From the NCBI RefSeq assembly GCF_012271765.1, contig NZ_VRKO01000016.1:857666-921665 (forward strand): DNA of 64,000 bases. The letters run 5' to 3'. Of the stretch, positions 1 to 64,000 are shown piece by piece. The stretch's first letter is position 1; every line of letters starts with the position of its first letter. Below the pieces are notes generated by a model that ran no database searches, had not been told where the DNA came from, and saw only the letters and a program-made list of their open reading frames with translations. Made by a program: the position numbers and the translations under genes. This DNA is from Erwinia rhapontici (lineage in GTDB: Bacteria; Pseudomonadota; Gammaproteobacteria; Enterobacterales; Enterobacteriaceae).

Positions 1-32
1 CAGTGCTGTTCCTGCGGCCAAAAGTGACCTGA

Positions 33-1301
33 TTATGACTCCAGCAGCAGGCGGATACTGCGCTGCTGGTGTTCGCCCAGCGGCAGTTCAGCATGGATCA
101 GCGGTGGTGAGTAGAGCGGCAGCGGCGTGGCATAAGGCGTGATCACCAGCGCGATCCCTTTCGGTGCGCTGTGGCGCTGAAAGTCGGCAACATCCTGGTA
201 CTTAATCGTCAGCGGCAGCAGCGTCAGTTCACGCAGCTGCTGCTCAACCTGCTGCTCCAGTTCGCTATCACGACCAATCAATAACAACACCTGCTTCTCT
301 TGCAAGGCGCTTTCCTGCATCAGCCATGCGCCAAAAATAATCGCAATCAGACCCATCTCTTCATCGGTGAACTGCACGCTGTATTGTTGTTCCAGCGCGG
401 CGATAGCCTCACGCGTAGTACGCAGCAGACGCGGGTACTGCTGGGCGATATCGTCAACCAGATTGTGATCGATGCCGATGGAAAACAGAGTACGCTCCAG
501 CGCCTGCGCCAGATGCGTATAAAGTTGTGCGCTTAGGCCCGCGTCATTACTGAATACCATGCCAGACAACGCCTGAAAGCGCTGAATTAACAGCTCCACG
601 GACTGGAGAAGTTGGCGTTCATGAGCGCTGAGGGTGTGTTGTCTCTGGGGAACATGCAGTTGGCTGAAGAGCAGGGCGAGTAACGCAACCTCATTAACCG
701 CCGCCTGATAGCCGCGTTTACTCCAGCAGCGGGCAATCGCCTGTGCCAGTGAAAACTCCGGTTTACCTTCGATCCAGTGCAGTTGCTGTGCGGTAAAGTC
801 CGGCTGGCAGTGCCAGGCGAGAGCATAGCGCAGCCAGACCTGTAAAAATTGGGTATCGCGAGCGCTGAACTCGCGGTCCAGATGAAGTGAACAATACTGG
901 ACCAGTGCTGCCAGGTTATGCTCATCGTACAAGGCCTTATCCACTGGCAGCGTCTGAAGTTGTTGCTTAATGACGGAGGAAAAGTCGTTATGGATAAACG
1001 CCGGAGACAGCCGCAGAGCCCGCCGTAAGTTATGTAGCAGGCACAGACGCTGATCTAAATGCGTTCCACGAAGGCGCAACGCGCCCAGCTCATCCAGCTC
1101 AATGGCAAGATGGTGATAGCGCTGGATTTCCTCTGCCACCTCCGCTATATCTTGCCGGGTTACGGCGTGATCCACACCGTTAAGCTGGCAAACCGATTCC
1201 ACAGTGACGAAGGATTCAGGCAGGCAGAGCATTAAAAGCAGGTGGCAACGGCGCTGTGGACTGGAGAGGACAGACATTTCAGGTGAGTGTGTACTCATCA
1301 T
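33..1301 (-). CDS. csiE: Stationary-phase inducible protein CsiE
   Basis: The 422-residue product matches the length and sequence of enterobacterial CsiE, a protein made in stationary phase whose exact role is unknown. The N-terminal part looks like a winged-helix region. Residues about 260-335 (around DQLYTHLAQAL and GLIAIIFGAWLMQES) form a PRD-like helical domain of the type found in sugar-PTS-controlled regulators. Next to it in E. coli lie suhB and trmJ, which are also nearby here, but the E. coli yfhR position is taken by a metal transporter pair. The start is the first of two adjacent ATG codons; a start ten residues in is also possible. A regulatory function is inferred from the domain only. 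Confidence 0.88.
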   Translation of the reverse strand: MMSTHSPEMSVLSSPQRRCHLLLMLCLPESFVTVESVCQLNGVDHAVTRQDIAEVAEEIQRYHHLAIELDELGALRLRGTHLDQRLCLLHNLRRALRLSPAFIHNDFSSVIKQQLQTLPVDKALYDEHNLAALVQYCSLHLDREFSARDTQFLQVWLRYALAWHCQPDFTAQQLHWIEGKPEFSLAQAIARCWSKRGYQAAVNEVALLALLFSQLHVPQRQHTLSAHERQLLQSVELLIQRFQALSGMVFSNDAGLSAQLYTHLAQALERTLFSIGIDHNLVDDIAQQYPRLLRTTREAIAALEQQYSVQFTDEEMGLIAIIFGAWLMQESALQEKQVLLLIGRDSELEQQVEQQLRELTLLPLTIKYQDVADFQRHSAPKGIALVITPYATPLPLYSPPLIHAELPLGEHQQRSIRLLLES

Positions 1302-1436
1302 CTGTGATCCCAGTAGCGATTGATTATGCTAAGAATAGCCTTAGCCAGCCACGTTGTGGTCAATCGAGTCAGTTTTATTCAGAGCTTTTAAGACAGGTCA
1401 CAAAAATAATCGACAAAAACTGGAGTGGAGTTTAAT

Positions 1437-2081
1437 TTGTTACATTATAACAGGTGTGCAGTGGGGGCCGCAGGGCTGATAATCGTTTTGTCCCCGGTTG
1501 CCATGGCGCATCCGCACAGCTTTATCGATATGCAGACCACGCTGGTTCATCAGGGCGATCGGCTCACCGGGCTGAAAATGCGCTGGGTGATGGATGAAAT
1601 CACCTCTGCCGATCTGTTATACGATGCAGGAACGGCAAAACCGGATTCAGTGGTTTGGAAAAAACTGGCGGCAGAAGTGATGGCTAATGTGTTAGGCCAG
1701 CATTACTTCAGCGAATTCTGGCACCAGAAGCAGCCGGTGAAGTTCGATAATCTGCCGCCGGAATACCATCTTTCACGGCAGGGGCATCAGGCGGTGCTGG
1801 AGTTTATTCTGCCGCTGGCACATCCGCAGTCGCTAAAAGGCCAGCGGTATACGTTTTCCACTTTTGATCCCACTTACTTTGTAGATATGTATTACGACTC
1901 TGAAAAAGCACTGACAGTCCCGGCAGAACTGGTATCACAATGTCATTTCGAGCTGCAAACCCCCAAACCGGATGCCTCCATGCAAGCCTATGCGCTGTCA
2001 CTGGATAAAGCAGATGCGCCAGCGGAAGAGATGGATCTTGGTCGCCAGTTTGCCCAGACGGTGACGCTGATATGTCAGTAA
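1437..2081 (+). CDS. DUF1007 periplasmic protein, ZevA-like
   Basis: A secreted protein of about 214 residues in the DUF1007 family, which accompanies NicO-type metal transporters; in Haemophilus influenzae the pair is ZevAB and serves zinc. The N-terminus is a signal peptide with likely cleavage after AMA, so the mature protein begins HPHSF, a possible metal ligand cluster. I chose TTG at 1437 because GGAG at 1427-1430 sits six bases upstream; the longer GTG start at 1425 overlaps its only Shine-Dalgarno. It overlaps the next gene by ten bases, indicating an operon. A Zur-like palindrome covers the start (separate entry). Nickel or cobalt cannot be excluded, but the operator favours zinc. 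Confidence 0.8.
   Translation: MLHYNRCAVGAAGLIIVLSPVAMAHPHSFIDMQTTLVHQGDRLTGLKMRWVMDEITSADLLYDAGTAKPDSVVWKKLAAEVMANVLGQHYFSEFWHQKQPVKFDNLPPEYHLSRQGHQAVLEFILPLAHPQSLKGQRYTFSTFDPTYFVDMYYDSEKALTVPAELVSQCHFELQTPKPDASMQAYALSLDKADAPAEEMDLGRQFAQTVTLICQ
1438..1452 (+). promoter_or_regulatory. Zur-like operator
   Basis: TGTTACATTATAACA is a near-perfect palindrome and differs at one position from the core of the gamma-proteobacterial Zur site as I remember it (TGTTATAnTATAACA). It overlaps the TTG start of the zevA-like gene, so Zur bound here would block transcription or early elongation. The match is seen; zinc control is inferred. Confidence 0.55.
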
Positions 2082-3073
2082 GTGGCCTCAGCCGCGCTCC
2101 GCGTAGAGGGGCGATATGGCCGTTCGCGCTGTTGATGTCAGGGATGCTCCTGGGAGGGCTGTGGATTTGGCAGCACTGGCCGCAAATCCTGTTGCAAAGC
2201 ATTATGTGGCAGAAGAGTCTGCATCAGCAGATGACCGGGCTGTTACAACAGGTTGCCAGCAATCCTCATCAGGCCGGGCTGGCGCTAATGGGTTTCAGCC
2301 TGCTTTATGGCGTATTACATGCGCTCGGCCCCGGCCATGGCAAAGTGGTGATAGCCACCTTTCTTGCTACCCACCCGACGAAAATGAAAACCAGCCTGCA
2401 ACTGACGCTGGCCGCGGCTGTAGTGCAAGGGGCAGTGGCGATTGCGCTGGTGACGATAATGCTGGGCGTGTTGCAACTCTCTTCGCGCCAGATGCATCTC
2501 AGCAGCTACTGGCTGGAAAAAGGGAGCTATCTACTGGTGATCGGCCTGGGCCTGTGGCTGTGCTGGCGAGCCCTGAAAAAATTGTGGCTGCAGCTGCGCC
2601 CGGCACCTGTCCGAATGACCATCACCCGTATTTTGCCTGCGGGGCATCAGCACAGTGAACACTGTGGTTGTGGGCATCAGCATGTGCCGGACAGTGCGAT
2701 GTTGTCGCAGGCGACGGGATGGAAAACGAAGGTCGCGGTGGTACTGTCGATGGGGTTACGGCCCTGCTCGGGGGCCATTATGATGTTGCTGTTTTCAAAG
2801 GTGATTGGTGTTTACTTCTGGGGGGTGCTATCCGCGCTGGTGATGGCGGTGGGAACGGCGTTAACGGTATCGTGCATGGCGCTGGTGGTACAGCTCTCGC
2901 GCTCCCTCGCACAGCGTTTAACACGTAATACAGGATCTGCTGCCTGGCATGTAGTGGCATTGAACTGTCTGGCTCTGACCGGTGGCGTGCTGCTGATTGC
3001 CGCTGGAGCCATGCTGTGGCTGAGTGCGCAACCCGCGATGTCAGGCGGTATCCGACCGATGTTCCTGCAGTAA
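2072..3073 (+). CDS. NicO-family metal transporter, ZevB-like
   Basis: A 333-residue polytopic inner-membrane protein of the nickel/cobalt (NicO/RcnA) transporter family. It has the family motifs HALGPGHGK (residues 83-91) and GLRPCSGAI (228-236), about six to seven hydrophobic segments (near 17-35, 68-98, 110-132, 150-168, 222-245, 248-275, 293-317) and a His/Cys-rich cytoplasmic loop GHQHSEHCGCGHQHVPD at 191-207 that could bind metal. The ATG lies inside the end of the DUF1007 gene, so the two are translationally coupled. With the DUF1007 partner and a Zur-like site upstream, zinc is the likeliest substrate; import or export cannot be told from sequence. Confidence 0.8.
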   Translation: MSVSGLSRAPRRGAIWPFALLMSGMLLGGLWIWQHWPQILLQSIMWQKSLHQQMTGLLQQVASNPHQAGLALMGFSLLYGVLHALGPGHGKVVIATFLATHPTKMKTSLQLTLAAAVVQGAVAIALVTIMLGVLQLSSRQMHLSSYWLEKGSYLLVIGLGLWLCWRALKKLWLQLRPAPVRMTITRILPAGHQHSEHCGCGHQHVPDSAMLSQATGWKTKVAVVLSMGLRPCSGAIMMLLFSKVIGVYFWGVLSALVMAVGTALTVSCMALVVQLSRSLAQRLTRNTGSAAWHVVALNCLALTGGVLLIAAGAMLWLSAQPAMSGGIRPMFLQ

Positions 3074-3105
3074 ATCTTGCGCAGGGGGCAGGCATGCCTG
3101 ACTCA

Positions 3106-3125
3106 GGGCGCGGCATGCCGCGCCC
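3106..3125. repeat. REP-like palindrome between convergent genes
   Basis: A perfect 20-base palindrome GGGCGCGGCATGCCGCGCCC lies between the convergent zevB-like gene and suhB, preceded by a shorter one (AGGCATGCCT). It shares the GCATGC core with the tandem array near 59.7 kb and could act as a bidirectional terminator. Confidence 0.5.
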
Positions 3126-3135
3126 CTGGGACGAA

Positions 3136-3939
3136 TTAACGCTTCAGCGCTTCACTCAGTTCATCACGCATGTTGGCCAGCATCGCTTTCACGACGCGTG
3201 GGTTACCTGCAACGATGTTACCTGAATGCATATAACCATGCGCGCCAACAAAGTCAGTCACCAGACCGCCAGCTTCACGCACCAGCAGCTCACCCGCGGC
3301 GAAATCCCATGGCTTCAGACCAATCTCGAAGTAACCGTCCACGCGACCCGCAGCCACATAAGCCAGATCCAGCGCAGCAGATCCGGTGCGACGGAAGTCA
3401 GCACACTGGGTGAACAGTTTGCCGAGGATATTGATATACGGAGTGGCGTGCTGCTTCAGTTTGAACGGGAAGCCGGTGGCCAGAATGGTGCCATCCAGAT
3501 CGCGGGCGGTGCCGCCGCGCAGACGATAGCCGTTAAGCTGGGTGCCCTGGCCGCGTACGGCGCTGAACAGCTCATTACGCATTGGATCGTAAACAACGGC
3601 AACTTCAGTACGGCCTTTGATGCGAACGGCAATAGAAATACAGAAGTGGGGAAGGCGTTTGATGTAGTTGGTGGTGCCATCCAGTGGATCGATAACCCAT
3701 TGCACATCCTGGTCTTCGCCTGGCAGTTCACCGCACTCTTCAGAGATGATGGTGTGCTGTGGGTAAGACTTGCGGATCACTTCAATAATCTGGCGTTCCG
3801 CTTCACGGTCAACATTGGTGACAAAGTCATTGCTGCCTTTCTGGCTGGCTTCGACGGAGTCCGGGGTTTCATAGTGCTTGGCAATTACGTTTCCGGCCTT
3901 GCGCGCAGCGCGCACGGCAATGTTGAGCATTGGATGCAT
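3136..3939 (-). CDS. suhB: Inositol-1-monophosphatase / Nus factor SuhB
   Basis: The 267-residue protein is SuhB: a Mg-dependent inositol monophosphatase fold that in E. coli also acts in the rRNA antitermination complex with NusA, NusB, NusE and NusG. The family metal site is intact: E67 in the ISEE motif, D84 and D87 in DPLDGTTN, and a distal Asp in KPWDFAAGE. Its length is the same as in E. coli. The leader is unusual because an ERIC element lies between the probable promoter (4130-4159) and the start codon. It is convergent with the zevAB-like pair and divergent from trmJ, as in E. coli where suhB and trmJ also diverge. Confidence 0.97.
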   Translation of the reverse strand: MHPMLNIAVRAARKAGNVIAKHYETPDSVEASQKGSNDFVTNVDREAERQIIEVIRKSYPQHTIISEECGELPGEDQDVQWVIDPLDGTTNYIKRLPHFCISIAVRIKGRTEVAVVYDPMRNELFSAVRGQGTQLNGYRLRGGTARDLDGTILATGFPFKLKQHATPYINILGKLFTQCADFRRTGSAALDLAYVAAGRVDGYFEIGLKPWDFAAGELLVREAGGLVTDFVGAHGYMHSGNIVAGNPRVVKAMLANMRDELSEALKR

Positions 3940-3975
3940 AGTTAAGTTTCGTCTCGCTGGATGTTAAAGAACGGT

Positions 3976-4100
3976 TTACCCTTCATGCTTGAAGCTGTCG
4001 CTGTGTTAGCTGCACTCACTCACCCGAATCACTTACTTAAGTAAGCTCAGTGGGATTCGCTCTCTTGCTGCCTTGCTACAGCATCAATCACTTTGGATAA
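3976..4100. repeat. ERIC (intergenic repeat unit) element
   Basis: About 125 bp match the enterobacterial repetitive intergenic consensus. The central inverted repeat (4021-4055) closely resembles the classical ERIC1R and ERIC2 primer sites, reading toward each other around ACTTAC-TTAAGTAAG. The left flank near 3985-3998 carries the GCTTGAAG core typical of these elements. The element can fold into a long hairpin in the suhB leader RNA. Confidence 0.8.
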
Positions 4101-4129
4101 ATATCATAATCTGATAGAAAACGGCGCGT

Positions 4130-4159
4130 AGTATAGCAGGGCAGAACGGCAAATGTCCT
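4130..4159 (-). promoter_or_regulatory. Probable suhB promoter
   Basis: On the minus strand TATACT (4130-4135) forms a good -10, with AGGACA (4154-4159) as a 4/6 -35 and an 18-base spacer. A transcript from here would run through the ERIC element into suhB. Confidence 0.4.
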
Positions 4160-4207
4160 GGAAATATGTTAGCATCGTCGAATTAACTCTCAGACCCCAG
4201 AATCCTT

Positions 4208-4933
4208 ATGCTGCAAAATATCCGAATTGTGCTGGTGGAGACCTCTCACACTGGCAACATGGGCTCTGTCGCTCGTGCGATGAAAACCATGGGTTTAACG
4301 AACCTTTATCTGGTCAATCCTCTGGTCAAACCGGACTCACAGGCTATTGCCCTGGCGGCCGGTGCCAGCGATGTGATTGGCGATGCGAAAATTGTCGACA
4401 CTTTCGATGAAGCGATTGCCGGGTGTGGCCTGGTGGTCGGCACCAGTGCGCGCTCGCGCTCTCTGCCGTGGCCGATGCTCGACCCACGCGAGTGCGGTTT
4501 AAAAAGTGTGGAAGAGGGCCAACAGGCGCCTGTTGCGCTGGTATTTGGTCGCGAACGCGTTGGCCTGACCAACGAAGAGTTGCAGAAGTGCCACTACCAC
4601 GTCGCCATTGCTGCTAACCCGGACTACAGCTCGCTGAACCTGGCGATGGCTGTGCAGGTCATTACCTATGAAGTGCGTATGGCCTGGCTGCAGTCGCTGG
4701 AAGCGGAGCAAGAAGCGCCGGTTGAGTCACCTTATCCACTGGTCGATGAGCTTGAGCGCTTCTATCAGCATATGGAGAAAATGATGATCGGCAGCGGTTT
4801 TATCCGTGAAGCCAGCCCGGGGCAGGTGATGAGTAAAATGCGTCGCCTGTTTACCCGTGCTCGCCCTGAACGTGACGAGCTGAATATCCTGCGTGGGATG
4901 CTCTCTTCACTGGAGAAGCCACGGGGCGAGTAA
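4208..4933 (+). CDS. trmJ: tRNA (Cm32/Um32) methyltransferase TrmJ
   Basis: A SPOUT-class methyltransferase of 241 residues, close in length to E. coli TrmJ (about 246), that 2'-O-methylates position 32 of several tRNAs with S-adenosylmethionine. The N-terminus [20 protein letters not shown] is the family signature, and the SPOUT trefoil-knot motifs [13 protein letters not shown] (about residues 114-126) and SLNLAMAVQ (about 140-148) are clear. The C-terminal helical extension is present. It lies immediately upstream of iscR, as in E. coli, with 168 bases between them holding the iscR operator region. Confidence 0.95.
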
Positions 4934-4963
4934 GGGTGTATCGGTGAATAAAATAACAGCATA

Positions 4964-5037
4964 ATAGTTGAGTATTTTACTTGGTTAAATAGTTGAGTGT
5001 TTTAGTAGGTTAAATACTTGACCAATTTAGTCAGGAA
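4964..5037 (+). promoter_or_regulatory. Three tandem IscR type-1-like sites
   Basis: Three related 24-base copies start at 4964, 4989 and 5014, an exact 25-base pitch. Each begins ATA(G/C)TTGA and is centred on an AT-rich TTTA stretch. They resemble the type-1 IscR motif bound by [2Fe-2S]-IscR in the E. coli isc promoter. The third copy, the closest to consensus, contains the putative -35 hexamer. Confidence 0.65.
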
Positions 5038-5046
5038 TGTCAGACT
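5018..5046 (+). promoter_or_regulatory. Probable iscR promoter
   Basis: TTGACC (5018-5023) and CAGACT (5041-5046) are separated by 17 bases, with TGT directly before the -10 as an extended element. The -35 is embedded in the third IscR-like site, which fits autorepression. Confidence 0.5.
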
Positions 5047-5101
5047 TGCGTCCATATTTTGTTAACACCCATCCAGGGTTATAACCGAGGTTGTAAACGC
5101 C

Positions 5102-5599
5102 ATGAGACTGACATCCAAAGGCCGTTATGCTGTTACCGCTATGCTTGATGTTGCACTGCATTCCCATGAAGGCCCGGTGCCTTTAGCGGATATTTCAGAG
5201 CGTCAGGGCATTTCCCTTTCTTATCTTGAGCAGCTGTTCTCCCGTCTGCGTAAGAATGGTCTGGTGGCCAGCGTACGTGGTCCGGGTGGCGGTTATCTGT
5301 TGGGCAAAGGCTCTGATGCCATCGCAGTGGGCGCAGTGATTACTGCCGTTGACGAATCTGTCGATGCCACTAAATGTCAGGGTAAAGAAGGCTGCCAGGG
5401 CGGCGAGCGTTGCCTGACTCACGTGCTGTGGCGTGATCTGAGTGAGCGCATCAGCGACTTCCTCAACAATATTACACTGGCAGAACTGGTCAATAACCAG
5501 GAAATCCTGGAAGTGGCTGACCGTCAGAACAGCAATGAAATCCGTCGTGCGCCAAACGGCCGCATGCAGGAAACAATTAACGTCAATCTGCGCGCCTGA
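5102..5599 (+). CDS. iscR: Fe-S cluster-responsive regulator IscR
   Basis: The 165-residue Rrf2-family regulator has an N-terminal winged helix (recognition region [21 protein letters not shown], about residues 40-60) and the [2Fe-2S] ligands C92, C98, C104 and H107 in the same positions as E. coli IscR. Holo-IscR represses its own operon through type-1 sites, and three such sites lie just upstream; apo-IscR would control type-2 targets such as suf. A strong hairpin terminator follows the gene, so iscR may be largely monocistronic. What is odd is the operon it heads: only iscS follows. IscR here probably senses clusters made by another system, most likely Suf. Confidence 0.97.
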
Positions 5600-5635
5600 T
5601 CGCAGTCTGGGCGGGGTTTGTTCTTCGCCCCCGGA

Positions 5636-5670
5636 AATGAATAAAAGGCCTGACGGGCCTTTTATTCATT
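5636..5670. terminator. Terminator hairpin between iscR and iscS
   Basis: A perfect 15-bp stem (5636-5650 with 5656-5670) around the loop TGACG has A-rich left and T-rich right arms, typical of a bidirectional Rho-independent terminator. It should reduce or stop readthrough from iscR into iscS. Confidence 0.8.
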
Positions 5671-5740
5671 TCTGCTTCCAGCAAAGATTTCAGGGCGCAG
5701 AAGGGCGGCAATCAAGAAACCTCCCGGAGCTTAACGAGCA

Positions 5741-6940
5741 ATGAAATTACCGATTTATCTGGATTATTCCGCCACCACACCCGCCGACCCTCGTGTGGCC
5801 GCAAAAATGATGCAGTATCTGACTCTGGACGGAACCTTCGGTAATCCGGCCTCGCGATCGCATCGTTATGGCTGGCAGTCAGAAGAAGCGGTGGATGTTG
5901 CCCGCAACCAGATTGCAGAGTTAGTGGGCGCTGACCCACGTGAAATCGTCTTTACCTCCGGTGCAACAGAAGCCAACAACCTCGCCATCAAAGGTGCAGC
6001 CACTTTCCATCAGGAAAAGGGTCGTCACATCATCACTTGTACCACGGAGCATAAAGCGGTCCTGGATACCTGTGCTCAGTTAGAGCGTGAGGGATTCAGC
6101 GTCACTTATCTGAACCCGCGCCCTGATGGCACGTTGGATCTGCAACAGCTGACCGCGGCGCTGCGTGATGACACGGTGCTGGTGTCAATTATGCACGTCA
6201 ATAATGAGATCGGGGTGGTGCAGGATATTGCCACTATCGGCGAACTGTGCCGTGAGCGCGGGGTGATTTTCCATGTTGATGCCACGCAGAGTGTGGGTAA
6301 ATTACCTATCGATCTGAGTATGCTGAAAGTCGATCTGATGTCTTTCTCTGCGCATAAAATTTACGGACCGAAAGGCATCGGTGCGCTCTATGTCAGCCGT
6401 GCACCGCGTATCCGTCTGGAAGCCCAGATCCACGGTGGCGGTCACGAACGCGGTATGCGTTCCGGTACGCTGCCGGTGCATCAGATTGTGGGAATGGGTG
6501 AAGCCTATCGCATCGCCAAAGAAGAAATGGCCAGCGAGATGGCACGCCTGGGTGCGCTGCGTAGCCGCCTGTGGGCGGGTATTGGCCATATCGAGGAGGT
6601 GTACCTCAATGGTTCACTGGAGCAAGGTGCGGCGAATATTCTCAACGTCAGTTTTAATTACGTTGATGGTGAATCACTGATTATGGCGCTGAAGGATCTG
6701 GCGGTCTCAACCGGCTCAGCCTGTACCTCTGCCAGTATGGAGCCGTCTTACGTGCTGCGGGCCATTGGTCTCAACGATGAGTTGGCACACAGTTCGATCC
6801 GCTTCTCTCTCGGGCGTTTTACCACCGAAGAAGAGATCGACTACACCATTCAGCTGGTGCAAAAATCCCTTAGCCGTCTGCGTGAGCTCTCCCCTCAATG
6901 GAAAGCGTTTAAAGCCAGCGGTGCTGTTCAGGCAGGTTGA
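5741..6940 (+). CDS. iscS: Cysteine desulfurase IscS
   Basis: A PLP-dependent class V aminotransferase-fold enzyme of 399 residues that removes sulfur from cysteine and hands it on as a persulfide. Key residues keep E. coli numbering: H104 (TEHKA), PLP lysine K206 (SFSAHKIYG) and the mobile-loop C328 ([10 protein letters not shown]). It should still serve tRNA thiolation (TusA, ThiI, MnmA) and thiamine. The start ATG has GGAG about ten bases upstream. Two oddities: the scaffold and chaperone genes that normally follow are missing, and the C-terminus ends [16 protein letters not shown] instead of the conserved tail ending SIEWAHH that contributes to IscU binding in E. coli. Confidence 0.97.
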
Positions 6941-6962
6941 TCCTCACTCCCGCACAAACAGT

Positions 6963-6985
6963 AACGGGCCAGATTCTGGCCCGTT
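6963..6985 (+). terminator. Terminator after iscS
   Basis: AACGGGCCA (6963-6971) pairs with TGGCCCGTT (6977-6985) around the loop GATTC, 22 bases after the iscS stop. It closes the shortened isc unit and separates it from pepB. Confidence 0.6.
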
Positions 6986-7044
6986 CTGCGTAGTACGCAG
7001 CATCCCGCGAAAACATCCCTGTCACATTTCTGTTAGTCTGGTTG

Positions 7045-7050
7045 TACAAT
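7045..7050 (+). promoter_or_regulatory. Possible pepB promoter -10
   Basis: TACAAT at 7045-7050 lies 74 bases before the pepB start, beyond the iscS terminator. No convincing -35 is visible at 16-18 bases. pepB needs a promoter of its own here because the isc genes that precede it in E. coli are gone. Confidence 0.35.
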
Positions 7051-7123
7051 CCTCCTGCGGAAAAATCGCAGCGGCCGGTCAAACCCCGGTCTGAAAGATG
7101 AAATAATGAAAAGGAGCCATGCG

Positions 7124-8413
7124 ATGACCACCTCTATGAATATTACCCTGTCAACGGCTGCGGCCGATCTGCGTTGGGGCGAAAAAGCGATCCTGAGCAG
7201 CAACGACAGCGGCCTGACTATCCATCTTACCGGCAGTGAACCGCTGGCCACTATCCAGCGCGCTGCGCGCAAAATTGATAGCCAGGGTATCCGTCATGTC
7301 AGCCTGAGCGGCGATGGCTGGGATCTGGAGAACAGCTGGGCGTTCTGGCAGGGCTACCGTGGTCCAAAAGGCGAGCGCGAAGTGCAGTGGGCCGCGCTGG
7401 CAGATGCCGAACAGGCGGAGCTGAACAACCGTCTGAAAATTATCGACTGGGTGCGTGACACTATTAACCTGCCCGCTGAAGAGCTGGGGCCGGAACAGTT
7501 AGCCACCCGTGCCATTGACCTGCTGTGTGATGTGGCCTGTGATGCGGTCAGTTACCGCATTACGAAAGGTGATGACCTTAAAAAGCAAAACTATCTGGGG
7601 CTGCATACTGTCGGGCGCGGTTCATCGCGCAGTCCGGTACTGTTGACGCTGGATTATAATCCCGGTGGCAACGATGAAACCCCGGTATACGCCTGCCTGG
7701 TCGGCAAAGGAATCACCTTTGATACCGGCGGATACAGCCTGAAACAGAGCGGCTTTATGGACTCCATGAAGTCGGATATGGGAGGGGCGGCAACGCTGAC
7801 CGGTGCTCTGGCGCTGGCAATCAGCCGTGGTCTGAACAAACGTGTGAAACTGATCCTGTGCTGCGCGGATAATATGGTCAGCGGCAATGCCTTTAAACTG
7901 GGCGACATTATTCGTTACCGCAATGGCAAAACCGTTGAGGTGATGAATACCGATGCTGAAGGCCGTCTGGTACTGGCCGATGGGCTGATTGATGCCAGTG
8001 CGCTTAACCCTGAACTGATTATTGATGCGGCGACCCTGACGGGTGCAGCAAAAACCGCATTAGGTAACGATTACCACGCGTTGTTCAGCTTTGACGATGC
8101 ACTGGCGCAGTCGTTGCTGGAAAGTGCTGCCGGGGAGAACGAGCCGTTCTGGCGTCTGCCGCTGGCGGAGTTCCACCGCAGTCATCTGCCGTCAAATTTT
8201 GCTGATTTGAACAACATTGCCAGCCCGTCGCACTCTGCCGGGGCCAGCACCGCCGCTGCGTTCTTGTCGCATTTCGTGAGTGAATACAAGCAGGGCTGGC
8301 TGCATATCGACTGTTCTGCTACCTACCGTAAAGGTGCCGTGGATCAGTGGTCTGCGGGTGCCACCGGGCTGGGTGTGCGTGCCGTTGCGAACCTGCTGTT
8401 AAACAAAGCGTAA
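7124..8413 (+). CDS. pepB: Peptidase B (leucyl aminopeptidase family)
   Basis: A manganese-dependent M17 aminopeptidase of 429 residues (E. coli 427). The metal and catalytic motifs are intact: [14 protein letters not shown] (lysine and aspartate metal ligands), SDMGGAAT, and [12 protein letters not shown], the M17 signature. The C-terminal catalytic domain follows an N-terminal domain of about 150 residues. I chose ATG 7124 because AAGGAG at 7110-7115 stands eight bases upstream and the protein then aligns with E. coli; the in-frame ATG at 7106 overlaps that site. It is cytosolic, degrading peptides with acidic N-termini. In E. coli it ends the isc gene cluster; here it stands behind an iscS terminator. 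Confidence 0.97.
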
Positions 8414-8419
8414 TATAAC

Positions 8420-8444
8420 GGGCCGATCGCAACACGATCGGCCC
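8420..8444 (+). terminator. Terminator after pepB
   Basis: GGGCCGATCG (8420-8429) pairs perfectly with CGATCGGCCC (8435-8444) around CAACA, just after the pepB stop. A second, weaker palindrome of the dispersed GTAGGG-type family (8447-8478) follows before sseB. Confidence 0.6.
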
Positions 8445-8499
8445 TTGTAGGGACGGACCCTTTTTCCGGTCCACCCGCAGTCTTGTCTGGAACACATTC

Positions 8500-9279
8500 A
8501 TGAACGATCTTAACCCGCGGCTGGAAGAGGTGCTGAAACTGGCAGCAGTAGAGCCGGCGCACCGTCCGGAGTTTTTTGCCCTGCTGATGGATGCCAGCGT
8601 TGTGGTCCCCGGCGAAAGCGCCCAGCCTGAGCAGGCGATCGATGCCAGCACTCCAGTTGATTTACAGCACTGGGAAAAAGAAGACGGCACCAGCATTATT
8701 CCGTTCTTCACCTCAGCGGAAGCACTGCAACAGGCCGTGAGTGGCGAGCAGGCTTATCTGGTGATGCCGGTGCGCACTTTGTTCGAAATGACTCTGGGCG
8801 AAGCCCTGTTTCTGAACCCCAAATTGCCTAACGGCAAAGAGTTTTCTCCGCGTGAAATTGCCCACCTGTTAGATGAGGGCAGCAGTGCTCTCAGCCAGCA
8901 GACGGTGCTGGAAGGCGGAACCTCGCTGTTGCTGTCGGAAATTGCTGAGCCTCCGGCACAGATGATCGATTCGCTGACCCAGCTTTTTGCCAAGTATAAA
9001 ACCGTGCGCCGCGCCTACGTGGCGGAGATCAAAGAACATGCTGACCAGCCCGCTAATCTGCTGATTGGCATTGAAGGCGATGGCGATCTTGAAGCAGTGA
9101 TTCAGGCGGCCGGCAGTGTGGCAACGGATACGCTGCTGGACGATAGCCCAATTGATATTTGCCAGGTCGTGGAAGGGGAGAAAGGTATCAGCCACTTCTT
9201 TATTGCCCATATCACGCCATTCTATGAACGGCGTTGGGGAAGTTTCCTGCGAGATTTCAAAGTCAAAAACATCGATTAA
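8500..9279 (+). CDS. sseB: SseB family protein
   Basis: The 259-residue protein is the enterobacterial SseB, named because extra copies raise serine sensitivity in E. coli; the biochemical function is unknown and it is not the Salmonella type III translocon protein of the same name. The N-terminal SseB domain (residues about 8-125) is followed by the SseB C-terminal domain (about 140-255, with a conserved FFERRWG-like end, here FYERRWGSFLRDF). No signal peptide or membrane segment is seen. It lies between pepB and convergent sseA, as in E. coli. Confidence 0.92.
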   Translation: MNDLNPRLEEVLKLAAVEPAHRPEFFALLMDASVVVPGESAQPEQAIDASTPVDLQHWEKEDGTSIIPFFTSAEALQQAVSGEQAYLVMPVRTLFEMTLGEALFLNPKLPNGKEFSPREIAHLLDEGSSALSQQTVLEGGTSLLLSEIAEPPAQMIDSLTQLFAKYKTVRRAYVAEIKEHADQPANLLIGIEGDGDLEAVIQAAGSVATDTLLDDSPIDICQVVEGEKGISHFFIAHITPFYERRWGSFLRDFKVKNID

Positions 9280-9294
9280 CGATCGTTTGCTGCA

Positions 9295-9364
9295 TGGGAC
9301 GACCCTTTTTTAGTCGTCCCACGGGCGATCCCCGTTGCTGCTGGCGGATCGAAGACGATCCGCC
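9295..9364. repeat. Two REP-like hairpins between sseB and sseA
   Basis: The first hairpin pairs TGGGACGAC (9295-9303) with GTCGTCCCA (9313-9321) around a T-rich loop. The second pairs GGCGGATCG (9343-9351) with CGATCCGCC (9356-9364) around AAGA. Both lie between the convergent stops and could terminate transcription from both sides. Confidence 0.6.
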
Positions 9365-9365
9365 G

Positions 9366-10220
9366 CTACAGTGAATCGTTAACGATCGGCAGGTCGTTAC
9401 GGGCTCCCCATTCGCCCCAGGAACCGTCGTATAACGCGACGTTTTTCACGCCGAGGCTGGTTAACGCCAGAATCACCACCACCGCGGTGACGCCAGAACC
9501 ACAGCTGGCAATCACAGGCTGCGACAAATCCACACCCTGCTGACTGAATATTGCCTGTAATTCCGCAGAGGGTTTCAAACGCCCTTCGGTGACCAGCGAG
9601 TTCCAGGGAACGTTCAGGCTGCCTGGAATGCGTCCACGGCGCAGTCCAGGACGCGGTTCATCCACTTCTCCGTGAAAACGGTTAGCAGCACGGGCATCAA
9701 TAATCTGCGCGCCACCTTCATGACTAACCAGCAGGACATCAGTGACGCGTTTGACTTCGCCTTCACCCTGTTCGGCCTCGAACTCGCCTTCCGCGATGTC
9801 CAGGGCACCACTTTCCAGCGGCAGTTGCGCCTGTTTCCAGCCCGCCAGCCCGCCAGCCAGAATGGAAATTTGCTTCACACCAAAGTGACGCAGCATCCAC
9901 CAGGCGCGGGGAGCCGAGAACAGATTGCCCTCATCGTAGATAACCAGATGTTTGTCATCGCTGATCCCCAGTTCACGCATTGCCACTGCGAACGTTTCCG
10001 CTCGCGGCAACATATGCGGGTAAGCACTGGTATGGTCCGACAGGGCCTCAATATCGAAGAAGGGCGCATTTGGCAGATGCTCTGCCAGATACTCTTCCTG
10101 GATGTTGCGGGTTTTCTCCTGCCCTGGCGGCAGCATACGTGCGTCCAGAACCTGGATGTTGTCATTGGTCAGATGCTCTGCCAGCCAGTCAGCAGAAACA
10201 AAAAGAGAGGGAGTCGTCAT
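9366..10220 (-). CDS. sseA: 3-mercaptopyruvate sulfurtransferase
   Basis: A two-rhodanese-domain sulfurtransferase of 284 residues (E. coli 281) that moves sulfur from 3-mercaptopyruvate to a thiol acceptor or cyanide. The C-terminal domain holds the catalytic cysteine at about residue 240 in the six-residue loop CGSGVT, the pattern of mercaptopyruvate rather than thiosulfate enzymes. The N-terminal domain is the usual inactive copy. I start it at 10220 (MTTPSLF) because TGAGG stands seven bases upstream and this matches E. coli; a longer frame to 10292 has no support. It is convergent with sseB and divergent from the large macroglobulin gene. Confidence 0.95.
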   Translation of the reverse strand: MTTPSLFVSADWLAEHLTNDNIQVLDARMLPPGQEKTRNIQEEYLAEHLPNAPFFDIEALSDHTSAYPHMLPRAETFAVAMRELGISDDKHLVIYDEGNLFSAPRAWWMLRHFGVKQISILAGGLAGWKQAQLPLESGALDIAEGEFEAEQGEGEVKRVTDVLLVSHEGGAQIIDARAANRFHGEVDEPRPGLRRGRIPGSLNVPWNSLVTEGRLKPSAELQAIFSQQGVDLSQPVIASCGSGVTAVVVILALTSLGVKNVALYDGSWGEWGARNDLPIVNDSL

Positions 10221-10402
10221 CGCGGCCTCATTGTCAGTAACGTTTAGCTGAGTGTCAGCGATTTTGTTAGCTATCACAAGGCGAAATGACACTATTCAGA
10301 GCCACCTCTGGATTCCTGCAAATTGTTTGCATTCGCAGATAGAAATTGCGCAGATAAACTATTACTCTTTGACCAATTTTGTAACAGGGAAGGTTCTATC
10401 TG

Positions 10403-13400
10403 ATGGATGTGCTCAAATTTCTCCTGCGCTTACCGTTCACCGTGCTGAAAGCACTGTGCTGGCTGCTCTCGCGCCTTTTTCGCGTGCTGGGACTGTTGCT
10501 GCGCCCGCTGCTGGGTGAGATCAACTGGCGCGGCCCAGGCTGGGTTTCACCCCTTAAAGCAGGCTTCGCCCGGCTTGAGCAGGGGATTGACCGACATCCG
10601 AAGACCATTGCCCTGAGTGTGCTGCTGCTGGCGGCTGCAGGTGTTGCCAGCGTGTATGGCTGGCAGTGGTGGCAGAACCGACCTAAACCGATTGACGTTG
10701 CCCCGCTGGCCATCCAGAACAGCAGGGTAGAGGTCGTCAACCCGGAAGGGATTGACTACACCGCCGCAAAACCTGCCGTGCAGGTGCTCACCCTGAGGTT
10801 CAATCAGTCGGTTGCCCCGGTCACGCTGGTCGGAAAAAAGGTCAGCGCAGGGATTAGCCTGAAGCCCGCCTTAGCCGGGGAATGGCAGTGGCAGAATGCC
10901 TGGACGCTGATTTTCACCCCGCAGCAGCCGCTGCCAATGGGGGCGAGCTATGAGGCGACTCTTGAGCCTGACACTTTGCTGGCCCCGCAAATCCGTATTG
11001 AACAGACGCGCCACCGCTTCATTGTGCCTGCTTTTGACTATCAAATTGGCAGCAGCGAGTACTATCAGGACCCGCAGGACAGCAGCCAGCACAGCGCTAT
11101 TTTCAATATCAAATTCAACGCGCCGGCCGATGTGCAGAGCGTGGAAAAACAGTTGTCGCTCGGCCTGAGCGCCGCGCAGGGGCAGCCAGAACAGCCGCTT
11201 AAGTTCAGCGTAACCTGGGATGAAAAGAAACTGAATGCCTGGGTGCGTTCCACTGCGCTACAGCCAATGGATCACGGCGGAGCTGTGCATTTGCAGGTGA
11301 GCAGCGGGGTGAAATCCTCACGTCCTGGCAATCCGGTGACGCGTAAAAGTGATGGATGGGTGACGGTCCCGAATCTTTACAGCCTTAGCCTGAGTGATGT
11401 CAGTGCGGAAGTGGTCGATAAACCCGGCAGCCAGGGCGAACGCGCACTGATTGTTGGCTTTAGCGATGCCGTACGTGACAACGATGTTCGCAAAGGGGTG
11501 AAAGCCTGGCTGTTGCCACAGAAGGACCCACGTCGTCCGGCCAGTGAGCAAACAGAAGAGGAATTCATTCCCTGGGATGTGAGCAATATCGATCAGAGCG
11601 TGATTAACCGCTCTCCGGTCGTGTCGCTCAGCCTGAACGAAGCAGAAGAAACCTGGCAACCGCAGTTCAGCTTCAAATTTGATGCCCCGGCAAAACGTTA
11701 TTTGCTGGTGTCGGTGGATGCTGCGATGACGTCCAATGGTGGCTACAAAATGCCGGAAAAACAGTGGCGCGTGGTTCAGGTGCCAGACTATCCGAAGCTG
11801 CTGCAGTTTGCCGCTCAGGGGGCGCTACTGTCAGTTAACGGCGATAAACGCATTAGCGTGGCCGCACGTAACGTGCCGGGGCTGCGCGTGGACATCAAAC
11901 GTGTTATTCCCAGCCAGTTGCAGCATATCGTCTCATTTAAAAGCCGCCAGTTCGCTTCGGCTGATTTCAATCGCCTGAACGACGAATACTTCACCGAGCG
12001 CTTTCGTTATCAGACGCCGGTGAATAATGATAAACCCGGTGAGGTCAGCTATCAGGGCATCGACCTGTCGCGCTATCTCTCAACCCGTCCCGATTCCCAT
12101 CGCGGCATCTTCCTGCTGACCCTGTCTGAATGGTCTCCACAGCAGAAAGAGGCCCAGCCTCAGGAAGAGGAGTATCAGGAAGAGGAATCGCAGCAGGCGA
12201 TCACCGGGGATTCACGCTTTGTGGTGGTGACCGATCTGGGCATCATTGCCAAACGTTCGCAGGATAAAACGCGTGACCTGTTTGTGCAGTCGATCAGCGG
12301 CGGTCAGCCAGTGGCGGGTGCGCAGGTCTCGGTCGTGGCGAAGAACGGTGAAAAACTGCTGACCCGTCAGACGGGCAGCGATGGTCACGTCAGTTTCCCG
12401 TCGTTGGAGGTGTATACCAACGAACGTGAACCGGTGATGTTCCTGGTGGAAAAAGAGGGGGATGTCTCCTTCCTGCCGACCGGCCGTGACAACGATCGTG
12501 GCCTCGATTTCTCCCGTTTTGATGTGTATGGCGAAACCACACCGGACGATACCCGCACTCTCGGAAGCTATCTGTTCTCTGATCGTGGTGTCTATCGCCC
12601 GGGCGATACCTTCCATATTGGTCTGATCACCCGCGCCGCCGACTGGTCCGTGCCGGTAGGCGGCATACCGGTTCGCGCTGAAATTCGCGACCCACGCGAT
12701 AAACTGATGCGTACCGTTCCGTTGACCCTCAGCGCCAGCGGATTTAACGAACTGAGTTTTACCACGGAAGAAAGCTCGCCTACGGGCGAATGGAATATCT
12801 ATCTCTATCTGCCGGGTAAAGACGACGACTCAACACGCCTGCTCGGCAGCACGGCGGTTAACGTCAAAGAGTTCGAACCGGATCAGCTCAAGGTCAAGCT
12901 GACCCTGACCCCCGACCATCAGCAAGGCTGGGTCAAGCCGGATGCACTGAAAGCCAATATTGATGTCCAGAACCTGTTCGGCACCCCGGCACAGGGGCGC
13001 CGTGTGGCGTCCAAAATGACGCTGCGTCCCGTCTACCCGGCGTTCGATCGCTATGCAGATTACGCCTTCTATGAAGCGCGTTCGGCCAGTGACGGTTATG
13101 AAACTGAACTGGAAGACAGCACCACGGATGATAACGGTGCGGCAGCGATTAAACTGGATCTGAGCGGTTTCGGTGAGTCGACCTATCAGCTGCAATTACT
13201 GTCGGAAGCCTTTGTCGCTGGCGGCGGTCGTTCAGTGGCAGCTACCGCCCGTACGCTGGTCTCTCCGTATGATTATCTGATTGGTGTGAAAGCCGATGGA
13301 GAGTTGGGTTACATTCATCAAAATGCCCAGCGCAACGTGAATCTGATCGCGATTAATCCGTCGCTGGATACCATTGCGCTTAACGGCCTGACGCTGCGCC

Positions 13401-16357
13401 TGTTAGAGCAAAAATATCTGTCGGTGCTGACGCGTCAGGAGTCCGGTGTCTATAAATATCAATCCAGGCTGAAAGAGATCCCGGTTTCCGATGCTGCATT
13501 TGACTTGCCTGCCAGCGGTCACTCGATGGCACTGGCGACCAATAAGCCCGGTGATTTCGTGCTGGTGGTAGAAAATGCCAAAGGTGAGGTGCTGAACCGC
13601 ATCGCTTATAGCGTGGCGGGTGAAGCCAACCTGACCCGTTCGCTCGATCGTAATGCCGAACTGAAACTAAAGCTAAACAGCGACAAGTATCAGCCGGGCA
13701 GTGAAATTGAAGTGGCGATCAACGCACCCTATACCGGCAGCGGCCTGATCACCATTGAAAAAGATCGTGTCTACAGCTGGCAGTGGTTCCACACCACCAC
13801 CACTAACTCGGTACAGAAGATCCGCATTCCGGCAGAGCTTGAGGGCAATGCCTATATTAACGTGCAGTTCGTCCGTGATATTAACTCGGATGAGATCTTC
13901 ATGAGCCCGCTCAGCTATGGTGTGATGCCGTTTAAAATCAGTAATGAAGCGCGGAAAAACACCCTGAAACTCGATGTGCCAGAGGTGATTAAGCCAGGTG
14001 AAGATCTCACCATTAACGTCACCACGGATGCCCCGCAGCAGGTGGCCGTTTTTGCCGTAGATGAAGGGATCTTGCAGGTGGCGCGTTATCGTCTGACCGA
14101 TCCCCTGGATTACTTCTTCCGTAAGCGTGAACTGAACGTTGAGAGCTCGCAGATTCTTGATCTGATCCTGCCAGAGTTCAGCAAGCTGATGTCGCTGACT
14201 TCAGCCCCAGGCGGTGATGGCGGTGAAGGCCTCGATCTACACCTCAACCCGTTCAAACGTAAACGGGACAAGCCGGTGGCGTACTGGTCGGGGATCACCG
14301 AAGTGAACGGCCACGCACAGTTTACTTATCCGGTGCCGGACTATTTCAACGGTAAAATTCGGGTGATGGCGATTTCGGTCACGCCAGAAAAAATAGGTAA
14401 AGCGCAAACCGGCACCACCGTGCGTGACAACTTTATTCTGACGCCGAACGTCCCCTCAATGGTCGCTCCGGGGGATGAATTTGACGTCAGCGTGGGCGTG
14501 AGTAATAACCTGGAAGGCCTGGGTGATGGCAAACTGCCGGTGGCAATCAAGGTGACGCCTCCGCCGCAGCTGGAAGTGGTCGGGCAGCCGGAACAGTCGC
14601 TTGAACTGGCGGCTAAGCATGAGGGTGTGGTCAACTTCCGTCTGCGTGCTAAATCTGAATTGGGTGATGCGCCACTGGTCTTTAGTGCGCAATACAGTGA
14701 TAAAACCAGCCGCCGGACGATCAGTACATCGGTACGCCCGGCAATGCCGTTCCGAATCCAGACGGTGATGGGACGGATGAATGGGAATCAGCAGCAGGTG
14801 GATAATTTACGCCAGATGTTCGGTGCTTATGCACAGCGTCAGGCTGCGGTCTCGAACTCACCGCTGGTGTTAACCAGCGGGCTGGCAAGTTATCTGGCGG
14901 ACTACCCGTACTACTGCTCTGAACAGATTGTCAGCCAGTCGATCCCGCTGTTGCTGCAGAGTGAACACCCGGAACTGCGTGGCAATCTGGATGCGGATAA
15001 AGTGCGTCAGCAGCTGAAAGGCATTCTCGACGTGTTGCGTTCACGCCAGAACGCTGACGGTGCTGTCGGGCTGTGGATGGCGTCACCACAGGCCGATCCG
15101 TTTATCACACCGTATGTGGTGCAGTACCTGCTGGAGGCGAAAGCCGCCGGTTATCCGCTGCCTGCCGGTATGCTGGACGATGCCAATGTTGCACTGCGCG
15201 CACTGGCGGCCAACGGTTATGAAGACCTCTACCACCTTCGCCTGCGCGCCTGGGCCGTTTATCTGCTTACGCGGCAGGGCGAAATCACCACGAATGCGCT
15301 GGCCTCAGTGCAGGAGACACTGAAAAAACGCTACCCGGACAGCTGGCAAACCGATCTCAGTGCGCTGTATCTCGCTTCCTCATGGCGCTTACTCAAGGCC
15401 GATGATGAAGCTGAACGGTTGCTGGCGCCGGGTTGGAAGGCGCTGGACAAGGCCTATAACAAAAGCTGGTGGACGCAAAACTACTACGATCCGCTGGTGC
15501 AGGATGCGACCCGGTTGTACCTGATTACCCGTCACTTCCCGGAAAAAGTATCGGCTATCCCGCCACAACTGCTGGAAAATATGGTGCAGGCACTGAGGGA
15601 AGAGCGTTACACGACCTTCTCCGCGGCGATGAGCATTCTGGCGCTGGAAAGTTACTCAGAACAGGTGGCACAACAAAACGATCCGCAGGCGCTGACGATT
15701 AACCAACTGGGGCGTGACAATAAAGTTCCTCAGCTGATTTCTGCGCTAAAGGGGCGGTTTGCACAGGGTAACTTCAGTGGGGATGCGGCTTCTGTTCAGT
15801 TCCGCAATGCAGGAAACGCACCCGCCTGGTATGTGGTCACACAGGCCGGTTATGACCTGGCTGCACCAGAGAAAGCGATCAGCCGTGGGCTGGAAATCAG
15901 CCGCGATTACACCGATGCCGCAGGTAAAACGGTCGACAAGGTCTCACTCGGTCAGACCATTAACGTGCATCTGAAAATCCGTGCGAATTCAAAAGCAGCG
16001 CTGAGTAATCTGGCGATAGTTGACCTGTTGCCGGGTGGATTTGAAGTGGTCCAGCAAACGCCTCCACCGCCAGAGACGGATGATGAGGAACAGCAGGATG
16101 CATCTTCTGCAGGCTGGCAGTCGCCGCTGGCGGCAAGCGGATCAACCTGGGCACCTGACTTCAGCGATATTCGTGAAGATCGTGTGATCATCTATGGCAG
16201 TGCCACCACGGAACTGCAGGAGTTTGTTTACCAAATCAAAGCCACCAACACCGGAAGTTTTGTCATTCCTCCGGCGTACGGTGAAGCGATGTATGACCGT
16301 GAAATTCAGGCGATGTCAGCCAGCGCAGGCAAGATTGATGTGGTACCGGCTGAATAG
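10403..16357 (+). CDS. yfhM: Membrane-anchored alpha-2-macroglobulin (YfhM-like)
   Basis: A 1984-residue bacterial alpha-2-macroglobulin, thought to trap proteases in the periplasm by a thioester-linked bait mechanism and thus guard the cell when the envelope is breached. The thioester motif is Y-C-S-E-Q with C1505 and Q1508 (CLEQ in E. coli). MG-like beta domains fill residues 100-1450, followed by the thioester helical domain and a C-terminal receptor-like domain. Unlike E. coli YfhM (about 1653 residues, a lipoprotein) it is longer and has no lipobox; instead hydrophobic stretches near residues 4-38 and 66-87 should anchor it in the inner membrane. pbpC follows after 24 bases, the usual partner that would repair damaged peptidoglycan. 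Confidence 0.93.
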   Translation: MDVLKFLLRLPFTVLKALCWLLSRLFRVLGLLLRPLLGEINWRGPGWVSPLKAGFARLEQGIDRHPKTIALSVLLLAAAGVASVYGWQWWQNRPKPIDVAPLAIQNSRVEVVNPEGIDYTAAKPAVQVLTLRFNQSVAPVTLVGKKVSAGISLKPALAGEWQWQNAWTLIFTPQQPLPMGASYEATLEPDTLLAPQIRIEQTRHRFIVPAFDYQIGSSEYYQDPQDSSQHSAIFNIKFNAPADVQSVEKQLSLGLSAAQGQPEQPLKFSVTWDEKKLNAWVRSTALQPMDHGGAVHLQVSSGVKSSRPGNPVTRKSDGWVTVPNLYSLSLSDVSAEVVDKPGSQGERALIVGFSDAVRDNDVRKGVKAWLLPQKDPRRPASEQTEEEFIPWDVSNIDQSVINRSPVVSLSLNEAEETWQPQFSFKFDAPAKRYLLVSVDAAMTSNGGYKMPEKQWRVVQVPDYPKLLQFAAQGALLSVNGDKRISVAARNVPGLRVDIKRVIPSQLQHIVSFKSRQFASADFNRLNDEYFTERFRYQTPVNNDKPGEVSYQGIDLSRYLSTRPDSHRGIFLLTLSEWSPQQKEAQPQEEEYQEEESQQAITGDSRFVVVTDLGIIAKRSQDKTRDLFVQSISGGQPVAGAQVSVVAKNGEKLLTRQTGSDGHVSFPSLEVYTNEREPVMFLVEKEGDVSFLPTGRDNDRGLDFSRFDVYGETTPDDTRTLGSYLFSDRGVYRPGDTFHIGLITRAADWSVPVGGIPVRAEIRDPRDKLMRTVPLTLSASGFNELSFTTEESSPTGEWNIYLYLPGKDDDSTRLLGSTAVNVKEFEPDQLKVKLTLTPDHQQGWVKPDALKANIDVQNLFGTPAQGRRVASKMTLRPVYPAFDRYADYAFYEARSASDGYETELEDSTTDDNGAAAIKLDLSGFGESTYQLQLLSEAFVAGGGRSVAATARTLVSPYDYLIGVKADGELGYIHQNAQRNVNLIAINPSLDTIALNGLTLRLLEQKYLSVLTRQESGVYKYQSRLKEIPVSDAAFDLPASGHSMALATNKPGDFVLVVENAKGEVLNRIAYSVAGEANLTRSLDRNAELKLKLNSDKYQPGSEIEVAINAPYTGSGLITIEKDRVYSWQWFHTTTTNSVQKIRIPAELEGNAYINVQFVRDINSDEIFMSPLSYGVMPFKISNEARKNTLKLDVPEVIKPGEDLTINVTTDAPQQVAVFAVDEGILQVARYRLTDPLDYFFRKRELNVESSQILDLILPEFSKLMSLTSAPGGDGGEGLDLHLNPFKRKRDKPVAYWSGITEVNGHAQFTYPVPDYFNGKIRVMAISVTPEKIGKAQTGTTVRDNFILTPNVPSMVAPGDEFDVSVGVSNNLEGLGDGKLPVAIKVTPPPQLEVVGQPEQSLELAAKHEGVVNFRLRAKSELGDAPLVFSAQYSDKTSRRTISTSVRPAMPFRIQTVMGRMNGNQQQVDNLRQMFGAYAQRQAAVSNSPLVLTSGLASYLADYPYYCSEQIVSQSIPLLLQSEHPELRGNLDADKVRQQLKGILDVLRSRQNADGAVGLWMASPQADPFITPYVVQYLLEAKAAGYPLPAGMLDDANVALRALAANGYEDLYHLRLRAWAVYLLTRQGEITTNALASVQETLKKRYPDSWQTDLSALYLASSWRLLKADDEAERLLAPGWKALDKAYNKSWWTQNYYDPLVQDATRLYLITRHFPEKVSAIPPQLLENMVQALREERYTTFSAAMSILALESYSEQVAQQNDPQALTINQLGRDNKVPQLISALKGRFAQGNFSGDAASVQFRNAGNAPAWYVVTQAGYDLAAPEKAISRGLEISRDYTDAAGKTVDKVSLGQTINVHLKIRANSKAALSNLAIVDLLPGGFEVVQQTPPPPETDDEEQQDASSAGWQSPLAASGSTWAPDFSDIREDRVIIYGSATTELQEFVYQIKATNTGSFVIPPAYGEAMYDREIQAMSASAGKIDVVPAE

Positions 16358-16381
16358 CCGGGCTTCGGGTAGCATGAACAC

Positions 16382-18697
16382 ATGAAACGTCTGTTGCAAA
16401 ATCTGGCAGTGGCGCTGGGATTACTGGCGCTGCTGGTGACAGGCTTTCGTTTGTGGCCACATCCGCCGTTATCACAAGGTGTCCCGCTGTCCACGGCATG
16501 GTATGACCGTCATGGCACATTGCTACGGCTGTCGCTGGCCAGCGACGATCGCTATCGTCAGTGGACGCCTCTGGAGGCGATTTCGCCGTTGGCGGTGGAC
16601 GGACTGTTGCTGCATGAAGATCGCTGGTTCTGGTACAACCCCGGCGTAAACCCGCTAAGCCTGGCGCGGGGCTTCTGGCGCAGCTATGTGCTGGGCGGCA
16701 ATAAGCAGGGCGGATCGACCATCACCATGCAACTGGCGCGCATGGTGTGGCAACTGAATACCCGATCGCCAAAAGGCAAGATAGTTCAGGTGTTGCGCGC
16801 CCTTCAGCTTGAACTCAGTTACTCCAAACACGATATCCTGGAAGCCTATCTGAATTACGCTCCGTATGGGCGTAACATCGAAAGTATTGGTGCAGCCAGC
16901 CTGATCTACTTTGCCAAACCCCCTGCACAGTTGACGCTGGCAGAGGCGTTGACGCTGGCGGTACTGCCTCAGTCACCCAGTTTGCGTATTAATCCTCGCA
17001 GTGATGAAGTCAGCCCGCCGCTGATGCAGGCGCGCAACCGCTTGTTCCTGCGCTGGCAGCAGCATTATCCCACCGACCACAGCCAGCAAGCGCTGTTTCA
17101 GCTGCCGTTAGCCCTGCGTCAGCCGCAGGATTTGCCTTTTATCGCACCGCACTTCATTGAACAGTTGCAGATCGGAGAGCGTCAACCCCGTGTGGACACC
17201 ACGCTGGATGCCAGTCTGCAACGGCTGGTTGAAAGACAGGTCAACGCGTTTATTCGTCGTAATCAGAGCCGGGGGATTCATAATACCGCCGTGCTGCTGG
17301 TGGACAGCCGCGATATGGGAGTACGTGCTATGGTCGGCTCGGCCGACTATTACAACCGCCAGATTCAGGGGCAGGTGAATGGCACAAACGCTAAACGTTC
17401 CCCGGGTTCCGCGTTGAAGCCCTTTATTTATGCACTGGGGATGGAGCAGGGCGTGCTGCATCCGATGACCGTTCTGAAAGATGTGCCTTACTCCTTCGGC
17501 AGCTATGCGCCCGAGAACTTTGACCGCCGCTTCCTCGGGCCGGTGACTGCGACCGACGCCCTCAATTTCAGCCGAAATATTCCGGCGGTGACCATTGCTT
17601 CACGGCTGCGCCAGCCGGGTTTCTATCAGTTTTTACAGTTGGCGGGTATCAGTAATCTTGCCAGCGAAAAACATTATGGACTGTCGCTGGTGCTGGGGGG
17701 GGGAGAGGTGACTGCCCAGGAACTGGCGAAACTCTATGCGATGCTGGCTAACCGGGGCGAAGTTCGCGCGCTGCGGCTGCGTCAGCAGGACCCTCAGTCG
17801 CCGGCATTTCGCCTGCTGAGTGAAGAGGCCAGTTTTATGACGCTGGATATTCTGCGTCAGCACCGCCGCCCTGGCGATACATTAGCGCAGCGCCCGTCAT
17901 CGCTTCCTGTTTACTGGAAAACCGGCACCTCCTGGGGCTTTCGCGACGCATGGAGCGTCGGTATTTTTGGTCCTTATGTGCTGGTGGTGTGGCAGGGGAA
18001 CTTTAACGGGCAGGGCAATAACGCGTTTGTCGGCGTTGAGGCTGCCGCACCGTTGTTTTTCAATATTATCGACAGTGTGATTGCCAGCTATCCGGGACTG
18101 AGTGAGCCTAAGCATCGCTTCCCGGTGCATCTGAAACGTGTGGAAATCTGCCTGCCGAGTGGCGATCTGCCCACGCAGTGGTGCCAGCAGCGCGGCAAAA
18201 GCTGGTTTATTCCGGGTAAATCCCCGATTAAAGTGGATACGGTTTACCGCCCCTTACGTATTGATAATCAGAGTGGGCAACCCGTCTGTGCCCCCTGGGA
18301 TACAGAGACCAGCCATATTGAAGTGTTTGAGTTCTGGCCCTCCGATCTTGCCAACGTCTTTATGCAAGCCGGGTTGCCCAAGCGCCAGCCGCCAGCGGTT
18401 ACCTGCCAGCAGGGCGCAGTGGGAGGAGATGCACCACGCATAACGTCGCCGTTGAAGAACACCACTTACCAGCTGCGTCAGTCGCAGAAAGGGCGGGACA
18501 ATATCAGTTTCAGCGCGGTGACCGATGCGGACAGTGCCACTGTTTACTGGTTTGTTGATGATGTTTATCTTGGTAGCAGTGCCAGTAAAACGCCCCTCGA
18601 CTGGCGGCCCTCCCGCCCGGGGAAATATCGTATTCGTGCGGTAGACGACCGTGGCCGTGCCGACAGTCGTCTGATTAATGTGGCGTTGATCAACTAA
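16382..18697 (+). CDS. pbpC: Penicillin-binding protein 1C
   Basis: A bifunctional class A penicillin-binding protein of 771 residues (E. coli 770). After a signal anchor (about residues 7-24) comes the GT51 glycosyltransferase with LHEDRWFWYNPGVNP carrying the catalytic glutamate and GGSTITMQLARM. The transpeptidase domain has S343-x-x-K346 in SPGSALKP, an SRN-type motif (FSRNIPA) and KTGTS. A C-terminal BiPBP_C domain of about 90 residues ends the protein. It polymerises and may crosslink glycan in the periplasm, although E. coli PBP1c has little proven transpeptidase activity. The 24-base gap to yfhM indicates one operon. Confidence 0.96.
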   Translation: MKRLLQNLAVALGLLALLVTGFRLWPHPPLSQGVPLSTAWYDRHGTLLRLSLASDDRYRQWTPLEAISPLAVDGLLLHEDRWFWYNPGVNPLSLARGFWRSYVLGGNKQGGSTITMQLARMVWQLNTRSPKGKIVQVLRALQLELSYSKHDILEAYLNYAPYGRNIESIGAASLIYFAKPPAQLTLAEALTLAVLPQSPSLRINPRSDEVSPPLMQARNRLFLRWQQHYPTDHSQQALFQLPLALRQPQDLPFIAPHFIEQLQIGERQPRVDTTLDASLQRLVERQVNAFIRRNQSRGIHNTAVLLVDSRDMGVRAMVGSADYYNRQIQGQVNGTNAKRSPGSALKPFIYALGMEQGVLHPMTVLKDVPYSFGSYAPENFDRRFLGPVTATDALNFSRNIPAVTIASRLRQPGFYQFLQLAGISNLASEKHYGLSLVLGGGEVTAQELAKLYAMLANRGEVRALRLRQQDPQSPAFRLLSEEASFMTLDILRQHRRPGDTLAQRPSSLPVYWKTGTSWGFRDAWSVGIFGPYVLVVWQGNFNGQGNNAFVGVEAAAPLFFNIIDSVIASYPGLSEPKHRFPVHLKRVEICLPSGDLPTQWCQQRGKSWFIPGKSPIKVDTVYRPLRIDNQSGQPVCAPWDTETSHIEVFEFWPSDLANVFMQAGLPKRQPPAVTCQQGAVGGDAPRITSPLKNTTYQLRQSQKGRDNISFSAVTDADSATVYWFVDDVYLGSSASKTPLDWRPSRPGKYRIRAVDDRGRADSRLINVALIN

Positions 18698-18819
18698 TTT
18701 CAGACGGATCCCCAGGCGCTTTTCTGGTCATCAATCCACGGGCTGCGTAAAATAGCCGCAGGTGGGGAAAAAATGTCGCGATGAGGATCGGGTTTTTCAT
18801 TAAATTATTGAATCTCCGA

Positions 18820-18848
18820 TAGGCATCTCTCGCGATGCCCCCTATAAT
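18820..18848 (+). promoter_or_regulatory. Probable ndk promoter
   Basis: TAGGCA (18820-18825) and a perfect TATAAT (18843-18848) are 17 bases apart. The leader that follows has a 12-base palindrome TCCCGGCCGGGA at 18861-18872. The rest of the 18698-18916 gap shows nothing else clear. Confidence 0.6.
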
Positions 18849-18916
18849 CTGCGGCCATTTTCCCGGCCGGGAACCGTTTTCGCGGCTAAACTCGAAAGAT
18901 AATACAGGGGTCAACA

Positions 18917-19348
18917 ATGACTATTGAGCGTACATTTTCCATCGTAAAACCAAACGCTGTGGCAAAGAATGTTATCGGTGCCATCTTCAACCGTTTTGAA
19001 AGCGCTGGCTTCAAAATCGTTGGCAGCAAAATGCTGCACCTGAGCAAAGAGCAGGCTGAAGGTTTCTACGCTGAACACCAGGGTAAACCTTTCTTTGATG
19101 GCCTGGTTGAATTCATGACCTCTGGTCCGGTTGTTGTTTCCGTACTGGAAGGCGAAAATGCCGTACAGCGTCACCGTGACCTGATGGGTGCAACTAACCC
19201 GGCGAACGCGCTGGCGGGTACGCTGCGTGCTGACTACGCAGACAGCTTCACCGAGAACGCGACTCACGGTTCTGATTCTGCTGAATCTGCTGCCCGTGAA
19301 ATCGCTTACTTCTTCGGCGAAGGCGAAATCTGCCCGCGTACCCGTTAA
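18917..19348 (+). CDS. ndk: Nucleoside diphosphate kinase
   Basis: The 143-residue enzyme moves the terminal phosphate of ATP to other (deoxy)nucleoside diphosphates through a phosphohistidine. The start [14 protein letters not shown] and the active-site histidine in NATHGSDS (about residue 117) are typical, and the length equals E. coli Ndk. The Shine-Dalgarno CAGGGG lies about nine bases before the ATG. It sits between pbpC and rlmN as in E. coli. Confidence 0.98.
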
Positions 19349-19419
19349 TTCGGTTGCCTGACGGAAAAGGGTTTACAAAAAAAGTGTGTTTGCTGCTTTA
19401 ACCCTTACGAAGTCATGAG

Positions 19420-19456
19420 TACAATAATGCGCCCCTGACGTTGTGTTCAGGGGCGC
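19420..19456 (+). promoter_or_regulatory. Promoter-proximal hairpin upstream of rlmN
   Basis: TACAAT (19420-19425) makes a good -10, with a weak TTTAAC -35 17 bases upstream. The likely start point falls in or beside a 10-bp perfect stem, GCGCCCCTGA (19429-19438) with TCAGGGGCGC (19447-19456), followed by a T-rich run. It may be the ndk terminator, an attenuator for rlmN, or a 5' hairpin that stabilises the rlmN message. Confidence 0.5.
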
Positions 19457-19517
19457 TTCTATTTTATTCACTCCAAACCCAGAGCCATAACGTGTAACAA
19501 CGAGGCCAGAGAATATT

Positions 19518-20687
19518 ATGTCAGAACTTATTGTGACGCCGTCGTCCGAATCTCCTGCAATTGCCATCCCTAAAAAAGACAAAATCAACCTGCTCGATCT
19601 CAATCGTCAGCAGATGCGTGAGTTTTTTGCCAGCATGGGTGAAAAACCGTTTCGTGCCGATCAGGTGATGAAATGGATCTATCACTACTGCTGTGATGAT
19701 TTCGATGAGATGACCGACATCAACAAGGTTTTCCGTAACAGGCTGAAAGAGGTCGCTGAAATACGCGCACCAGAAGTCGCGGAAGAACAACGCTCAGCCG
19801 ATGGCACCATTAAATGGGCCATTCAGGTGGGTGGGCAGCAGGTAGAAACCGTCTACATTCCAGAAAAAGATCGCGCCACGCTGTGTGTCTCTTCCCAGGT
19901 GGGCTGTGCGCTGGAATGCAAATTCTGTTCAACGGCGCAGCAGGGCTTTAACCGTAACCTGCGTGTATCCGAAATTATTGGTCAGGTATGGCGTGCAGCT
20001 AAAATAATCGGTGCCGCCAAAGTCACTGGCCAGCGCCCTATCACCAACGTGGTGATGATGGGGATGGGTGAGCCATTGCTCAACCTGACCAATGTGGTTC
20101 CGGCAATGGAAATTATGCTGGATGATTTTGGCTTTGGCCTGTCAAAACGCCGCGTGACGCTATCCACGTCGGGTGTAGTTCCTGCGCTGGATAAGCTGGG
20201 CGATATGATCGATGTGGCGCTGGCGATCTCGCTGCATGCGCCTAATGACACAATTCGTGACGAAATTGTACCGATCAACAAAAAGTACAATATTGCGACG
20301 TTCCTGGCATCCGTCAGCCGTTATATCGGCAAGTCTAATGCTAATCAAGGGCGTGTGACCATCGAGTACGTGATGCTCGATCACATCAATGACAGCACTG
20401 ATAATGCGCATGAATTGGCCGCGTTGTTAAAAGATACGCCGTGCAAAATTAACCTGATCCCGTGGAACCCCTTCCCGGCAGCACCTTATGGTCGCAGTTC
20501 GAACAGTCGCATCGATCGCTTCTCTAAAGTGTTGATGGATTACGGTTTTACTACTATTGTGCGTAAAACCCGTGGTGATGATATTGATGCTGCGTGTGGT
20601 CAGTTGGCAGGTGATGTTATTGACCGTACTAAGCGCACGTTGAAAAAGAAATTGGCTGGAGAAGCCATCTCTGTGAAGGCGATCTGA
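19518..20687 (+). CDS. rlmN: 23S rRNA/tRNA m2A methyltransferase RlmN
   Basis: A radical-SAM enzyme of 389 residues (E. coli 384) that methylates C2 of A2503 in 23S rRNA and A37 in some tRNAs. The [4Fe-4S] ligands are C130, C134 and C137 (C-x3-C-x2-C), and the methyl-accepting C360 in DAACGQL corresponds to E. coli C355. The N-terminal HhH-like region (about 25-95) and GEPLLN motif are present. Its cluster must be supplied without a local IscU. It precedes pilW and rodZ as in E. coli. Confidence 0.97.
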
Positions 20688-20774
20688 AACCCGGTGTTTT
20701 CCTGCCTAATTCCGTATTGAACCTGGCAATATTGGCGTACGATAAGTGGCTGATAAAAACAGGGAGAGACAGGG

Positions 20775-21506
20775 ATGCGGGCAGGGATAATCGCCTTTGT
20801 GCTGATAATGTTGCTGGCGGGATGTCAGACTTCGCCACAGCCAGATGCACTGGTTGAAACACGGATTCAGTTGGGAATGGCCTGGTTGGCGCGCGGTAAC
20901 AATGATGCTGCACGCAGGAATTTGCAGCGTGCAATCGCCATTGCACCAGGCGATTACCGTACCCAACTGGCGATGGCTCGCTACCAGCAGCAGACAGGCA
21001 ACAACAGCATGGCGCAGCAACATTATCGTCACGCCCTGAAATTAGCAGCGCAAAACAGCTATGTGCTTAATAATTACGGTGCGTTTCTCTGCGGATTAGG
21101 GCAGTATGATGCGGCACAACGGCTGTTCAGCAGGGCAATGGATGATTCAGCAAATGGGCTTCGTGCCGACAGTGTTGAAAATTCCGGCTATTGTTTTTTG
21201 AATGCCGGCCAGCATGAAAAAGCGCGAGAAGCGCTGAAGGATGCGGTGAAAATCGATCCGACCAAAGGAATGCTAATGCTGGCAGAAGCCGAAAGGCGAT
21301 TTGGAAAGGGGAGTCGTGCAGATTCACGGCTCCTGTTAGATGTTTATCAACACAACTTTCCTGTTTCGGCAGAAAGCCTGTGGTTAGAGATTCGCTTCGC
21401 CGCGCAGGTCAATCAGCCCGATGAAGTTCATTATTATGGGGCTCAACTTGCGCGAATTTTTCCACAATCGATACAGTACCAGCATTTCTTAGCTAATGAA
21501 TACTGA
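20775..21506 (+). CDS. pilW: TPR lipoprotein PilW/YfgN-like
   Basis: A 243-residue putative lipoprotein. The N-terminus is a lipoprotein signal with lipobox L-A-G-C ending at C17. The body is tetratricopeptide repeats (for example around residues 37-70, 72-105 and 140-172), as in the type IV pilus biogenesis protein PilW/PilF that helps assemble the secretin. No pilus genes are nearby, and in Enterobacteriaceae the gene sits in this locus without a firm role. Its 3' end overlaps rodZ by 11 bases, so the two are cotranslated. Confidence 0.85.
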
Positions 21507-22479
21507 AGCCACTCAAGACAAACCTAACGTAAATTCAACAGGCGAGCGCCTGCGTGGTGCCCGTGAACTCATGGGCCTGACTCAGCAGAATGTTGCTGAA
21601 CGCCTCTGCCTGAAACTTTCCACTGTTCGTGATATTGAAGAGGACAAGTCGCCTGCCGACCTGGCATCGACCTTTTTGCGTGGCTATATCCGTTCTTACG
21701 CGCGTTTGGTTCGCGTGCCGGAAGAAGAGCTGCTACCGATGATGGCCAAGCAGGCCCCGGTCAGAGCCGCGAAAGTTGAACCGATGCAAAGTTTTTCCCT
21801 CGGTAAACGCCGCAAAAAACGCGACGGCTGGTTGATGATTTTCACCTGGCTGGTGTTGTTTGTGGTGGTGGGATTGACGGGAGCCTGGTGGTGGCAGAAT
21901 CACAAAGCCGCTCAGGATGATCTGGTTTCAATGGCCGATCAAAACGCGTCGTCCGAAGGGGATAACAGTCAGTCGATCCCTTTGACCGACAGTAATGCCA
22001 ACAGCGCCACTGATAGCAGTGGGCAAACGGCCATTCCACTGGATACCAGACCAGCAGCAGATTCTGCGAACACGGGCAGCACTCCAGCTGCCACGGCGCA
22101 GGTACCTGCGGCAAATACTCAGGCTGATAATTCTCAGCCTGCTGTGGTTTCACCAAGTCAGGCACCGGCTGAGGCCGGTGTCAGTGGGCAACTGCCTACC
22201 AGCAGCGCCGGCGTCAGCCAGCCTGCTGTTGACCCAAACGCCGTAGTGATGACTTTTTCCAGCGATTGCTGGCTGGAAGTAACCGATGCAGCAGGCAAGA
22301 AACTGTTCAGCGGTATTCAGCGTAGTGGTGGTAAACTCAGCCTTGCCGGCACCGCCCCCTATCGTTTGAAGATTGGTGCGCCGGCCGCAGTACAGATCGA
22401 ATATCAGGGTAAACCTGTCGATCTGAGTCGTTTCATCCGTACTAACCAGGTTGCTCGCCTGACTATCGGTGCGCAATAA
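21496..22479 (+). CDS. rodZ: Cell-shape protein RodZ
   Basis: A bitopic inner-membrane protein of 327 residues that links MreB filaments to the elongasome. Residues about 15-78 are a helix-turn-helix domain of the HTH_25 type that binds MreB, then a basic stretch GKRRKKRDG, a membrane segment at 111-133 and a Pro/Ala/Ser/Thr-rich linker. The C-terminal DUF4115 beta domain (about 245-325) lies in the periplasm. The start ATG is inside the pilW end. ispG follows after 40 bases. Confidence 0.95.
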
Positions 22480-22519
22480 CGCATCTTCCTCTGGTCGCGA
22501 GTGATTGTGGAGAAAGAAT

Positions 22520-23641
22520 ATGCATAACGAAGCACCCATTACCCGTCGCAAATCAAAGCGCATTTACGTCGGCAAGGTGCCCGTGGGTGACGGTGCACCT
22601 ATTGCCGTCCAGTCCATGACCAATACCCGCACTACCGACGTTGCCGCTACGGTCGCTCAGATCAAAGCTCTGGAGCGCGTTGGTGTCGATATCGTGCGTG
22701 TGTCCGTACCAACGATGGATGCCGCAGAAGCTTTCCGTCTTATCAAACAGCAGGTAAATGTCCCGCTGGTCGCTGATATCCATTTTGACTACCGTATTGC
22801 CCTTAAAGTTGCCGAATATGGCGTGGACTGTCTGCGCATCAACCCCGGCAACATTGGTAATGAAGAGCGTATTCGCTCTGTGGTGGATTGCGCGCGTCAT
22901 TACAATATTCCCATCCGCATTGGTGTTAACGGCGGATCGCTGGAAAAAGATTTGCAGGAAAAGTACGGTGAGCCCACTCCGCAGGCGCTGCTGGAATCCG
23001 CGATGCGTCATGTGGACATCCTCGATCGCCTCAACTTTGATATGTTCAAAGTCAGTGTGAAAGCCTCCGACGTGTTCCTGGCCGTTGAGTCCTATCGACT
23101 TCTGGCGAAGCAGATCGACCAGCCGCTGCATTTGGGCATCACCGAAGCGGGTGGTGCACGTGCGGGTGCCGTCAAATCGGCCATTGGCCTGGGGTTGCTA
23201 CTGTCGGAAGGCATCGGCGATACGTTGCGTATCTCGCTGGCGGCCGACCCGATTGAAGAAGTAAAAGTCGGCTTCGATATCCTTAAGTCGCTGCGTATTC
23301 GCGCGCGCGGTATCAACTTTATCGCCTGCCCAACCTGTTCACGTCAGGAATTTGACGTGATCGGCACGGTGAATGCGTTAGAAGAGCGGCTGGAAGATAT
23401 CATCACACCGATGGATATTTCGATTATCGGCTGTGTGGTGAACGGCCCGGGTGAAGCCACCGTTTCCACGATGGGCGTCACTGGCGGCAGCAAGAAAAGC
23501 GGTTTCTACGAAGATGGCGTGCGTCTGCGCGAGCGTCTGGATAACGACAATATGATCGATCAGTTGGAAGCCCGCATTCGTGCGAAAGCCACCATACTGG
23601 ACGCATCGCGCCGGATTGATGTCCAGCAGGTCGAAAAATAA
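22520..23641 (+). CDS. ispG: 4-hydroxy-3-methylbut-2-enyl diphosphate synthase
   Basis: The 373-residue enzyme performs the penultimate step of the MEP isoprenoid pathway, converting MEcPP to HMBPP. The [4Fe-4S] ligands are seen in ACPTCSRQE and [11 protein letters not shown] (three cysteines plus a glutamate). Start ATG 22520 is chosen: GGAG lies seven bases upstream and the product begins MHNEAP as in E. coli; the in-frame GTG at 22505 precedes that site. It is an essential Fe-S enzyme, so another assembly route must serve it. A hairpin separates it from hisS. Confidence 0.97.
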
Positions 23642-23644
23642 ACT

Positions 23645-23679
23645 GCAAGGGGCGGCCTTTTATTTCGGTCGCCCCTTGC
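23645..23679 (+). other. Intra-operon hairpin between ispG and hisS
   Basis: A 13-bp stem with one wobble pair (23645-23657 with 23667-23679) surrounds a T-rich loop. There is no T tail, so it is more likely an RNA stability or processing element than a full terminator. Confidence 0.45.
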
Positions 23680-23705
23680 TGAATCAAATTGATGAGAGAA
23701 AACTA

Positions 23706-24983
23706 GTGGCGAAGAATATCCAGGCCATTCGCGGCATGAACGACTATTTACCTGCTGATACCGTGGTATGGCAGCGTATCGAACAGATCCTCAAGCAGGT
23801 GCTGGGCAGCTATGGATTCAGCGAAATTCGCCTGCCGATTGTAGAGCAGACCCCGTTATTCAAACGCGCTATCGGTGAAGTGACCGATGTGGTTGAAAAA
23901 GAGATGTACACCTTTGATGACCGCAACGGTGAAAGCCTGACGCTGCGTCCTGAAGGTACCGCGGGTTGTGTACGCGCGGGCATTGAACACGGTCTGCTGT
24001 ACAATCAGGAACAGCGTCTGTGGTATATCGGCCCGATGTTCCGCTATGAGCGTCCACAAAAAGGGCGTTATCGTCAGTTCCATCAGATTGGTGCTGAAGT
24101 GTTTGGTCTGCAAGGCCCGGACATCGATGCGGAACTGATCATGATGACGGCCCGCTGGTGGAAAGCACTGGGTATCTCTGAGCATGTCAGCCTGGAGCTG
24201 AACTCCATCGGTTCACTGGAAGCCCGTGCCAATTACCGTGATGCGCTGGTGGCCTTCCTCGAACAGCATATTGACGTGCTGGATGAAGACTGCAAACGCC
24301 GCATGTATACTAACCCGCTGCGCGTGCTGGATAGCAAAAACCCGGATGTTCAGGCACTGCTGAATGATGCACCAACGCTCGGTGATTATTTGGATGACGA
24401 GTCCCGCGAGCATTTCGCCGGGCTGTGCAGCCTGCTCGATGCAGCCGGTATTGCTTATACCGTCAACCAGCGTCTGGTGCGTGGCCTCGACTATTACAAC
24501 CGGACCGTGTTTGAATGGGTGACCAGCAGCCTCGGTTCACAGGGCACCGTCTGTGCCGGTGGACGTTATGATGGCCTGGTTGAACAGTTGGGTGGACGTG
24601 CAACCCCGGCGGTCGGTTTTGCGATGGGCCTGGAACGTCTGGTCCTGCTGGTGCAGGCGGTTAATCCAGAATTTGAACCGACGCGTATTGTTGATGTCTA
24701 TGTTATCGCTTCGGGTCAGGGCGTACAGAGCGCGGCGATGCTGCTGGCAGAACAGCTGCGTGACGCGCTTCCGGAACTGAAGCTAATGACTAACTTTGGT
24801 GGCGGTAACTTCAAGAAGCAGTTTGCCCGTGCAGACAAGTGGGGCGCCCGCATTGCACTGGTACTCGGTGAAGATGAAGTGGCCAATGGCCAACTGGTGA
24901 TTAAAGATTTGCGTAACGGCGAGCAACAAACGCTGGCACAAAGTGCTGCGGCAGCTACGCTGGCATCGATGTTACAGCGTTAA
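23706..24983 (+). CDS. hisS: Histidyl-tRNA synthetase
   Basis: A class II aminoacyl-tRNA synthetase of 425 residues. The start is GTG 23706 (product begins with [15 protein letters not shown] as in E. coli, 424 residues). Class II motif 2 ([17 protein letters not shown]) and the histidine-binding loops [14 protein letters not shown] and [12 protein letters not shown] are intact, with a C-terminal anticodon-binding domain after about residue 330. The upstream reading frame extension overlapping ispG is not coding. yfgM follows after 37 bases. Confidence 0.98.
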
Positions 24984-25020
24984 GCCTCTGCGGCGGCACG
25001 ATTTAAAGGAGTAGGATTGC

Positions 25021-25641
25021 GTGGAAGTGTATAGCAACGAGAACGAACAGGTAGATGCGCTGAAGAACTTCTTTGCTCAGAATGGCAAAGCGTTAGTGGT
25101 TGGCGTTGTTCTGGGCGTCGGCGCATTACTGGGCTGGCGTTACTGGAGTAATCATCAGGACAGCGGATCGCGTGAAGTGTCCGCGTCTTATCAGCAGGTG
25201 ACGTCGGCGCTGGACGCCACGAAACCCGCTTCGCTTGACGCAGTAGCTAAATTTGCCAGCGAAAACAGCAATACCTACGGTGCACTGGCTTCTCTGGATT
25301 TGGCAAAACGCTATATTGACAACAATCAGTTGGATAAAGCGGTAGACCAGTTGCAGAGCGGCCTCAAGAGCACCAAAGATGCTAACTTGCAGTCGGTTCT
25401 GAACCTGCGCCTTGCACGCATCCAGTTACAGCAGAAGCAGCCTGACGCCGTGTTGAAAACACTGGAAAGCGTTAAAGGTGACGGCTGGGCAGCTATCGTG
25501 GCTGATGTACGCGGTGAAGCGTTACTCAGCAAAGGCGATGTCAAAGGCGCACGCGATGCGTGGAGCAAAGGAATCGCTTCTGATGCGTCTTCGACGCTGA
25601 AAGAGATGCTGCAAATGAAAGTGAATAATCTGCCGGGCTAA
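25021..25641 (+). CDS. yfgM: Ancillary SecYEG translocon subunit YfgM
   Basis: A 206-residue inner-membrane protein with a short cytoplasmic N-terminus, one membrane segment (about residues 22-41, VVGVVLGVGALLGWRYW) and a periplasmic TPR-like domain. In E. coli YfgM associates with SecYEG and the chaperone PpiD. The GTG start has AAGGAG nine bases upstream. It lies between hisS and bamB, as in E. coli, and links secretion with outer-membrane assembly. Confidence 0.94.
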   Translation: MEVYSNENEQVDALKNFFAQNGKALVVGVVLGVGALLGWRYWSNHQDSGSREVSASYQQVTSALDATKPASLDAVAKFASENSNTYGALASLDLAKRYIDNNQLDKAVDQLQSGLKSTKDANLQSVLNLRLARIQLQQKQPDAVLKTLESVKGDGWAAIVADVRGEALLSKGDVKGARDAWSKGIASDASSTLKEMLQMKVNNLPG

Positions 25642-25685
25642 ATAGCTCCTTGTACATTTGGCCTTACAGGCACAAGAGGGATTTC

Positions 25686-26867
25686 ATGGAATTGCGTAAG
25701 TTACTTCTGCCGGGACTGATGTCAGTCACCTTGCTCAGCGGATGTTCATGGTTCAGCGGTGAAGAAGATGTTGTCAAAATGTCACCGTTGCCGACAGTGC
25801 AGAATCAGTTCGAACCAGAAAAAGTCTGGAGCACCTCAGTGGGCAATGGCGTAGGTGATTTCTACTCCAACCTGCACCCGGCCTGGTCTGAGAATACCGT
25901 CTATGCCGCTGACCGCCACGGTGTGGTCAAAGCGCTGAATTCAGGCGATGGCAAAGAACAGTGGAAAGTCGACCTGGCAGAAAAAACCGGTTGGTTATCC
26001 AGCAATATTCCCGCGCTGCTTTCCGGTGGCCTGACCGTTGATGCGGGTCATGTCTATGTCGGTAGTGAGCGTGGTCAGGTTTATGCGCTGAACACCAGCG
26101 ATGGCTCTATCGCCTGGCAGACTAAAGCGGCCGGTGAAGTGTTGTCCCGTCCGGTTGTCAGCGATGGCCTGGTGCTGGTTCATACCAGCAACGGCATGCT
26201 GCAAGGTCTGGATCAGACCAGCGGTAACATCAAGTGGACCGTTAACCTCGACGTGCCAGCCCTGAGTCTGCGCGGTGAGTCTGCACCTGCGACGGCCTTT
26301 GGTGCTGCCATTGTTGGTGGTGATAACGGCCGCGTCAGCGCGGTGATTATGAACCAGGGCCAGATTATCTGGCAGCAACGTATCTCCCAGCCAAGTGGTG
26401 CGACGGAAATCGATCGCCTGGCCGACGTAGACACAACGCCGGTTATCGTTAACGGTGTCGTGTATGCCTTAGCCTATAACGGTAATTTGACCGCGCTGGA
26501 CCTGCGTTCAGGCCAGATTCTGTGGAAACGCGAAATCGGTTCCGTTCACGACATGATCGTCGACGGTGGCCGCATCTTCCTGGTAGACCAGGATGACCGT
26601 GTGATTGCACTGAATACCGACGGTGGCGTGAGCCTGTGGCGCCAGAGCGATCTGCTGCACCGTAACCTGACATCACCCGTTCTGTATAATGGCTATCTGG
26701 TCGTCGGTGACAGCGAAGGTTATCTGCACTGGATCAATACTGACGATGGCCGTTTTGTTGCTCAACAGAAACTGGACAGCTCCGGTTTCCAGACCGAACC
26801 GGTTGTTGCCAGCGACAAGCTGCTTATTCAGTCTAAAGACGGTGAGGTTTACGCGATTACGCGTTAA
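25686..26867 (+). CDS. bamB: Outer-membrane assembly lipoprotein BamB
   Basis: A lipoprotein subunit of the BAM complex, 393 residues (E. coli 392). The signal ends in the lipobox LLSGC. The mature protein is an eight-bladed beta-propeller; PQQ-like repeats such as VYALNTSDGSIAWQ, LTALDLRSGQILW and VIALNTDGGVSLW are visible. The start ATG 25686 has an AAGAGGG site upstream; the frame to 25650 has no support. It scaffolds BamA in the periplasm. A terminator follows at 26940. Confidence 0.97.
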   Translation: MELRKLLLPGLMSVTLLSGCSWFSGEEDVVKMSPLPTVQNQFEPEKVWSTSVGNGVGDFYSNLHPAWSENTVYAADRHGVVKALNSGDGKEQWKVDLAEKTGWLSSNIPALLSGGLTVDAGHVYVGSERGQVYALNTSDGSIAWQTKAAGEVLSRPVVSDGLVLVHTSNGMLQGLDQTSGNIKWTVNLDVPALSLRGESAPATAFGAAIVGGDNGRVSAVIMNQGQIIWQQRISQPSGATEIDRLADVDTTPVIVNGVVYALAYNGNLTALDLRSGQILWKREIGSVHDMIVDGGRIFLVDQDDRVIALNTDGGVSLWRQSDLLHRNLTSPVLYNGYLVVGDSEGYLHWINTDDGRFVAQQKLDSSGFQTEPVVASDKLLIQSKDGEVYAITR

Positions 26868-26939
26868 TTCCTCAGCAAGTCTGTGCCCCACAGAATTCAG
26901 CCTGCCGCGACTGCAGCGGGCTGAAAGTTGAAGGGTAAG

Positions 26940-26973
26940 CGGCTCCTGATTGTTCAGGGGCCGTTTTGTTTTA
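26940..26973 (+). terminator. Terminator after bamB
   Basis: CGGCTCCTGA (26940-26949) pairs with TCAGGGGCCG (26954-26963), with one G-U pair, followed by TTTTGTTTTA. A further hairpin lies at 26898-26923. Confidence 0.8.
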
Positions 26974-27086
26974 TCCAAGGCGTGTTATTCTAGGCGCCAT
27001 CGGCCTGAGTACAGCGGCAGTTTATCTGCCGGAACAGCGAATAATATCGCAGCCAGGCGCTTATTTTTTAGTTATGAGGCTTCACT

Positions 27087-28586
27087 ATGGTACCTGTGGT
27101 CGCGCTTGTCGGGCGTCCCAATGTGGGAAAATCCACCCTGTTTAACCGTTTAACGCGTACACGAGATGCGCTGGTGGCGGATTTTCCAGGGCTGACTCGA
27201 GATCGCAAATATGGTCGCGCCGAAATAGAAGGGCGTGAGTTTATTTGTATCGATACCGGTGGTATCGACGGCAACGAAGAGGGCGTGGAAACACGCATGG
27301 CGGAACAGTCGCTGTTGGCGATTGAAGAAGCCGATGTTGTGCTGTTTATGGTCGATGCGCGTGCCGGGCTGATGCCTGCTGACACCGCTATTGCCAAGCA
27401 CCTGCGTTCGCGCGATAAGCCAACCTTTATCGTTGCCAACAAAACCGATGGCCTGGATGCCGACTCTGCCGTGGTCGATTTCTGGTCACTCGGTCTGGGC
27501 GAAATCCATCCGATTGCTGCTTCCCACGGGCGTGGTGTCACCAGCCTGCTGGAACTGGTATTGCTGCCATGGATGGATGTTGTTGCGCCAGAACGTGAGC
27601 TGACGGAAGAAGAAGAAAACGAAGCCTACTGGGCGGAGTTTGCGGCAAAAGAAGCCAAAGCCAACGGCGAAATGCCGGAAGACGAAGAAGATGATTTCAA
27701 CCCGCTGGATCTGCCGATCAAGCTGGCGATTGTCGGTCGTCCGAACGTAGGTAAGTCAACGCTCACTAACCGTATTCTCGGTGAAGAGCGCGTGGTGGTT
27801 TACGACATGCCGGGTACCACGCGTGACAGTATTTATATCCCGATGGAGCGTGACGGGCGTGAATATGTCCTGATCGATACGGCCGGGGTGCGTAAACGCG
27901 GAAAAATCACTGAAACCGTTGAAAAGTTCTCGGTGATCAAAACCCTGAAAGCGATTGAAGATGCCAACGTTGTTCTGCTGGTCATTGATGCGCACGAAGG
28001 CATTTCCGATCAGGACCTCTCACTGCTGGGCTTTATCCTCAATAGTGGGCGCTCACTGGTGATTGTGGTCAACAAGTGGGATGGTCTGTCACAGGAAATC
28101 CGTGATGAAGTGAAAGAGCAACTGGACTACCGTCTGGGCTTTATCGACTTCGCCCGTATTCACTTTATCTCTGCTCTGCACGGCAGTGGCGTGGGTAACC
28201 TGTTTGAATCGGTGACCGAAGCTTACGACTGTTCAACACGTCGTGTTAACACCTCCATGTTGACGCGTATTATGAACATGGCTGCCGATGACCATCAGCC
28301 GCCGCTGGTGCGTAGCCGCCGCGTGAAGCTGAAATATGCCCACGCCGGGGGATATAACCCACCGATTGTGGTCATCCACGGAAACCAGGTGAAAGACCTG
28401 CCGGACTCCTACAAACGTTATCTGATGAACTACTTCCGTCGTTCACTGGAAATCATGGGTACGCCAATCCGTATTCAGTTCAAAGAGGGTGAGAACCCTT
28501 ATGAAGGCAAACGTAACCTGCTGACGCCAAATCAGCAGCGTAAGCGCCAGCGCTTAATGAGCCATCTGAAAAAGAACAAACGTTGA
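27087..28586 (+). CDS. der: Ribosome biogenesis GTPase Der
   Basis: A 499-residue protein with two tandem G domains, unique to the Der (EngA) family, needed for 50S maturation. Each has a P-loop GRPNVGKST (from residue 8 and from about residue 217), DTAG/DTGG switch motifs, and NKxD (NKTD, NKWD). An acidic linker (about 165-205) joins them and a KH-like domain ends the protein with a basic tail. It is slightly longer than E. coli Der (490) because of the linker. Confidence 0.97.
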
Positions 28587-28591
28587 TCCAC

Positions 28592-28613
28592 AAGGGGGCC
28601 TGATGGCCCCCTT
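28592..28613 (+). terminator. Terminator after der
   Basis: AAGGGGGCC (28592-28600) pairs with GGCCCCCTT (28605-28613) around TGAT, followed by TGTTTTA. Confidence 0.85.
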
Positions 28614-28651
28614 TGTTTTATGCTGAAAAGCAAAGACGATGGAGAAACCCG

Positions 28652-28870
28652 ATGGACAGACTTTGCCCGCATTGCCAGCACCCCCTCACGACCACGGACA
28701 GCGGTGTTTTCTGCCCGCACTGCCAGCATCATTTCGTTGCCTGTTGCCCTGATTGCCATCTTCCTCTGACTGTCCTGAAAGCCTGTGGCGCAGTGGACTA
28801 CTTCTGTGAGCATGGGCACGGCTTGATGTCCAAAAAACACCTGCTATTACTCCCCGTTGATAATCCATAA
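28652..28870 (+). CDS. yfgJ: Zinc-ribbon protein YfgJ
   Basis: A 72-residue protein matching E. coli YfgJ (71). It has CPHC, CPHC and CPDC pairs and a CEHGH motif, giving two probable zinc ribbons. The core LKACGAVDYFC is nearly identical to E. coli. Start ATG 28652 has GGAG about eight bases upstream; the longer frame from 28613 overlaps the der terminator. The function is unknown. Confidence 0.9.
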   Translation: MDRLCPHCQHPLTTTDSGVFCPHCQHHFVACCPDCHLPLTVLKACGAVDYFCEHGHGLMSKKHLLLLPVDNP

Positions 28871-28908
28871 ACCCCGGAAATAATCACGATAATCATTTTG
28901 TGCGATTT

Positions 28909-28937
28909 CCCGTCTATAGTTATCGAAGATAGACGGG
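28909..28937 (+). terminator. Terminator after yfgJ
   Basis: CCCGTCTAT (28909-28917) pairs with ATAGACGGG (28929-28937), followed by a T-rich stretch TTGTTAATTTTCT. Confidence 0.7.
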
Positions 28938-28952
28938 TTGTTAATTTTCTGT

Positions 28953-28981
28953 TTATCAGATTATGAACCTGGTGGTACAAT
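28953..28981 (+). promoter_or_regulatory. Probable gcd promoter
   Basis: TTATCA (28953-28958) and TACAAT (28976-28981) are exactly 17 bases apart. The start would give a leader of about 140 bases for gcd. Confidence 0.55.
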
Positions 28982-29078
28982 CCTGCCGCTTGCTACCGGT
29001 GCTCAGCCACGCCAGCCGTGAGGTCAGAGCATCAGCGGTGAAAGCAGGACGGGATCGCTTCCGTGTAACATGTTAATA

Positions 29079-29112
29079 AAAATAAGGTATTCATAAAAAG
29101 CTGCCTTATTTT
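29079..29112 (+). promoter_or_regulatory. Leader hairpin before gcd
   Basis: AAAATAAGG (29079-29087) pairs with CCTTATTTT (29104-29112). The right arm ends two bases before CAGGAG, the likely ribosome-binding site of gcd, so folding could affect ribosome access or terminate transcription weakly. Confidence 0.4.
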
Positions 29113-29131
29113 CTCCAGGAGTATTTCTGCT

Positions 29132-31558
29132 ATGCCTCAAATAAATGCCGGGTCATCTAAATGGCTGGGCCTGTGGTGTTTCTTGCTGGGATTAATTTTA
29201 CTGGCAACAGGCCTTTACTTTGTCATTGGTGGGGGAAAATTAGTTTCACTCGGTGGGAGCTGGTATTTCGTGATTGCCGGTATTGTCACCGTGCTGTCCG
29301 CCATCCAGTTCTTCCGTCGCCGGGCTTCCGCAGTGGTGATTTTTGCTCTGGTGTTTATTGGTTCCGCCATCTGGGCTGTGCTGGATGCCGGTATCGACTT
29401 CTGGCCGCTGGTTTCCCGCCTGATGTTCCTGGCAGGTATGCTGCTGCTAGCGTTGATCACCTGGCCGTCTCTGCGCAAACATGAAGGCAAACCTGCCTGC
29501 GCGAAAGGGGCTTATGGCCTTGGCGTGGTGACCGTGGTTGGCCTGCTGGCAACCCTTTATGGCATGTTCCAGCCGCATCCGACCGTCGCAAATGGTCAGG
29601 AGCTGCCGCTGGTGCCCGTTGATAAGTCAACGGAGCAGAAAAACTGGGATAACTACGGTAACACCGCAGGCGGTAGCCGCTTTGTGGCTCTGGACCAGAT
29701 CACCCGCGATAACGTGAAAGATCTGAAACCTGTCTGGACCTACCACACCGGTGATATCCCGGAAAGCCCGACCGGCAGCGGCGCTGAAGATCAGCAAACA
29801 CCATTGCAGATTGGTGATCGCGTATTCCTCTGTACTCCGCATAACAACGTGATTGCTCTGGATGCTGATACCGGTAAGCAGCTCTGGAAAACCGAGATTA
29901 ACGCACAGTCTCAGGTCTGGAACCGCTGCCGTGGCCTGGCCTATTTCGATGTCAGCAAACCGCTGGAACAGCCTACCGTTCCTAACTCAACGCCTGTCAC
30001 ACCTGTGACGCTGGCTGCGGGCGATACCTGTCAGCGCCGTATTCTGATGAACACCATCGATGCGCGTCTGGTCGCGATCAACGCCGACAATGGTGAAATG
30101 TGCCAGAACTTCGGTGACAAAGGTTTTGTTGACCTGAAAGCCGGCCTGGGCGATGCCAGCGATCCGAAATATCAGTTAACCTCAGCGCCAACTCTGGCCG
30201 GTACGACTGTTGTCGTCGGTGGCCGTGTGGCGGATAACGTGCAGACTGATATGCCTGGCGGCGTACTGCGCGGCTTTGATGTGATCACCGGTGAAATGCG
30301 TTGGGCCTTTGACCCGGGCAACCAGGATCCAAATGCGAAACTGGAAGAGGGTAAAACCTTCGTTCGCAGCACGCCGAACTCCTGGGCACCGATGTCCTAT
30401 GACGCGGGCATGAACACCGTGTTCCTGCCGATGGGAAGCTCGTCTGTTGACCTGTGGGGTGCGAACCGTAACGCGCTGGATCATAAATACGGTGCTTCGA
30501 TTCTGGCACTGGATGCGACCACCGGTAAAGAGAAGTGGGTTTATCAGACCGTGCATAACGATCTGTGGGACTTCGATATTCCGATGCAACCAAGCCTGAT
30601 CGACTTCCCACAGAAAGATGGCAGCACGAAGCCAGCGGTGGTGTTTGGTACGAAAGCGGGCCAGATCTTTGTGCTGGACCGTCTGACGGGGCAGCCTCTG
30701 ACGGAAGTGAAGGAAGTGCCGGTTAAACCAGGTAACATCCCGAACGAGCAGTACACCCCAACGCAGCCGAAATCCGTAGGTATGCCGGAGATTGGTGCGG
30801 GTACGCTGAAAGAGTCTGACATGTGGGGCGCGACGCCATTTGATCAGCTGGCTTGCCGTATTGGTTTCAAATCCATGCGTTACGATGGCCTGTACACTGT
30901 ACCGGGGACTGACCTCTCTCTTAGCTTCCCGGGATCGCTGGGTGGCATGAATTGGGGCAGCCTGTCGACCGATCCGAATAACCACTACATCTTCGCCAAT
31001 GACATGCGTCTGGGCCTGTGGGTGCAGATGGTGCCGGTGAAAGCCGATGCGAAAGCCAGCGATGGCGGTGAAGCGGTTAACACTGGTATGGGGGCCGTTC
31101 CGCTGAAAGGCACGCCGTATGCCGTGAACAAAAACCGCTTTATGTCGCCAATGGGTATCCCTTGCCAGAAGCCACCATTTGGTACGCTTTCGGCTATCGA
31201 CCTGAAAACACAGAAAGTGGTATGGCAGGTTCCGGTTGGCACCGTGCAGGACACCGGTCCGCTAGGCGTGAAAATGCATGCACCGATGCCGGTAGGTATG
31301 CCGACACTGGGCGGTACGCTGGCAACACAGGGCGGCCTGGTGTTTATCGCAGGAACGCAGGATTACTACCTGCGTGCATTCGATACCTCAACCGGTAAAG
31401 AAGTATGGAAAGCCCGTCTGCCAGTGGGCAGCCAGGGTGGCCCGATGAGCTACAAATCACCGAAAACCGGTAAGCAGTACATCATCATCTCTGCGGGCGG
31501 TGCGCGTCAGTCCCCCGATCGTGGTGACTATGTGATCGCTTACGCACTGGACAAATAA
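29132..31558 (+). CDS. gcd: Membrane PQQ-dependent glucose dehydrogenase
   Basis: The 808-residue quinoprotein oxidises glucose to gluconolactone in the periplasm and passes electrons to ubiquinone. Five membrane segments fill residues 1-150, followed by an eight-bladed PQQ propeller with W-motif repeats (for example GKQLWKTE, GKEKWVYQ, GKEVWKAR). The catalytic aspartate is in NDLWDFDIPMQ and a PQQ-contacting lysine in FGTKAGQIFVLD. It is 12 residues longer than E. coli Gcd (796), which lies elsewhere in E. coli. PQQ synthesis genes are not in the window. Gluconate production of this kind solubilises phosphate in Pantoea and relatives, an inference here. Confidence 0.96.
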   Translation: MPQINAGSSKWLGLWCFLLGLILLATGLYFVIGGGKLVSLGGSWYFVIAGIVTVLSAIQFFRRRASAVVIFALVFIGSAIWAVLDAGIDFWPLVSRLMFLAGMLLLALITWPSLRKHEGKPACAKGAYGLGVVTVVGLLATLYGMFQPHPTVANGQELPLVPVDKSTEQKNWDNYGNTAGGSRFVALDQITRDNVKDLKPVWTYHTGDIPESPTGSGAEDQQTPLQIGDRVFLCTPHNNVIALDADTGKQLWKTEINAQSQVWNRCRGLAYFDVSKPLEQPTVPNSTPVTPVTLAAGDTCQRRILMNTIDARLVAINADNGEMCQNFGDKGFVDLKAGLGDASDPKYQLTSAPTLAGTTVVVGGRVADNVQTDMPGGVLRGFDVITGEMRWAFDPGNQDPNAKLEEGKTFVRSTPNSWAPMSYDAGMNTVFLPMGSSSVDLWGANRNALDHKYGASILALDATTGKEKWVYQTVHNDLWDFDIPMQPSLIDFPQKDGSTKPAVVFGTKAGQIFVLDRLTGQPLTEVKEVPVKPGNIPNEQYTPTQPKSVGMPEIGAGTLKESDMWGATPFDQLACRIGFKSMRYDGLYTVPGTDLSLSFPGSLGGMNWGSLSTDPNNHYIFANDMRLGLWVQMVPVKADAKASDGGEAVNTGMGAVPLKGTPYAVNKNRFMSPMGIPCQKPPFGTLSAIDLKTQKVVWQVPVGTVQDTGPLGVKMHAPMPVGMPTLGGTLATQGGLVFIAGTQDYYLRAFDTSTGKEVWKARLPVGSQGGPMSYKSPKTGKQYIIISAGGARQSPDRGDYVIAYALDK

Positions 31559-31589
31559 GGCGCAGCGACTCACTCGCTAACCTGATGTC

Positions 31590-31624
31590 AAAAAAGCCCC
31601 TTCATCGCTGAAGGGGCTTTTTTT
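31590..31624 (+). terminator. Terminator after gcd
   Basis: A 14-bp stem (31590-31603 with 31610-31623) around ATCGCT, A-rich on the left and T-rich on the right, is a strong bidirectional terminator. Confidence 0.92.
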
Positions 31625-31782
31625 GTCGGTCACTTTGTGGAGTTAACACTATCCGTCCTGGATGAGGGGGTAAAATCATGCAATTATCGGATCTTTTGAG
31701 CCAGGGCGGGAAACACTAAGCGCGCTGTTATAATTGAGTCATAACGTTTATCCCCTCTGATAATGAATAAAAGGAGAGATTA

Positions 31783-32316
31783 ATGGAAAAGATAGAAAAC
31801 CTGATAATAACACTGAAACAGTGCATTCCAGCATTGGATACCGCGCCATTACAGAGCGAAAAACCACTTAATGATGAGCAGTTTACGCTCTTAGAGTGGC
31901 TGTATAAGCACCTTAGCGCGCAAAACCTCATGGTCTATGAGGAATGGAAAGAATACACCGGTGATATTCCCGCATTAAAAACGCTGTCTGATTTATCTAT
32001 GCCTGAAGCACCCGCGGACTTTATTTTTTCAGCTATCGAGAAAATAGATTGGTCAACAGCCAGTATTGATCCCTATGAGATAGCCTATTTCGTGCCGTGG
32101 CTCGAGCATATTAATTTTTATTTAAAGCCGCACGCATTAAGGTTAATCACCCTGCTGCCATTTGAAAATGCCTATATTTTCTGTGTGCGGGATGATGAAG
32201 TCTTACTGCAAAAACTGGAGGCAAGCCTGCAAGCTTTTGACATGGGCATCCATGACCGGCAGCCAATGGATCAACAACAGGTATTAGCGGACATCGAACA
32301 GCTGATTTCTCAATAA
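31783..32316 (+). CDS. Hypothetical acidic protein
   Basis: I do not recognise this 177-residue protein with confidence. It is acidic, lacks a signal peptide or membrane segment, and has mixed alpha/beta character with a hydrophobic core around ALRLITLLPFENAYIFCV (residues about 117-134). The ribosome-binding site AAGGAG is strong, eight bases before the ATG. The gene is more AT-rich than its neighbours and, with gcd, sits in a yfgJ-xseA interval where E. coli has neither. It may be a small immunity-like or housekeeping orphan; I infer recent gain from base composition only. Confidence 0.7.
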   Translation: MEKIENLIITLKQCIPALDTAPLQSEKPLNDEQFTLLEWLYKHLSAQNLMVYEEWKEYTGDIPALKTLSDLSMPEAPADFIFSAIEKIDWSTASIDPYEIAYFVPWLEHINFYLKPHALRLITLLPFENAYIFCVRDDEVLLQKLEASLQAFDMGIHDRQPMDQQQVLADIEQLISQ

Positions 32317-32319
32317 CGA

Positions 32320-32340
32320 CCGGCAACAGACATTTGCCGG
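32320..32340. terminator. Hairpin between the orphan gene and xseA
   Basis: CCGGCAA (32320-32326) pairs with TTGCCGG (32334-32340). It lies between convergent genes; there is no T tail, so its terminator role is uncertain. Confidence 0.4.
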
Positions 32341-32377
32341 GGTGAAATGAGTCAGTCGGTCTCAACGGCCGCCAGAC

Positions 32378-33763
32378 TCATTTGCGTGACAAAGACTCGC
32401 TGCGTTTACGCGCTTTCTTCAGCGGCGTAATAGCGGTGACTTCACTCTCCACCCAACCGTCATCCAGGCGGGTTTTCAGCACGTCACCAGGGTGTAGCTG
32501 TTGCGTCTTTTTCACGACCTGGCCGTCTGCCGCTGTGGTGACACTGAAACCACGTGCCAGCGTGGCCAGCGGGCTGACCCCTTCCAACTGGGCCGCAAGA
32601 TTGCCGAAGCGCTGTTTATTGGCGTTGAGCTGCTGCTGCATGGCCTGTTGCAGGCGGTGATGCCACTGCTGGAGCTGCTGTCCGGCGCGCTGGACGCGCA
32701 TTTCCGGGCGAATGGCACTCAGACGCTGCCCCACGCGCTCCTGCTGGCGTACTGCCTGGCGAAGCCTGAGCTGCATGGCATCATCCAGTCGGCGCTGTAG
32801 CTTCATCAGCGCCGTCTGCTGGCGTGCCAGACGCAGTTGCGGGTGCTGTTGTTGCAGACGATGTTGAATGCGGGTGAAAGTCCGCTGCTGCTGCGCGAGG
32901 TAATAATCCATCGCCATTTCCAGCCGCTGCTGTTGTGACTGGAGCTGGCGCAGCAGTTCGATCTGATTACGACTGACCAGCTCCGCTGCCGCAGAAGGCG
33001 TGGGCGCGCGCAGGTCGGCCACAAAGTCGGCGATGGTCACATCGGTTTCATGCCCGACGGCGCTGACAATCGGAATGCGGCTGGCATAAATTGCCCGCGC
33101 CACACGCTCATCGTTAAAACTCCAGAGGTCTTCCAGCGAGCCGCCGCCGCGTCCCACAATCAATACATCGCACTCATTGCGCGCATTGGCCAGCTCAATG
33201 GCCCGTACGATGCCTGAGGGCGCTTCTGCGCCCTGTACCTGGGTCGGGTAGATAACCACGGGCAGTGACGGGTCGCGTCGCTGTAGCACGCGTAGCACGT
33301 CGTGTAGCGCGGCACCGCTGGCAGAGGTGATCACCCCAACCTGGCGTGCCGGGTCCGGCAGTGCCTGTTTATGGCTCTGCTCAAACAGTCCTTCTGACAT
33401 CAGCCGCTGCTTCAGTTGCTCGAACTGTTGCTGCAACAGGCCATCTCCGGCGGGTTGCATACTTTCGGCAATCAACTGGTAGTCGCCGCGTGGCTCATAC
33501 AGCGTAATGGTGGCGCGCACCAAAACCTGCTGGCCATTTTGCGGACGGAAGATGACACGGCGGTTGCTGTTGCGGAACATCGCACAGCGAACCTGGGCGC
33601 CATCATCCTTCAACGTGAAGTACCAGTGACCGGAAGAGGGCTGGGAGAAATTTGAGATCTCCGCGCTCAACCAGACCTGGCCCATTTCCATCTCCAGTAG
33701 CTTGCGCACTGTCGTATTGAGACGGCTGACGGTAAAAATATTGGCGGTTGGAGGTAGCGACAT
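32378..33763 (-). CDS. xseA: Exodeoxyribonuclease VII large subunit
   Basis: The 461-residue large subunit (E. coli 456) of ExoVII, which with XseB degrades single-stranded DNA from both ends. The N-terminal OB-fold (about residues 8-100, with [17 protein letters not shown]) is followed by the catalytic domain (about 125-320, with [11 protein letters not shown] and [26 protein letters not shown]). A long Gln/Arg-rich coiled-coil region and an S1-like C-terminal segment complete it. It is divergent from guaB as in E. coli. Confidence 0.97.
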
Positions 33764-33852
33764 GTGATGAAGATCAAACTTTAAATCAGAGGGTTAATTA
33801 ACCGATACTACATGGCTCAGTCAGGGGATCAAGAGTTTTTCGTAAATAATGC

Positions 33853-33881
33853 TGGAGGCAATCGATTACGCCCTGTATAAT
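33853..33881 (+). promoter_or_regulatory. guaBA promoter with PurR box
   Basis: TATAAT (33876-33881) is a perfect -10. The 16-base PurR-like operator AGGCAATCGATTACGC (33856-33871) overlaps the spacer and the weak -35 (33853-33858), as in the E. coli guaBA promoter. Purine repression is inferred from this match. Confidence 0.65.
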
Positions 33882-33933
33882 GCCGCGGCAATATTTTACA
33901 AGTTCTCATTCACCCTGAGGTTGAGATATTGCC

Positions 33934-35400
33934 ATGCTAAGAATCGCTAAAGAAGCCCTGACATTTGACGACGTTTTGCTCGTTCCTGCACATTCAACTG
34001 TACTGCCAAACACGGCTGACCTCAGCACCCAACTTACCAAAACCATCCGTTTAAACATTCCTATGTTGTCCGCTGCTATGGATACCGTGACCGAAGCGGG
34101 TCTGGCTATTGCACTAGCACAGGAAGGTGGTCTGGGCTTTATTCACAAAAACATGTCCATTGAGCGCCAGGCTGAAGAAGTGCGCAAAGTGAAGAAACAC
34201 GAAAGTGGCGTGGTTACTGACCCGCAGACCGTGTTGCCCACCACTGCCCTGAGCGAAGTAAAAATTCTGACCGAACGTAACGGCTTTGCCGGTTACCCGG
34301 TGGTGAACGGCGAAAACGAACTGGTGGGGATCATCACCGGCCGTGACGTCCGCTTCGTGACGGATTTGAGCCTGCCTGTTTCTGCCGTGATGACGCCGAA
34401 AGAACGTCTCGTGACGGTGAAAGAAGGCGAAGCGCGTGAAGTTGTGCTGCATAAAATGCACGAAAAACGCGTTGAGAAAGCGCTGGTTGTGGATGACAGC
34501 TTCCACCTGCTGGGCATGATCACCGTAAAAGACTTCCAGAAAGCCGAACGTAAACCTAACGCCTGTAAAGACGAGCACGGCCGCCTGCGCGTAGGCGCTG
34601 CTGTGGGTGCCGGTGCCGGTAACGAAGAGCGTGTGGATGCGCTGGTCGCGGCCGGTGTTGACGTGCTGCTGATCGACTCCTCACACGGCCATTCTGAAGG
34701 CGTACTGCAACGTATCCGTGATACCCGTGCAAAATATCCTGACCTGCAAATCGTGGGCGGTAACGTCGCGACAGGCGCTGGTGCACTGGCGCTGGCTGAA
34801 GCAGGCGTGAGCGCGGTGAAAGTCGGTATCGGCCCTGGCTCAATTTGTACCACCCGTATCGTAACGGGCGTAGGTGTGCCGCAGATTACCGCTGTTTCTG
34901 ACGCGGTAGAAGCGCTGGAAGGCACCGGGATCCCGGTTATCGCCGATGGCGGTATCCGCTTCTCCGGTGATATCGCCAAAGCGATTGCCGCGGGCGCTGC
35001 TGCCGTGATGGTCGGTTCCATGCTGGCCGGGACCGATGAATCTCCGGGCGAAATCGAACTCTACCAGGGCCGTTCATTCAAATCCTATCGCGGTATGGGC
35101 TCCCTGGGCGCGATGTCGAAAGGTTCGTCTGACCGTTACTTCCAGACCGACAATGCCGCTGACAAACTGGTGCCGGAAGGTATCGAAGGCCGCGTAGCCT
35201 ACAAAGGCTACCTGAAAGCGATCGTACACCAGCAAATGGGTGGCCTGCGCTCCTGTATGGGCCTGACCGGCTGTGCTACCATCGACGACCTGCGCACCAA
35301 GGCTGAATTTGTGCGTATCAGCGGTGCGGGTATTCAGGAAAGCCACGTTCATGACGTGACCATCACCAAAGAGTCGCCGAACTACCGCATGGGTTCCTGA
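33934..35400 (+). CDS. guaB: IMP dehydrogenase
   Basis: The 488-residue enzyme oxidises IMP to XMP with NAD+, the committed step to GMP. Two CBS domains (about residues 93-205) are inserted in the TIM barrel. The catalytic cysteine lies in [11 protein letters not shown] (about residue 305), followed by the mobile-flap segment with GRVAYKG. Its length equals E. coli GuaB. It heads the guaBA operon, with a PurR-controlled promoter upstream and a terminator-like hairpin before guaA. Confidence 0.98.
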
Positions 35401-35414
35401 TAACCCTGTACTGC

Positions 35415-35442
35415 ACGCCCGGCTTCACTGCCGGGCGTTTTA
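35415..35442 (+). terminator. Hairpin between guaB and guaA
   Basis: ACGCCCGGC (35415-35423) pairs perfectly with GCCGGGCGT (35430-35438) around TTCACT and is followed by TTTTA. It has terminator form but lies inside the operon, so it may lower guaA relative to guaB. Confidence 0.7.
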
Positions 35443-35484
35443 CTCGTAATCCCGAATTTGTACTACATCGCCTGGAATAGCCCA

Positions 35485-37065
35485 ATGACGACGGAAAATA
35501 TTCATAAACATCGCATCCTGATCCTCGATTTCGGTTCGCAGTATACGCAACTGGTTGCCCGCCGCGTGCGTGAACTGGGTGTCTACTGTGAACTGTGGGC
35601 GTGGGACGTGACCGAAGAGCAGATTCGTGGTTTTAACCCGAACGGCATCATCCTCTCCGGCGGCCCTGAAAGCACCACTGAAAACGACAGCCCTCGCGCA
35701 CCTGACTATGTGTTTAACGCAGGCGTTCCGGTTCTGGGCGTGTGCTACGGCATGCAGACGATGGCGATGCAGCTGGGCGGCAAAGTTGAAGGCTCCAGCG
35801 AGCGTGAATTTGGTTATGCTCAGGTTGAAGTACAGACCAACAGCGCGCTGATCCGTGACATCGAAGATGCGATCAGCCCAGCCGGTAAGCCGCTGCTGGA
35901 CGTGTGGATGAGCCACGGCGACAAAGTGACGGCGATCCCGTCTGACTTCGTGACCGTTGCCAGCACCGACTCCTGTCCGTTTGCCATTATGGCCAACGAA
36001 GAGAAGCGCTTCTACGGCGTACAGTTCCACCCGGAAGTGACACACACCCGTCAGGGTCTGCGTCTGCTGGAGCGTTTCGTGCTGGATATCTGCCAGTGTG
36101 AAGCCCTGTGGACCCCGGCTAAAATCATTGAAGATGCCGTTGAACGTCTGCGTGTGCAGGTCGGCAACGATAAAGTGATTCTCGGCCTGTCCGGCGGCGT
36201 TGACTCCTCTGTGACCGCAATGCTGCTGCACCGTGCGATTGGCGACCGTCTGACCTGCGTCTTTGTCGACAACGGCCTGCTGCGCCTGAACGAAGCAGAG
36301 CAGGTGATGGAGATGTTTGGTGACCATTTCGGTCTGAACATCATTCATGTGGAAGGCGAAAAACGCTTCCTCGACGCACTGGCAGGCACAGATGAGCCGG
36401 AAGCCAAGCGTAAAATCATCGGCCGCGTCTTCGTTGAAGTCTTCGATGAACAAGCTCTGAAGCTGGAAGACGTGAAGTGGCTGGCCCAGGGAACTATCTA
36501 CCCTGATGTGATTGAATCAGCCGCTTCTGCTACTGGCAAAGCGCACGTGATCAAATCGCACCACAACGTGGGTGGTCTGCCGAAAGAAATGAAGATGGGC
36601 CTGGTTGAACCACTGCGTGAGCTGTTTAAAGACGAAGTGCGTAAAATCGGCCTGGAACTGGGCCTGCCGCACGCAATGCTGTTCCGTCACCCGTTCCCGG
36701 GCCCGGGCCTGGGTGTGCGCGTACTGGGTGAAGTGAAGAAAGAGTACTGTGACCTGCTGCGTCGTGCCGATGCGATCTTCATTGAAGAGCTGCATAAAGC
36801 CGAGCTGTACAACAAAGTCAGCCAGGCCTTTACCGTCTTCCTGCCCGTCCGTTCTGTCGGCGTGATGGGCGATGGCCGTAAGTACGACTGGGTGGTTTCC
36901 CTGCGTGCTGTCGAGACCATCGACTTTATGACCGCACACTGGGCGCATCTGCCGTATGATTTCCTCGGCCGCGTATCCAACCGCATCATCAACGAAGTCG
37001 ACGGGATTTCCCGTGTGGTTTACGATATTTCAGGTAAACCACCGGCGACGATTGAGTGGGAATGA
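35485..37065 (+). CDS. guaA: GMP synthase (glutamine-hydrolysing)
   Basis: The 526-residue enzyme (E. coli 525) aminates XMP to GMP. The N-terminal class I glutaminase has the nucleophile in [10 protein letters not shown] and the His-Glu pair in FHPEVTHT. The ATP-pyrophosphatase domain has the P-loop [10 protein letters not shown], and a dimerisation domain follows. Start ATG 35485 gives [10 protein letters not shown] as in E. coli; the TTG start at 35458 is rejected. It is followed by a clear terminator. Confidence 0.98.
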
Positions 37066-37108
37066 TTTTTCTCCCTCTCGTTATCACTAACAGATAACTG
37101 AATGAACG

Positions 37109-37134
37109 AAGCCCGCATTCGCGGGCTTTTTTAT
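37109..37134 (+). terminator. Terminator after guaA
   Basis: AAGCCCGC (37109-37116) pairs with GCGGGCTT (37121-37128) around ATTC, followed by a T run. Confidence 0.92.
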
Positions 37135-37161
37135 TGGATTCCGGCAGCATTTTCCGTCACC

Positions 37162-37788
37162 TCAATACATCCACTTCTCCACGATAGCATCGCCCAGATG
37201 CTCACGCAGCAGCTCCTCATTGTCCTCCTCACCGTGAACGGCCAGCAGGCACATAAACATCAGCACGTCGAGGTACTGGCCCACGTCGCTGAAGATTTGC
37301 GTCAGCATCGGCGAGCTGTCGTGATCGAAATACCACACCTCGCCGGTCTCAACATGAAAGCACCACATATTGCCGTTGCCCAGATAGTCACCGAAGACGA
37401 CCAGTTGCCTGACCAGCGCCCAAAGCGCGTCGGCATCGGGTGCATCTTCCAGAATGTCACTGATGCCGGGGTAGGCGTTATGCAGTGGTTCAATGCTGGC
37501 GTATTTGGCAGGTGTCACGCTACACAGCGTTTCGGCCAGGTCCAGCGTGCCAATCTGCTCATGATACGTGCGCAGTAACGGAGGGAGGGTGCAGCCCAGG
37601 CGCTGTTCAAGTGCGACCACATCTTCTGGTTTAACAGGCGTCAGCGGAGACGGATTATCCCACTGGTCGAGCCAGGCCAGTGCGCAGACACGCCACCAGT
37701 CCAGCCGGGCGTTATCATCGGCAAATTCTGGCCAGGCCAGAGGGGGAAGGTCGCTGGCCGGGGCTGGCGAGTGGGTGTCTGAATTCAT
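37162..37788 (-). CDS. SMI1/KNR4 (SUKH) family protein
   Basis: A 208-residue soluble protein of the SUKH superfamily. The hallmark stretch LEQRLGCTLPPLLRTYHEQ (about residues 60-78) is followed by FGDYLGNGNMWCFHVETG and VWYFDHDSS, matching the beta-rich SUKH core. SUKH proteins often act as immunity proteins against polymorphic toxins or as adaptors. No toxin gene is visible. It is the last of three minus-strand genes (39312 to 37162), 22 bases after the previous one, so it is probably cotranscribed. It replaces part of the guaA-yfgG interval of E. coli. Immunity is an inference from the family. Confidence 0.8.
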   Translation of the reverse strand: MNSDTHSPAPASDLPPLAWPEFADDNARLDWWRVCALAWLDQWDNPSPLTPVKPEDVVALEQRLGCTLPPLLRTYHEQIGTLDLAETLCSVTPAKYASIEPLHNAYPGISDILEDAPDADALWALVRQLVVFGDYLGNGNMWCFHVETGEVWYFDHDSSPMLTQIFSDVGQYLDVLMFMCLLAVHGEEDNEELLREHLGDAIVEKWMY

Positions 37789-37810
37789 AGCTGACGTTGC
37801 CTCAGGATAA

Positions 37811-38380
37811 TTAATAAGTGCTGCTGTCGATGGTGAAACGATAGTTGATATCGACCTTAGACGTAATATCGGCGCGTTCAGTTTTCGTTAAAACGAACTC
37901 AAAAGCGGGTTCGTAGTCCTCACCTCTGAGCACTTCACCGCCGAGGATTTCAACATTATACAGGCCATTCTCAAGCGCGATCTGTGGCCGTCCCGGCTGG
38001 CGATAGCGTTCCTGCAGTGAGTGGATATCGGCATCGGTGAAGTTTTGCAGAATCCGCCATGTGAAGAGCAGGAGCTGCTGGTTTTCAATCCGCAGGAAGT
38101 AGCCGCCGCGCCGATGCTGTAAACGGCTCTCCGGCTTAAGCAGCTCCGGCATCTCATTCGAAAGGTTGAAAATAATCGTGTACGGGTAATTTTCAATGCC
38201 CGCTAAAGGGATGACGATGCCGTTCTGCACAGCCCTGTCACCGCTGTCATTGCTGGCAAATTCCGAGGCCAGATCGTCACTGAGTAGGTTGTCGTCCTTG
38301 AATTTTTTCAGCAGACGAAGGTCGCCAATCAAAAAGTAATCAATCAGGTCGTTAAGGACTTCAACGAATTCATAGCGCAT
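37811..38380 (-). CDS. Hypothetical protein, middle gene of SUKH cassette
   Basis: I do not recognise this 189-residue protein. It is acidic, with an N-terminal helical part (YEFVEVLNDLIDYFLIGDLRLL) then beta-strand-rich segments (TIIFNLSNEMP, GGYFLRIENQQLLLFTW, GLYNVEILGG) and a conserved-looking end TSKVDINYRF. There is no signal peptide. Its ATG at 38380 shares its A with the TGA stop of the upstream gene (TGATG), indicating translational coupling; a TTG one codon earlier is also possible. It is probably an intracellular partner of the membrane protein encoded upstream. Confidence 0.7.
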   Translation of the reverse strand: MRYEFVEVLNDLIDYFLIGDLRLLKKFKDDNLLSDDLASEFASNDSGDRAVQNGIVIPLAGIENYPYTIIFNLSNEMPELLKPESRLQHRRGGYFLRIENQQLLLFTWRILQNFTDADIHSLQERYRQPGRPQIALENGLYNVEILGGEVLRGEDYEPAFEFVLTKTERADITSKVDINYRFTIDSSTY

Positions 38381-39312
38381 CAATCAGCTGCTCCGTTATT
38401 TTTACCCTTGTTAAACTCAACGCCCCACATTGAAACGCCCTGGATCATCTGCAGTATGGCGCAGGTATGAATACTCAGGGAAACGGCATTTGAGTATTTA
38501 CTGGCATAATTTTCACTGATCGGCTGGAAATAAAGTCGGCCTAACGTGTTCAGTATCGCCCTGTTCTTTTTCATTGCCTGATAGAGTTCCGCGGACTCCT
38601 TCAGTGAAAAGTGCTCGGTAACGCCCTCGACGATCAGGTCATCCAGCACCGTTGCACTTGCCTGAAACTGAGGTTGCAGCCTTTCCAGCTCAGCGCGGAA
38701 AGGGGCGATTTCGCGCTGCATGGTTAATAACAGCTCTGCATTTTGTTCCGGGTTGATGCGTGATTTCAGTTCGGATACCAGATGGCAAAAATAGATATCG
38801 TTCTTCAGATCGCTTTCAAGAAGACGGTTGGGATCGGCCAGATATTTTTGTTGTGAAACCGCTCTGAAATCGGCATCACCTGAGTGGCTGTCCAGGGCGT
38901 TCAGGTGGTCTTCAATGTGAATAAACGCTGCCAGTCTCCATGTCAAATTTTCTGCGGTTTGCCAGGCTAACTGCCCGCGAAATGCCCAAAAAACCATTTC
39001 GGAACTTTCATGCAGCAGATGGCGTAAATAACGCGGCGTGTGGTTCTTGAGATCAAAGCGATCGAACTGATGCACGACGTTGGTCAGCGTTTCCCCTGCC
39101 AGCCTGCTGAGCTGCGAAATGTCGTCTTTGTGGCGATCGCGGATCTGTTTTAACGCTTTACGATAGGGGGCGTGCTGTTCAGAGAGATAGGAACGGTAAT
39201 CATTATGCGCGGCTATCCGGGAATGCTGATTCTGTTGCTTTGCATAACGCATACTGACCATCGAGACAACCAATGCCGCAAACGCCACACAGTCAGATAC
39301 GGTGATATTCAT
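38380..39312 (-). CDS. Hypothetical membrane-anchored protein, first gene of SUKH cassette
   Basis: A 310-residue protein with one N-terminal membrane segment (about residues 8-22, AFAALVVSMVSMRYA) and a long helical domain that should face the cytoplasm. Start 39312 is chosen because AGGGAGGA lies six bases upstream; the frame continues to 39531 but that stretch has no start support. The N-terminal pattern resembles small anchored proteins of the DUF4760 type, but I cannot assign a family. It begins a coupled three-gene operon whose last member is a SUKH protein. Confidence 0.7.
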   Translation of the reverse strand: MNITVSDCVAFAALVVSMVSMRYAKQQNQHSRIAAHNDYRSYLSEQHAPYRKALKQIRDRHKDDISQLSRLAGETLTNVVHQFDRFDLKNHTPRYLRHLLHESSEMVFWAFRGQLAWQTAENLTWRLAAFIHIEDHLNALDSHSGDADFRAVSQQKYLADPNRLLESDLKNDIYFCHLVSELKSRINPEQNAELLLTMQREIAPFRAELERLQPQFQASATVLDDLIVEGVTEHFSLKESAELYQAMKKNRAILNTLGRLYFQPISENYASKYSNAVSLSIHTCAILQMIQGVSMWGVEFNKGKNNGAAD

Positions 39313-39451
39313 TCTGTCCTCCCTGTGAATGCCAATTATCTTAGCGCAGTGAAAATGTGTGTAAACCCCGACGGGATGATACGCCCCGGCGCTGTGCAAC
39401 CCCGGGCAATCAGGTATGCTGATAAATCCACTCCTGTCAGGAATCCCCGCT

Positions 39452-40228
39452 ATGTTCTCACTGAAAGCCCTGAGCCTGATTTTGCTCTGTATTACGCTGT
39501 TGTCGCTGGGAGCAAGCCTGGCACAGGCCACGCGCCATAATGATGCGGGTGCACAGGGCTGGGCGACGGCGCGGAGTGATTCTTCCGGGCAGGCACCCGA
39601 TCCTCAGCGTTTTGCCAACATGGCGATTGTGCAGGTCTATGCGGCCCCCACCTACGGCTGGAAAGGGGCAGTGGCAGTGCATCCGTGGATTATTTTTAAA
39701 CGTGCAGGGGAAACCCGCTACAGCCGGTATGAAGTCATCAGTTGGGGAAGCGACGATAAAGTGCGGCGTAACCGCAATCTTCCGGATGCGTACTGGTATG
39801 GCTCGCGTCCTCGCTTGCTGGTGGATCATCGCGGAGCAGAAGCTGAAGCGATGATCCCTGGGATCGTGGCGGCGATTGGTTCTTATCCCTGGCCGCAAAC
39901 CTATCACGCCTGGCCGGGACCCAACAGCAACACTTTTCTCGCCCATATTGGCCGTGAAGTCCCGGCATTGAAACTGAATCTCCCCGCGAATGCGATTGGC
40001 AAAGATTATCGTTCGCTGCTGAATCCGATCGGGTTGCCGCCTTCCGGGCGTGGATTACAGGTGTCGGTGTTGGGTGTGGCAGCGGTCACACTGGGCGCAG
40101 AAGAAGGATTTGAGATCAACGTACTGGGGCTGAACCTCGGACTGGGTTTCTCACCGCTACAGCTCCGCCTGCCTTTTATCGGCGGGCTGGGTGACGATAA
40201 TTTGCAAAAAGAAAATTCGGGGATCTGA
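39452..40228 (+). CDS. DUF3750 family exported protein
   Basis: A protein of about 258 residues with a hydrophobic N-terminal signal (likely cleavage after AQA, SLGASLAQA-TRH). The core matches DUF3750: AAPTYGWKGAVAVHPWIIFK, RYEVISWG, WYGSRPRLL, and YHAWPGPNSNTFLAHIGREVP. The ordered His, Trp and Cys-free core suggests a papain/NlpC-like or related fold to some authors, but no reaction is established. Start 39452 (MFSLKALS) is preferred to the upstream ATG at 39416, which lacks a clear site. It is divergent from the SUKH cassette. Confidence 0.78.
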   Translation: MFSLKALSLILLCITLLSLGASLAQATRHNDAGAQGWATARSDSSGQAPDPQRFANMAIVQVYAAPTYGWKGAVAVHPWIIFKRAGETRYSRYEVISWGSDDKVRRNRNLPDAYWYGSRPRLLVDHRGAEAEAMIPGIVAAIGSYPWPQTYHAWPGPNSNTFLAHIGREVPALKLNLPANAIGKDYRSLLNPIGLPPSGRGLQVSVLGVAAVTLGAEEGFEINVLGLNLGLGFSPLQLRLPFIGGLGDDNLQKENSGI

Positions 40229-40392
40229 GTCGGTTATTTTCCTGTTCGCAGACGGCGCGATTTGCGAACAGATACGCAAATATTTTTCCCTGCCTGCAAC
40301 CCGAAGCAATAGTTCCCGACATGCTTCGCAGTCAGTTACCACACCACTGGTACTTTCCCTTTATCGGAGACATTATCTCATCATTCCATTAA

Positions 40393-40430
40393 GGTTGTCA
40401 GTTGACAACCGGTATATGGCGATAGATACT
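40393..40430 (+). promoter_or_regulatory. Promoter with operator-like palindrome for the HicA-like operon
   Basis: GGTTGTCA (40393-40400) and TGACAACC (40403-40410) form a perfect inverted repeat with a 2-base spacer. It overlaps a perfect -35 TTGACA (40402-40407), 17 bases from GATACT (40425-40430). Autoregulation by the HTH partner is inferred. The predicted start near 40437 lies after the Shine-Dalgarno GGAGG (40431-40435), so an upstream promoter may also exist. Confidence 0.6.
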
Positions 40431-40441
40431 GGAGGGGAAAT

Positions 40442-40735
40442 ATGGCGCGTCGTACTCATGCTATCAAGGAAATCGAAATAGTCCTCAAACATGCCGAGCA
40501 GCAAGGCTGGCGGGTGGTCTGTGGTGGCAGTCATGCCTGGGGGAAAATATATTGTCCCTGGAATAGCGCACAGTGCCGTTGCGGAGAGTTCTGCATCAGT
40601 TGTGTATGGAGTACGCCAAAAAATGCAGTGAATCACGCCAGGCAGCTTAAGCGCGTTGTGGATCACTGCACGATGAGCCAACGATTTGAACGCAATGGAA
40701 GGAATAAGACGCCATGGAATACACCTTTACACTAA
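40442..40735 (+). CDS. HicA-like putative toxin with cysteine cluster
   Basis: A 97-residue basic protein. Residues 8-35 follow the HicA mRNA-interferase pattern: a helix (KEIEIVLKHAEQQGW), then VVCGGSHAWGK with the G-S-H31 expected to be catalytic. Unlike ordinary HicA it has a cysteine cluster, C38 and C45-x-C47-x3-C51-x2-C54, that could bind zinc, followed by STPKNAVNHARQLKR, a HicA-like closing helix. The downstream HTH gene overlaps it by 22 bases, the layout of a toxin-antitoxin pair. The toxin role is inferred from fold pattern and context. Confidence 0.72.
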   Translation: MARRTHAIKEIEIVLKHAEQQGWRVVCGGSHAWGKIYCPWNSAQCRCGEFCISCVWSTPKNAVNHARQLKRVVDHCTMSQRFERNGRNKTPWNTPLH

Positions 40736-41223
40736 AATATCAGTTAGTTGGCCAGACAGAAGAAGACGGCGATGCACTCGTTGAACGGCTGGCTGAGGCG
40801 GGTTGTGATGATGCCCTGATTGGCCTGGGCATCCCAGGGCGTATCGCGCTGGAGTTTATCCGTGAAGCATCGTCAGCGCAGCAGGCGATGGAGAGCGCAC
40901 TGGAGCAGGTCCGGAGCGTACTGCCGGATGCCCGACTGTTTGAAGTTTCACCGGATTACGTAGGCCTGACGGATGTCGCTGATCTGATAGGTGTTACCCG
41001 GCAAAATATGCGCAAGCTGATGCTGGCGCATTATCATACCTTTCCGGCACCGATCCATGAAGGCACTGCGACGATCTGGCACCTTGCCGAGGTGCTGACA
41101 TGGCTGGAAAAACGCGGCGGTTACCGCGTTCCTGAGAATGTTCAGGAAGCGGCTGCCGCTGCGCTAAACCTCAATCTCAGCAAAGAGATTCAGCGGCATC
41201 GCTCTCAGCCAGATATTCTCTGA
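40714..41223 (+). CDS. HTH DNA-binding protein, putative antitoxin
   Basis: A 169-residue protein with two parts. Residues 1-90 form an alpha/beta domain (MEYTFTLKYQL, then LIGLGIPGRIALEFIREASSAQQA). Residues about 90-140 are a MerR/AlpA-type helix-turn-helix: VGLTDVADLIGVTRQNMRKLM, with FPAPIHEGTATIWHLAEVLTWL. It overlaps the HicA-like gene by 22 bases and has AAGGAA nine bases before its ATG. It probably neutralises the toxin and binds the palindrome upstream. Its 3' end overlaps convergent denD by 47 bases. It does not look like classical HicB. Confidence 0.75.
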   Translation: MEYTFTLKYQLVGQTEEDGDALVERLAEAGCDDALIGLGIPGRIALEFIREASSAQQAMESALEQVRSVLPDARLFEVSPDYVGLTDVADLIGVTRQNMRKLMLAHYHTFPAPIHEGTATIWHLAEVLTWLEKRGGYRVPENVQEAAAAALNLNLSKEIQRHRSQPDIL

Positions 41224-42163
41224 CCATTTCATCAAATGAGGCATTGGCCTGGAAACCCAGGCGGTTGGCATAGTGGGCATGGAAATCACCGGGCCAGGAG
41301 TTAACGATCTTAACGATAGCCGGGTCGGGCTGATGGCTGATTCGTGATAAGACTCCATCACCGCTGATACGCCTGAGTGAAGCCAGCATCTCTTCTACCG
41401 TCACCGACAGGCCGCACAGATTAATGACGCGGCCCTGATCCAAATCTTCACCGTTCAGTTCGTGCCCAAGGAGCAGCGCCTGTACAGCCCGGGCTGGAGA
41501 CATTAACCACAGACGCGTGGCCAGGCTGACCGGGCAGTTCGCACGCTCTCCGTTGATGGGTTCGCGAATAATACCGCTGGCAAAGCTGGAGGCGGCTGCA
41601 TTCGGCTTACCCGGGCGTACAACGATAGTGGGCATACGCAGGCTGCGCCCATCGAGGAAGCCCTTACGGCTGTAGTCGGACAGCAACAGGTCGTTCATGG
41701 CTTTCTGAGTGCCATAGGAACTTTGCGGCATCCAGACCTGGTCGTCAGGGACTTTCTCGGGGAGCTTGCCGCCGAACACCGCCACCGAACTGGTGGTGAC
41801 CAGGCGTACGCACTGTGGCAATGCACGCAGTCGCTCCATAACCTGACGGGCAGCGTCAACGTTGATTTTCATCCCCAGATCGAAATCCTGTTCGGCCTGA
41901 CCTGAAACGATCGCCGCCAGATGAAAAACACTGTCTGTTTGCGCATCAATCAGCGTTTCCAGCTCGGTACGGTTGCTGATATCCCCACAGCGGACGATCA
42001 GGCGTCGGTCATCAATGCCACTGAGGGGCGCAATATCAATGGCCGTAATCTGTTTAATCGGCTGTGGCTGTCCGTTTGCATCGTGCAGTGAACCTTTTGC
42101 CAGCAGTGCCTGAACCAGTTTTTTTCCCAGGAATCCGGCAGCGCCGGTAACAACGATATTCAT
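41177..42163 (-). CDS. denD: NAD-dependent dehydrogenase, D-erythronate dehydrogenase-like
   Basis: A short-chain/extended dehydrogenase-epimerase of 328 residues. The Rossmann motif GAAGFLG is at residues 7-13 and the catalytic YxxxK is YGTQK in SSYGTQKAMNDLLLSDY. The sequence resembles DenD, which oxidises D-erythronate at C2 in four-carbon acid sugar catabolism. Start 42163 is chosen: TGAGG lies six to seven bases upstream, while the ATG at 42175 overlaps that site. An MFS transporter ends 17 bases upstream, so the two form an operon. Other erythronate pathway genes (otn, dtn) are absent, so the substrate is uncertain. Confidence 0.75.
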   Translation of the reverse strand: MNIVVTGAAGFLGKKLVQALLAKGSLHDANGQPQPIKQITAIDIAPLSGIDDRRLIVRCGDISNRTELETLIDAQTDSVFHLAAIVSGQAEQDFDLGMKINVDAARQVMERLRALPQCVRLVTTSSVAVFGGKLPEKVPDDQVWMPQSSYGTQKAMNDLLLSDYSRKGFLDGRSLRMPTIVVRPGKPNAAASSFASGIIREPINGERANCPVSLATRLWLMSPARAVQALLLGHELNGEDLDQGRVINLCGLSVTVEEMLASLRRISGDGVLSRISHQPDPAIVKIVNSWPGDFHAHYANRLGFQANASFDEMVREYLAESDAAESLC

Positions 42164-42180
42164 AATATGCCTCATTGAGG

Positions 42181-43500
42181 TTAGCGGTTGACGATGCGAC
42201 CAGGGATCAAAAAGATAGCCGCAGCGCCCACGAACAGGGTGCAGGAGATGATCATCATGCCGGTCAGGGTGGAGTGCGTGAGGTCGGTCAGTATTCCCAT
42301 CAGATAAGGCGCAACAAAGCCGGCAAGGTTACCGAAGGAGTTAATCAGTGCGATACCTACGGCTGCCATCGTGCCTCCCAGGAAGGCTGTCGGCAGGCTC
42401 CAGAACAGTGGCAGAGTACTCAGTCCACCTGCCGCCCCCAGTGTCAGGCCGAACATGGCGATCCACAGGTTGTCGCTGTAGAGAGCGGAAATCACCATGC
42501 CCACGCCGCTGATAACGGCAATGACGGCGAGGTGCCAGCGGCGTTCGCGGTGACGGTCTGCGCTGCGCGAAGCCACGATCATGGTGACAATCGCCGCGGC
42601 ATAAGGGATGGTCGTCAGCAGGCCCACGGTGAAGACATCCTCGACCCCGGCATTGCGTACCAGCGTCGGCAGCCAAAAGCTGACGGTATAAAAACCGGCA
42701 ATCAGGCAGAAGTAGATAAACGTCAGCAACCACAGCTTGCCGTTACGCAATACACTACCCAGTGTCGCCTGCGCACCAGGGGAATCTTGCACTGCATCTT
42801 CTTTCAGGCGGATATTCAGCAGGGTCTTTTCTTCCGCACTCAGCCAGTTTGCATTTTCAATGCGGTCGGGGAGTAAAAAGAACACCAGTATGCCGATCAG
42901 CAGAGAAGGGGTTCCCTGAATGATAAACAGCCACTTCCAGCCTGCCATCCCGTGGGCATTATGGAAATAGTCCATAATCCAGCCGGATAGTGGCCCGCCA
43001 ATCAGTCCTGACAAGGGAACCGCTGCTGCAAACAGGGCAAACATTTTCCCACGCCGATAGGAGGGGAACCACAGCGAAAGATAAAGGATGACCCCGGGGT
43101 AAAAACCGGATTCCGTCAGGCCAAGCAGGAAACGCACGGCGTAAAACTGAAAAGGTGTCGACACCAGCGCGGTAAGCGGTGCAATCACTGCCCAGGAGGC
43201 GAGCAGTGCGGCCAGCAGACGGCGGGCACCAAAGCGGTGCAGCGCCATATTGCTTGGCACCTGAAAAAAGAAGAAGCCGATAAAGAAGATCCCAGCACCG
43301 AGACCGTAAACCGTTTCGGAAAAGGCGAGATCGCTGGACATTTGAAGTTTGGCAATGCCGACGTTGATTCTGTCGAGATAGGCGAAAATATAACTGACAG
43401 TCAAAATCGGCAGGATACGCCAGACGGCGCGTTTCCAGGCATTTTCTTCCAAATCGCTGACCGCAGAGGGTGGCGGGAGAGCCGATATCGATGAATTCAT
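42181..43500 (-). CDS. MFS transporter, anion:cation symporter family
   Basis: A 12-segment major facilitator of 439 residues in the ACS family (hexuronate, galactonate and similar sugar acids). The signature FAYLDRINVGIAKLQM in the first membrane segment and the loop GLTESGFYPGVILYLSLWFPSYRRGK are typical. The N-terminus is cytoplasmic. It precedes the denD-like gene and probably imports its sugar-acid substrate. The upstream gap (43501-43722) is AT-rich and holds no regulator gene. Confidence 0.85.
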   Translation of the reverse strand: MNSSISALPPPSAVSDLEENAWKRAVWRILPILTVSYIFAYLDRINVGIAKLQMSSDLAFSETVYGLGAGIFFIGFFFFQVPSNMALHRFGARRLLAALLASWAVIAPLTALVSTPFQFYAVRFLLGLTESGFYPGVILYLSLWFPSYRRGKMFALFAAAVPLSGLIGGPLSGWIMDYFHNAHGMAGWKWLFIIQGTPSLLIGILVFFLLPDRIENANWLSAEEKTLLNIRLKEDAVQDSPGAQATLGSVLRNGKLWLLTFIYFCLIAGFYTVSFWLPTLVRNAGVEDVFTVGLLTTIPYAAAIVTMIVASRSADRHRERRWHLAVIAVISGVGMVISALYSDNLWIAMFGLTLGAAGGLSTLPLFWSLPTAFLGGTMAAVGIALINSFGNLAGFVAPYLMGILTDLTHSTLTGMMIISCTLFVGAAAIFLIPGRIVNR

Positions 43501-43722
43501 TGGGTTTCCTTTGTCGGATAGAGTAGGAGATGTGCTTTATTCAGGCAATAGTCATCCTGTTCCCGGTGCACAGGGCTAGCCTGTGACCCGGAAAGGTGAA
43601 TTGACGAGAATGTTTGTTATTTTTTGTTAGATTAGGCGGTGGGGGGGAAATTTTCTGCGCAATGAATCACATAATTAACCATTAATTATCATTTTATAAC
43701 AAAATACGTAATATCTTATTCA

Positions 43723-45159
43723 TCAGTGCAACAGGAACAGCGTCGCCAGACCGAGGAAGATAAAGAAGCCGCCGGTATCTGTCAGCGCGGTGATCAGCAC
43801 GCTGGAACCGACCGCCGGATCGCGTTTCATTTTGATCATCAGTAGCGGGATCAGGACGCCCATCAGAGCGGCCAGCAGCAGGTTAAGCAACATCGCCAGC
43901 ATCATCACACCACCCAGCGCCGGGTTGCCGTACATCGCCCAGGTTACCCCTCCCATAATGCCGCCCCAGAACAGGCCGTTAATCAGCGCCACGCCAAGCT
44001 CACGGCCAATAAGAAACGTAAAGTTCCCCGGTTCCACCTGGTGAAGCGCCAGTGCGCGCACAATCATGGTGATGGTCTGATTACCGGTGTTGCCACCAAT
44101 CCCGGCGACAATCGGCATGAGTGCGGCCAGTGCCACCAGTTGTGAAATTGTGTGCTCAAACAGGCCAATAACGCGTGACGCGATAAACGCTGTGCACAGA
44201 TTGATCGCCAGCCAGGCCCAGCGAGTGCGGACTGATTTTCTTACCGGCGCGAAGACATCTTCCTCCGGGTTCACCCCCCCCATTTTACGAATGTTACTGT
44301 CGTTCTCATCGTTGACCAGGTCGATCACATCCTCAATGGTCACGCGCCCCATCAGCTTGCCTTTGGCATCAATAACGGCAGCAGAAATCAGGTTATAACG
44401 TTCGAAGGAACCGGCCGCATCTTCGGCTTTATCATCGATCAAAAAAGTGGTCGGGCGATCGTTCATCACCTCATGCACCCTTTTGTCCGGCGTATTCAGC
44501 AGAATTTCCGTCAACGGCAGTTCGCCAAGCAGGCGATTATTTTTATCGGTGATAAACAGTTTATCGGTGCCATCGGGAATGGACTTTTTCCGGCGCAGGA
44601 AACGTTGCACGGTAGCCAGAGTGACATCGGCCCGCACGGTGACCAGCTTGAAGTCCATAATGCGACCAACGCGGTCGCGGTCGAAATGCATCACGTCCAG
44701 TACGCGTGAACGCAATTCCGGATCAAGGGAGGTCAGCAGCCGGCCAGTTAAGTCGCGCGACAGATATTTAGCAAGGTAGGCCTGTTCATCAATGTCCAGC
44801 GGTGCGATAGCGCGCAGCAGGTCGCGGTCACTCATCTCCTCAATCAGGCTTTCCCAGACGTTTTCTGACGCCTCTACCAGCACCTGACCACGGCGGTCAT
44901 TGCCAATCAGTCGCCACAGTGCCAGGCGTTCATCTTCCGGCAGCGCTTCCAGCAGGTCAGCAATGTCGGCAGCATGCAGCAGGGGAAGGGTGCGTTTAAT
45001 CTCATCAACCTGCTCACGATGCGCTTCGGCTTCGGCGGGAGATTCACGCAGTGGGCGTTCATGTAACGTGTCAACAAGATCGCTATCATTCAGCAGGAGA
45101 TTAAGGATACGGCTACGAATTTCGGCCAGCTGCTGAACATGAGAAGGTGCTACAGACAT
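43723..45159 (-). CDS. mgtE: Magnesium transporter MgtE
   Basis: A 478-residue Mg2+ channel/transporter. The cytosolic N domain (about residues 25-130) is followed by two CBS domains (about 135-255) that sense Mg2+ and close the pore, then a plug helix and five membrane segments from about residue 290, with the conserved motif MPIVAGIGGNTGNQ. E. coli lacks MgtE, so this is part of the accessory block. No M-box could be confirmed in the short leader. It is transcribed toward the MFS operon. Confidence 0.95.
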   Translation of the reverse strand: MSVAPSHVQQLAEIRSRILNLLLNDSDLVDTLHERPLRESPAEAEAHREQVDEIKRTLPLLHAADIADLLEALPEDERLALWRLIGNDRRGQVLVEASENVWESLIEEMSDRDLLRAIAPLDIDEQAYLAKYLSRDLTGRLLTSLDPELRSRVLDVMHFDRDRVGRIMDFKLVTVRADVTLATVQRFLRRKKSIPDGTDKLFITDKNNRLLGELPLTEILLNTPDKRVHEVMNDRPTTFLIDDKAEDAAGSFERYNLISAAVIDAKGKLMGRVTIEDVIDLVNDENDSNIRKMGGVNPEEDVFAPVRKSVRTRWAWLAINLCTAFIASRVIGLFEHTISQLVALAALMPIVAGIGGNTGNQTITMIVRALALHQVEPGNFTFLIGRELGVALINGLFWGGIMGGVTWAMYGNPALGGVMMLAMLLNLLLAALMGVLIPLLMIKMKRDPAVGSSVLITALTDTGGFFIFLGLATLFLLH

Positions 45160-45282
45160 ACAACATCCTTTTGTCTGGCTAACGAAGAAGACGAAATGAG
45201 GTTATAGTCTAGCGGATTTCAGACATAACTAATCTGCAAAAGCTCCGAAAAGCGTCTGCTTATCATCGCCACCGGGTTGTGG

Positions 45283-45450
45283 CTACTTATCGTTTACGAC
45301 GGTTGTGGGGATCGCAGGAGCGTTCTTTTTCTGCTGGTGATGTTCGATAGCACCGGGAACGACATAGATCAGTCGTCCTAATAGAATGATAAAGCTGACC
45401 AGCAAAATGACCCGGGTCATGCGTCCGGTTTTCTGACGTTTTCTGAATGA
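45283..45450 (-). CDS. yfgG: Small membrane protein YfgG
   Basis: A 55-residue protein matching E. coli YfgG (63 residues). A basic N-terminus SFRKRQKTGRMTR is followed by one membrane segment (about VILLVSFIILLGRLIYVV) and EHHQQKK. The reading frame extends to 45582 but the family alignment supports the start at 45450, although its ribosome-binding site is weak. It is divergent from yfgF, as in E. coli. Its role is poorly known. Confidence 0.75.
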   Translation of the reverse strand, partial: SFRKRQKTGRMTRVILLVSFIILLGRLIYVVPGAIEHHQQKKNAPAIPTTVVNDK

Positions 45451-45779
45451 CATAGCGCTATTCACGCAAAATTTCCTGTTATTAACCCAAAAGGGCGATG
45501 AGTAATTTACGCACAGCGGGCTACTGAGGTCAATGGGAGAAGGCGATCGCGATGACAACGTGGATACGGTAAATAGATTCATTTAGTTAACATACGGATA
45601 AATACAGTGCTTTTACGTGCGCATTAATTGCCATTAAATTGATTTGAATCAATTTAACATGAGATGTTACTCCTACAATATCGCAACATTTCATAAGATA
45701 CTTTCGTTCATAAGTATCGCCATGGCTGGCATTTTTGAATAAAAACGTAACAACACCACTTAAAAAATATCCTGACTCA

Positions 45780-48026
45780 ATGAAAAAAGCGGCTCTTCTG
45801 AAGCGCTTCATCAACCGTTGGTGGGGATTACCTCTGATACTGGCCTTGTTGCTTATGCCATTGTCGTCCTCGCTATCCGTCAGGCTCTGGATCCCTGGCG
45901 GCTATGTCTATCTTATCTATCTGCCTCTGGCGATGATGATTGCAATGTTAATGGTTTTTGACTGGGCGGCACTGCCAGGCATTTTTATCGCGTTATGTTT
46001 CCACTATTTTTTCCGTTATACCCACTTGCAAGCAGTGTTGATCATCTCTATTTTCCTTGTCACTTTGACGTTCTGCTGGTGGGGATATCGCAATCAAGAG
46101 AAAGTGCGCTGGGGTGTCAGTTTTGGTGAACTGCATCTGGCCACGGTGCGTCTTTTCTGGCTGGCATTTGCTATGCCGACGGTATTTATTTTGCTGAATC
46201 AGCTGATGATGCCGTTGGGTATTTTACCGAAAAGTAACTCTGTTTTTGCCCCTGACCCTTTTTCAGTGCATACCCTGCTCAACTATCAATCGACACTGCT
46301 GGCCTCGCTTGCCCTGGTGCAGCTGTTCTATTTTTTGATTCGCATTTTGCGTACACCCCGGTTTTTATTCATTTTTATCGACCGCTGTAAACGACAATGT
46401 TCCCCTTCGGTAACGCGCCATGAGTGGTTGATATGGCTGGTGATGCTGATGACGTCACTCATGATGCTGACACAGCTCCGATCCAGCCCGGAAAATTTGC
46501 TGACCACCGAGTACGGGGTGCCTTTTTTATTGCCGCTGATGCTCTGGGCTGCCCTGCGTTTTGGTTATCTTTTTACCTCCCTCAGTTGGGGAATATTGCT
46601 GGTGGTGCTGTACCAGTATCACGATCGATTTATGAATACGTCAGTGAAACCCCATGACCTTGCGGTTGTTTCTGCTAATCTCCTGGTTTTCACCTTGACG
46701 ATTTTACTGATGTCCGCCATCAGTACCCGGCAGCGTCGACTGCTGGCTAAAGCCCGAGAAATGGCGCTCACCGATCCGGTCATCGGTTTGCCGAACTTGC
46801 GTGCGCTCAGTAAGGATCTGGCGGTCAGCTCCAGCTCTGTGCTCTGTTTTTTGTGTATTCCCGATCTGGATAGACTGAGCCGGACCTATGGCCTGCAACT
46901 GCGTATCCAGTATAAGCGCAGCCTTGCCGTACATCTCCAGCCCTGTCTGCTTCCCGGAGAAGATGTTTATCAACTTCCCGGTTTCGATCTGGTTTTACGT
47001 CTTGAGCATGCAGGGCATCAGTCACGGATCGAAGGGATTGAAGCCCGCCTGAAGGATTACCATTTGAGCTGGGATGGCCTGCCTATTCATCCTGATGTCG
47101 GGATCAGCTATTGCTCGGTTATTCCGCCAGTACTTCATCTGTATGAGCTTTTGGGTGAGATGAGTGCCATGGCACAAATGTCATTGCGCAGCGGCCACGC
47201 AGAAAATATGCAGCAGGCACAAAATGTGCCGGTACAAAGGCACATCGCGGAAAAACTGGTGATGCTGCACACTATCCAGCAGGCGTTACAGAGCGGGGGT
47301 TTTCATCTGATGGCGCAAAGGATAAAGGGTATTCGCGGCGACGATTACTATGAAATCCTGCTGTTTATGGTAAATGCACAGGGTGAACATATTAAACCCT
47401 GGCATTTTCTGCCGGTGGTGCGTGAGTTCGGTCTGACCTGGGAAGTGGACAGTATGATGCTTGACCAGGCCCTGGCATTTATCCATCGCCATCGGGAACA
47501 ATTGCCGGGGATCCGTCTTGCTGTCAATTTTTTTGCGGCAACGTTGTGTCGTCCACAGTTTGTGGAAGACATTGCATCACGTCTTAAAGTGCATGACATC
47601 GAGCCGTGGCAGTTGATTGTTGAAGTGGAAGAGTCACCGATTCTCAGCGATCACAGCTGGGGAAATCGTTCCATTGCTCAACTGCGCCAGCTTGGCTGCC
47701 GGGTGGCGATTGACGATTTTGGTAAAGGTTATTCCAGCTATTCGCGCCTGAAACTGATACAGGCCGATATACTGAAAATCGATGGCAGCTTTGTGAACAA
47801 TATGCTGGATAACAGCCTGGATTATCAGATTATACAATCGATTTGCGCCGTCGCACGGCTGAAACGGATGCAGGTGGTGGCTGAGTGCGTTGATACCGAT
47901 GACACTGCCGAAGCACTGCGTAAGTTGGGCGTGGATTACTTGCAGGGGGCTATCGTGGGTCCGCCGATACCATTATATGATCTGGCCTCTGCACAGACAG
48001 CGGCCAGTCTGGCTGTCAGACTTTAA
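45780..48026 (+). CDS. yfgF: Cyclic-di-GMP phosphodiesterase YfgF
   Basis: A 748-residue inner-membrane protein (E. coli 747). Eight to nine hydrophobic segments form a MASE1-like sensor up to about residue 320, then a degenerate GGDEF domain ([10 protein letters not shown] in place of GGDEF) and an EAL domain. The EAL catalytic set looks intact: EILLF for EAL, the asparagine in [38 protein letters not shown] and YLQG. It hydrolyses c-di-GMP and in E. coli acts in anaerobic or peroxide conditions. Start 45780 fits the E. coli N-terminus; TTG 45735 is possible. Its end overlaps convergent tehB by 11 bases. Confidence 0.92.
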
Positions 48027-48621
48027 CCATCGACTTCTGTGCCAGCAACGTGGCAAAACGCAGGGAAATACGTTGGCCATTTTCATCGATTCGGTGCAGT
48101 TGGCCGACATCTTCATTGTATTTAACAATATGCCAGTTACGGTAATAGTGGCTCAGTTCACCTGATTTAAAGGCGAACGGAAAGCCCTGGTTGCAAGGAT
48201 AGTCGGTGGTGTCCATGGCGGCGACGATCAGGTTATAACCGTCCCGCACCGTGCTGGCTTGCATATCCGCAATCAGCTGTGGGATGGTTTCGGGCTGCAG
48301 GAACATCATCACTACCGTGGACAGCACCAGGTCATAAGCCCCGTTAAAGCGCAGCTGGTTGAGGTCCTGCTCGGCGGTATGAATACCGCTCAGGTTTTCT
48401 GCGGAGATAATCTGGTCAAGCCGTGCCAGGCTGGCCGGGTTTTTGTCCCATGCCGTCACATCAAAGCCTTTGCTGTTCAGATACAGCGTATTTCGTCCAC
48501 TGCCGCAGCCGACATCCAGCGCTTTACCGCCGTCAAAATAACGTGAGGCTTCCACCACTTCAGAATGGGGCGCGGTCAGCCCGTATTGCTTGCTGAAATC
48601 TCTTTCCAGGTGTTGAGTCAT
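48016..48621 (-). CDS. tehB: SAM-dependent methyltransferase TehB-like
   Basis: A class I methyltransferase of 201 residues resembling tellurite-resistance protein TehB (197 in E. coli). The SAM loop is [15 protein letters not shown] (motif DVGCGSGRN), with LSTVVMMFL and [13 protein letters not shown] as in TehB. TehB detoxifies tellurite by methylation; physiological substrates are uncertain. The start 48621 aligns with the family; a longer frame to 48702 crosses a terminator. tehA is not adjacent. The gene is inserted between yfgF and ppx compared with E. coli. Confidence 0.88.
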
Positions 48622-48670
48622 GATTATCAGTTCATCATTTTCCAGTGGGTCATGCCGGTGGCTGACCAAA

Positions 48671-48710
48671 AATAAGGCCACTCTGCGCGATGATAAGCGC
48701 ATGAGTGGCC
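48671..48710 (-). terminator. Terminator after ppx
   Basis: On the minus strand GGCCACTC (48710-48703) pairs with GAGTGGCC (48683-48676), extended by an inner GCGC/GCGC stem and followed by TTATTTTT. Confidence 0.75.
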
Positions 48711-48725
48711 GTTTACCGATAACGC

Positions 48726-50252
48726 TTAGCTTTCTTCCTGAATGGTCAGTTGCCAGCCCGTGACATCTTTCCAGTACGTCTGCTCACGTTCTAAATCCAG
48801 CTGAACCAGGTTGTTCTGGCTGAAGTAGCCGGCTGGGAACGTCAGGGTCCAGTTGCCATCATCGGTTTGCAGTTGAAGATCGCTCGGTTTAGTCGTCGCC
48901 TGGCGCTGATTATTGAGCAATGTCCCTAAACGCAACAGGAAAACCAGCGGCAGGAACTGCTTACGTTTAAACAGCGTAAGGCGCGGCATATCTTCCACTT
49001 TCACGCCTTTACGGTGGTAGCGTACCAGCGTGGCCAACAGCGTTTGTTGATCCTGATTAAACCCCGGGAGATTGGTATTTTGCAGGATATAAGCGGAATG
49101 CCGCTGCATACCGCTGTGGTTGATCGTCAGCCCAACCTCATGCAGCATCGCCGCCCACTTCAACAGAGCGGCAAGCTGCGGGTTCGCCTGCCGGGTATTC
49201 TGTGCGCGCCACTGCTCGTAGAGTAACTCTGTCGTTTCCAGAACTCTGCGCGCCTGATCGCTGTCGATAGCATAATGGTTCGCCAGGCTCTGGGCTGTGC
49301 GGCTGCGAATATCCTGATGACGGAAGCGGCCTTCCATTTCATACAACACACCTTCACGCAGTGCGCCGTCTGACAGGCGCAGTTCGCGGATCGCCAGGGC
49401 ATCAAACACGCCACAGAGAATGGCAAGGCCAGGCACAAAGACGCCTTTACGCTCGTCAGAGAGGCCTGGCAGGCTGAGTGCATCAAACGACTTGTGCTTG
49501 ATAACCTCGTTGTACAGCAACTCAAGGCGCTCCGGGGTGATCAGCTTTTCTTTCTCCCCCATCGCCAGCAGTACTTCGCAGGCTGCTTTAATCGTGCCAG
49601 AAGCACCCAGCGCAAACTGCCAGCCCATCAGACGATACTGCCACGCCAGGGTTTCCAGTTTTTGCACTGCTGCCAGCCGGGCGCGGTTAAAGTTCTCTTT
49701 ACTGATGGCGCCGCCAGGGAAGTACATATTGGCAAAGCTCACACAGCCCATGCGGCGGCTTTCAACCAGCTTGGGTTCAAAGTCTTCACCTATAACGAGC
49801 TCGGTGGATCCGCCACCGATGTCAATTACCAGCTTGCGGCCTTTTTCCGGTTGGGTATGTTCTACGCCCATAAAGATTAAACGGGCTTCTTCATGGCCGG
49901 AAATCACTTCAATCGGGTAAGGGATCACATCGGCTGCACGCTGGAGGAAGTCTTCCGCGTTAATTGCCTGGCGCAGGGTATGCGTACCGACAATCGTAAC
50001 GTTGGCCGGGCTGAAACCCTGTAAACGTTCGGCAAACAGCGCCAGACAGCCTAAACCGCGCTGAATAGCCTCTTCGCTCAGGACGTTATTGCTGTCCAGC
50101 CCGTCAGCCAGATGCACGCGTTGTTTCAGGCGTCCGAGCACCTGCATCGCCCCGTCAACTACGCGGGCAATCACCATGTGAAAACTGTTCGAACCCAAGT
50201 CAATGGCAGCAAATTCCTGCGGTTTGGGCGTACTTTTATGGGAAATTGGCAT
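48726..50252 (-). CDS. ppx: Exopolyphosphatase
   Basis: The 508-residue enzyme (E. coli 513) removes terminal phosphate from polyphosphate. The actin-like ATPase fold shows phosphate-1 [16 protein letters not shown] near the N-terminus and phosphate-2 [13 protein letters not shown] (about residues 138-150). The C-terminal HD-like domain contains [20 protein letters not shown]. It lies 5 bases after ppk, so the two opposing enzymes share an operon as in E. coli. Confidence 0.97.
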
Positions 50253-50257
50253 AGTGA

Positions 50258-52318
50258 TTAATCAGGTTGCTCGAGAGATTTAATGTAATCGTAAATTGCA
50301 AGCTGGGCCCGGACCTTGCGGCGGTTACCGCGCGGAACATATCGGTTGCTTAACTCTTTATCGACGTAACGTGCTTTCAGCGTATCACTTAACAGGATGG
50401 CAATAATATCCAGCACACGCTGTTTAAGAATGGGGTCAAGTATGGAGACAGCCACTTCGATACGATAATCGATGTTGCGTGTCATCCAGTCTGCGGAGGA
50501 GAGGAAGACTTTTTTGTCGCCGCCGTTATCAAAAATATAGACCCTGTCATGCTCAAGATAACGGTCAACAATGCTGATCACACGAATATTATCGCTGATC
50601 CCTTCCAGATTGGGGATCAGGGAGCACATGCCGCGCACCAGCAGATTAACCTTAACGCCAACGCTGGAGGCGGTATACAGCCGATCGACCAGCCCCTTAT
50701 CCACCAGGTTATTGATCTTCAGCGTAATACCCGCCGAAATTCCTTTTTGCGCATTGGCAATCTCGGCATCAATCAGTTGGTACAGCATTTTGCGCGAGTT
50801 CTGCGGTGACACCATCAGGTGCTCAAAGCTGACCGGGCGATACGGGTTTTCGATAAAGTTAAACACCCGGCGCACTTCGTTAGTGATACGCGCATCGGCG
50901 GTCAGCAACGAGTAGTCGGTGTAGATACGCGCGGTTTTCTCGTTAAAGTTACCGGTGCCGATGTGCGCATAGCGGGCAATCTCTCCGTTTTCACGGCGCG
51001 AAATCAGGAACAGCTTGGCGTGAATCTTCAGTCCGGGAGCGGAGAAAATTACATGCACGCCGGCTTCCGTCAGGCGTTTCGCCCAGTGAATATTGGCTTC
51101 TTCATCGAAACGCGCCTGCAGCTCGACGACCACGGTAACTTTCTTACCGTTATAGGCGGCATGGATCATCGCATCGATGATGCGTGAATTCTTCGCCACG
51201 CGGTAAATATTGATTTTTATTGCCAGTACCGCCGGGTCAAATGACGCCTGGCGCAGCAGTTCAAGCACATGCTCGAAGGTGTGATACGGATAATAGAGCA
51301 GCACGTCACGGTTGCGGATCGCATCAAAGCCGTTGCGGAAGCGATCAAACCAGATATGGCGCAGCTGCGGCAGAGGTTTGTTGACCAGATTCGCTTTGCC
51401 CACGTTCGGGAAGCTGATGAAGTCTTTGAAGTTATGGTAACGACCGCCGGGCACAATGGAGTCGTAATTGGAAATGTTCAGCTTTTTACGCAGCAGTTCA
51501 ACCATGGCATCAGGCATATCGCGCTGATAAACAAACCGTACCGGCTCGGCATTCAGGCGCTGTTTCAGGCTTGAGGACATCAGCTCCAGCAGGCTCGATT
51601 CCATTTCAGTGACCAGATCGTACTCGGCGTCACGGGTCATTTTCATCGAGTAGGCATTCAGCGCATCGTAGTCGAAGAAGCCACGAAAAATGTCACCCAG
51701 GCAATAGCGCAGAATATTATCCAGCAGAATCATTGGTTTTCTGCGACGCGGGGTTTCCGGCGGCAGATTGACGAAACGCGGAACTTTATCTGACGGAATT
51801 TCCAGCAACGCGTAACGAATGTCTTCACCACGAATAATCTCTACGGCCAGGTAGGTATAATCGTCTTTCAGGAACTCGATCAGATCGGTGTCGTGATTGA
51901 TCAAGATCGGCGTGATGTGCTGGCGAAGATGGTGTTTAAAATAGTGCCGCAGCCAGCTCTGCTGATTAGGAGAGAGCTGGCGTTCGTTGATCAGGAAGAT
52001 CTGATTACGCGCCATTTCCAGCAACAGGTCGTTATACAGACTGTCGAACTCCTGGTCAGCTTTCAGCACCCGCGCCTGAATTTTTTTTAGTAAATGGCGT
52101 GGCGTGCTGGGGGAACCCTGCTCTTCTCCAATCAGAATGCGGCGTTTGAGATCGGCAAAACGAACTTTATAAAACTCTTCCAGATTATTGGAATAGATAC
52201 CAAGAAAGCGCATACGTTCAATCAGCGGGTTGGTTTTGTCTGCCGCTTCTTGTAAAACGCGTTCATTAAAGGATAGCCAACTTAACTCTTTCTCTATATA
52301 CAGCTTTTCCTGACCCAT
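50258..52318 (-). CDS. ppk: Polyphosphate kinase
   Basis: A membrane-associated kinase of 686 residues (E. coli 688) that makes polyphosphate from ATP. The phospho-accepting histidine lies in [11 protein letters not shown] and the second essential histidine in [10 protein letters not shown]; both are in phospholipase-D-like folds. The N-terminus is [14 protein letters not shown]. Start 52318 has GGAG six bases upstream; the frame to 52357 adds 13 unsupported residues. A Pho-box-like sequence lies upstream. Confidence 0.98.
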
Positions 52319-52371
52319 TTTTACTCCGTTCGGCTGATTCAGGATGAAGGTATCCATTGTCCTGAAACATT

Positions 52372-52389
52372 ATGGCGAGAGTATGGCAG
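52372..52389 (-). promoter_or_regulatory. Possible Pho box upstream of ppk
   Basis: On the minus strand CTGCCAT-ACTC-TCGCCAT has the 7-4-7 layout of a PhoB half-site pair (6/7 and 4/7 matches to CTGTCAT). It could serve ppk, the divergent pst operon, or both. The match is modest. Confidence 0.35.
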
Positions 52390-52462
52390 CATTGTCCAAT
52401 GCCCGATGAATGTTGATTGTCTTATTAATCACATACGGGCAACATAGCGGCTTCTAAGCATA

Positions 52463-54619
52463 ATGGAAAACCACCCTGATATGACTGATCGCCCAATCCC
52501 TGTTCACGACAACGCCGGGCGCCGCCGCAGGATTGATCGGCTGACGCGACGTGTGGTAACGGCGTGTGGGGTGGCGATCCTGCTGGTGATGACACTGCTG
52601 TTCTTCTGGCTGATTTGGGTGGTGGTGCCACTCTTTATCAGCCCTGGGATGCAGGCAGATAACAACATTAAGCTCTGGCAGAGCAGTCCTGCGGTTGCCA
52701 TGGGAATGGACAGGCAGCAACAGTGGGGCTGGCGCATTGACCGTCAGGGCAGCGGGCGCTTTGTGCCGCTCAGTGCTCAACCTCCTTCCTCTGCAGTAAC
52801 GCTGTTGCGCGGTACTATCCGGGCAGCGAGCAGTGCCGATCATAGTAGTGTGCTGTTGTTGTCAGATAGCGGCTCAATGGTGTTAGTTAAACCCGATTTT
52901 CCTCCCGGTGAGGAACCCCGCTGGACATTCCCGCTGGGCGATGTCCCACTTTCCAACGGGGAAGATCATGTGCGTCAGTTCAGTCTGGCGCAGACCGCTG
53001 AAAACCGCTGGCAGGTTGCACTGGCGACCGCCGATCATATTACGCTATGGCAACTCAATGCTCAGCAGCCAGCGCAAAACTACCGGCTGAACGTGCGTGA
53101 CGTCGATCAGTTGCTGTTATCGCCCGATGGCAGCCTGTTATTTACCCTTTCTGGCGCTCAGTTGCGCGTCTGGCGACTTGGTAACGGTGAGCCCCAGCTG
53201 CGTGATTCTCTGATGCTGGCCGAGCCACCGAAAAACATCGCGTTGCTGAGTGGGGGGAATTCCTTGCTCATTTCCGATGGGCAGGGGATTTCCCAGTGGT
53301 TTGATATTGCAAGCTCCAGTGGCCCACATTTGCGTTATATCCGTCATTTTGAGGGGGCGCAGTGGCAGCCTCTGCTCTTTACCGAACCGCACCGTCGTGT
53401 TTTCGCCACCCTGAGTCCGCAGGGTGAGCTGAAGCTGTTTGCCAGTAAGCAGCAGGGCGCGATCCTCAGCCGACAGCTGGCGCCGGGTATTGAACTGGCG
53501 CAGTTCTCCCAGGAGGGCGATGGCTTATTGGTTGAACGTGCCGGGCACTGGCAGCATTATCGTCTGACTAACCCGTGGCCCGATCTCAGCTGGCGCAATC
53601 TGTGGCAGAAAGTCTGGTATGAAAACTATCCGGAGCCGGCCTGGGTCTGGCAGTCCACCTCGGCCAATGATTACTACCAGGGGAAATTTAGCCTGATCCC
53701 GATGGTGGCGGGCACGTTGAAAGCCGCAGGGCTGGCGATGCTGTTTGCGACGCCACTGGCACTGGCGGCCGCCATGTACACCGCCTGGTTTATGACGCCT
53801 CAGCTACGGCGTTGGGTGAAACCCACCATTGAAATGATGGGCGCGTTACCCAGCGTGGTGATTGGTCTGATTGCCGGGCTGTGGCTGGCCCCAAAAATTG
53901 CCGATCGGCTGCTTGGGGTACTGCTACTGCCTTTACTGCTGGCTGCGGTGCTGTTGCTGTGTGGTTGGATGGTGCAAAAACTGCCCCCTCGCTGGCGTAA
54001 ACGTGCGTTTGCTGAAGGGCGTGAAGTCCTGCTATTGCTGCCGCTGTTGTTACTGACGGCGACAGGCTCCCTGTGGCTCATCCCGCTGGCGGAGCAGGCA
54101 CTCTGGGGACAGGGACTGGCCGATCACATCAGCGCAGACTATCAGCAGCGCAACCTGTTGGTGGCGGGTGTGGCGATGGGCTTTGCTCTGGTCCCACTGA
54201 TTTTCACGCTGGCAGAAGATGCTATTTTTAGTGTTCCGGCCTCACTGGGGCAGGGATCGCTGGCGCTGGGGGCGACACCGTGGCAAACCCTGACGCGCGT
54301 GGTACTGCCGGGGGCCTCTTCCGGTATCTTCGCCGCCCTGATGATCGGGTTTGGCCGCGCGATTGGCGAAACGATGATTGTGCTGATGGCTACCGGTAAT
54401 ACGCCGGTGACCGACGGGGGGCTGTTTGAAGGATTACGTTCACTGGCGGCCAATGTGGCGGTAGAAATGCCGGAAGCGGCGGCGGGCAGCACCCATTACC
54501 GTATTCTGTTCCTGTCGGCGCTGGTGCTGCTGATCTTCACGCTGGTGGTCAATACCGTTGCCGAGATGGTGCGTCAGCGACTGCGGCAGCGTTACAGCCA
54601 GCAGGAGGTGCAGGGATGA
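52463..54619 (+). CDS. Phosphate ABC transporter permease PstC-like, enlarged
   Basis: A 718-residue permease, more than twice the size of E. coli PstC (319). One membrane segment (about 34-57) is followed by about 310 residues outside the membrane with repeated strand motifs such as LLLSPDGSLLFTLSGAQLRVWRLG, resembling a WD40-type propeller. The C-terminal half (about 405-705) is the PstC permease with MMGALPSVVIGLIAGLWLAP and the loop GATPWQTLTRVVLPGASSGIFAA. It heads pstC-pstA-pstB and overlaps pstA by four bases. No pstS is adjacent. The start is uncertain; ATG 52481 is an alternative. Confidence 0.85.
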   Translation: MENHPDMTDRPIPVHDNAGRRRRIDRLTRRVVTACGVAILLVMTLLFFWLIWVVVPLFISPGMQADNNIKLWQSSPAVAMGMDRQQQWGWRIDRQGSGRFVPLSAQPPSSAVTLLRGTIRAASSADHSSVLLLSDSGSMVLVKPDFPPGEEPRWTFPLGDVPLSNGEDHVRQFSLAQTAENRWQVALATADHITLWQLNAQQPAQNYRLNVRDVDQLLLSPDGSLLFTLSGAQLRVWRLGNGEPQLRDSLMLAEPPKNIALLSGGNSLLISDGQGISQWFDIASSSGPHLRYIRHFEGAQWQPLLFTEPHRRVFATLSPQGELKLFASKQQGAILSRQLAPGIELAQFSQEGDGLLVERAGHWQHYRLTNPWPDLSWRNLWQKVWYENYPEPAWVWQSTSANDYYQGKFSLIPMVAGTLKAAGLAMLFATPLALAAAMYTAWFMTPQLRRWVKPTIEMMGALPSVVIGLIAGLWLAPKIADRLLGVLLLPLLLAAVLLLCGWMVQKLPPRWRKRAFAEGREVLLLLPLLLLTATGSLWLIPLAEQALWGQGLADHISADYQQRNLLVAGVAMGFALVPLIFTLAEDAIFSVPASLGQGSLALGATPWQTLTRVVLPGASSGIFAALMIGFGRAIGETMIVLMATGNTPVTDGGLFEGLRSLAANVAVEMPEAAAGSTHYRILFLSALVLLIFTLVVNTVAEMVRQRLRQRYSQQEVQG

Positions 54620-56262
54620 ATGCGGTAAAGAATAATCACCGCTGGCGCTGGCTCACTGGTGGCGCTGTTGCCGTCAGTCTGCTGGCCTTCCTGTTGCTGA
54701 TTACCCTGCTGGCCTGGCAGGGGCTGCGTTATTTCTGGCCGCAGCCGCTGGAACTGTTCACGCTGAATACCCCGCAAGGTCAGGTACAGGTACTGGGCGA
54801 GGTCACCCAGCAGCAGACCGTATCGCGCCAGCAGCTGGTCGCCAGCGGCCAGCGAGATGCTGCGGGTCTGCCTGACAGCGTGACACGTTATCTGATTAAA
54901 ACCGGTAACCGTGATTTCGATGCGCCTGACTTTCGTACGGTACTGTCCAGCGATGCGATCGCCAGGGAAACACCCCCGCAGGTCATCGTGTTGCAACGCC
55001 GCTCAGGCGGCAATGCCTATGGCTGGTTCGAAGGGCTGCGTGAAGATAGCCATTTGTTAACCTCCCAGGACCCTGGCAAGACCTTACAGCAGCGTTTATT
55101 GCAGGCTCGTCAGCGGATTGACGAGGCAGAGAAACTGCGGCGCAAGAACATGGCGCGGCTGAACGCACAGATGGAGTCGCTGGAGCAACAGCGGCAGCAT
55201 CTGCGAGACGAAAAGCGCTATAACCCCGAGGCCCAGTCGGTGTATCAGGCGGATCGCGCCGAACTGCAACGTCAGTTCGCCCGTCAGGCGGCCAGACTCG
55301 CAACGCTTCAGCGTGAAAGCAACAATACGGCGGTGCTGCTGCGGGATGCCAGCGGTGTGCAGCATGAGATTTCGCTGGCGCAGATTATTGCTGCCTGGCA
55401 GCCCAATGCGATGACCACCGGTATGAAGTGGCGACATTTTGGCAGCCAGCTGTGGCACTTTGTCAGTGATTCTGGCGGCGGGAGCCAGGGAGAGGGCGGT
55501 ATCTTCCCGGCAATCTTTGGTACGGTACTGATGGTGTTGCTGATGTCGGTGGTGGTGATGCCGCTGGGGGTGATTGCCGCCATCTGGCTACATGAGTATG
55601 CCGGACGCAATCTGTTAACCCGGCTGGTGCGTATTGCCGTCGTCAACCTGGCGGGGGTGCCATCGATTGTCTATGGCGTGTTCGGCCTGGGGTTCTTCGT
55701 CTGGTTTATGGGCGGCAGCCTCGATCGTCTGTTTTTCTCCAGCGCCTTGCCGAACCCGACCTTTGGCACGCCAGGCCTGCTCTGGGCATCACTGACCCTG
55801 GCGTTGCTGACATTGCCAGTGGTGATTGTCGCCACTGAAGAGGGGCTGTCGCGCATTCCGGGTTCATTGCGCCAGGGTGCGCTGGCGCTGGGGGCGACGA
55901 AGGCAGAGATGCTGTGGCACGTGGTGTTACCGCAGGCATTACCGGCGATGCTTACCGGGCTGATCCTGGCGGTGGCACGTGCCGCTGGAGAAACCGCTCC
56001 ACTGATGCTGGTGGGCGTGGTGAAGATGGTCCCGGAGCTGCCGATAGACTCGCTGTTCCCTTATTTACATCTGGATCGTAAATTTATGCACCTTGGTTTT
56101 CAGATTTACGATCTGGCGTTCCAAAGCCCCAATGCCGAAGCCGATCGCCCGCTGGTATTTGCCACGGCGCTGCTGTTGGTGTTGCTGATTCTGGGGTTAA
56201 ATCTGATGGCGATGGTCCTTCGCCACCGTCTGCGCGAGCGCTACCGTGCGCTGATGCATTAA
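54616..56262 (+). CDS. Phosphate ABC transporter permease PstA-like, enlarged
   Basis: A 548-residue permease (E. coli PstA 296). One membrane segment (about 16-38) precedes a 250-residue extracytoplasmic insert that includes a predicted coiled coil at about residues 155-236, rich in Gln, Arg and Glu. The permease domain starts near residue 296 and carries [15 protein letters not shown] and the EAA loop [26 protein letters not shown]. The ATG lies in the ATGA overlap with the upstream permease. pstB follows after 14 bases. Confidence 0.88.
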
Positions 56263-56276
56263 CACGGAATTCCGTT

Positions 56277-57053
56277 ATGACTGCGATGTTTGATGACAAC
56301 GAAACCGCGCTTGAGATTGATAACCTCTGTTTGTGGTATGGCGATAAAGCCGCGCTGAATAACATCAGCCTGAGAGTGCCTAAAAACCGCATTACGGCGT
56401 TGATTGGTCCATCAGGCTGTGGGAAATCAACGCTGTTACGCTGTTTTAACCGTATGAACGATCTGATTGATGGTTGTCGCATTGAAGGGGATATCCGCCT
56501 GCAACAGCAGTCAATCCTCGGCCATAATCAGGATCTCTCTGCGCTGCGTCGCCGCGTGGGCATGGTGTTTCAACGGCCTAATCCCTTCCCGAAAACCATT
56601 TACGATAATGTGGTATACGGTCTGAGGTTGATGGGCGTGCGTGACAGGCGTGTACTGGATGAAGCGGTGGAGCGTGCGCTGCGTGCTGCGGCGCTGTGGC
56701 CAGAGGTGAAAGATAACCTTTGGCAAAATGCCCTCACGCTGTCGAGCGGACAGCAGCAGCGCCTGGTGATCGCCAGGGCTATCGCCATTGAGCCTGAAAT
56801 CCTGCTGCTGGATGAGCCGACCTCGGCACTGGATCCGATTTCGACGCTGGTGATAGAAGAGCTGATGACATCGTTAAAACAGCACTTCACGCTGATTCTG
56901 GTCACGCACAATATGCAGCAGGCGGCACGTGTGTCGGACTATACGGCGTTTATGCACCAGGGGAGTGTGGTGGAGTTTGGCATGACCGATGATCTGTTTA
57001 CGTCACCGCGTCAGCGTCGTACTGAGGATTATATTACCGGACGATATGGTTAA
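56277..57053 (+). CDS. pstB: Phosphate ABC transporter ATPase PstB
   Basis: The 258-residue ATPase has Walker [10 protein letters not shown] (about residues 44-52), the Q-loop [19 protein letters not shown] typical of PstB, the signature [14 protein letters not shown] and Walker [12 protein letters not shown]. It would power the two permeases encoded just upstream. phoU, which follows pstB in E. coli, is absent. A terminator at 57075-57100 ends the operon. Whether a complete pstSCAB-phoU exists elsewhere cannot be seen. Confidence 0.93.
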
Positions 57054-57074
57054 TTTGGTGGAGGTCATTGATAT

Positions 57075-57100
57075 GGGCGGACAGGAAAAAAGGTCCGCCC
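57075..57100. terminator. REP-like terminator between pstB and purN
   Basis: GGGCGGAC (57075-57082) pairs with GTCCGCCC (57093-57100) around an A-rich loop. The same GGGCGGACC palindrome type recurs elsewhere in the window. Confidence 0.65.
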
Positions 57101-57116
57101 TTACGCAGGTAAGGCA

Positions 57117-57755
57117 TTATTCGAATGCATGTCCTTCAGCGGACAACGGCTGACCGTCAAGCCATGCGGCATCGTCGCGCATAGCCAGTCGGCCATCCAC
57201 AAACCAGCCGACGACCAGTGGATAAATCGCATGTTCCTGGTGCTGAACGCGCGCAGCAACATCCGCTTCGCTGTCGTTGCTGTACACCGGCACTTTTGCC
57301 TGCAGGATCACCGGACCGCCGTCCAGCTCTTCGGTGACAAAATGCACCGAGGTGCCGTGCTCGTCGTCACCGTTCTCGATGGCCTGGCGATGCGTATGCA
57401 GCCCCGGGTATTTCGGTAACAGCGAAGGATGGATATTCAGCATCCGACCGGCATAGTGCTGAACAAATGCCGGGCTGAGGATGCGCATGTAACCGGCCAG
57501 TACCACCAGATCGGGGGCGTAAGCGTCAATCTCCAGCATCAGTTGGCGATCGAACGCTTCACGGTCGGCAAACTGCGCAGCAGACAGCGCATGAGCAGCA
57601 ACGTTCGCCTCACGCGCACGTTCCAGACCAAAGGCCTCAGCCTTGTTACTGAACACGGCAGCAACGCTGCCGTGAATCCGTCCCTGCTGGCAGGCGTCCA
57701 GGATTGCCTGTAAATTGCTTCCATTACCGGAAACCAGCACGACTATGCGTTTCAT
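57117..57755 (-). CDS. purN: Phosphoribosylglycinamide formyltransferase
   Basis: The 212-residue enzyme transfers a formyl group from 10-formyl-THF to GAR in purine synthesis. The N-terminal [16 protein letters not shown] loop binds phosphate, and [12 protein letters not shown] carries the catalytic Asn and His. The invariant aspartate lies in the [14 protein letters not shown] segment. The start overlaps purM by four bases. Confidence 0.98.
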
Positions 57756-58792
57756 GCGTTAATAACCACACGTTCTTCAGAGTCAGAGGCTTTGATGACA
57801 CCGATTTTCCAGGCTTTTTCGCCTGCATCAGTCATCAATTGTACCGCTTTGTCGGCGTCTGCCGGACTCAGGGCAATCACCATGCCGACACCACAGTTAA
57901 AGGTGCGGTACATCTCAAAGCGGCTGACGTTACCGGCCTGCTGCATCCAGCCAAAGACGGCTGGCCATTCCCAGCTTGACTCGTCCAGAACAGCCTGAGT
58001 GTTATCCGGCAGTACGCGCGGAATATTTTCCCAGAAACCGCCGCCAGTCAGGTGGGCAATCGCATGGACATCCACCTGTTCGATCAGGCTGAGGATGTTT
58101 TTCACGTAGATGCGGGTTGGAGCCAGCAGATGGTCAGACAGCGTTTTGCCTTCAAGCTGAGTGGTTTCCGGGTCAGTTTTGCTGACTTCCAGAATTTTGC
58201 GCACCAGCGAGTAGCCGTTGGAGTGAGGGCCGCTTGAACCCAGGGCGATCAGAACGTCGCCATCGGCCACTTTGCTGCCGTCGATAATTTCGGATTTCTC
58301 AACCACGCCGACACAGAAGCCTGCCACGTCGTAATCTTCACCGTGGTACATACCTGGCATTTCAGCGGTTTCGCCGCCCACCAGCGCACAGCCAGACTGT
58401 GAACAGCCTTCAGCGATGCCGGTGATCACACTGGCTGCCGTGTCAACGTCCAGCTTGCCGGTTGCATAATAATCCAGGAAGAACAGAGGCTCTGCGCCCT
58501 GTACCACCAGATCGTTAACGCACATCGCGACCAGATCGATACCGATGGTATCGTGGCGTTTAAGGTCCATCGCCAGACGCAGCTTGGTGCCGACGCCGTC
58601 AGTGCCGGAAACCAGGATAGGTTCACGGTATTTTTGCGGCAGTGCACAAAGGGCACCGAAACCGCCCAGTCCACCCATCACTTCCGGGCGACGAGTCTTT
58701 TTCACTACGCCTTTGATACGGTCGACTAAAGCATTGCCAGCATCGATATCTACGCCGGCGTCTTTATAGCTGAGAGAGGTTTTGTCGGTCAC
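57752..58792 (-). CDS. purM: Phosphoribosylformylglycinamidine cyclo-ligase
   Basis: The 346-residue AIR synthetase (E. coli 345) closes the imidazole ring of FGAM with ATP. Family motifs include [45 protein letters not shown] and [11 protein letters not shown]. It heads purMN with a strong PurR box upstream and is divergent from upp, as in E. coli. Confidence 0.98.
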
Positions 58793-58846
58793 TGCGAAAT
58801 CCCCACGCGGTTTGCGGTTGGTGTGGTGGTAAGTTTAAGCGCGGCA

Positions 58847-58875
58847 ATTCTAGCAGCGCAGGCAAACGTTTGCGA
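58847..58875 (-). promoter_or_regulatory. purMN promoter with strong PurR box
   Basis: The 16-base AGGCAAACGTTTGCGA (58860-58875) nearly equals the PurR consensus ACGCAAACGTTTGCGT. It overlaps the -35 position of a minus-strand promoter whose -10 is TAGAAT (58847-58852, 17-base spacer). Purine repression is a safe inference. Confidence 0.82.
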
Positions 58876-58988
58876 GTGCCATCTTATTGCGCATTGCGGA
58901 TAGCTGGATTTTAGCTAATTCTTAGAGGGGTTGCAGGAGATGTGCAAAGTATTGCACTAAGTCATATGGCGCCGGGGATAAATGGCGC

Positions 58989-59010
58989 TATAATCTCGCG
59001 ATTTTTTTTT
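58989..59010 (+). promoter_or_regulatory. upp promoter and UTP-sensitive start region
   Basis: A perfect TATAAT (58989-58994) is followed five bases later by G59000, A59001 and nine T (59002-59010). In E. coli upp, start at the G or the A before a T run, with slippage at high UTP, controls expression. The layout here is the same with a long T run. Confidence 0.75.
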
Positions 59011-59037
59011 GCAGCTTAACACTCCGGGAGTACAACA

Positions 59038-59664
59038 ATGAAGATCGTGGAAGTCAAACACCCGCTGGTCAAACATAAACTGGGTCTGATGCGGGAACAT
59101 GATGTAAGCACCAAACGTTTCCGTGAACTCGCATCAGAAGTGGGAAGTCTGCTGACTTATGAAGCCACTGCCGATTTGGAAACCGAAACCGTGACCATTG
59201 AAGGCTGGAACGGTCCGGTTGAAATCGAACAGATCAAAGGTAAAAAAATTACCGTTGTCCCTATTCTGCGTGCTGGTCTCGGCATGATGGAAGGTGTGCT
59301 GGAACATGTGCCAAGCGCCCGCATCAGTGTCGTTGGCGTGTACCGCGATGAAGAAACACTGGAGCCAGTACCCTATTTCCAGAAGTTGGTGTCCAACATC
59401 GAAGAGCGCCTGGCACTGGTGGTTGACCCGATGCTGGCAACCGGTGGTTCGATGATTGCTACTATCGACCTGCTGAAAAAAGCGGGCTGTAACAGCATTA
59501 AGGTGCTGGTACTGGTCGCGGCACCGGAAGGTATTGCTGCGCTGGAAAAAGCGCACCCGGATGTTGAGCTGTACACTGCCTCAGTCGATCAGGGGCTGAA
59601 CGAGAAGGGGTATATTATCCCAGGCCTCGGCGATGCAGGCGATAAGATCTTCGGTACTAAATAA
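59038..59664 (+). CDS. upp: Uracil phosphoribosyltransferase
   Basis: The 208-residue salvage enzyme makes UMP from uracil and PRPP. The PRPP-binding motif is [17 protein letters not shown] and the uracil-binding C-terminus is [21 protein letters not shown]. Its length equals E. coli Upp. It precedes the uracil permease gene uraA, but a repeat array and a terminator-like hairpin stand between them. Confidence 0.98.
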
Positions 59665-60001
59665 GCCGGCTGCGGGCGAGGCGTGCCTCACCCCTACGAA
59701 CCCCGTAGGGGCCGGGCATGCCCGGCCCGGCAAGCGCCGAATCCGCGAGTAATTCGTAGGGGTGGGGCATGCCCGGCCCGGCAAGCGCCGAATCCGCGAG
59801 TAATCCGTAGGGGGCGGGCATGCTCGGCCCGGCAAGCGCCGAATCCGCGAGTAATTCGTAGGGGTGGAGCATGCCCGGCCCGGCAAGCGCCGAATCCGCG
59901 AATAATCCGTAGGGGGCGGGCATGCCCGCCCCGATAAGCATCAAACCGACCAGAGAGTCGGTTTTTTTATAGCAAAGGCAAACTCAAGGGGTAATAACAT
60001 C
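59665..60001 (+). repeat. 51-bp tandem repeat array between upp and uraA
   Basis: This 337-base gap holds four consecutive 51-bp units starting at 59705, 59756, 59807 and 59858, and a 24-base partial fifth at 59909-59932. Each unit begins GTAGGGG, has a GC-rich palindrome around GGGCATGCCC and ends near CGCGAGTAAT. An inverted partial copy precedes the array, forming the hairpin CCCCTACG/CGTAGGGG (59691-59711). Units differ at a few positions. The first bases follow the upp stop directly. Confidence 0.9.
59943..59968 (+). terminator. Terminator-like hairpin before uraA
   Basis: AAACCGAC (59943-59950) pairs with GTCGGTTT (59957-59964) around CAGAGA and continues into a run of seven T. Only 33 bases separate it from the uraA start, too few for an obvious promoter, so it may attenuate uraA. 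Confidence 0.8.
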
Positions 60002-61291
60002 ATGACGCGTCGTGCAATTGGCGTACACGAGCGGCCACCGCTGCTGCAAACCATTCCACTCAGCTTCCAGCATCTGTTCGCCATGTTTGGCGCGACGGTC
60101 CTGGTACCCATCCTGTTCCATATCAACCCGGCCACGGTGCTGCTGTTCAACGGCATCGGCACGCTGCTGTACCTGTTTATCTGTAAAGGTAAAATCCCGG
60201 CTTATCTGGGCTCCAGCTTTGCCTTTATCTCCCCGGTACTGCTGCTGTTACCGCTGGGTTATGAAGTGGCGCTGGGCGGTTTCATTATGTGTGGTGTGCT
60301 GTTCTGCCTGGTGGCGCTGATCGTCAAAAAAGCCGGTACAGGCTGGCTGGACGTGATGTTCCCGCCAGCGGCGATGGGCGCGATTGTGGCGGTGATTGGT
60401 CTGGAACTGGCGGGCGTGGCGGCGAATATGTCCGGTTTGTTACCAGCCGATGGCAGCATGGCTGACAGCAAAACCATTATTATCTCGATGGTCACGCTGG
60501 GCGTAACGGTCTTTGGCTCCGTGCTGTTCCGTGGTTTTCTGGCAATTATCCCGATTCTGATCGGTGTTCTGGTGGGCTACGCACTGTCCTATGGCATGGG
60601 CATTGTCGACTGGACGCCGGTGGCGAAAGCCCACTGGTTTGCCCTGCCAACCTTCTACACCCCGCGTTTTGAGTGGTATGCCATTTTCACCATTCTGCCT
60701 GCGGCACTGGTGGTGATTGCCGAACATATCGGCCACCTGGTGGTAACGGCGAATATTGTGAAGAAAGACCTGCTGAAAGACCCGGGTCTGCATCGTTCAA
60801 TGTTTGCCAATGGCATCTCGACCATTTTCTCCGGCTTCTTTGGCTCAACGCCCAATACCACTTATGGCGAAAACATCGGCGTGATGGCGATTACCCGCGT
60901 GTACAGCACCTGGGTAATTGGCGGCGCAGCGATTCTGGCCATCATGCTCTCCTGCGTGGGTAAGCTGGCTGCGGCAATCCAGGCCGTGCCAGTCCCGGTG
61001 ATGGGCGGCGTATCGCTGTTGCTGTACGGTGTGATTGCGGCATCGGGTATTCGCGTACTGATTGAATCGAAAGTGGATTACAACAAAGCGCAGAATCTGA
61101 TCCTGACCTCCGTGATCCTGATCATCGGCGTCAGTGGGGCGAAAGTACACATTGGTGCCGCTGAGCTGAAAGGCATGGCACTTGCCACCGTGGTGGGTGT
61201 GACGCTCAGCCTGATTTTCAAAGCGATCAGTCTGTTGAGTAAGGAAGAAGAGGTGATTGAGGTGCAGGACGAACGTCGCGACGCACAGTAA
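60002..61291 (+). CDS. uraA: Uracil:proton symporter UraA
   Basis: The 429-residue NAT/NCS2 permease (E. coli 429) has about 14 membrane segments. Typical motifs are HLFAMFGATVLVPIL, VVIAEHIGHLVV and GSTPNTTYGENIGVMAITRVYS. It imports uracil for Upp. AAGGGG lies about 11 bases before the ATG. A hairpin follows the stop at 61298-61317. Confidence 0.97.
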   Translation: MTRRAIGVHERPPLLQTIPLSFQHLFAMFGATVLVPILFHINPATVLLFNGIGTLLYLFICKGKIPAYLGSSFAFISPVLLLLPLGYEVALGGFIMCGVLFCLVALIVKKAGTGWLDVMFPPAAMGAIVAVIGLELAGVAANMSGLLPADGSMADSKTIIISMVTLGVTVFGSVLFRGFLAIIPILIGVLVGYALSYGMGIVDWTPVAKAHWFALPTFYTPRFEWYAIFTILPAALVVIAEHIGHLVVTANIVKKDLLKDPGLHRSMFANGISTIFSGFFGSTPNTTYGENIGVMAITRVYSTWVIGGAAILAIMLSCVGKLAAAIQAVPVPVMGGVSLLLYGVIAASGIRVLIESKVDYNKAQNLILTSVILIIGVSGAKVHIGAAELKGMALATVVGVTLSLIFKAISLLSKEEEVIEVQDERRDAQ

Positions 61292-61297
61292 ATCTAA

Positions 61298-61317
61298 GGG
61301 GCAGCTCTGGCTGCCCC
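61298..61317 (+). terminator. Hairpin after uraA
   Basis: GGGGCAGC (61298-61305) pairs with GCTGCCCC (61310-61317) around TCTG. It has no T tail, so it is a weak terminator candidate. Confidence 0.5.
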
Positions 61318-61413
61318 TGCCTCATTGCATCTCCCGACCTTAGCGTTTCATGATCCTGAACGACTTGTGGTAGAATTTTCCCGTTTTCTGCCTGCTCAAA
61401 CCCTGAGGTGAAT

Positions 61414-62115
61414 CTGAACACGCCGGCACAGCTCTCACTGCCACTTTACCTGCCCGACGATGAAACCTTTGCCAGCTTCTGGCCGGGGGAAAATCCGTCG
61501 CTGCTGGCTGCGCTTCAGGGCGCACTGCATCAGCAACACGGGAGTTACTTCTACTTCTGGTCCCGCGAGGGCGGAGGACGCAGCCACCTGTTGCATGCCG
61601 CCTGTGCCGAACTGTCGGCCAAAGGTGAGGCGGTGGGCTATGTTCCTCTCGATAAACGCACCTGGTTTGTGCCTGAAGTGCTCGATGGCATGGAGCAGCT
61701 CGCGCTGATCTGCATCGACAATATCGAGTGCATTGCCGGGGATGAACCCTGGGAAATGGCGATCTTCGATCTGTATAATCGCATTCTGGAAACCGGTAAA
61801 ACACGACTGCTGATCACGGGCGATCGTCCACCGCGTCAGCTCAACCTGAAGCTGGCGGATCTGGCCTCGCGTCTCGACTGGGGGCAGATCTATAAGCTGC
61901 AACCGCTTTCCGATGAAGATAAATTGCAGGCCTTACAGCTACGTGCAAAATTACGCGGTTTTGAACTACCGGAAGATGTGGGCCGCTTCCTGCTGAAACG
62001 GCTCGATCGTGAAATGCGTACGCTTTTTGTGACGCTGGATCAGCTCGATCAGGCCTCTATCAGCGCCCAGCGTAAACTGACCATTCCCTTCGTTAAAGAG
62101 ACACTGGCGCTGTAG
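61414..62115 (+). CDS. hda: DnaA inactivator protein Hda
   Basis: A 233-residue AAA+ protein that, with the DNA-loaded beta clamp, triggers ATP hydrolysis by DnaA and prevents re-initiation. The clamp-binding motif is QLSLPLYLP near the N-terminus; the P-loop region is [12 protein letters not shown], sensor 1 lies near LLITGDRPP and the arginine-finger region in LASRLDWG. Start CTG 61414 is chosen: GAGG at 61405-61408 is five bases upstream and the product begins NTPAQLSL after the initiator as in E. coli, where a CTG start is also known. The GTG at 61408 overlaps the Shine-Dalgarno. Confidence 0.93.
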
Positions 62116-62139
62116 TTGCTCTGCGCCAGGCTTTCTTCC

Positions 62140-62493
62140 TTAAAGAATCTCCAGCACCTGCTCCGGCGGTCTGCCGATGCGCGCTTTGCCTCCATTGGTA
62201 ACAATCGGGCGTTCAATCAGCTTCGGCTCAGCGACCAGCGCGGCCAGTAACTGCGCTTCCGTTAACGTTAAATCGTCCAGACCCGCCGCTTTATACTGCG
62301 CTTCTTTAGTCCGCATCAACTGACGCGCGCTGGTGAATCCCAGCTGCTGCAACAGCGTTTTCAGCGTGGCGACATCGGGTGGGGTCTCCAGATAAAGGAT
62401 GACCTCAGGCGTTATTCCCTGGCGGGTCAGCAGCGCGAGCGTTTCGCGGCTCTTGGAGCAGCGCGGGTTATGGTAAATCTGTACCTCTGACAT
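62140..62493 (-). CDS. yfgD: ArsC-family protein YfgD
   Basis: A 117-residue thioredoxin-fold protein of the ArsC/YffB family (E. coli YfgD 119). The catalytic-type motif NPRCSKSR puts the cysteine at residue 12, and the arginine pair expected in arsenate reductases appears in ERPIV and ARIGRPPE. Although called arsenate reductase-like, its true substrate is unknown and no ars genes are nearby. It follows bepA in the same direction 18 bases on, a probable operon. Confidence 0.88.
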   Translation of the reverse strand: MSEVQIYHNPRCSKSRETLALLTRQGITPEVILYLETPPDVATLKTLLQQLGFTSARQLMRTKEAQYKAAGLDDLTLTEAQLLAALVAEPKLIERPIVTNGGKARIGRPPEQVLEIL

Positions 62494-62511
62494 AGCTATC
62501 CTCAGGATTCG

Positions 62512-63975
62512 TTATGATTTCTGGTACTGACGGAAACGCTCCTGCAAATGGCGCAGCTGGTCGATGCGTGCGTCATAACGTGCCTGCTTCAGGCTGCCCA
62601 GTTTTACGGCTGCACTGGCGCTGCTCAGGCTGCGGATGGCCTGATCGAGCTGGCCGCTTAACGCCAGACCTTCAGCTCGCGCCGCCTGTTCTTCATCTGT
62701 CAGCCTCTGATCCGCCGAGGCCTGAGCCAGCAAGTCCCAGCCGTTGGGGTCATCTTTGTTCGCCCATGTGTAGCGGTAGAGCACTTTGCTGGCATTGGCC
62801 GGTTGTTTGGCCTCCACATAGGCGTTGGCGAGGTTAATCTGCAATACCGGATTGTTGTTTACCCCTTTAACGGCCAGCAGACGGTTTATCGCCTGTTGAG
62901 GCTGCTTCAGCCCGATATCGATGTCGGTCATGATATCGAGATACCACAGATTATCCGGTTGCTTTGCCAGCAGTGGCGCAATAATAGTACGCGCCTCCGT
63001 AAACTTACTTTCCCCCAGCAGCAACACTGCTTTCCCGTATAGCGCGGCGGACTGTTCACGGCTGTTACCGTGCGCCAGGGTCGTCAGCAGATCGGTGCCC
63101 AACTGGTTCTGTCCGGTTGAGAACATCCCCAGCGCCCTGACTTTGGCCATGTAGTAATCCTGCGAGGACTGCACCACCACTGGCTTCATCTGATTGGCGC
63201 GGTTCCGCGCATCGGCCAGACGACTGTCAGGCAGTGGGTGCGTCAGCAGCATTTCCGGTGGTTTTGACGCAAAACGGGAGGCGTCCGCCAGCTTCTGCAA
63301 GAAGTTGGGCATCGCTTCCGGGTCAAAACCGGCGCGCTGCAGCACCTGAATGCCGATGCGGTCCGCTTCCTGTTCATTTTGCTGGGTAAAACTGATGATG
63401 CCCTGTTGAGCCCCTGCCAGCGTGCCGCTCAATGCCGCCATCCCCGCCTGCGGGCTGGCCATTGCAAGAAGAATGGATCCCAGCGCGCCGACCCAGGTCA
63501 GTGGCGCATTACGTTGCTGCTCTTCCATCGCGCGCGCCAGGTGACGCTGGGTCACGTGGGAGATTTCATGCGCCATAACGGAGGCCAGCTGGCTTTCATT
63601 ATCGCTGTAGCGGAACAGGGCGGAATGCAGGACAACGTTGCCGCCAAAGAAAGCAAAGGCGTTAATTTCATCGTTACGGATCAGGTAAAAATGGAACGGG
63701 GTTTTTACCGACCAGGCGTGGGTCACCAGGCGCTGCCCTAACTGATTGATATATTGATTCAGCAGCGGGTCGTTGATGATAGGGGCACTGGCACGCAACT
63801 GGCGCACATAAAAATCGCCCATCGCCAGTTCCTGATTAATCGACAGTGTGCCGCCTGCGGTGGTACCGATATCCGGCAGATTATCGCTGATATCGGCATG
63901 TGCCGGAAGCAAGCTACCCGTCAGCAGTGTCACCACCAGCGAAGCCAGCAGGCTTTTCTTTAATCGGATGAACAT
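62512..63975 (-). CDS. bepA: Periplasmic metalloprotease/chaperone BepA
   Basis: A 487-residue M48 protease (E. coli 487). A signal peptide (cleavage likely after AHA, residue 27) precedes the zinc protease domain with H136-E-I-S-H140 and the third ligand glutamate in NEQEADRIG. The C-terminal half (about 310-480) is a TPR domain that docks on the BAM complex. It clears misassembled LptD and BamA and helps their assembly. Its gene sits about 37 kb from bamB here. The gene is complete; the window ends 25 bases upstream of its start. Confidence 0.97.
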
Positions 63976-64000
63976 ACGTAAACCCTAACAAGGAAGTCCA

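Follow-up and report, generated by a model that had tools for sequence, protein, structure and literature searches.

In Escherichia coli, the isc locus (iscRSUA-hscBA-fdx-iscX) is situated between trmJ and pepB, and six genes lie between iscS and pepB in strain K-12. A stretch of 64,000 nucleotides from Erwinia rhapontici, referred to here as the window, carries iscR and iscS at the same position. The question raised by this locus is which machinery then supplies Fe-S clusters, and what a cysteine desulfurase and a cluster-sensing regulator are kept for.

The order trmJ-iscR-iscS-pepB-sseB is that of E. coli, as indicated by the open reading frames and by NCBIfam equivalog models, each scoring above its own cut-off. 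The left flank is formed by trmJ (4208-4933, plus strand; NF011694, 480 bits, cut-off 280), followed by iscR (5102-5599, plus strand; NF008110, 334 bits, cut-off 275) and iscS (5741-6940, plus strand, 399 amino acids; TIGR02006, 708.1 bits, cut-off 643.2). The right flank is formed by pepB (7124-8413, plus strand; NF003450, 764.6 bits, cut-off 437), which in E. coli lies 3' of iscX, and beyond it by sseB (8500-9279). None of iscU, iscA, hscB, hscA, fdx, and iscX was found in the iscS-pepB gap by tblastn with the E. coli proteins (E <= 1e-4). The original prediction, that the locus is cut to iscR and iscS within conserved flanks, is confirmed as a real observation. Among named organisms, E. persicina has the closest IscS (94% identity). 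A plasmid collection gave 65 records, none with 80% query coverage, and the 20 of these that were listed show, wherever features are named, ordinary trmJ, iscR or iscS matches; a scan of the 64-kb window with Rfam returned no family at the gathering score. Between iscR and iscS lies a perfect 16-base inverted repeat (5635-5671, AAATGAATAAAAGGCC, loop TGACG), which may separate iscR transcription from iscS. Hairpins resembling it were seen by eye in the near relatives G005, G020, and G034, and are absent from the other aligned Erwinia rows.

No second isc copy was found elsewhere in the same genome (5.24 Mb, 19 contigs, 100% complete). Genome-wide searches returned no NifU_N match for IscU and no match for IscX or the ISC ferredoxin Fdx, while the top matches for HscB (a J-domain, 21.3 bits) and HscA (DnaK-like, 626 bits) fall below the respective cut-offs of 46.75 and 708.55. 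Of the ISC machinery, the scaffold IscU, the chaperones HscA and HscB, and Fdx are thus all without a match above cut-off, and a second isc copy was rejected on searches that were empty or remained sub-cut-off. All six genes of sufABCDSE were detected by tblastn on the same contig, about 240 kb before the start of the window, which places the genome among those with predicted SUF-only assembly. The genome further encodes a csdA/csdE-like pair on a different contig, a TusA-family gene, and three A-type carrier domains; its ISC-bearing congener G029 has four of the latter, one of which sits inside its isc operon. The evidence supports SUF as the sole complete assembly system detected, in line with the earlier expectation that Suf or another system serves as the main assembly route. 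An assembly gap at the iscS-pepB junction was considered and rejected: iscS adjoins pepB in all 36 IscU-less genomes of the same genus (35 junctions and G027), and a junction common to 36 of 36 genomes makes an assembly error very unlikely.

The reduced locus is widespread among relatives. In a comparison set of 118 related genomes, an IscU-type match is present in 70 and absent from 48, the latter, obtained by subtracting the genomes with a match, being the IscU-less genomes of all tallies below. SufB/D was found in 65 genomes, comprising every IscU-less genome (48/48) and 17 of the 70 IscU-bearing ones; 53 genomes carry IscU only, 17 carry both, and none carries neither. Counts above cut-off reach 65 for HscB, 57 for HscA, 66 for Fdx, and 47 for IscX, each with 0/48 among IscU-less genomes; IscU-less G031 has a sub-cut-off IscX match located at a relic. 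IscX is also absent over cut-off from 23 of the 70 IscU-bearing genomes. The unlinked gene for frataxin, cyaY, follows the same pattern, being present in 59 of the 118 genomes (59/70 IscU-bearing, 0/48 IscU-less); an earlier study reports frataxin only in iscU-carrying genomes (PMC4440780). Within the genus of the window, 36 of 37 genomes lack IscU, and G029 is the sole bearer. Outside the genus, 12 genomes are IscU-less: eleven, several of which are very small, belong to the family of the window, and the twelfth to its order. Among the named genomes, Rouxiella badensis has the same locus arrangement (L084). G100, from the same order, has two IscS-like genes (L161 and L162). One of them shares a single block with iscR and with suf-like genes (sufB, sufC, sufD, sufS, sufE, and an A-type gene), a merged isc-suf locus.

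Remnants at the iscS-pepB junction bear on how the genes were lost. A GC-rich hairpin with a T-run separates fdx from iscX in G029, Mixta, and Tatumella, and many IscU-less Erwinia have a like hairpin (likeness judged by eye) directly 3' of iscS, as does the window at 6963-6985. By place and sequence, the window copy is likely what is left of the terminator that once separated fdx from iscX. A terminator had been predicted at 6963; the hairpin indeed exists, but it is terminator-like on the minus strand only. Further downstream, at 7027-7041 on the plus strand, the window contains TTTCTGTTAGTCTGG, a relic of the iscX 3' end with codons for LLVW and two mismatches to iscX of G029. The stretch occurs once in the window, and 7 of 100 shuffles match it at two or fewer mismatches across 64 kb. 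It is found exactly in 9 of 37 IscU-less junctions, about 96 to 113 bases 5' of pepB, and is unchanged across two Erwinia clades. This constancy prompts the guess that the 15-base relic has a present function, perhaps in a pepB promoter.

The longest iscX relics were found in G017, G019, G023, and G031 (tblastn, E 2e-7 or better), and the stops and frame breaks in these four congeners exclude coding genes. Weaker remnants of the iscX 3' end occur in UBA2655, G014, G007, G012, and G001 (E 1e-5 to 0.007), while tblastn at E <= 0.01 gave no iscX match in the remaining 28 IscU-less junctions (of 37), that of the window included. In G040 (L151) and G062 (L156), very weak iscX-like matches (E 0.03 and 0.4) lie in longer iscS-pepB gaps. 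Because the hairpin and the iscX remnants persist, iscU through fdx appear to have been deleted and iscX to have decayed in place. The notion of a clean deletion, as originally proposed, does not agree with these remnants or with the clear iscX pseudogenes of the four congeners.

Whether ISC was lost once or several times was addressed with two trees. The first (TrmJ, PepB, and SseB; 63 rows) implies no fewer than four state changes and places G029 as sister to G017, G019, G023, and G031 (support 100/94). An independent-pairs run on it, which used the loss label for both traits and therefore serves purely as a count of contrasts, gives four, so few that a sign test cannot reach 0.05. As this tree was too weak to settle one loss versus more, SufB, SufC, and SufD were added (six proteins, 43 rows, 2065 columns), and the sister relation was recovered with support of 98/100. 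If ISC had been lost a single time in the ancestor of Erwinia and G029 had later reacquired the operon by transfer, repeated loss within the genus would not be needed. Such a history accords with the lack of IscU in all sampled congeners except G029, and the first tree did not reject the ISC-less Erwinia as one clade (p 0.0785). Moreover, the weaker iscX remnants of G014, G007, G012, G001, and UBA2655 mean that relics alone do not single out the four sisters of G029. The larger alignment, however, rejects the single clade (p 0.0023), G029 is sister to the four genomes carrying the longest iscX pseudogenes, and the losses in G040/G062 and in G060/Rouxiella fall elsewhere on the first tree. In G029 the isc operon occupies its ancestral place, the unlinked cyaY is kept, and IscS is ancestral at each of the 46 positions broken elsewhere (see below); a regain would need to restore each of these. 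The single loss is accordingly considered unlikely, and repeated loss is more likely than one loss followed by regain, given the tree test, the relics, and the operon place and cyaY of G029.

Changes in IscS itself parallel the loss of its partners. In a first set of loci, an IscS of 404-405 residues with a conserved tail was found in 82/82 loci with iscU and in 0/29 without; in the extended set, the ancestral tail is present in 88/88 loci with iscU and 0/50 without. Loci L020, L021, L026, L037, L038, L040, L043, L047, L058, and L141 were left out as duplicates or partial, and the 50 loci without iscU include near-copies (e.g., L023 and L075), both IscS genes of G100, and G087, which owing to a weak NifU_N match (30.6 bits) counts as IscU-bearing in the tallies of 118 genomes. 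In the window, the codons from residue 386 on (6896-6937, plus strand) encode 14 residues that substitute for the ancestral IscU-docking end, replacing the end of helix 12 and the terminal EWAHH. The protein still scores as a TIGR02006 member with its TusA contacts in place and its tail absent, because the family cut-off does not require the tail. According to the structural account in PMC2854127, the docking site for IscU on E. coli IscS comprises helix 8, Glu347, and helix 12 at the C-terminus (Arg379-Lys391), and IscS without residues 376-404 does not bind IscU. For holo-ferredoxin, the contacts described are Arg112 and Arg116, next to the 220/223/225 patch (PMC3750173); this patch also serves TusA and ThiI (PMC2854127, PMC11302665). 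Arg112 is kept in 88/88 loci with iscU and 0/50 without, being replaced by alanine in the window.

The catalytic residues H104, D180, Q183, K206, and C328 are present in all 50 loci without iscU, and the window retains C328, the PLP lysine K206, and H104. The TusA-contact residues W45, E49, and R55 are found in 50/50 of these loci and D52 in 49/50, all intact in the window. On the ferredoxin side, R116 is kept in 31/50 and R223 in 33/50; the service of the 220/223/225 patch to TusA and ThiI can account for its being mostly retained when R112 is lost. The IscU surface is likewise unchanged in part (G310 in 48/50 and, in helix 8, E311 and L313 in 50/50 and M315 in 46/50), and F89, R340, and others are mixed among the loci without iscU. 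In total, 229 positions are conserved in the IscU-bearing set, and 46 of them are broken in the IscU-less set, with 10/12 in the tail versus 36/217 elsewhere (p 2e-6), so the change extends beyond the ISC contact surfaces. IscS has apparently changed in a largely partner-specific way, and loss of IscU and ferredoxin docking is predicted. An origin of the new C-terminus by fusion with the old fdx end was dismissed, since the tail letters are unlike it by eye. In G060 (L155), two TAA stops are flagged within the IscS match, yet the open reading frame of the locus spans 389 amino acids.

The retention of IscS is best explained by a role as sulfur donor for tRNA thiolation via TusA, as the original prediction had proposed in broader terms. 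Of the 48 IscU-less genomes, 45 have an IscS match at E <= 1e-150, and these same 45 also have a TusA-family match. The three genomes missing both, G041, G042, and G057, measure about 0.5 Mb each; the joint disappearance of the two proteins in these tiny genomes fits a TusA-directed role, as do the preserved main TusA contacts, although the association involves few exceptions, reduced genomes, and a strict threshold (E <= 1e-150). IscS might instead still feed SUF, through SufE or SufBCD directly, its tail having been lost because the scaffold is another one rather than through a turn to TusA. Co-occurrence at the same threshold would fit this as well, since 45 IscU-less genomes out of 48 have both IscS and SUF. 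However, the suf operon already includes sufS and sufE, the TusA contacts are kept, and in the three tiny genomes IscS is missing together with TusA and not with SUF, which renders a continued supply of SUF by IscS highly improbable.

Another view would regard IscS and IscR as leftovers under relaxed selection that are heading for loss. The 46 broken positions out of 229 and the free variation of IscS tails among species could be read in this way. Against mere decay, the catalytic residues together with W45, E49, and R55 are invariant in the 50 loci, stops inside the IscS match (E <= 1e-150) are flagged in G060 and G087 only, and the cluster ligands of IscR are found in 22/22 IscU-less rows, which leaves neutral decay very unlikely.

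The IscR of the window scores above both available cut-offs (NF008110 as given above; TIGR02010, 221.2 bits, cut-off 207.55), and its ligands C92, C98, C104, and H107 (E. coli numbering) are intact. The ligand pattern is shared by 9/9 IscU-bearing rows as well as by the IscU-less rows mentioned above. The promoter region of iscR contains three tandem IscR type-1-like sites on the plus strand (4963-4987, 4988-5012, and 5014-5038), recognized from a repeat pair, a consensus match, and the alignment of relatives. The third copy has two mismatches to the type-1 consensus, a level reached in 0/100 shuffles. By eye, three such sites were also seen in many IscU-less Erwinia and in IscU-bearing G067, and two in G029 and E. 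coli.

The suf promoter differs between the two groups of genomes. The best Fur box near the promoter was scored out of the 14 positions of the Fur-box consensus TGATAATnATTATCA in 14 IscU-bearing rows (E. coli and 13 two-system genomes out of 17) and in 25 of the 48 IscU-less genomes. Scores of at least 12/14 were obtained for 13/14 IscU-bearing rows versus 4/25 IscU-less rows (rank test p 6e-6, with relatives treated as independent and kinship ignored). Exceptions are IscU-less G056 (13/14) and IscU-bearing G067 (9/14), and many of the degenerate boxes still reach 11/14, so Fur may still bind suf. An IscR type-2-like stretch beside the Fur box, CCCTGCAAAACAAGAGGTTGAA, is kept in 22/25 IscU-less rows. 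G067 (L169) combines ISC with a missing iscX and a weak suf Fur box; it is perhaps a lineage at an early stage of an ISC-to-SUF hand-over, although absence of iscX alone is common.

The regulatory description in PMC8593673 has the suf operon of E. coli repressed by holo-Fur and activated by apo-IscR. The same source describes IscR as conserved among species with ISC machinery, whereas in the present genomes it is kept without that machinery. An IscR whose pathway has lost its output, as originally suggested, is at odds with these data: because the cluster ligands, the sites before iscR, and the type-2-like stretch before suf are all kept, IscR would not be orphaned, and its conservation speaks against a mere leftover. 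These sequence features suggest a suf operon less tied to iron and a SUF-matured IscR. If IscR is the sensor of a SUF-only cell, SUF must mature it, unlike in the E. coli picture. That E. coli IscR is described as a poor substrate of SUF (PMC8593673) is hard to reconcile with an intact holo-IscR circuit in these genomes.

Taken together, the isc locus has probably been dismantled, with SUF making the clusters, IscS kept as TusA donor, and IscR kept as Fe-S sensor; we assign this reading a probability of roughly 0.85. The scaffold genes iscU, iscA, hscB, hscA, and fdx would have been deleted with iscX decaying in place, and the unlinked cyaY would have been lost as well. Fe-S clusters would be made by SUF (sufABCDSE) and the remaining A-type carriers, while IscS would act as a cysteine desulfurase passing sulfur to TusA for 2-thiouridine in tRNA and for other thio-cofactors. 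Released from its partners IscU and ferredoxin, IscS has lost its IscU-docking tail and the Arg112 ferredoxin contact. [2Fe-2S]-IscR would repress its own promoter through the type-1 sites, and IscR would activate suf through the conserved type-2-like site; a weakened Fur box would allow SUF to serve as housekeeping machinery in iron-replete cells. Of this reading, the gene content, the relics, the sequence changes, and the tree are observed, whereas the protein interactions, the promoter activity, and the maturation of IscR by SUF are inferred. Frataxin loss, decay of IscS docking, probably repeated losses, and the weakened suf Fur box go beyond the original prediction. A wider generalization, that enterobacteria repeatedly moved Fe-S assembly from ISC to SUF by one route (weaker Fur control, loss of ISC and frataxin, a TusA-directed IscS, and IscR as sensor), has about an even chance of being correct.

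Several known systems resemble this arrangement in part. The E. coli isc locus shares the trmJ-pepB position, IscR and IscS above cut-offs, and type-1-like sites, whereas here the six genes after iscS, the IscS tail with R112, and frataxin are gone. YrvO of Bacillus subtilis is a cysteine desulfurase dedicated to tRNA thiolation. The role proposed for IscS is likewise that of a tRNA sulfur donor without a scaffold partner, but it would derive from a hub enzyme through loss of docking surfaces. E. coli strains with isc or iscUA deleted live on SUF. In these strains, as is proposed here, SUF supports growth and IscR is the activator; the present case differs in having arisen in nature and lasted long, and in its altered suf Fur box and trimmed IscS. 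A recent account (PMC11559095) states that most bacteria have one assembly system, most often SUF, and treats enterobacteria as the model with two. Staphylococcus aureus and Mycobacterium tuberculosis appear there as SUF-only species and share SUF as sole assembly system with the present genome, in which, by contrast, this state is derived from a two-system one, probably more than once, and has left IscR, IscS, and relics behind. Titles and abstracts listed by searches of an open-licence library yielded no report of ISC loss in Erwinia; a large phylogenomic survey cited by PMC11559095 may tabulate the absence. The SUF-only end state is therefore known, and what appears new to us is the derived, relic-bearing route together with the matching changes in IscS and suf.

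Enterobacteria are taught to rely on ISC for housekeeping, with SUF as a stress back-up, yet nearly all sampled members of Erwinia, a plant-associated genus, and some other lineages appear to depend on the back-up alone. The losses constitute natural experiments that indicate which part of IscS serves which partner and tie frataxin to ISC, and they make it testable how the Fe-S sensor IscR works without its usual maturation machine.
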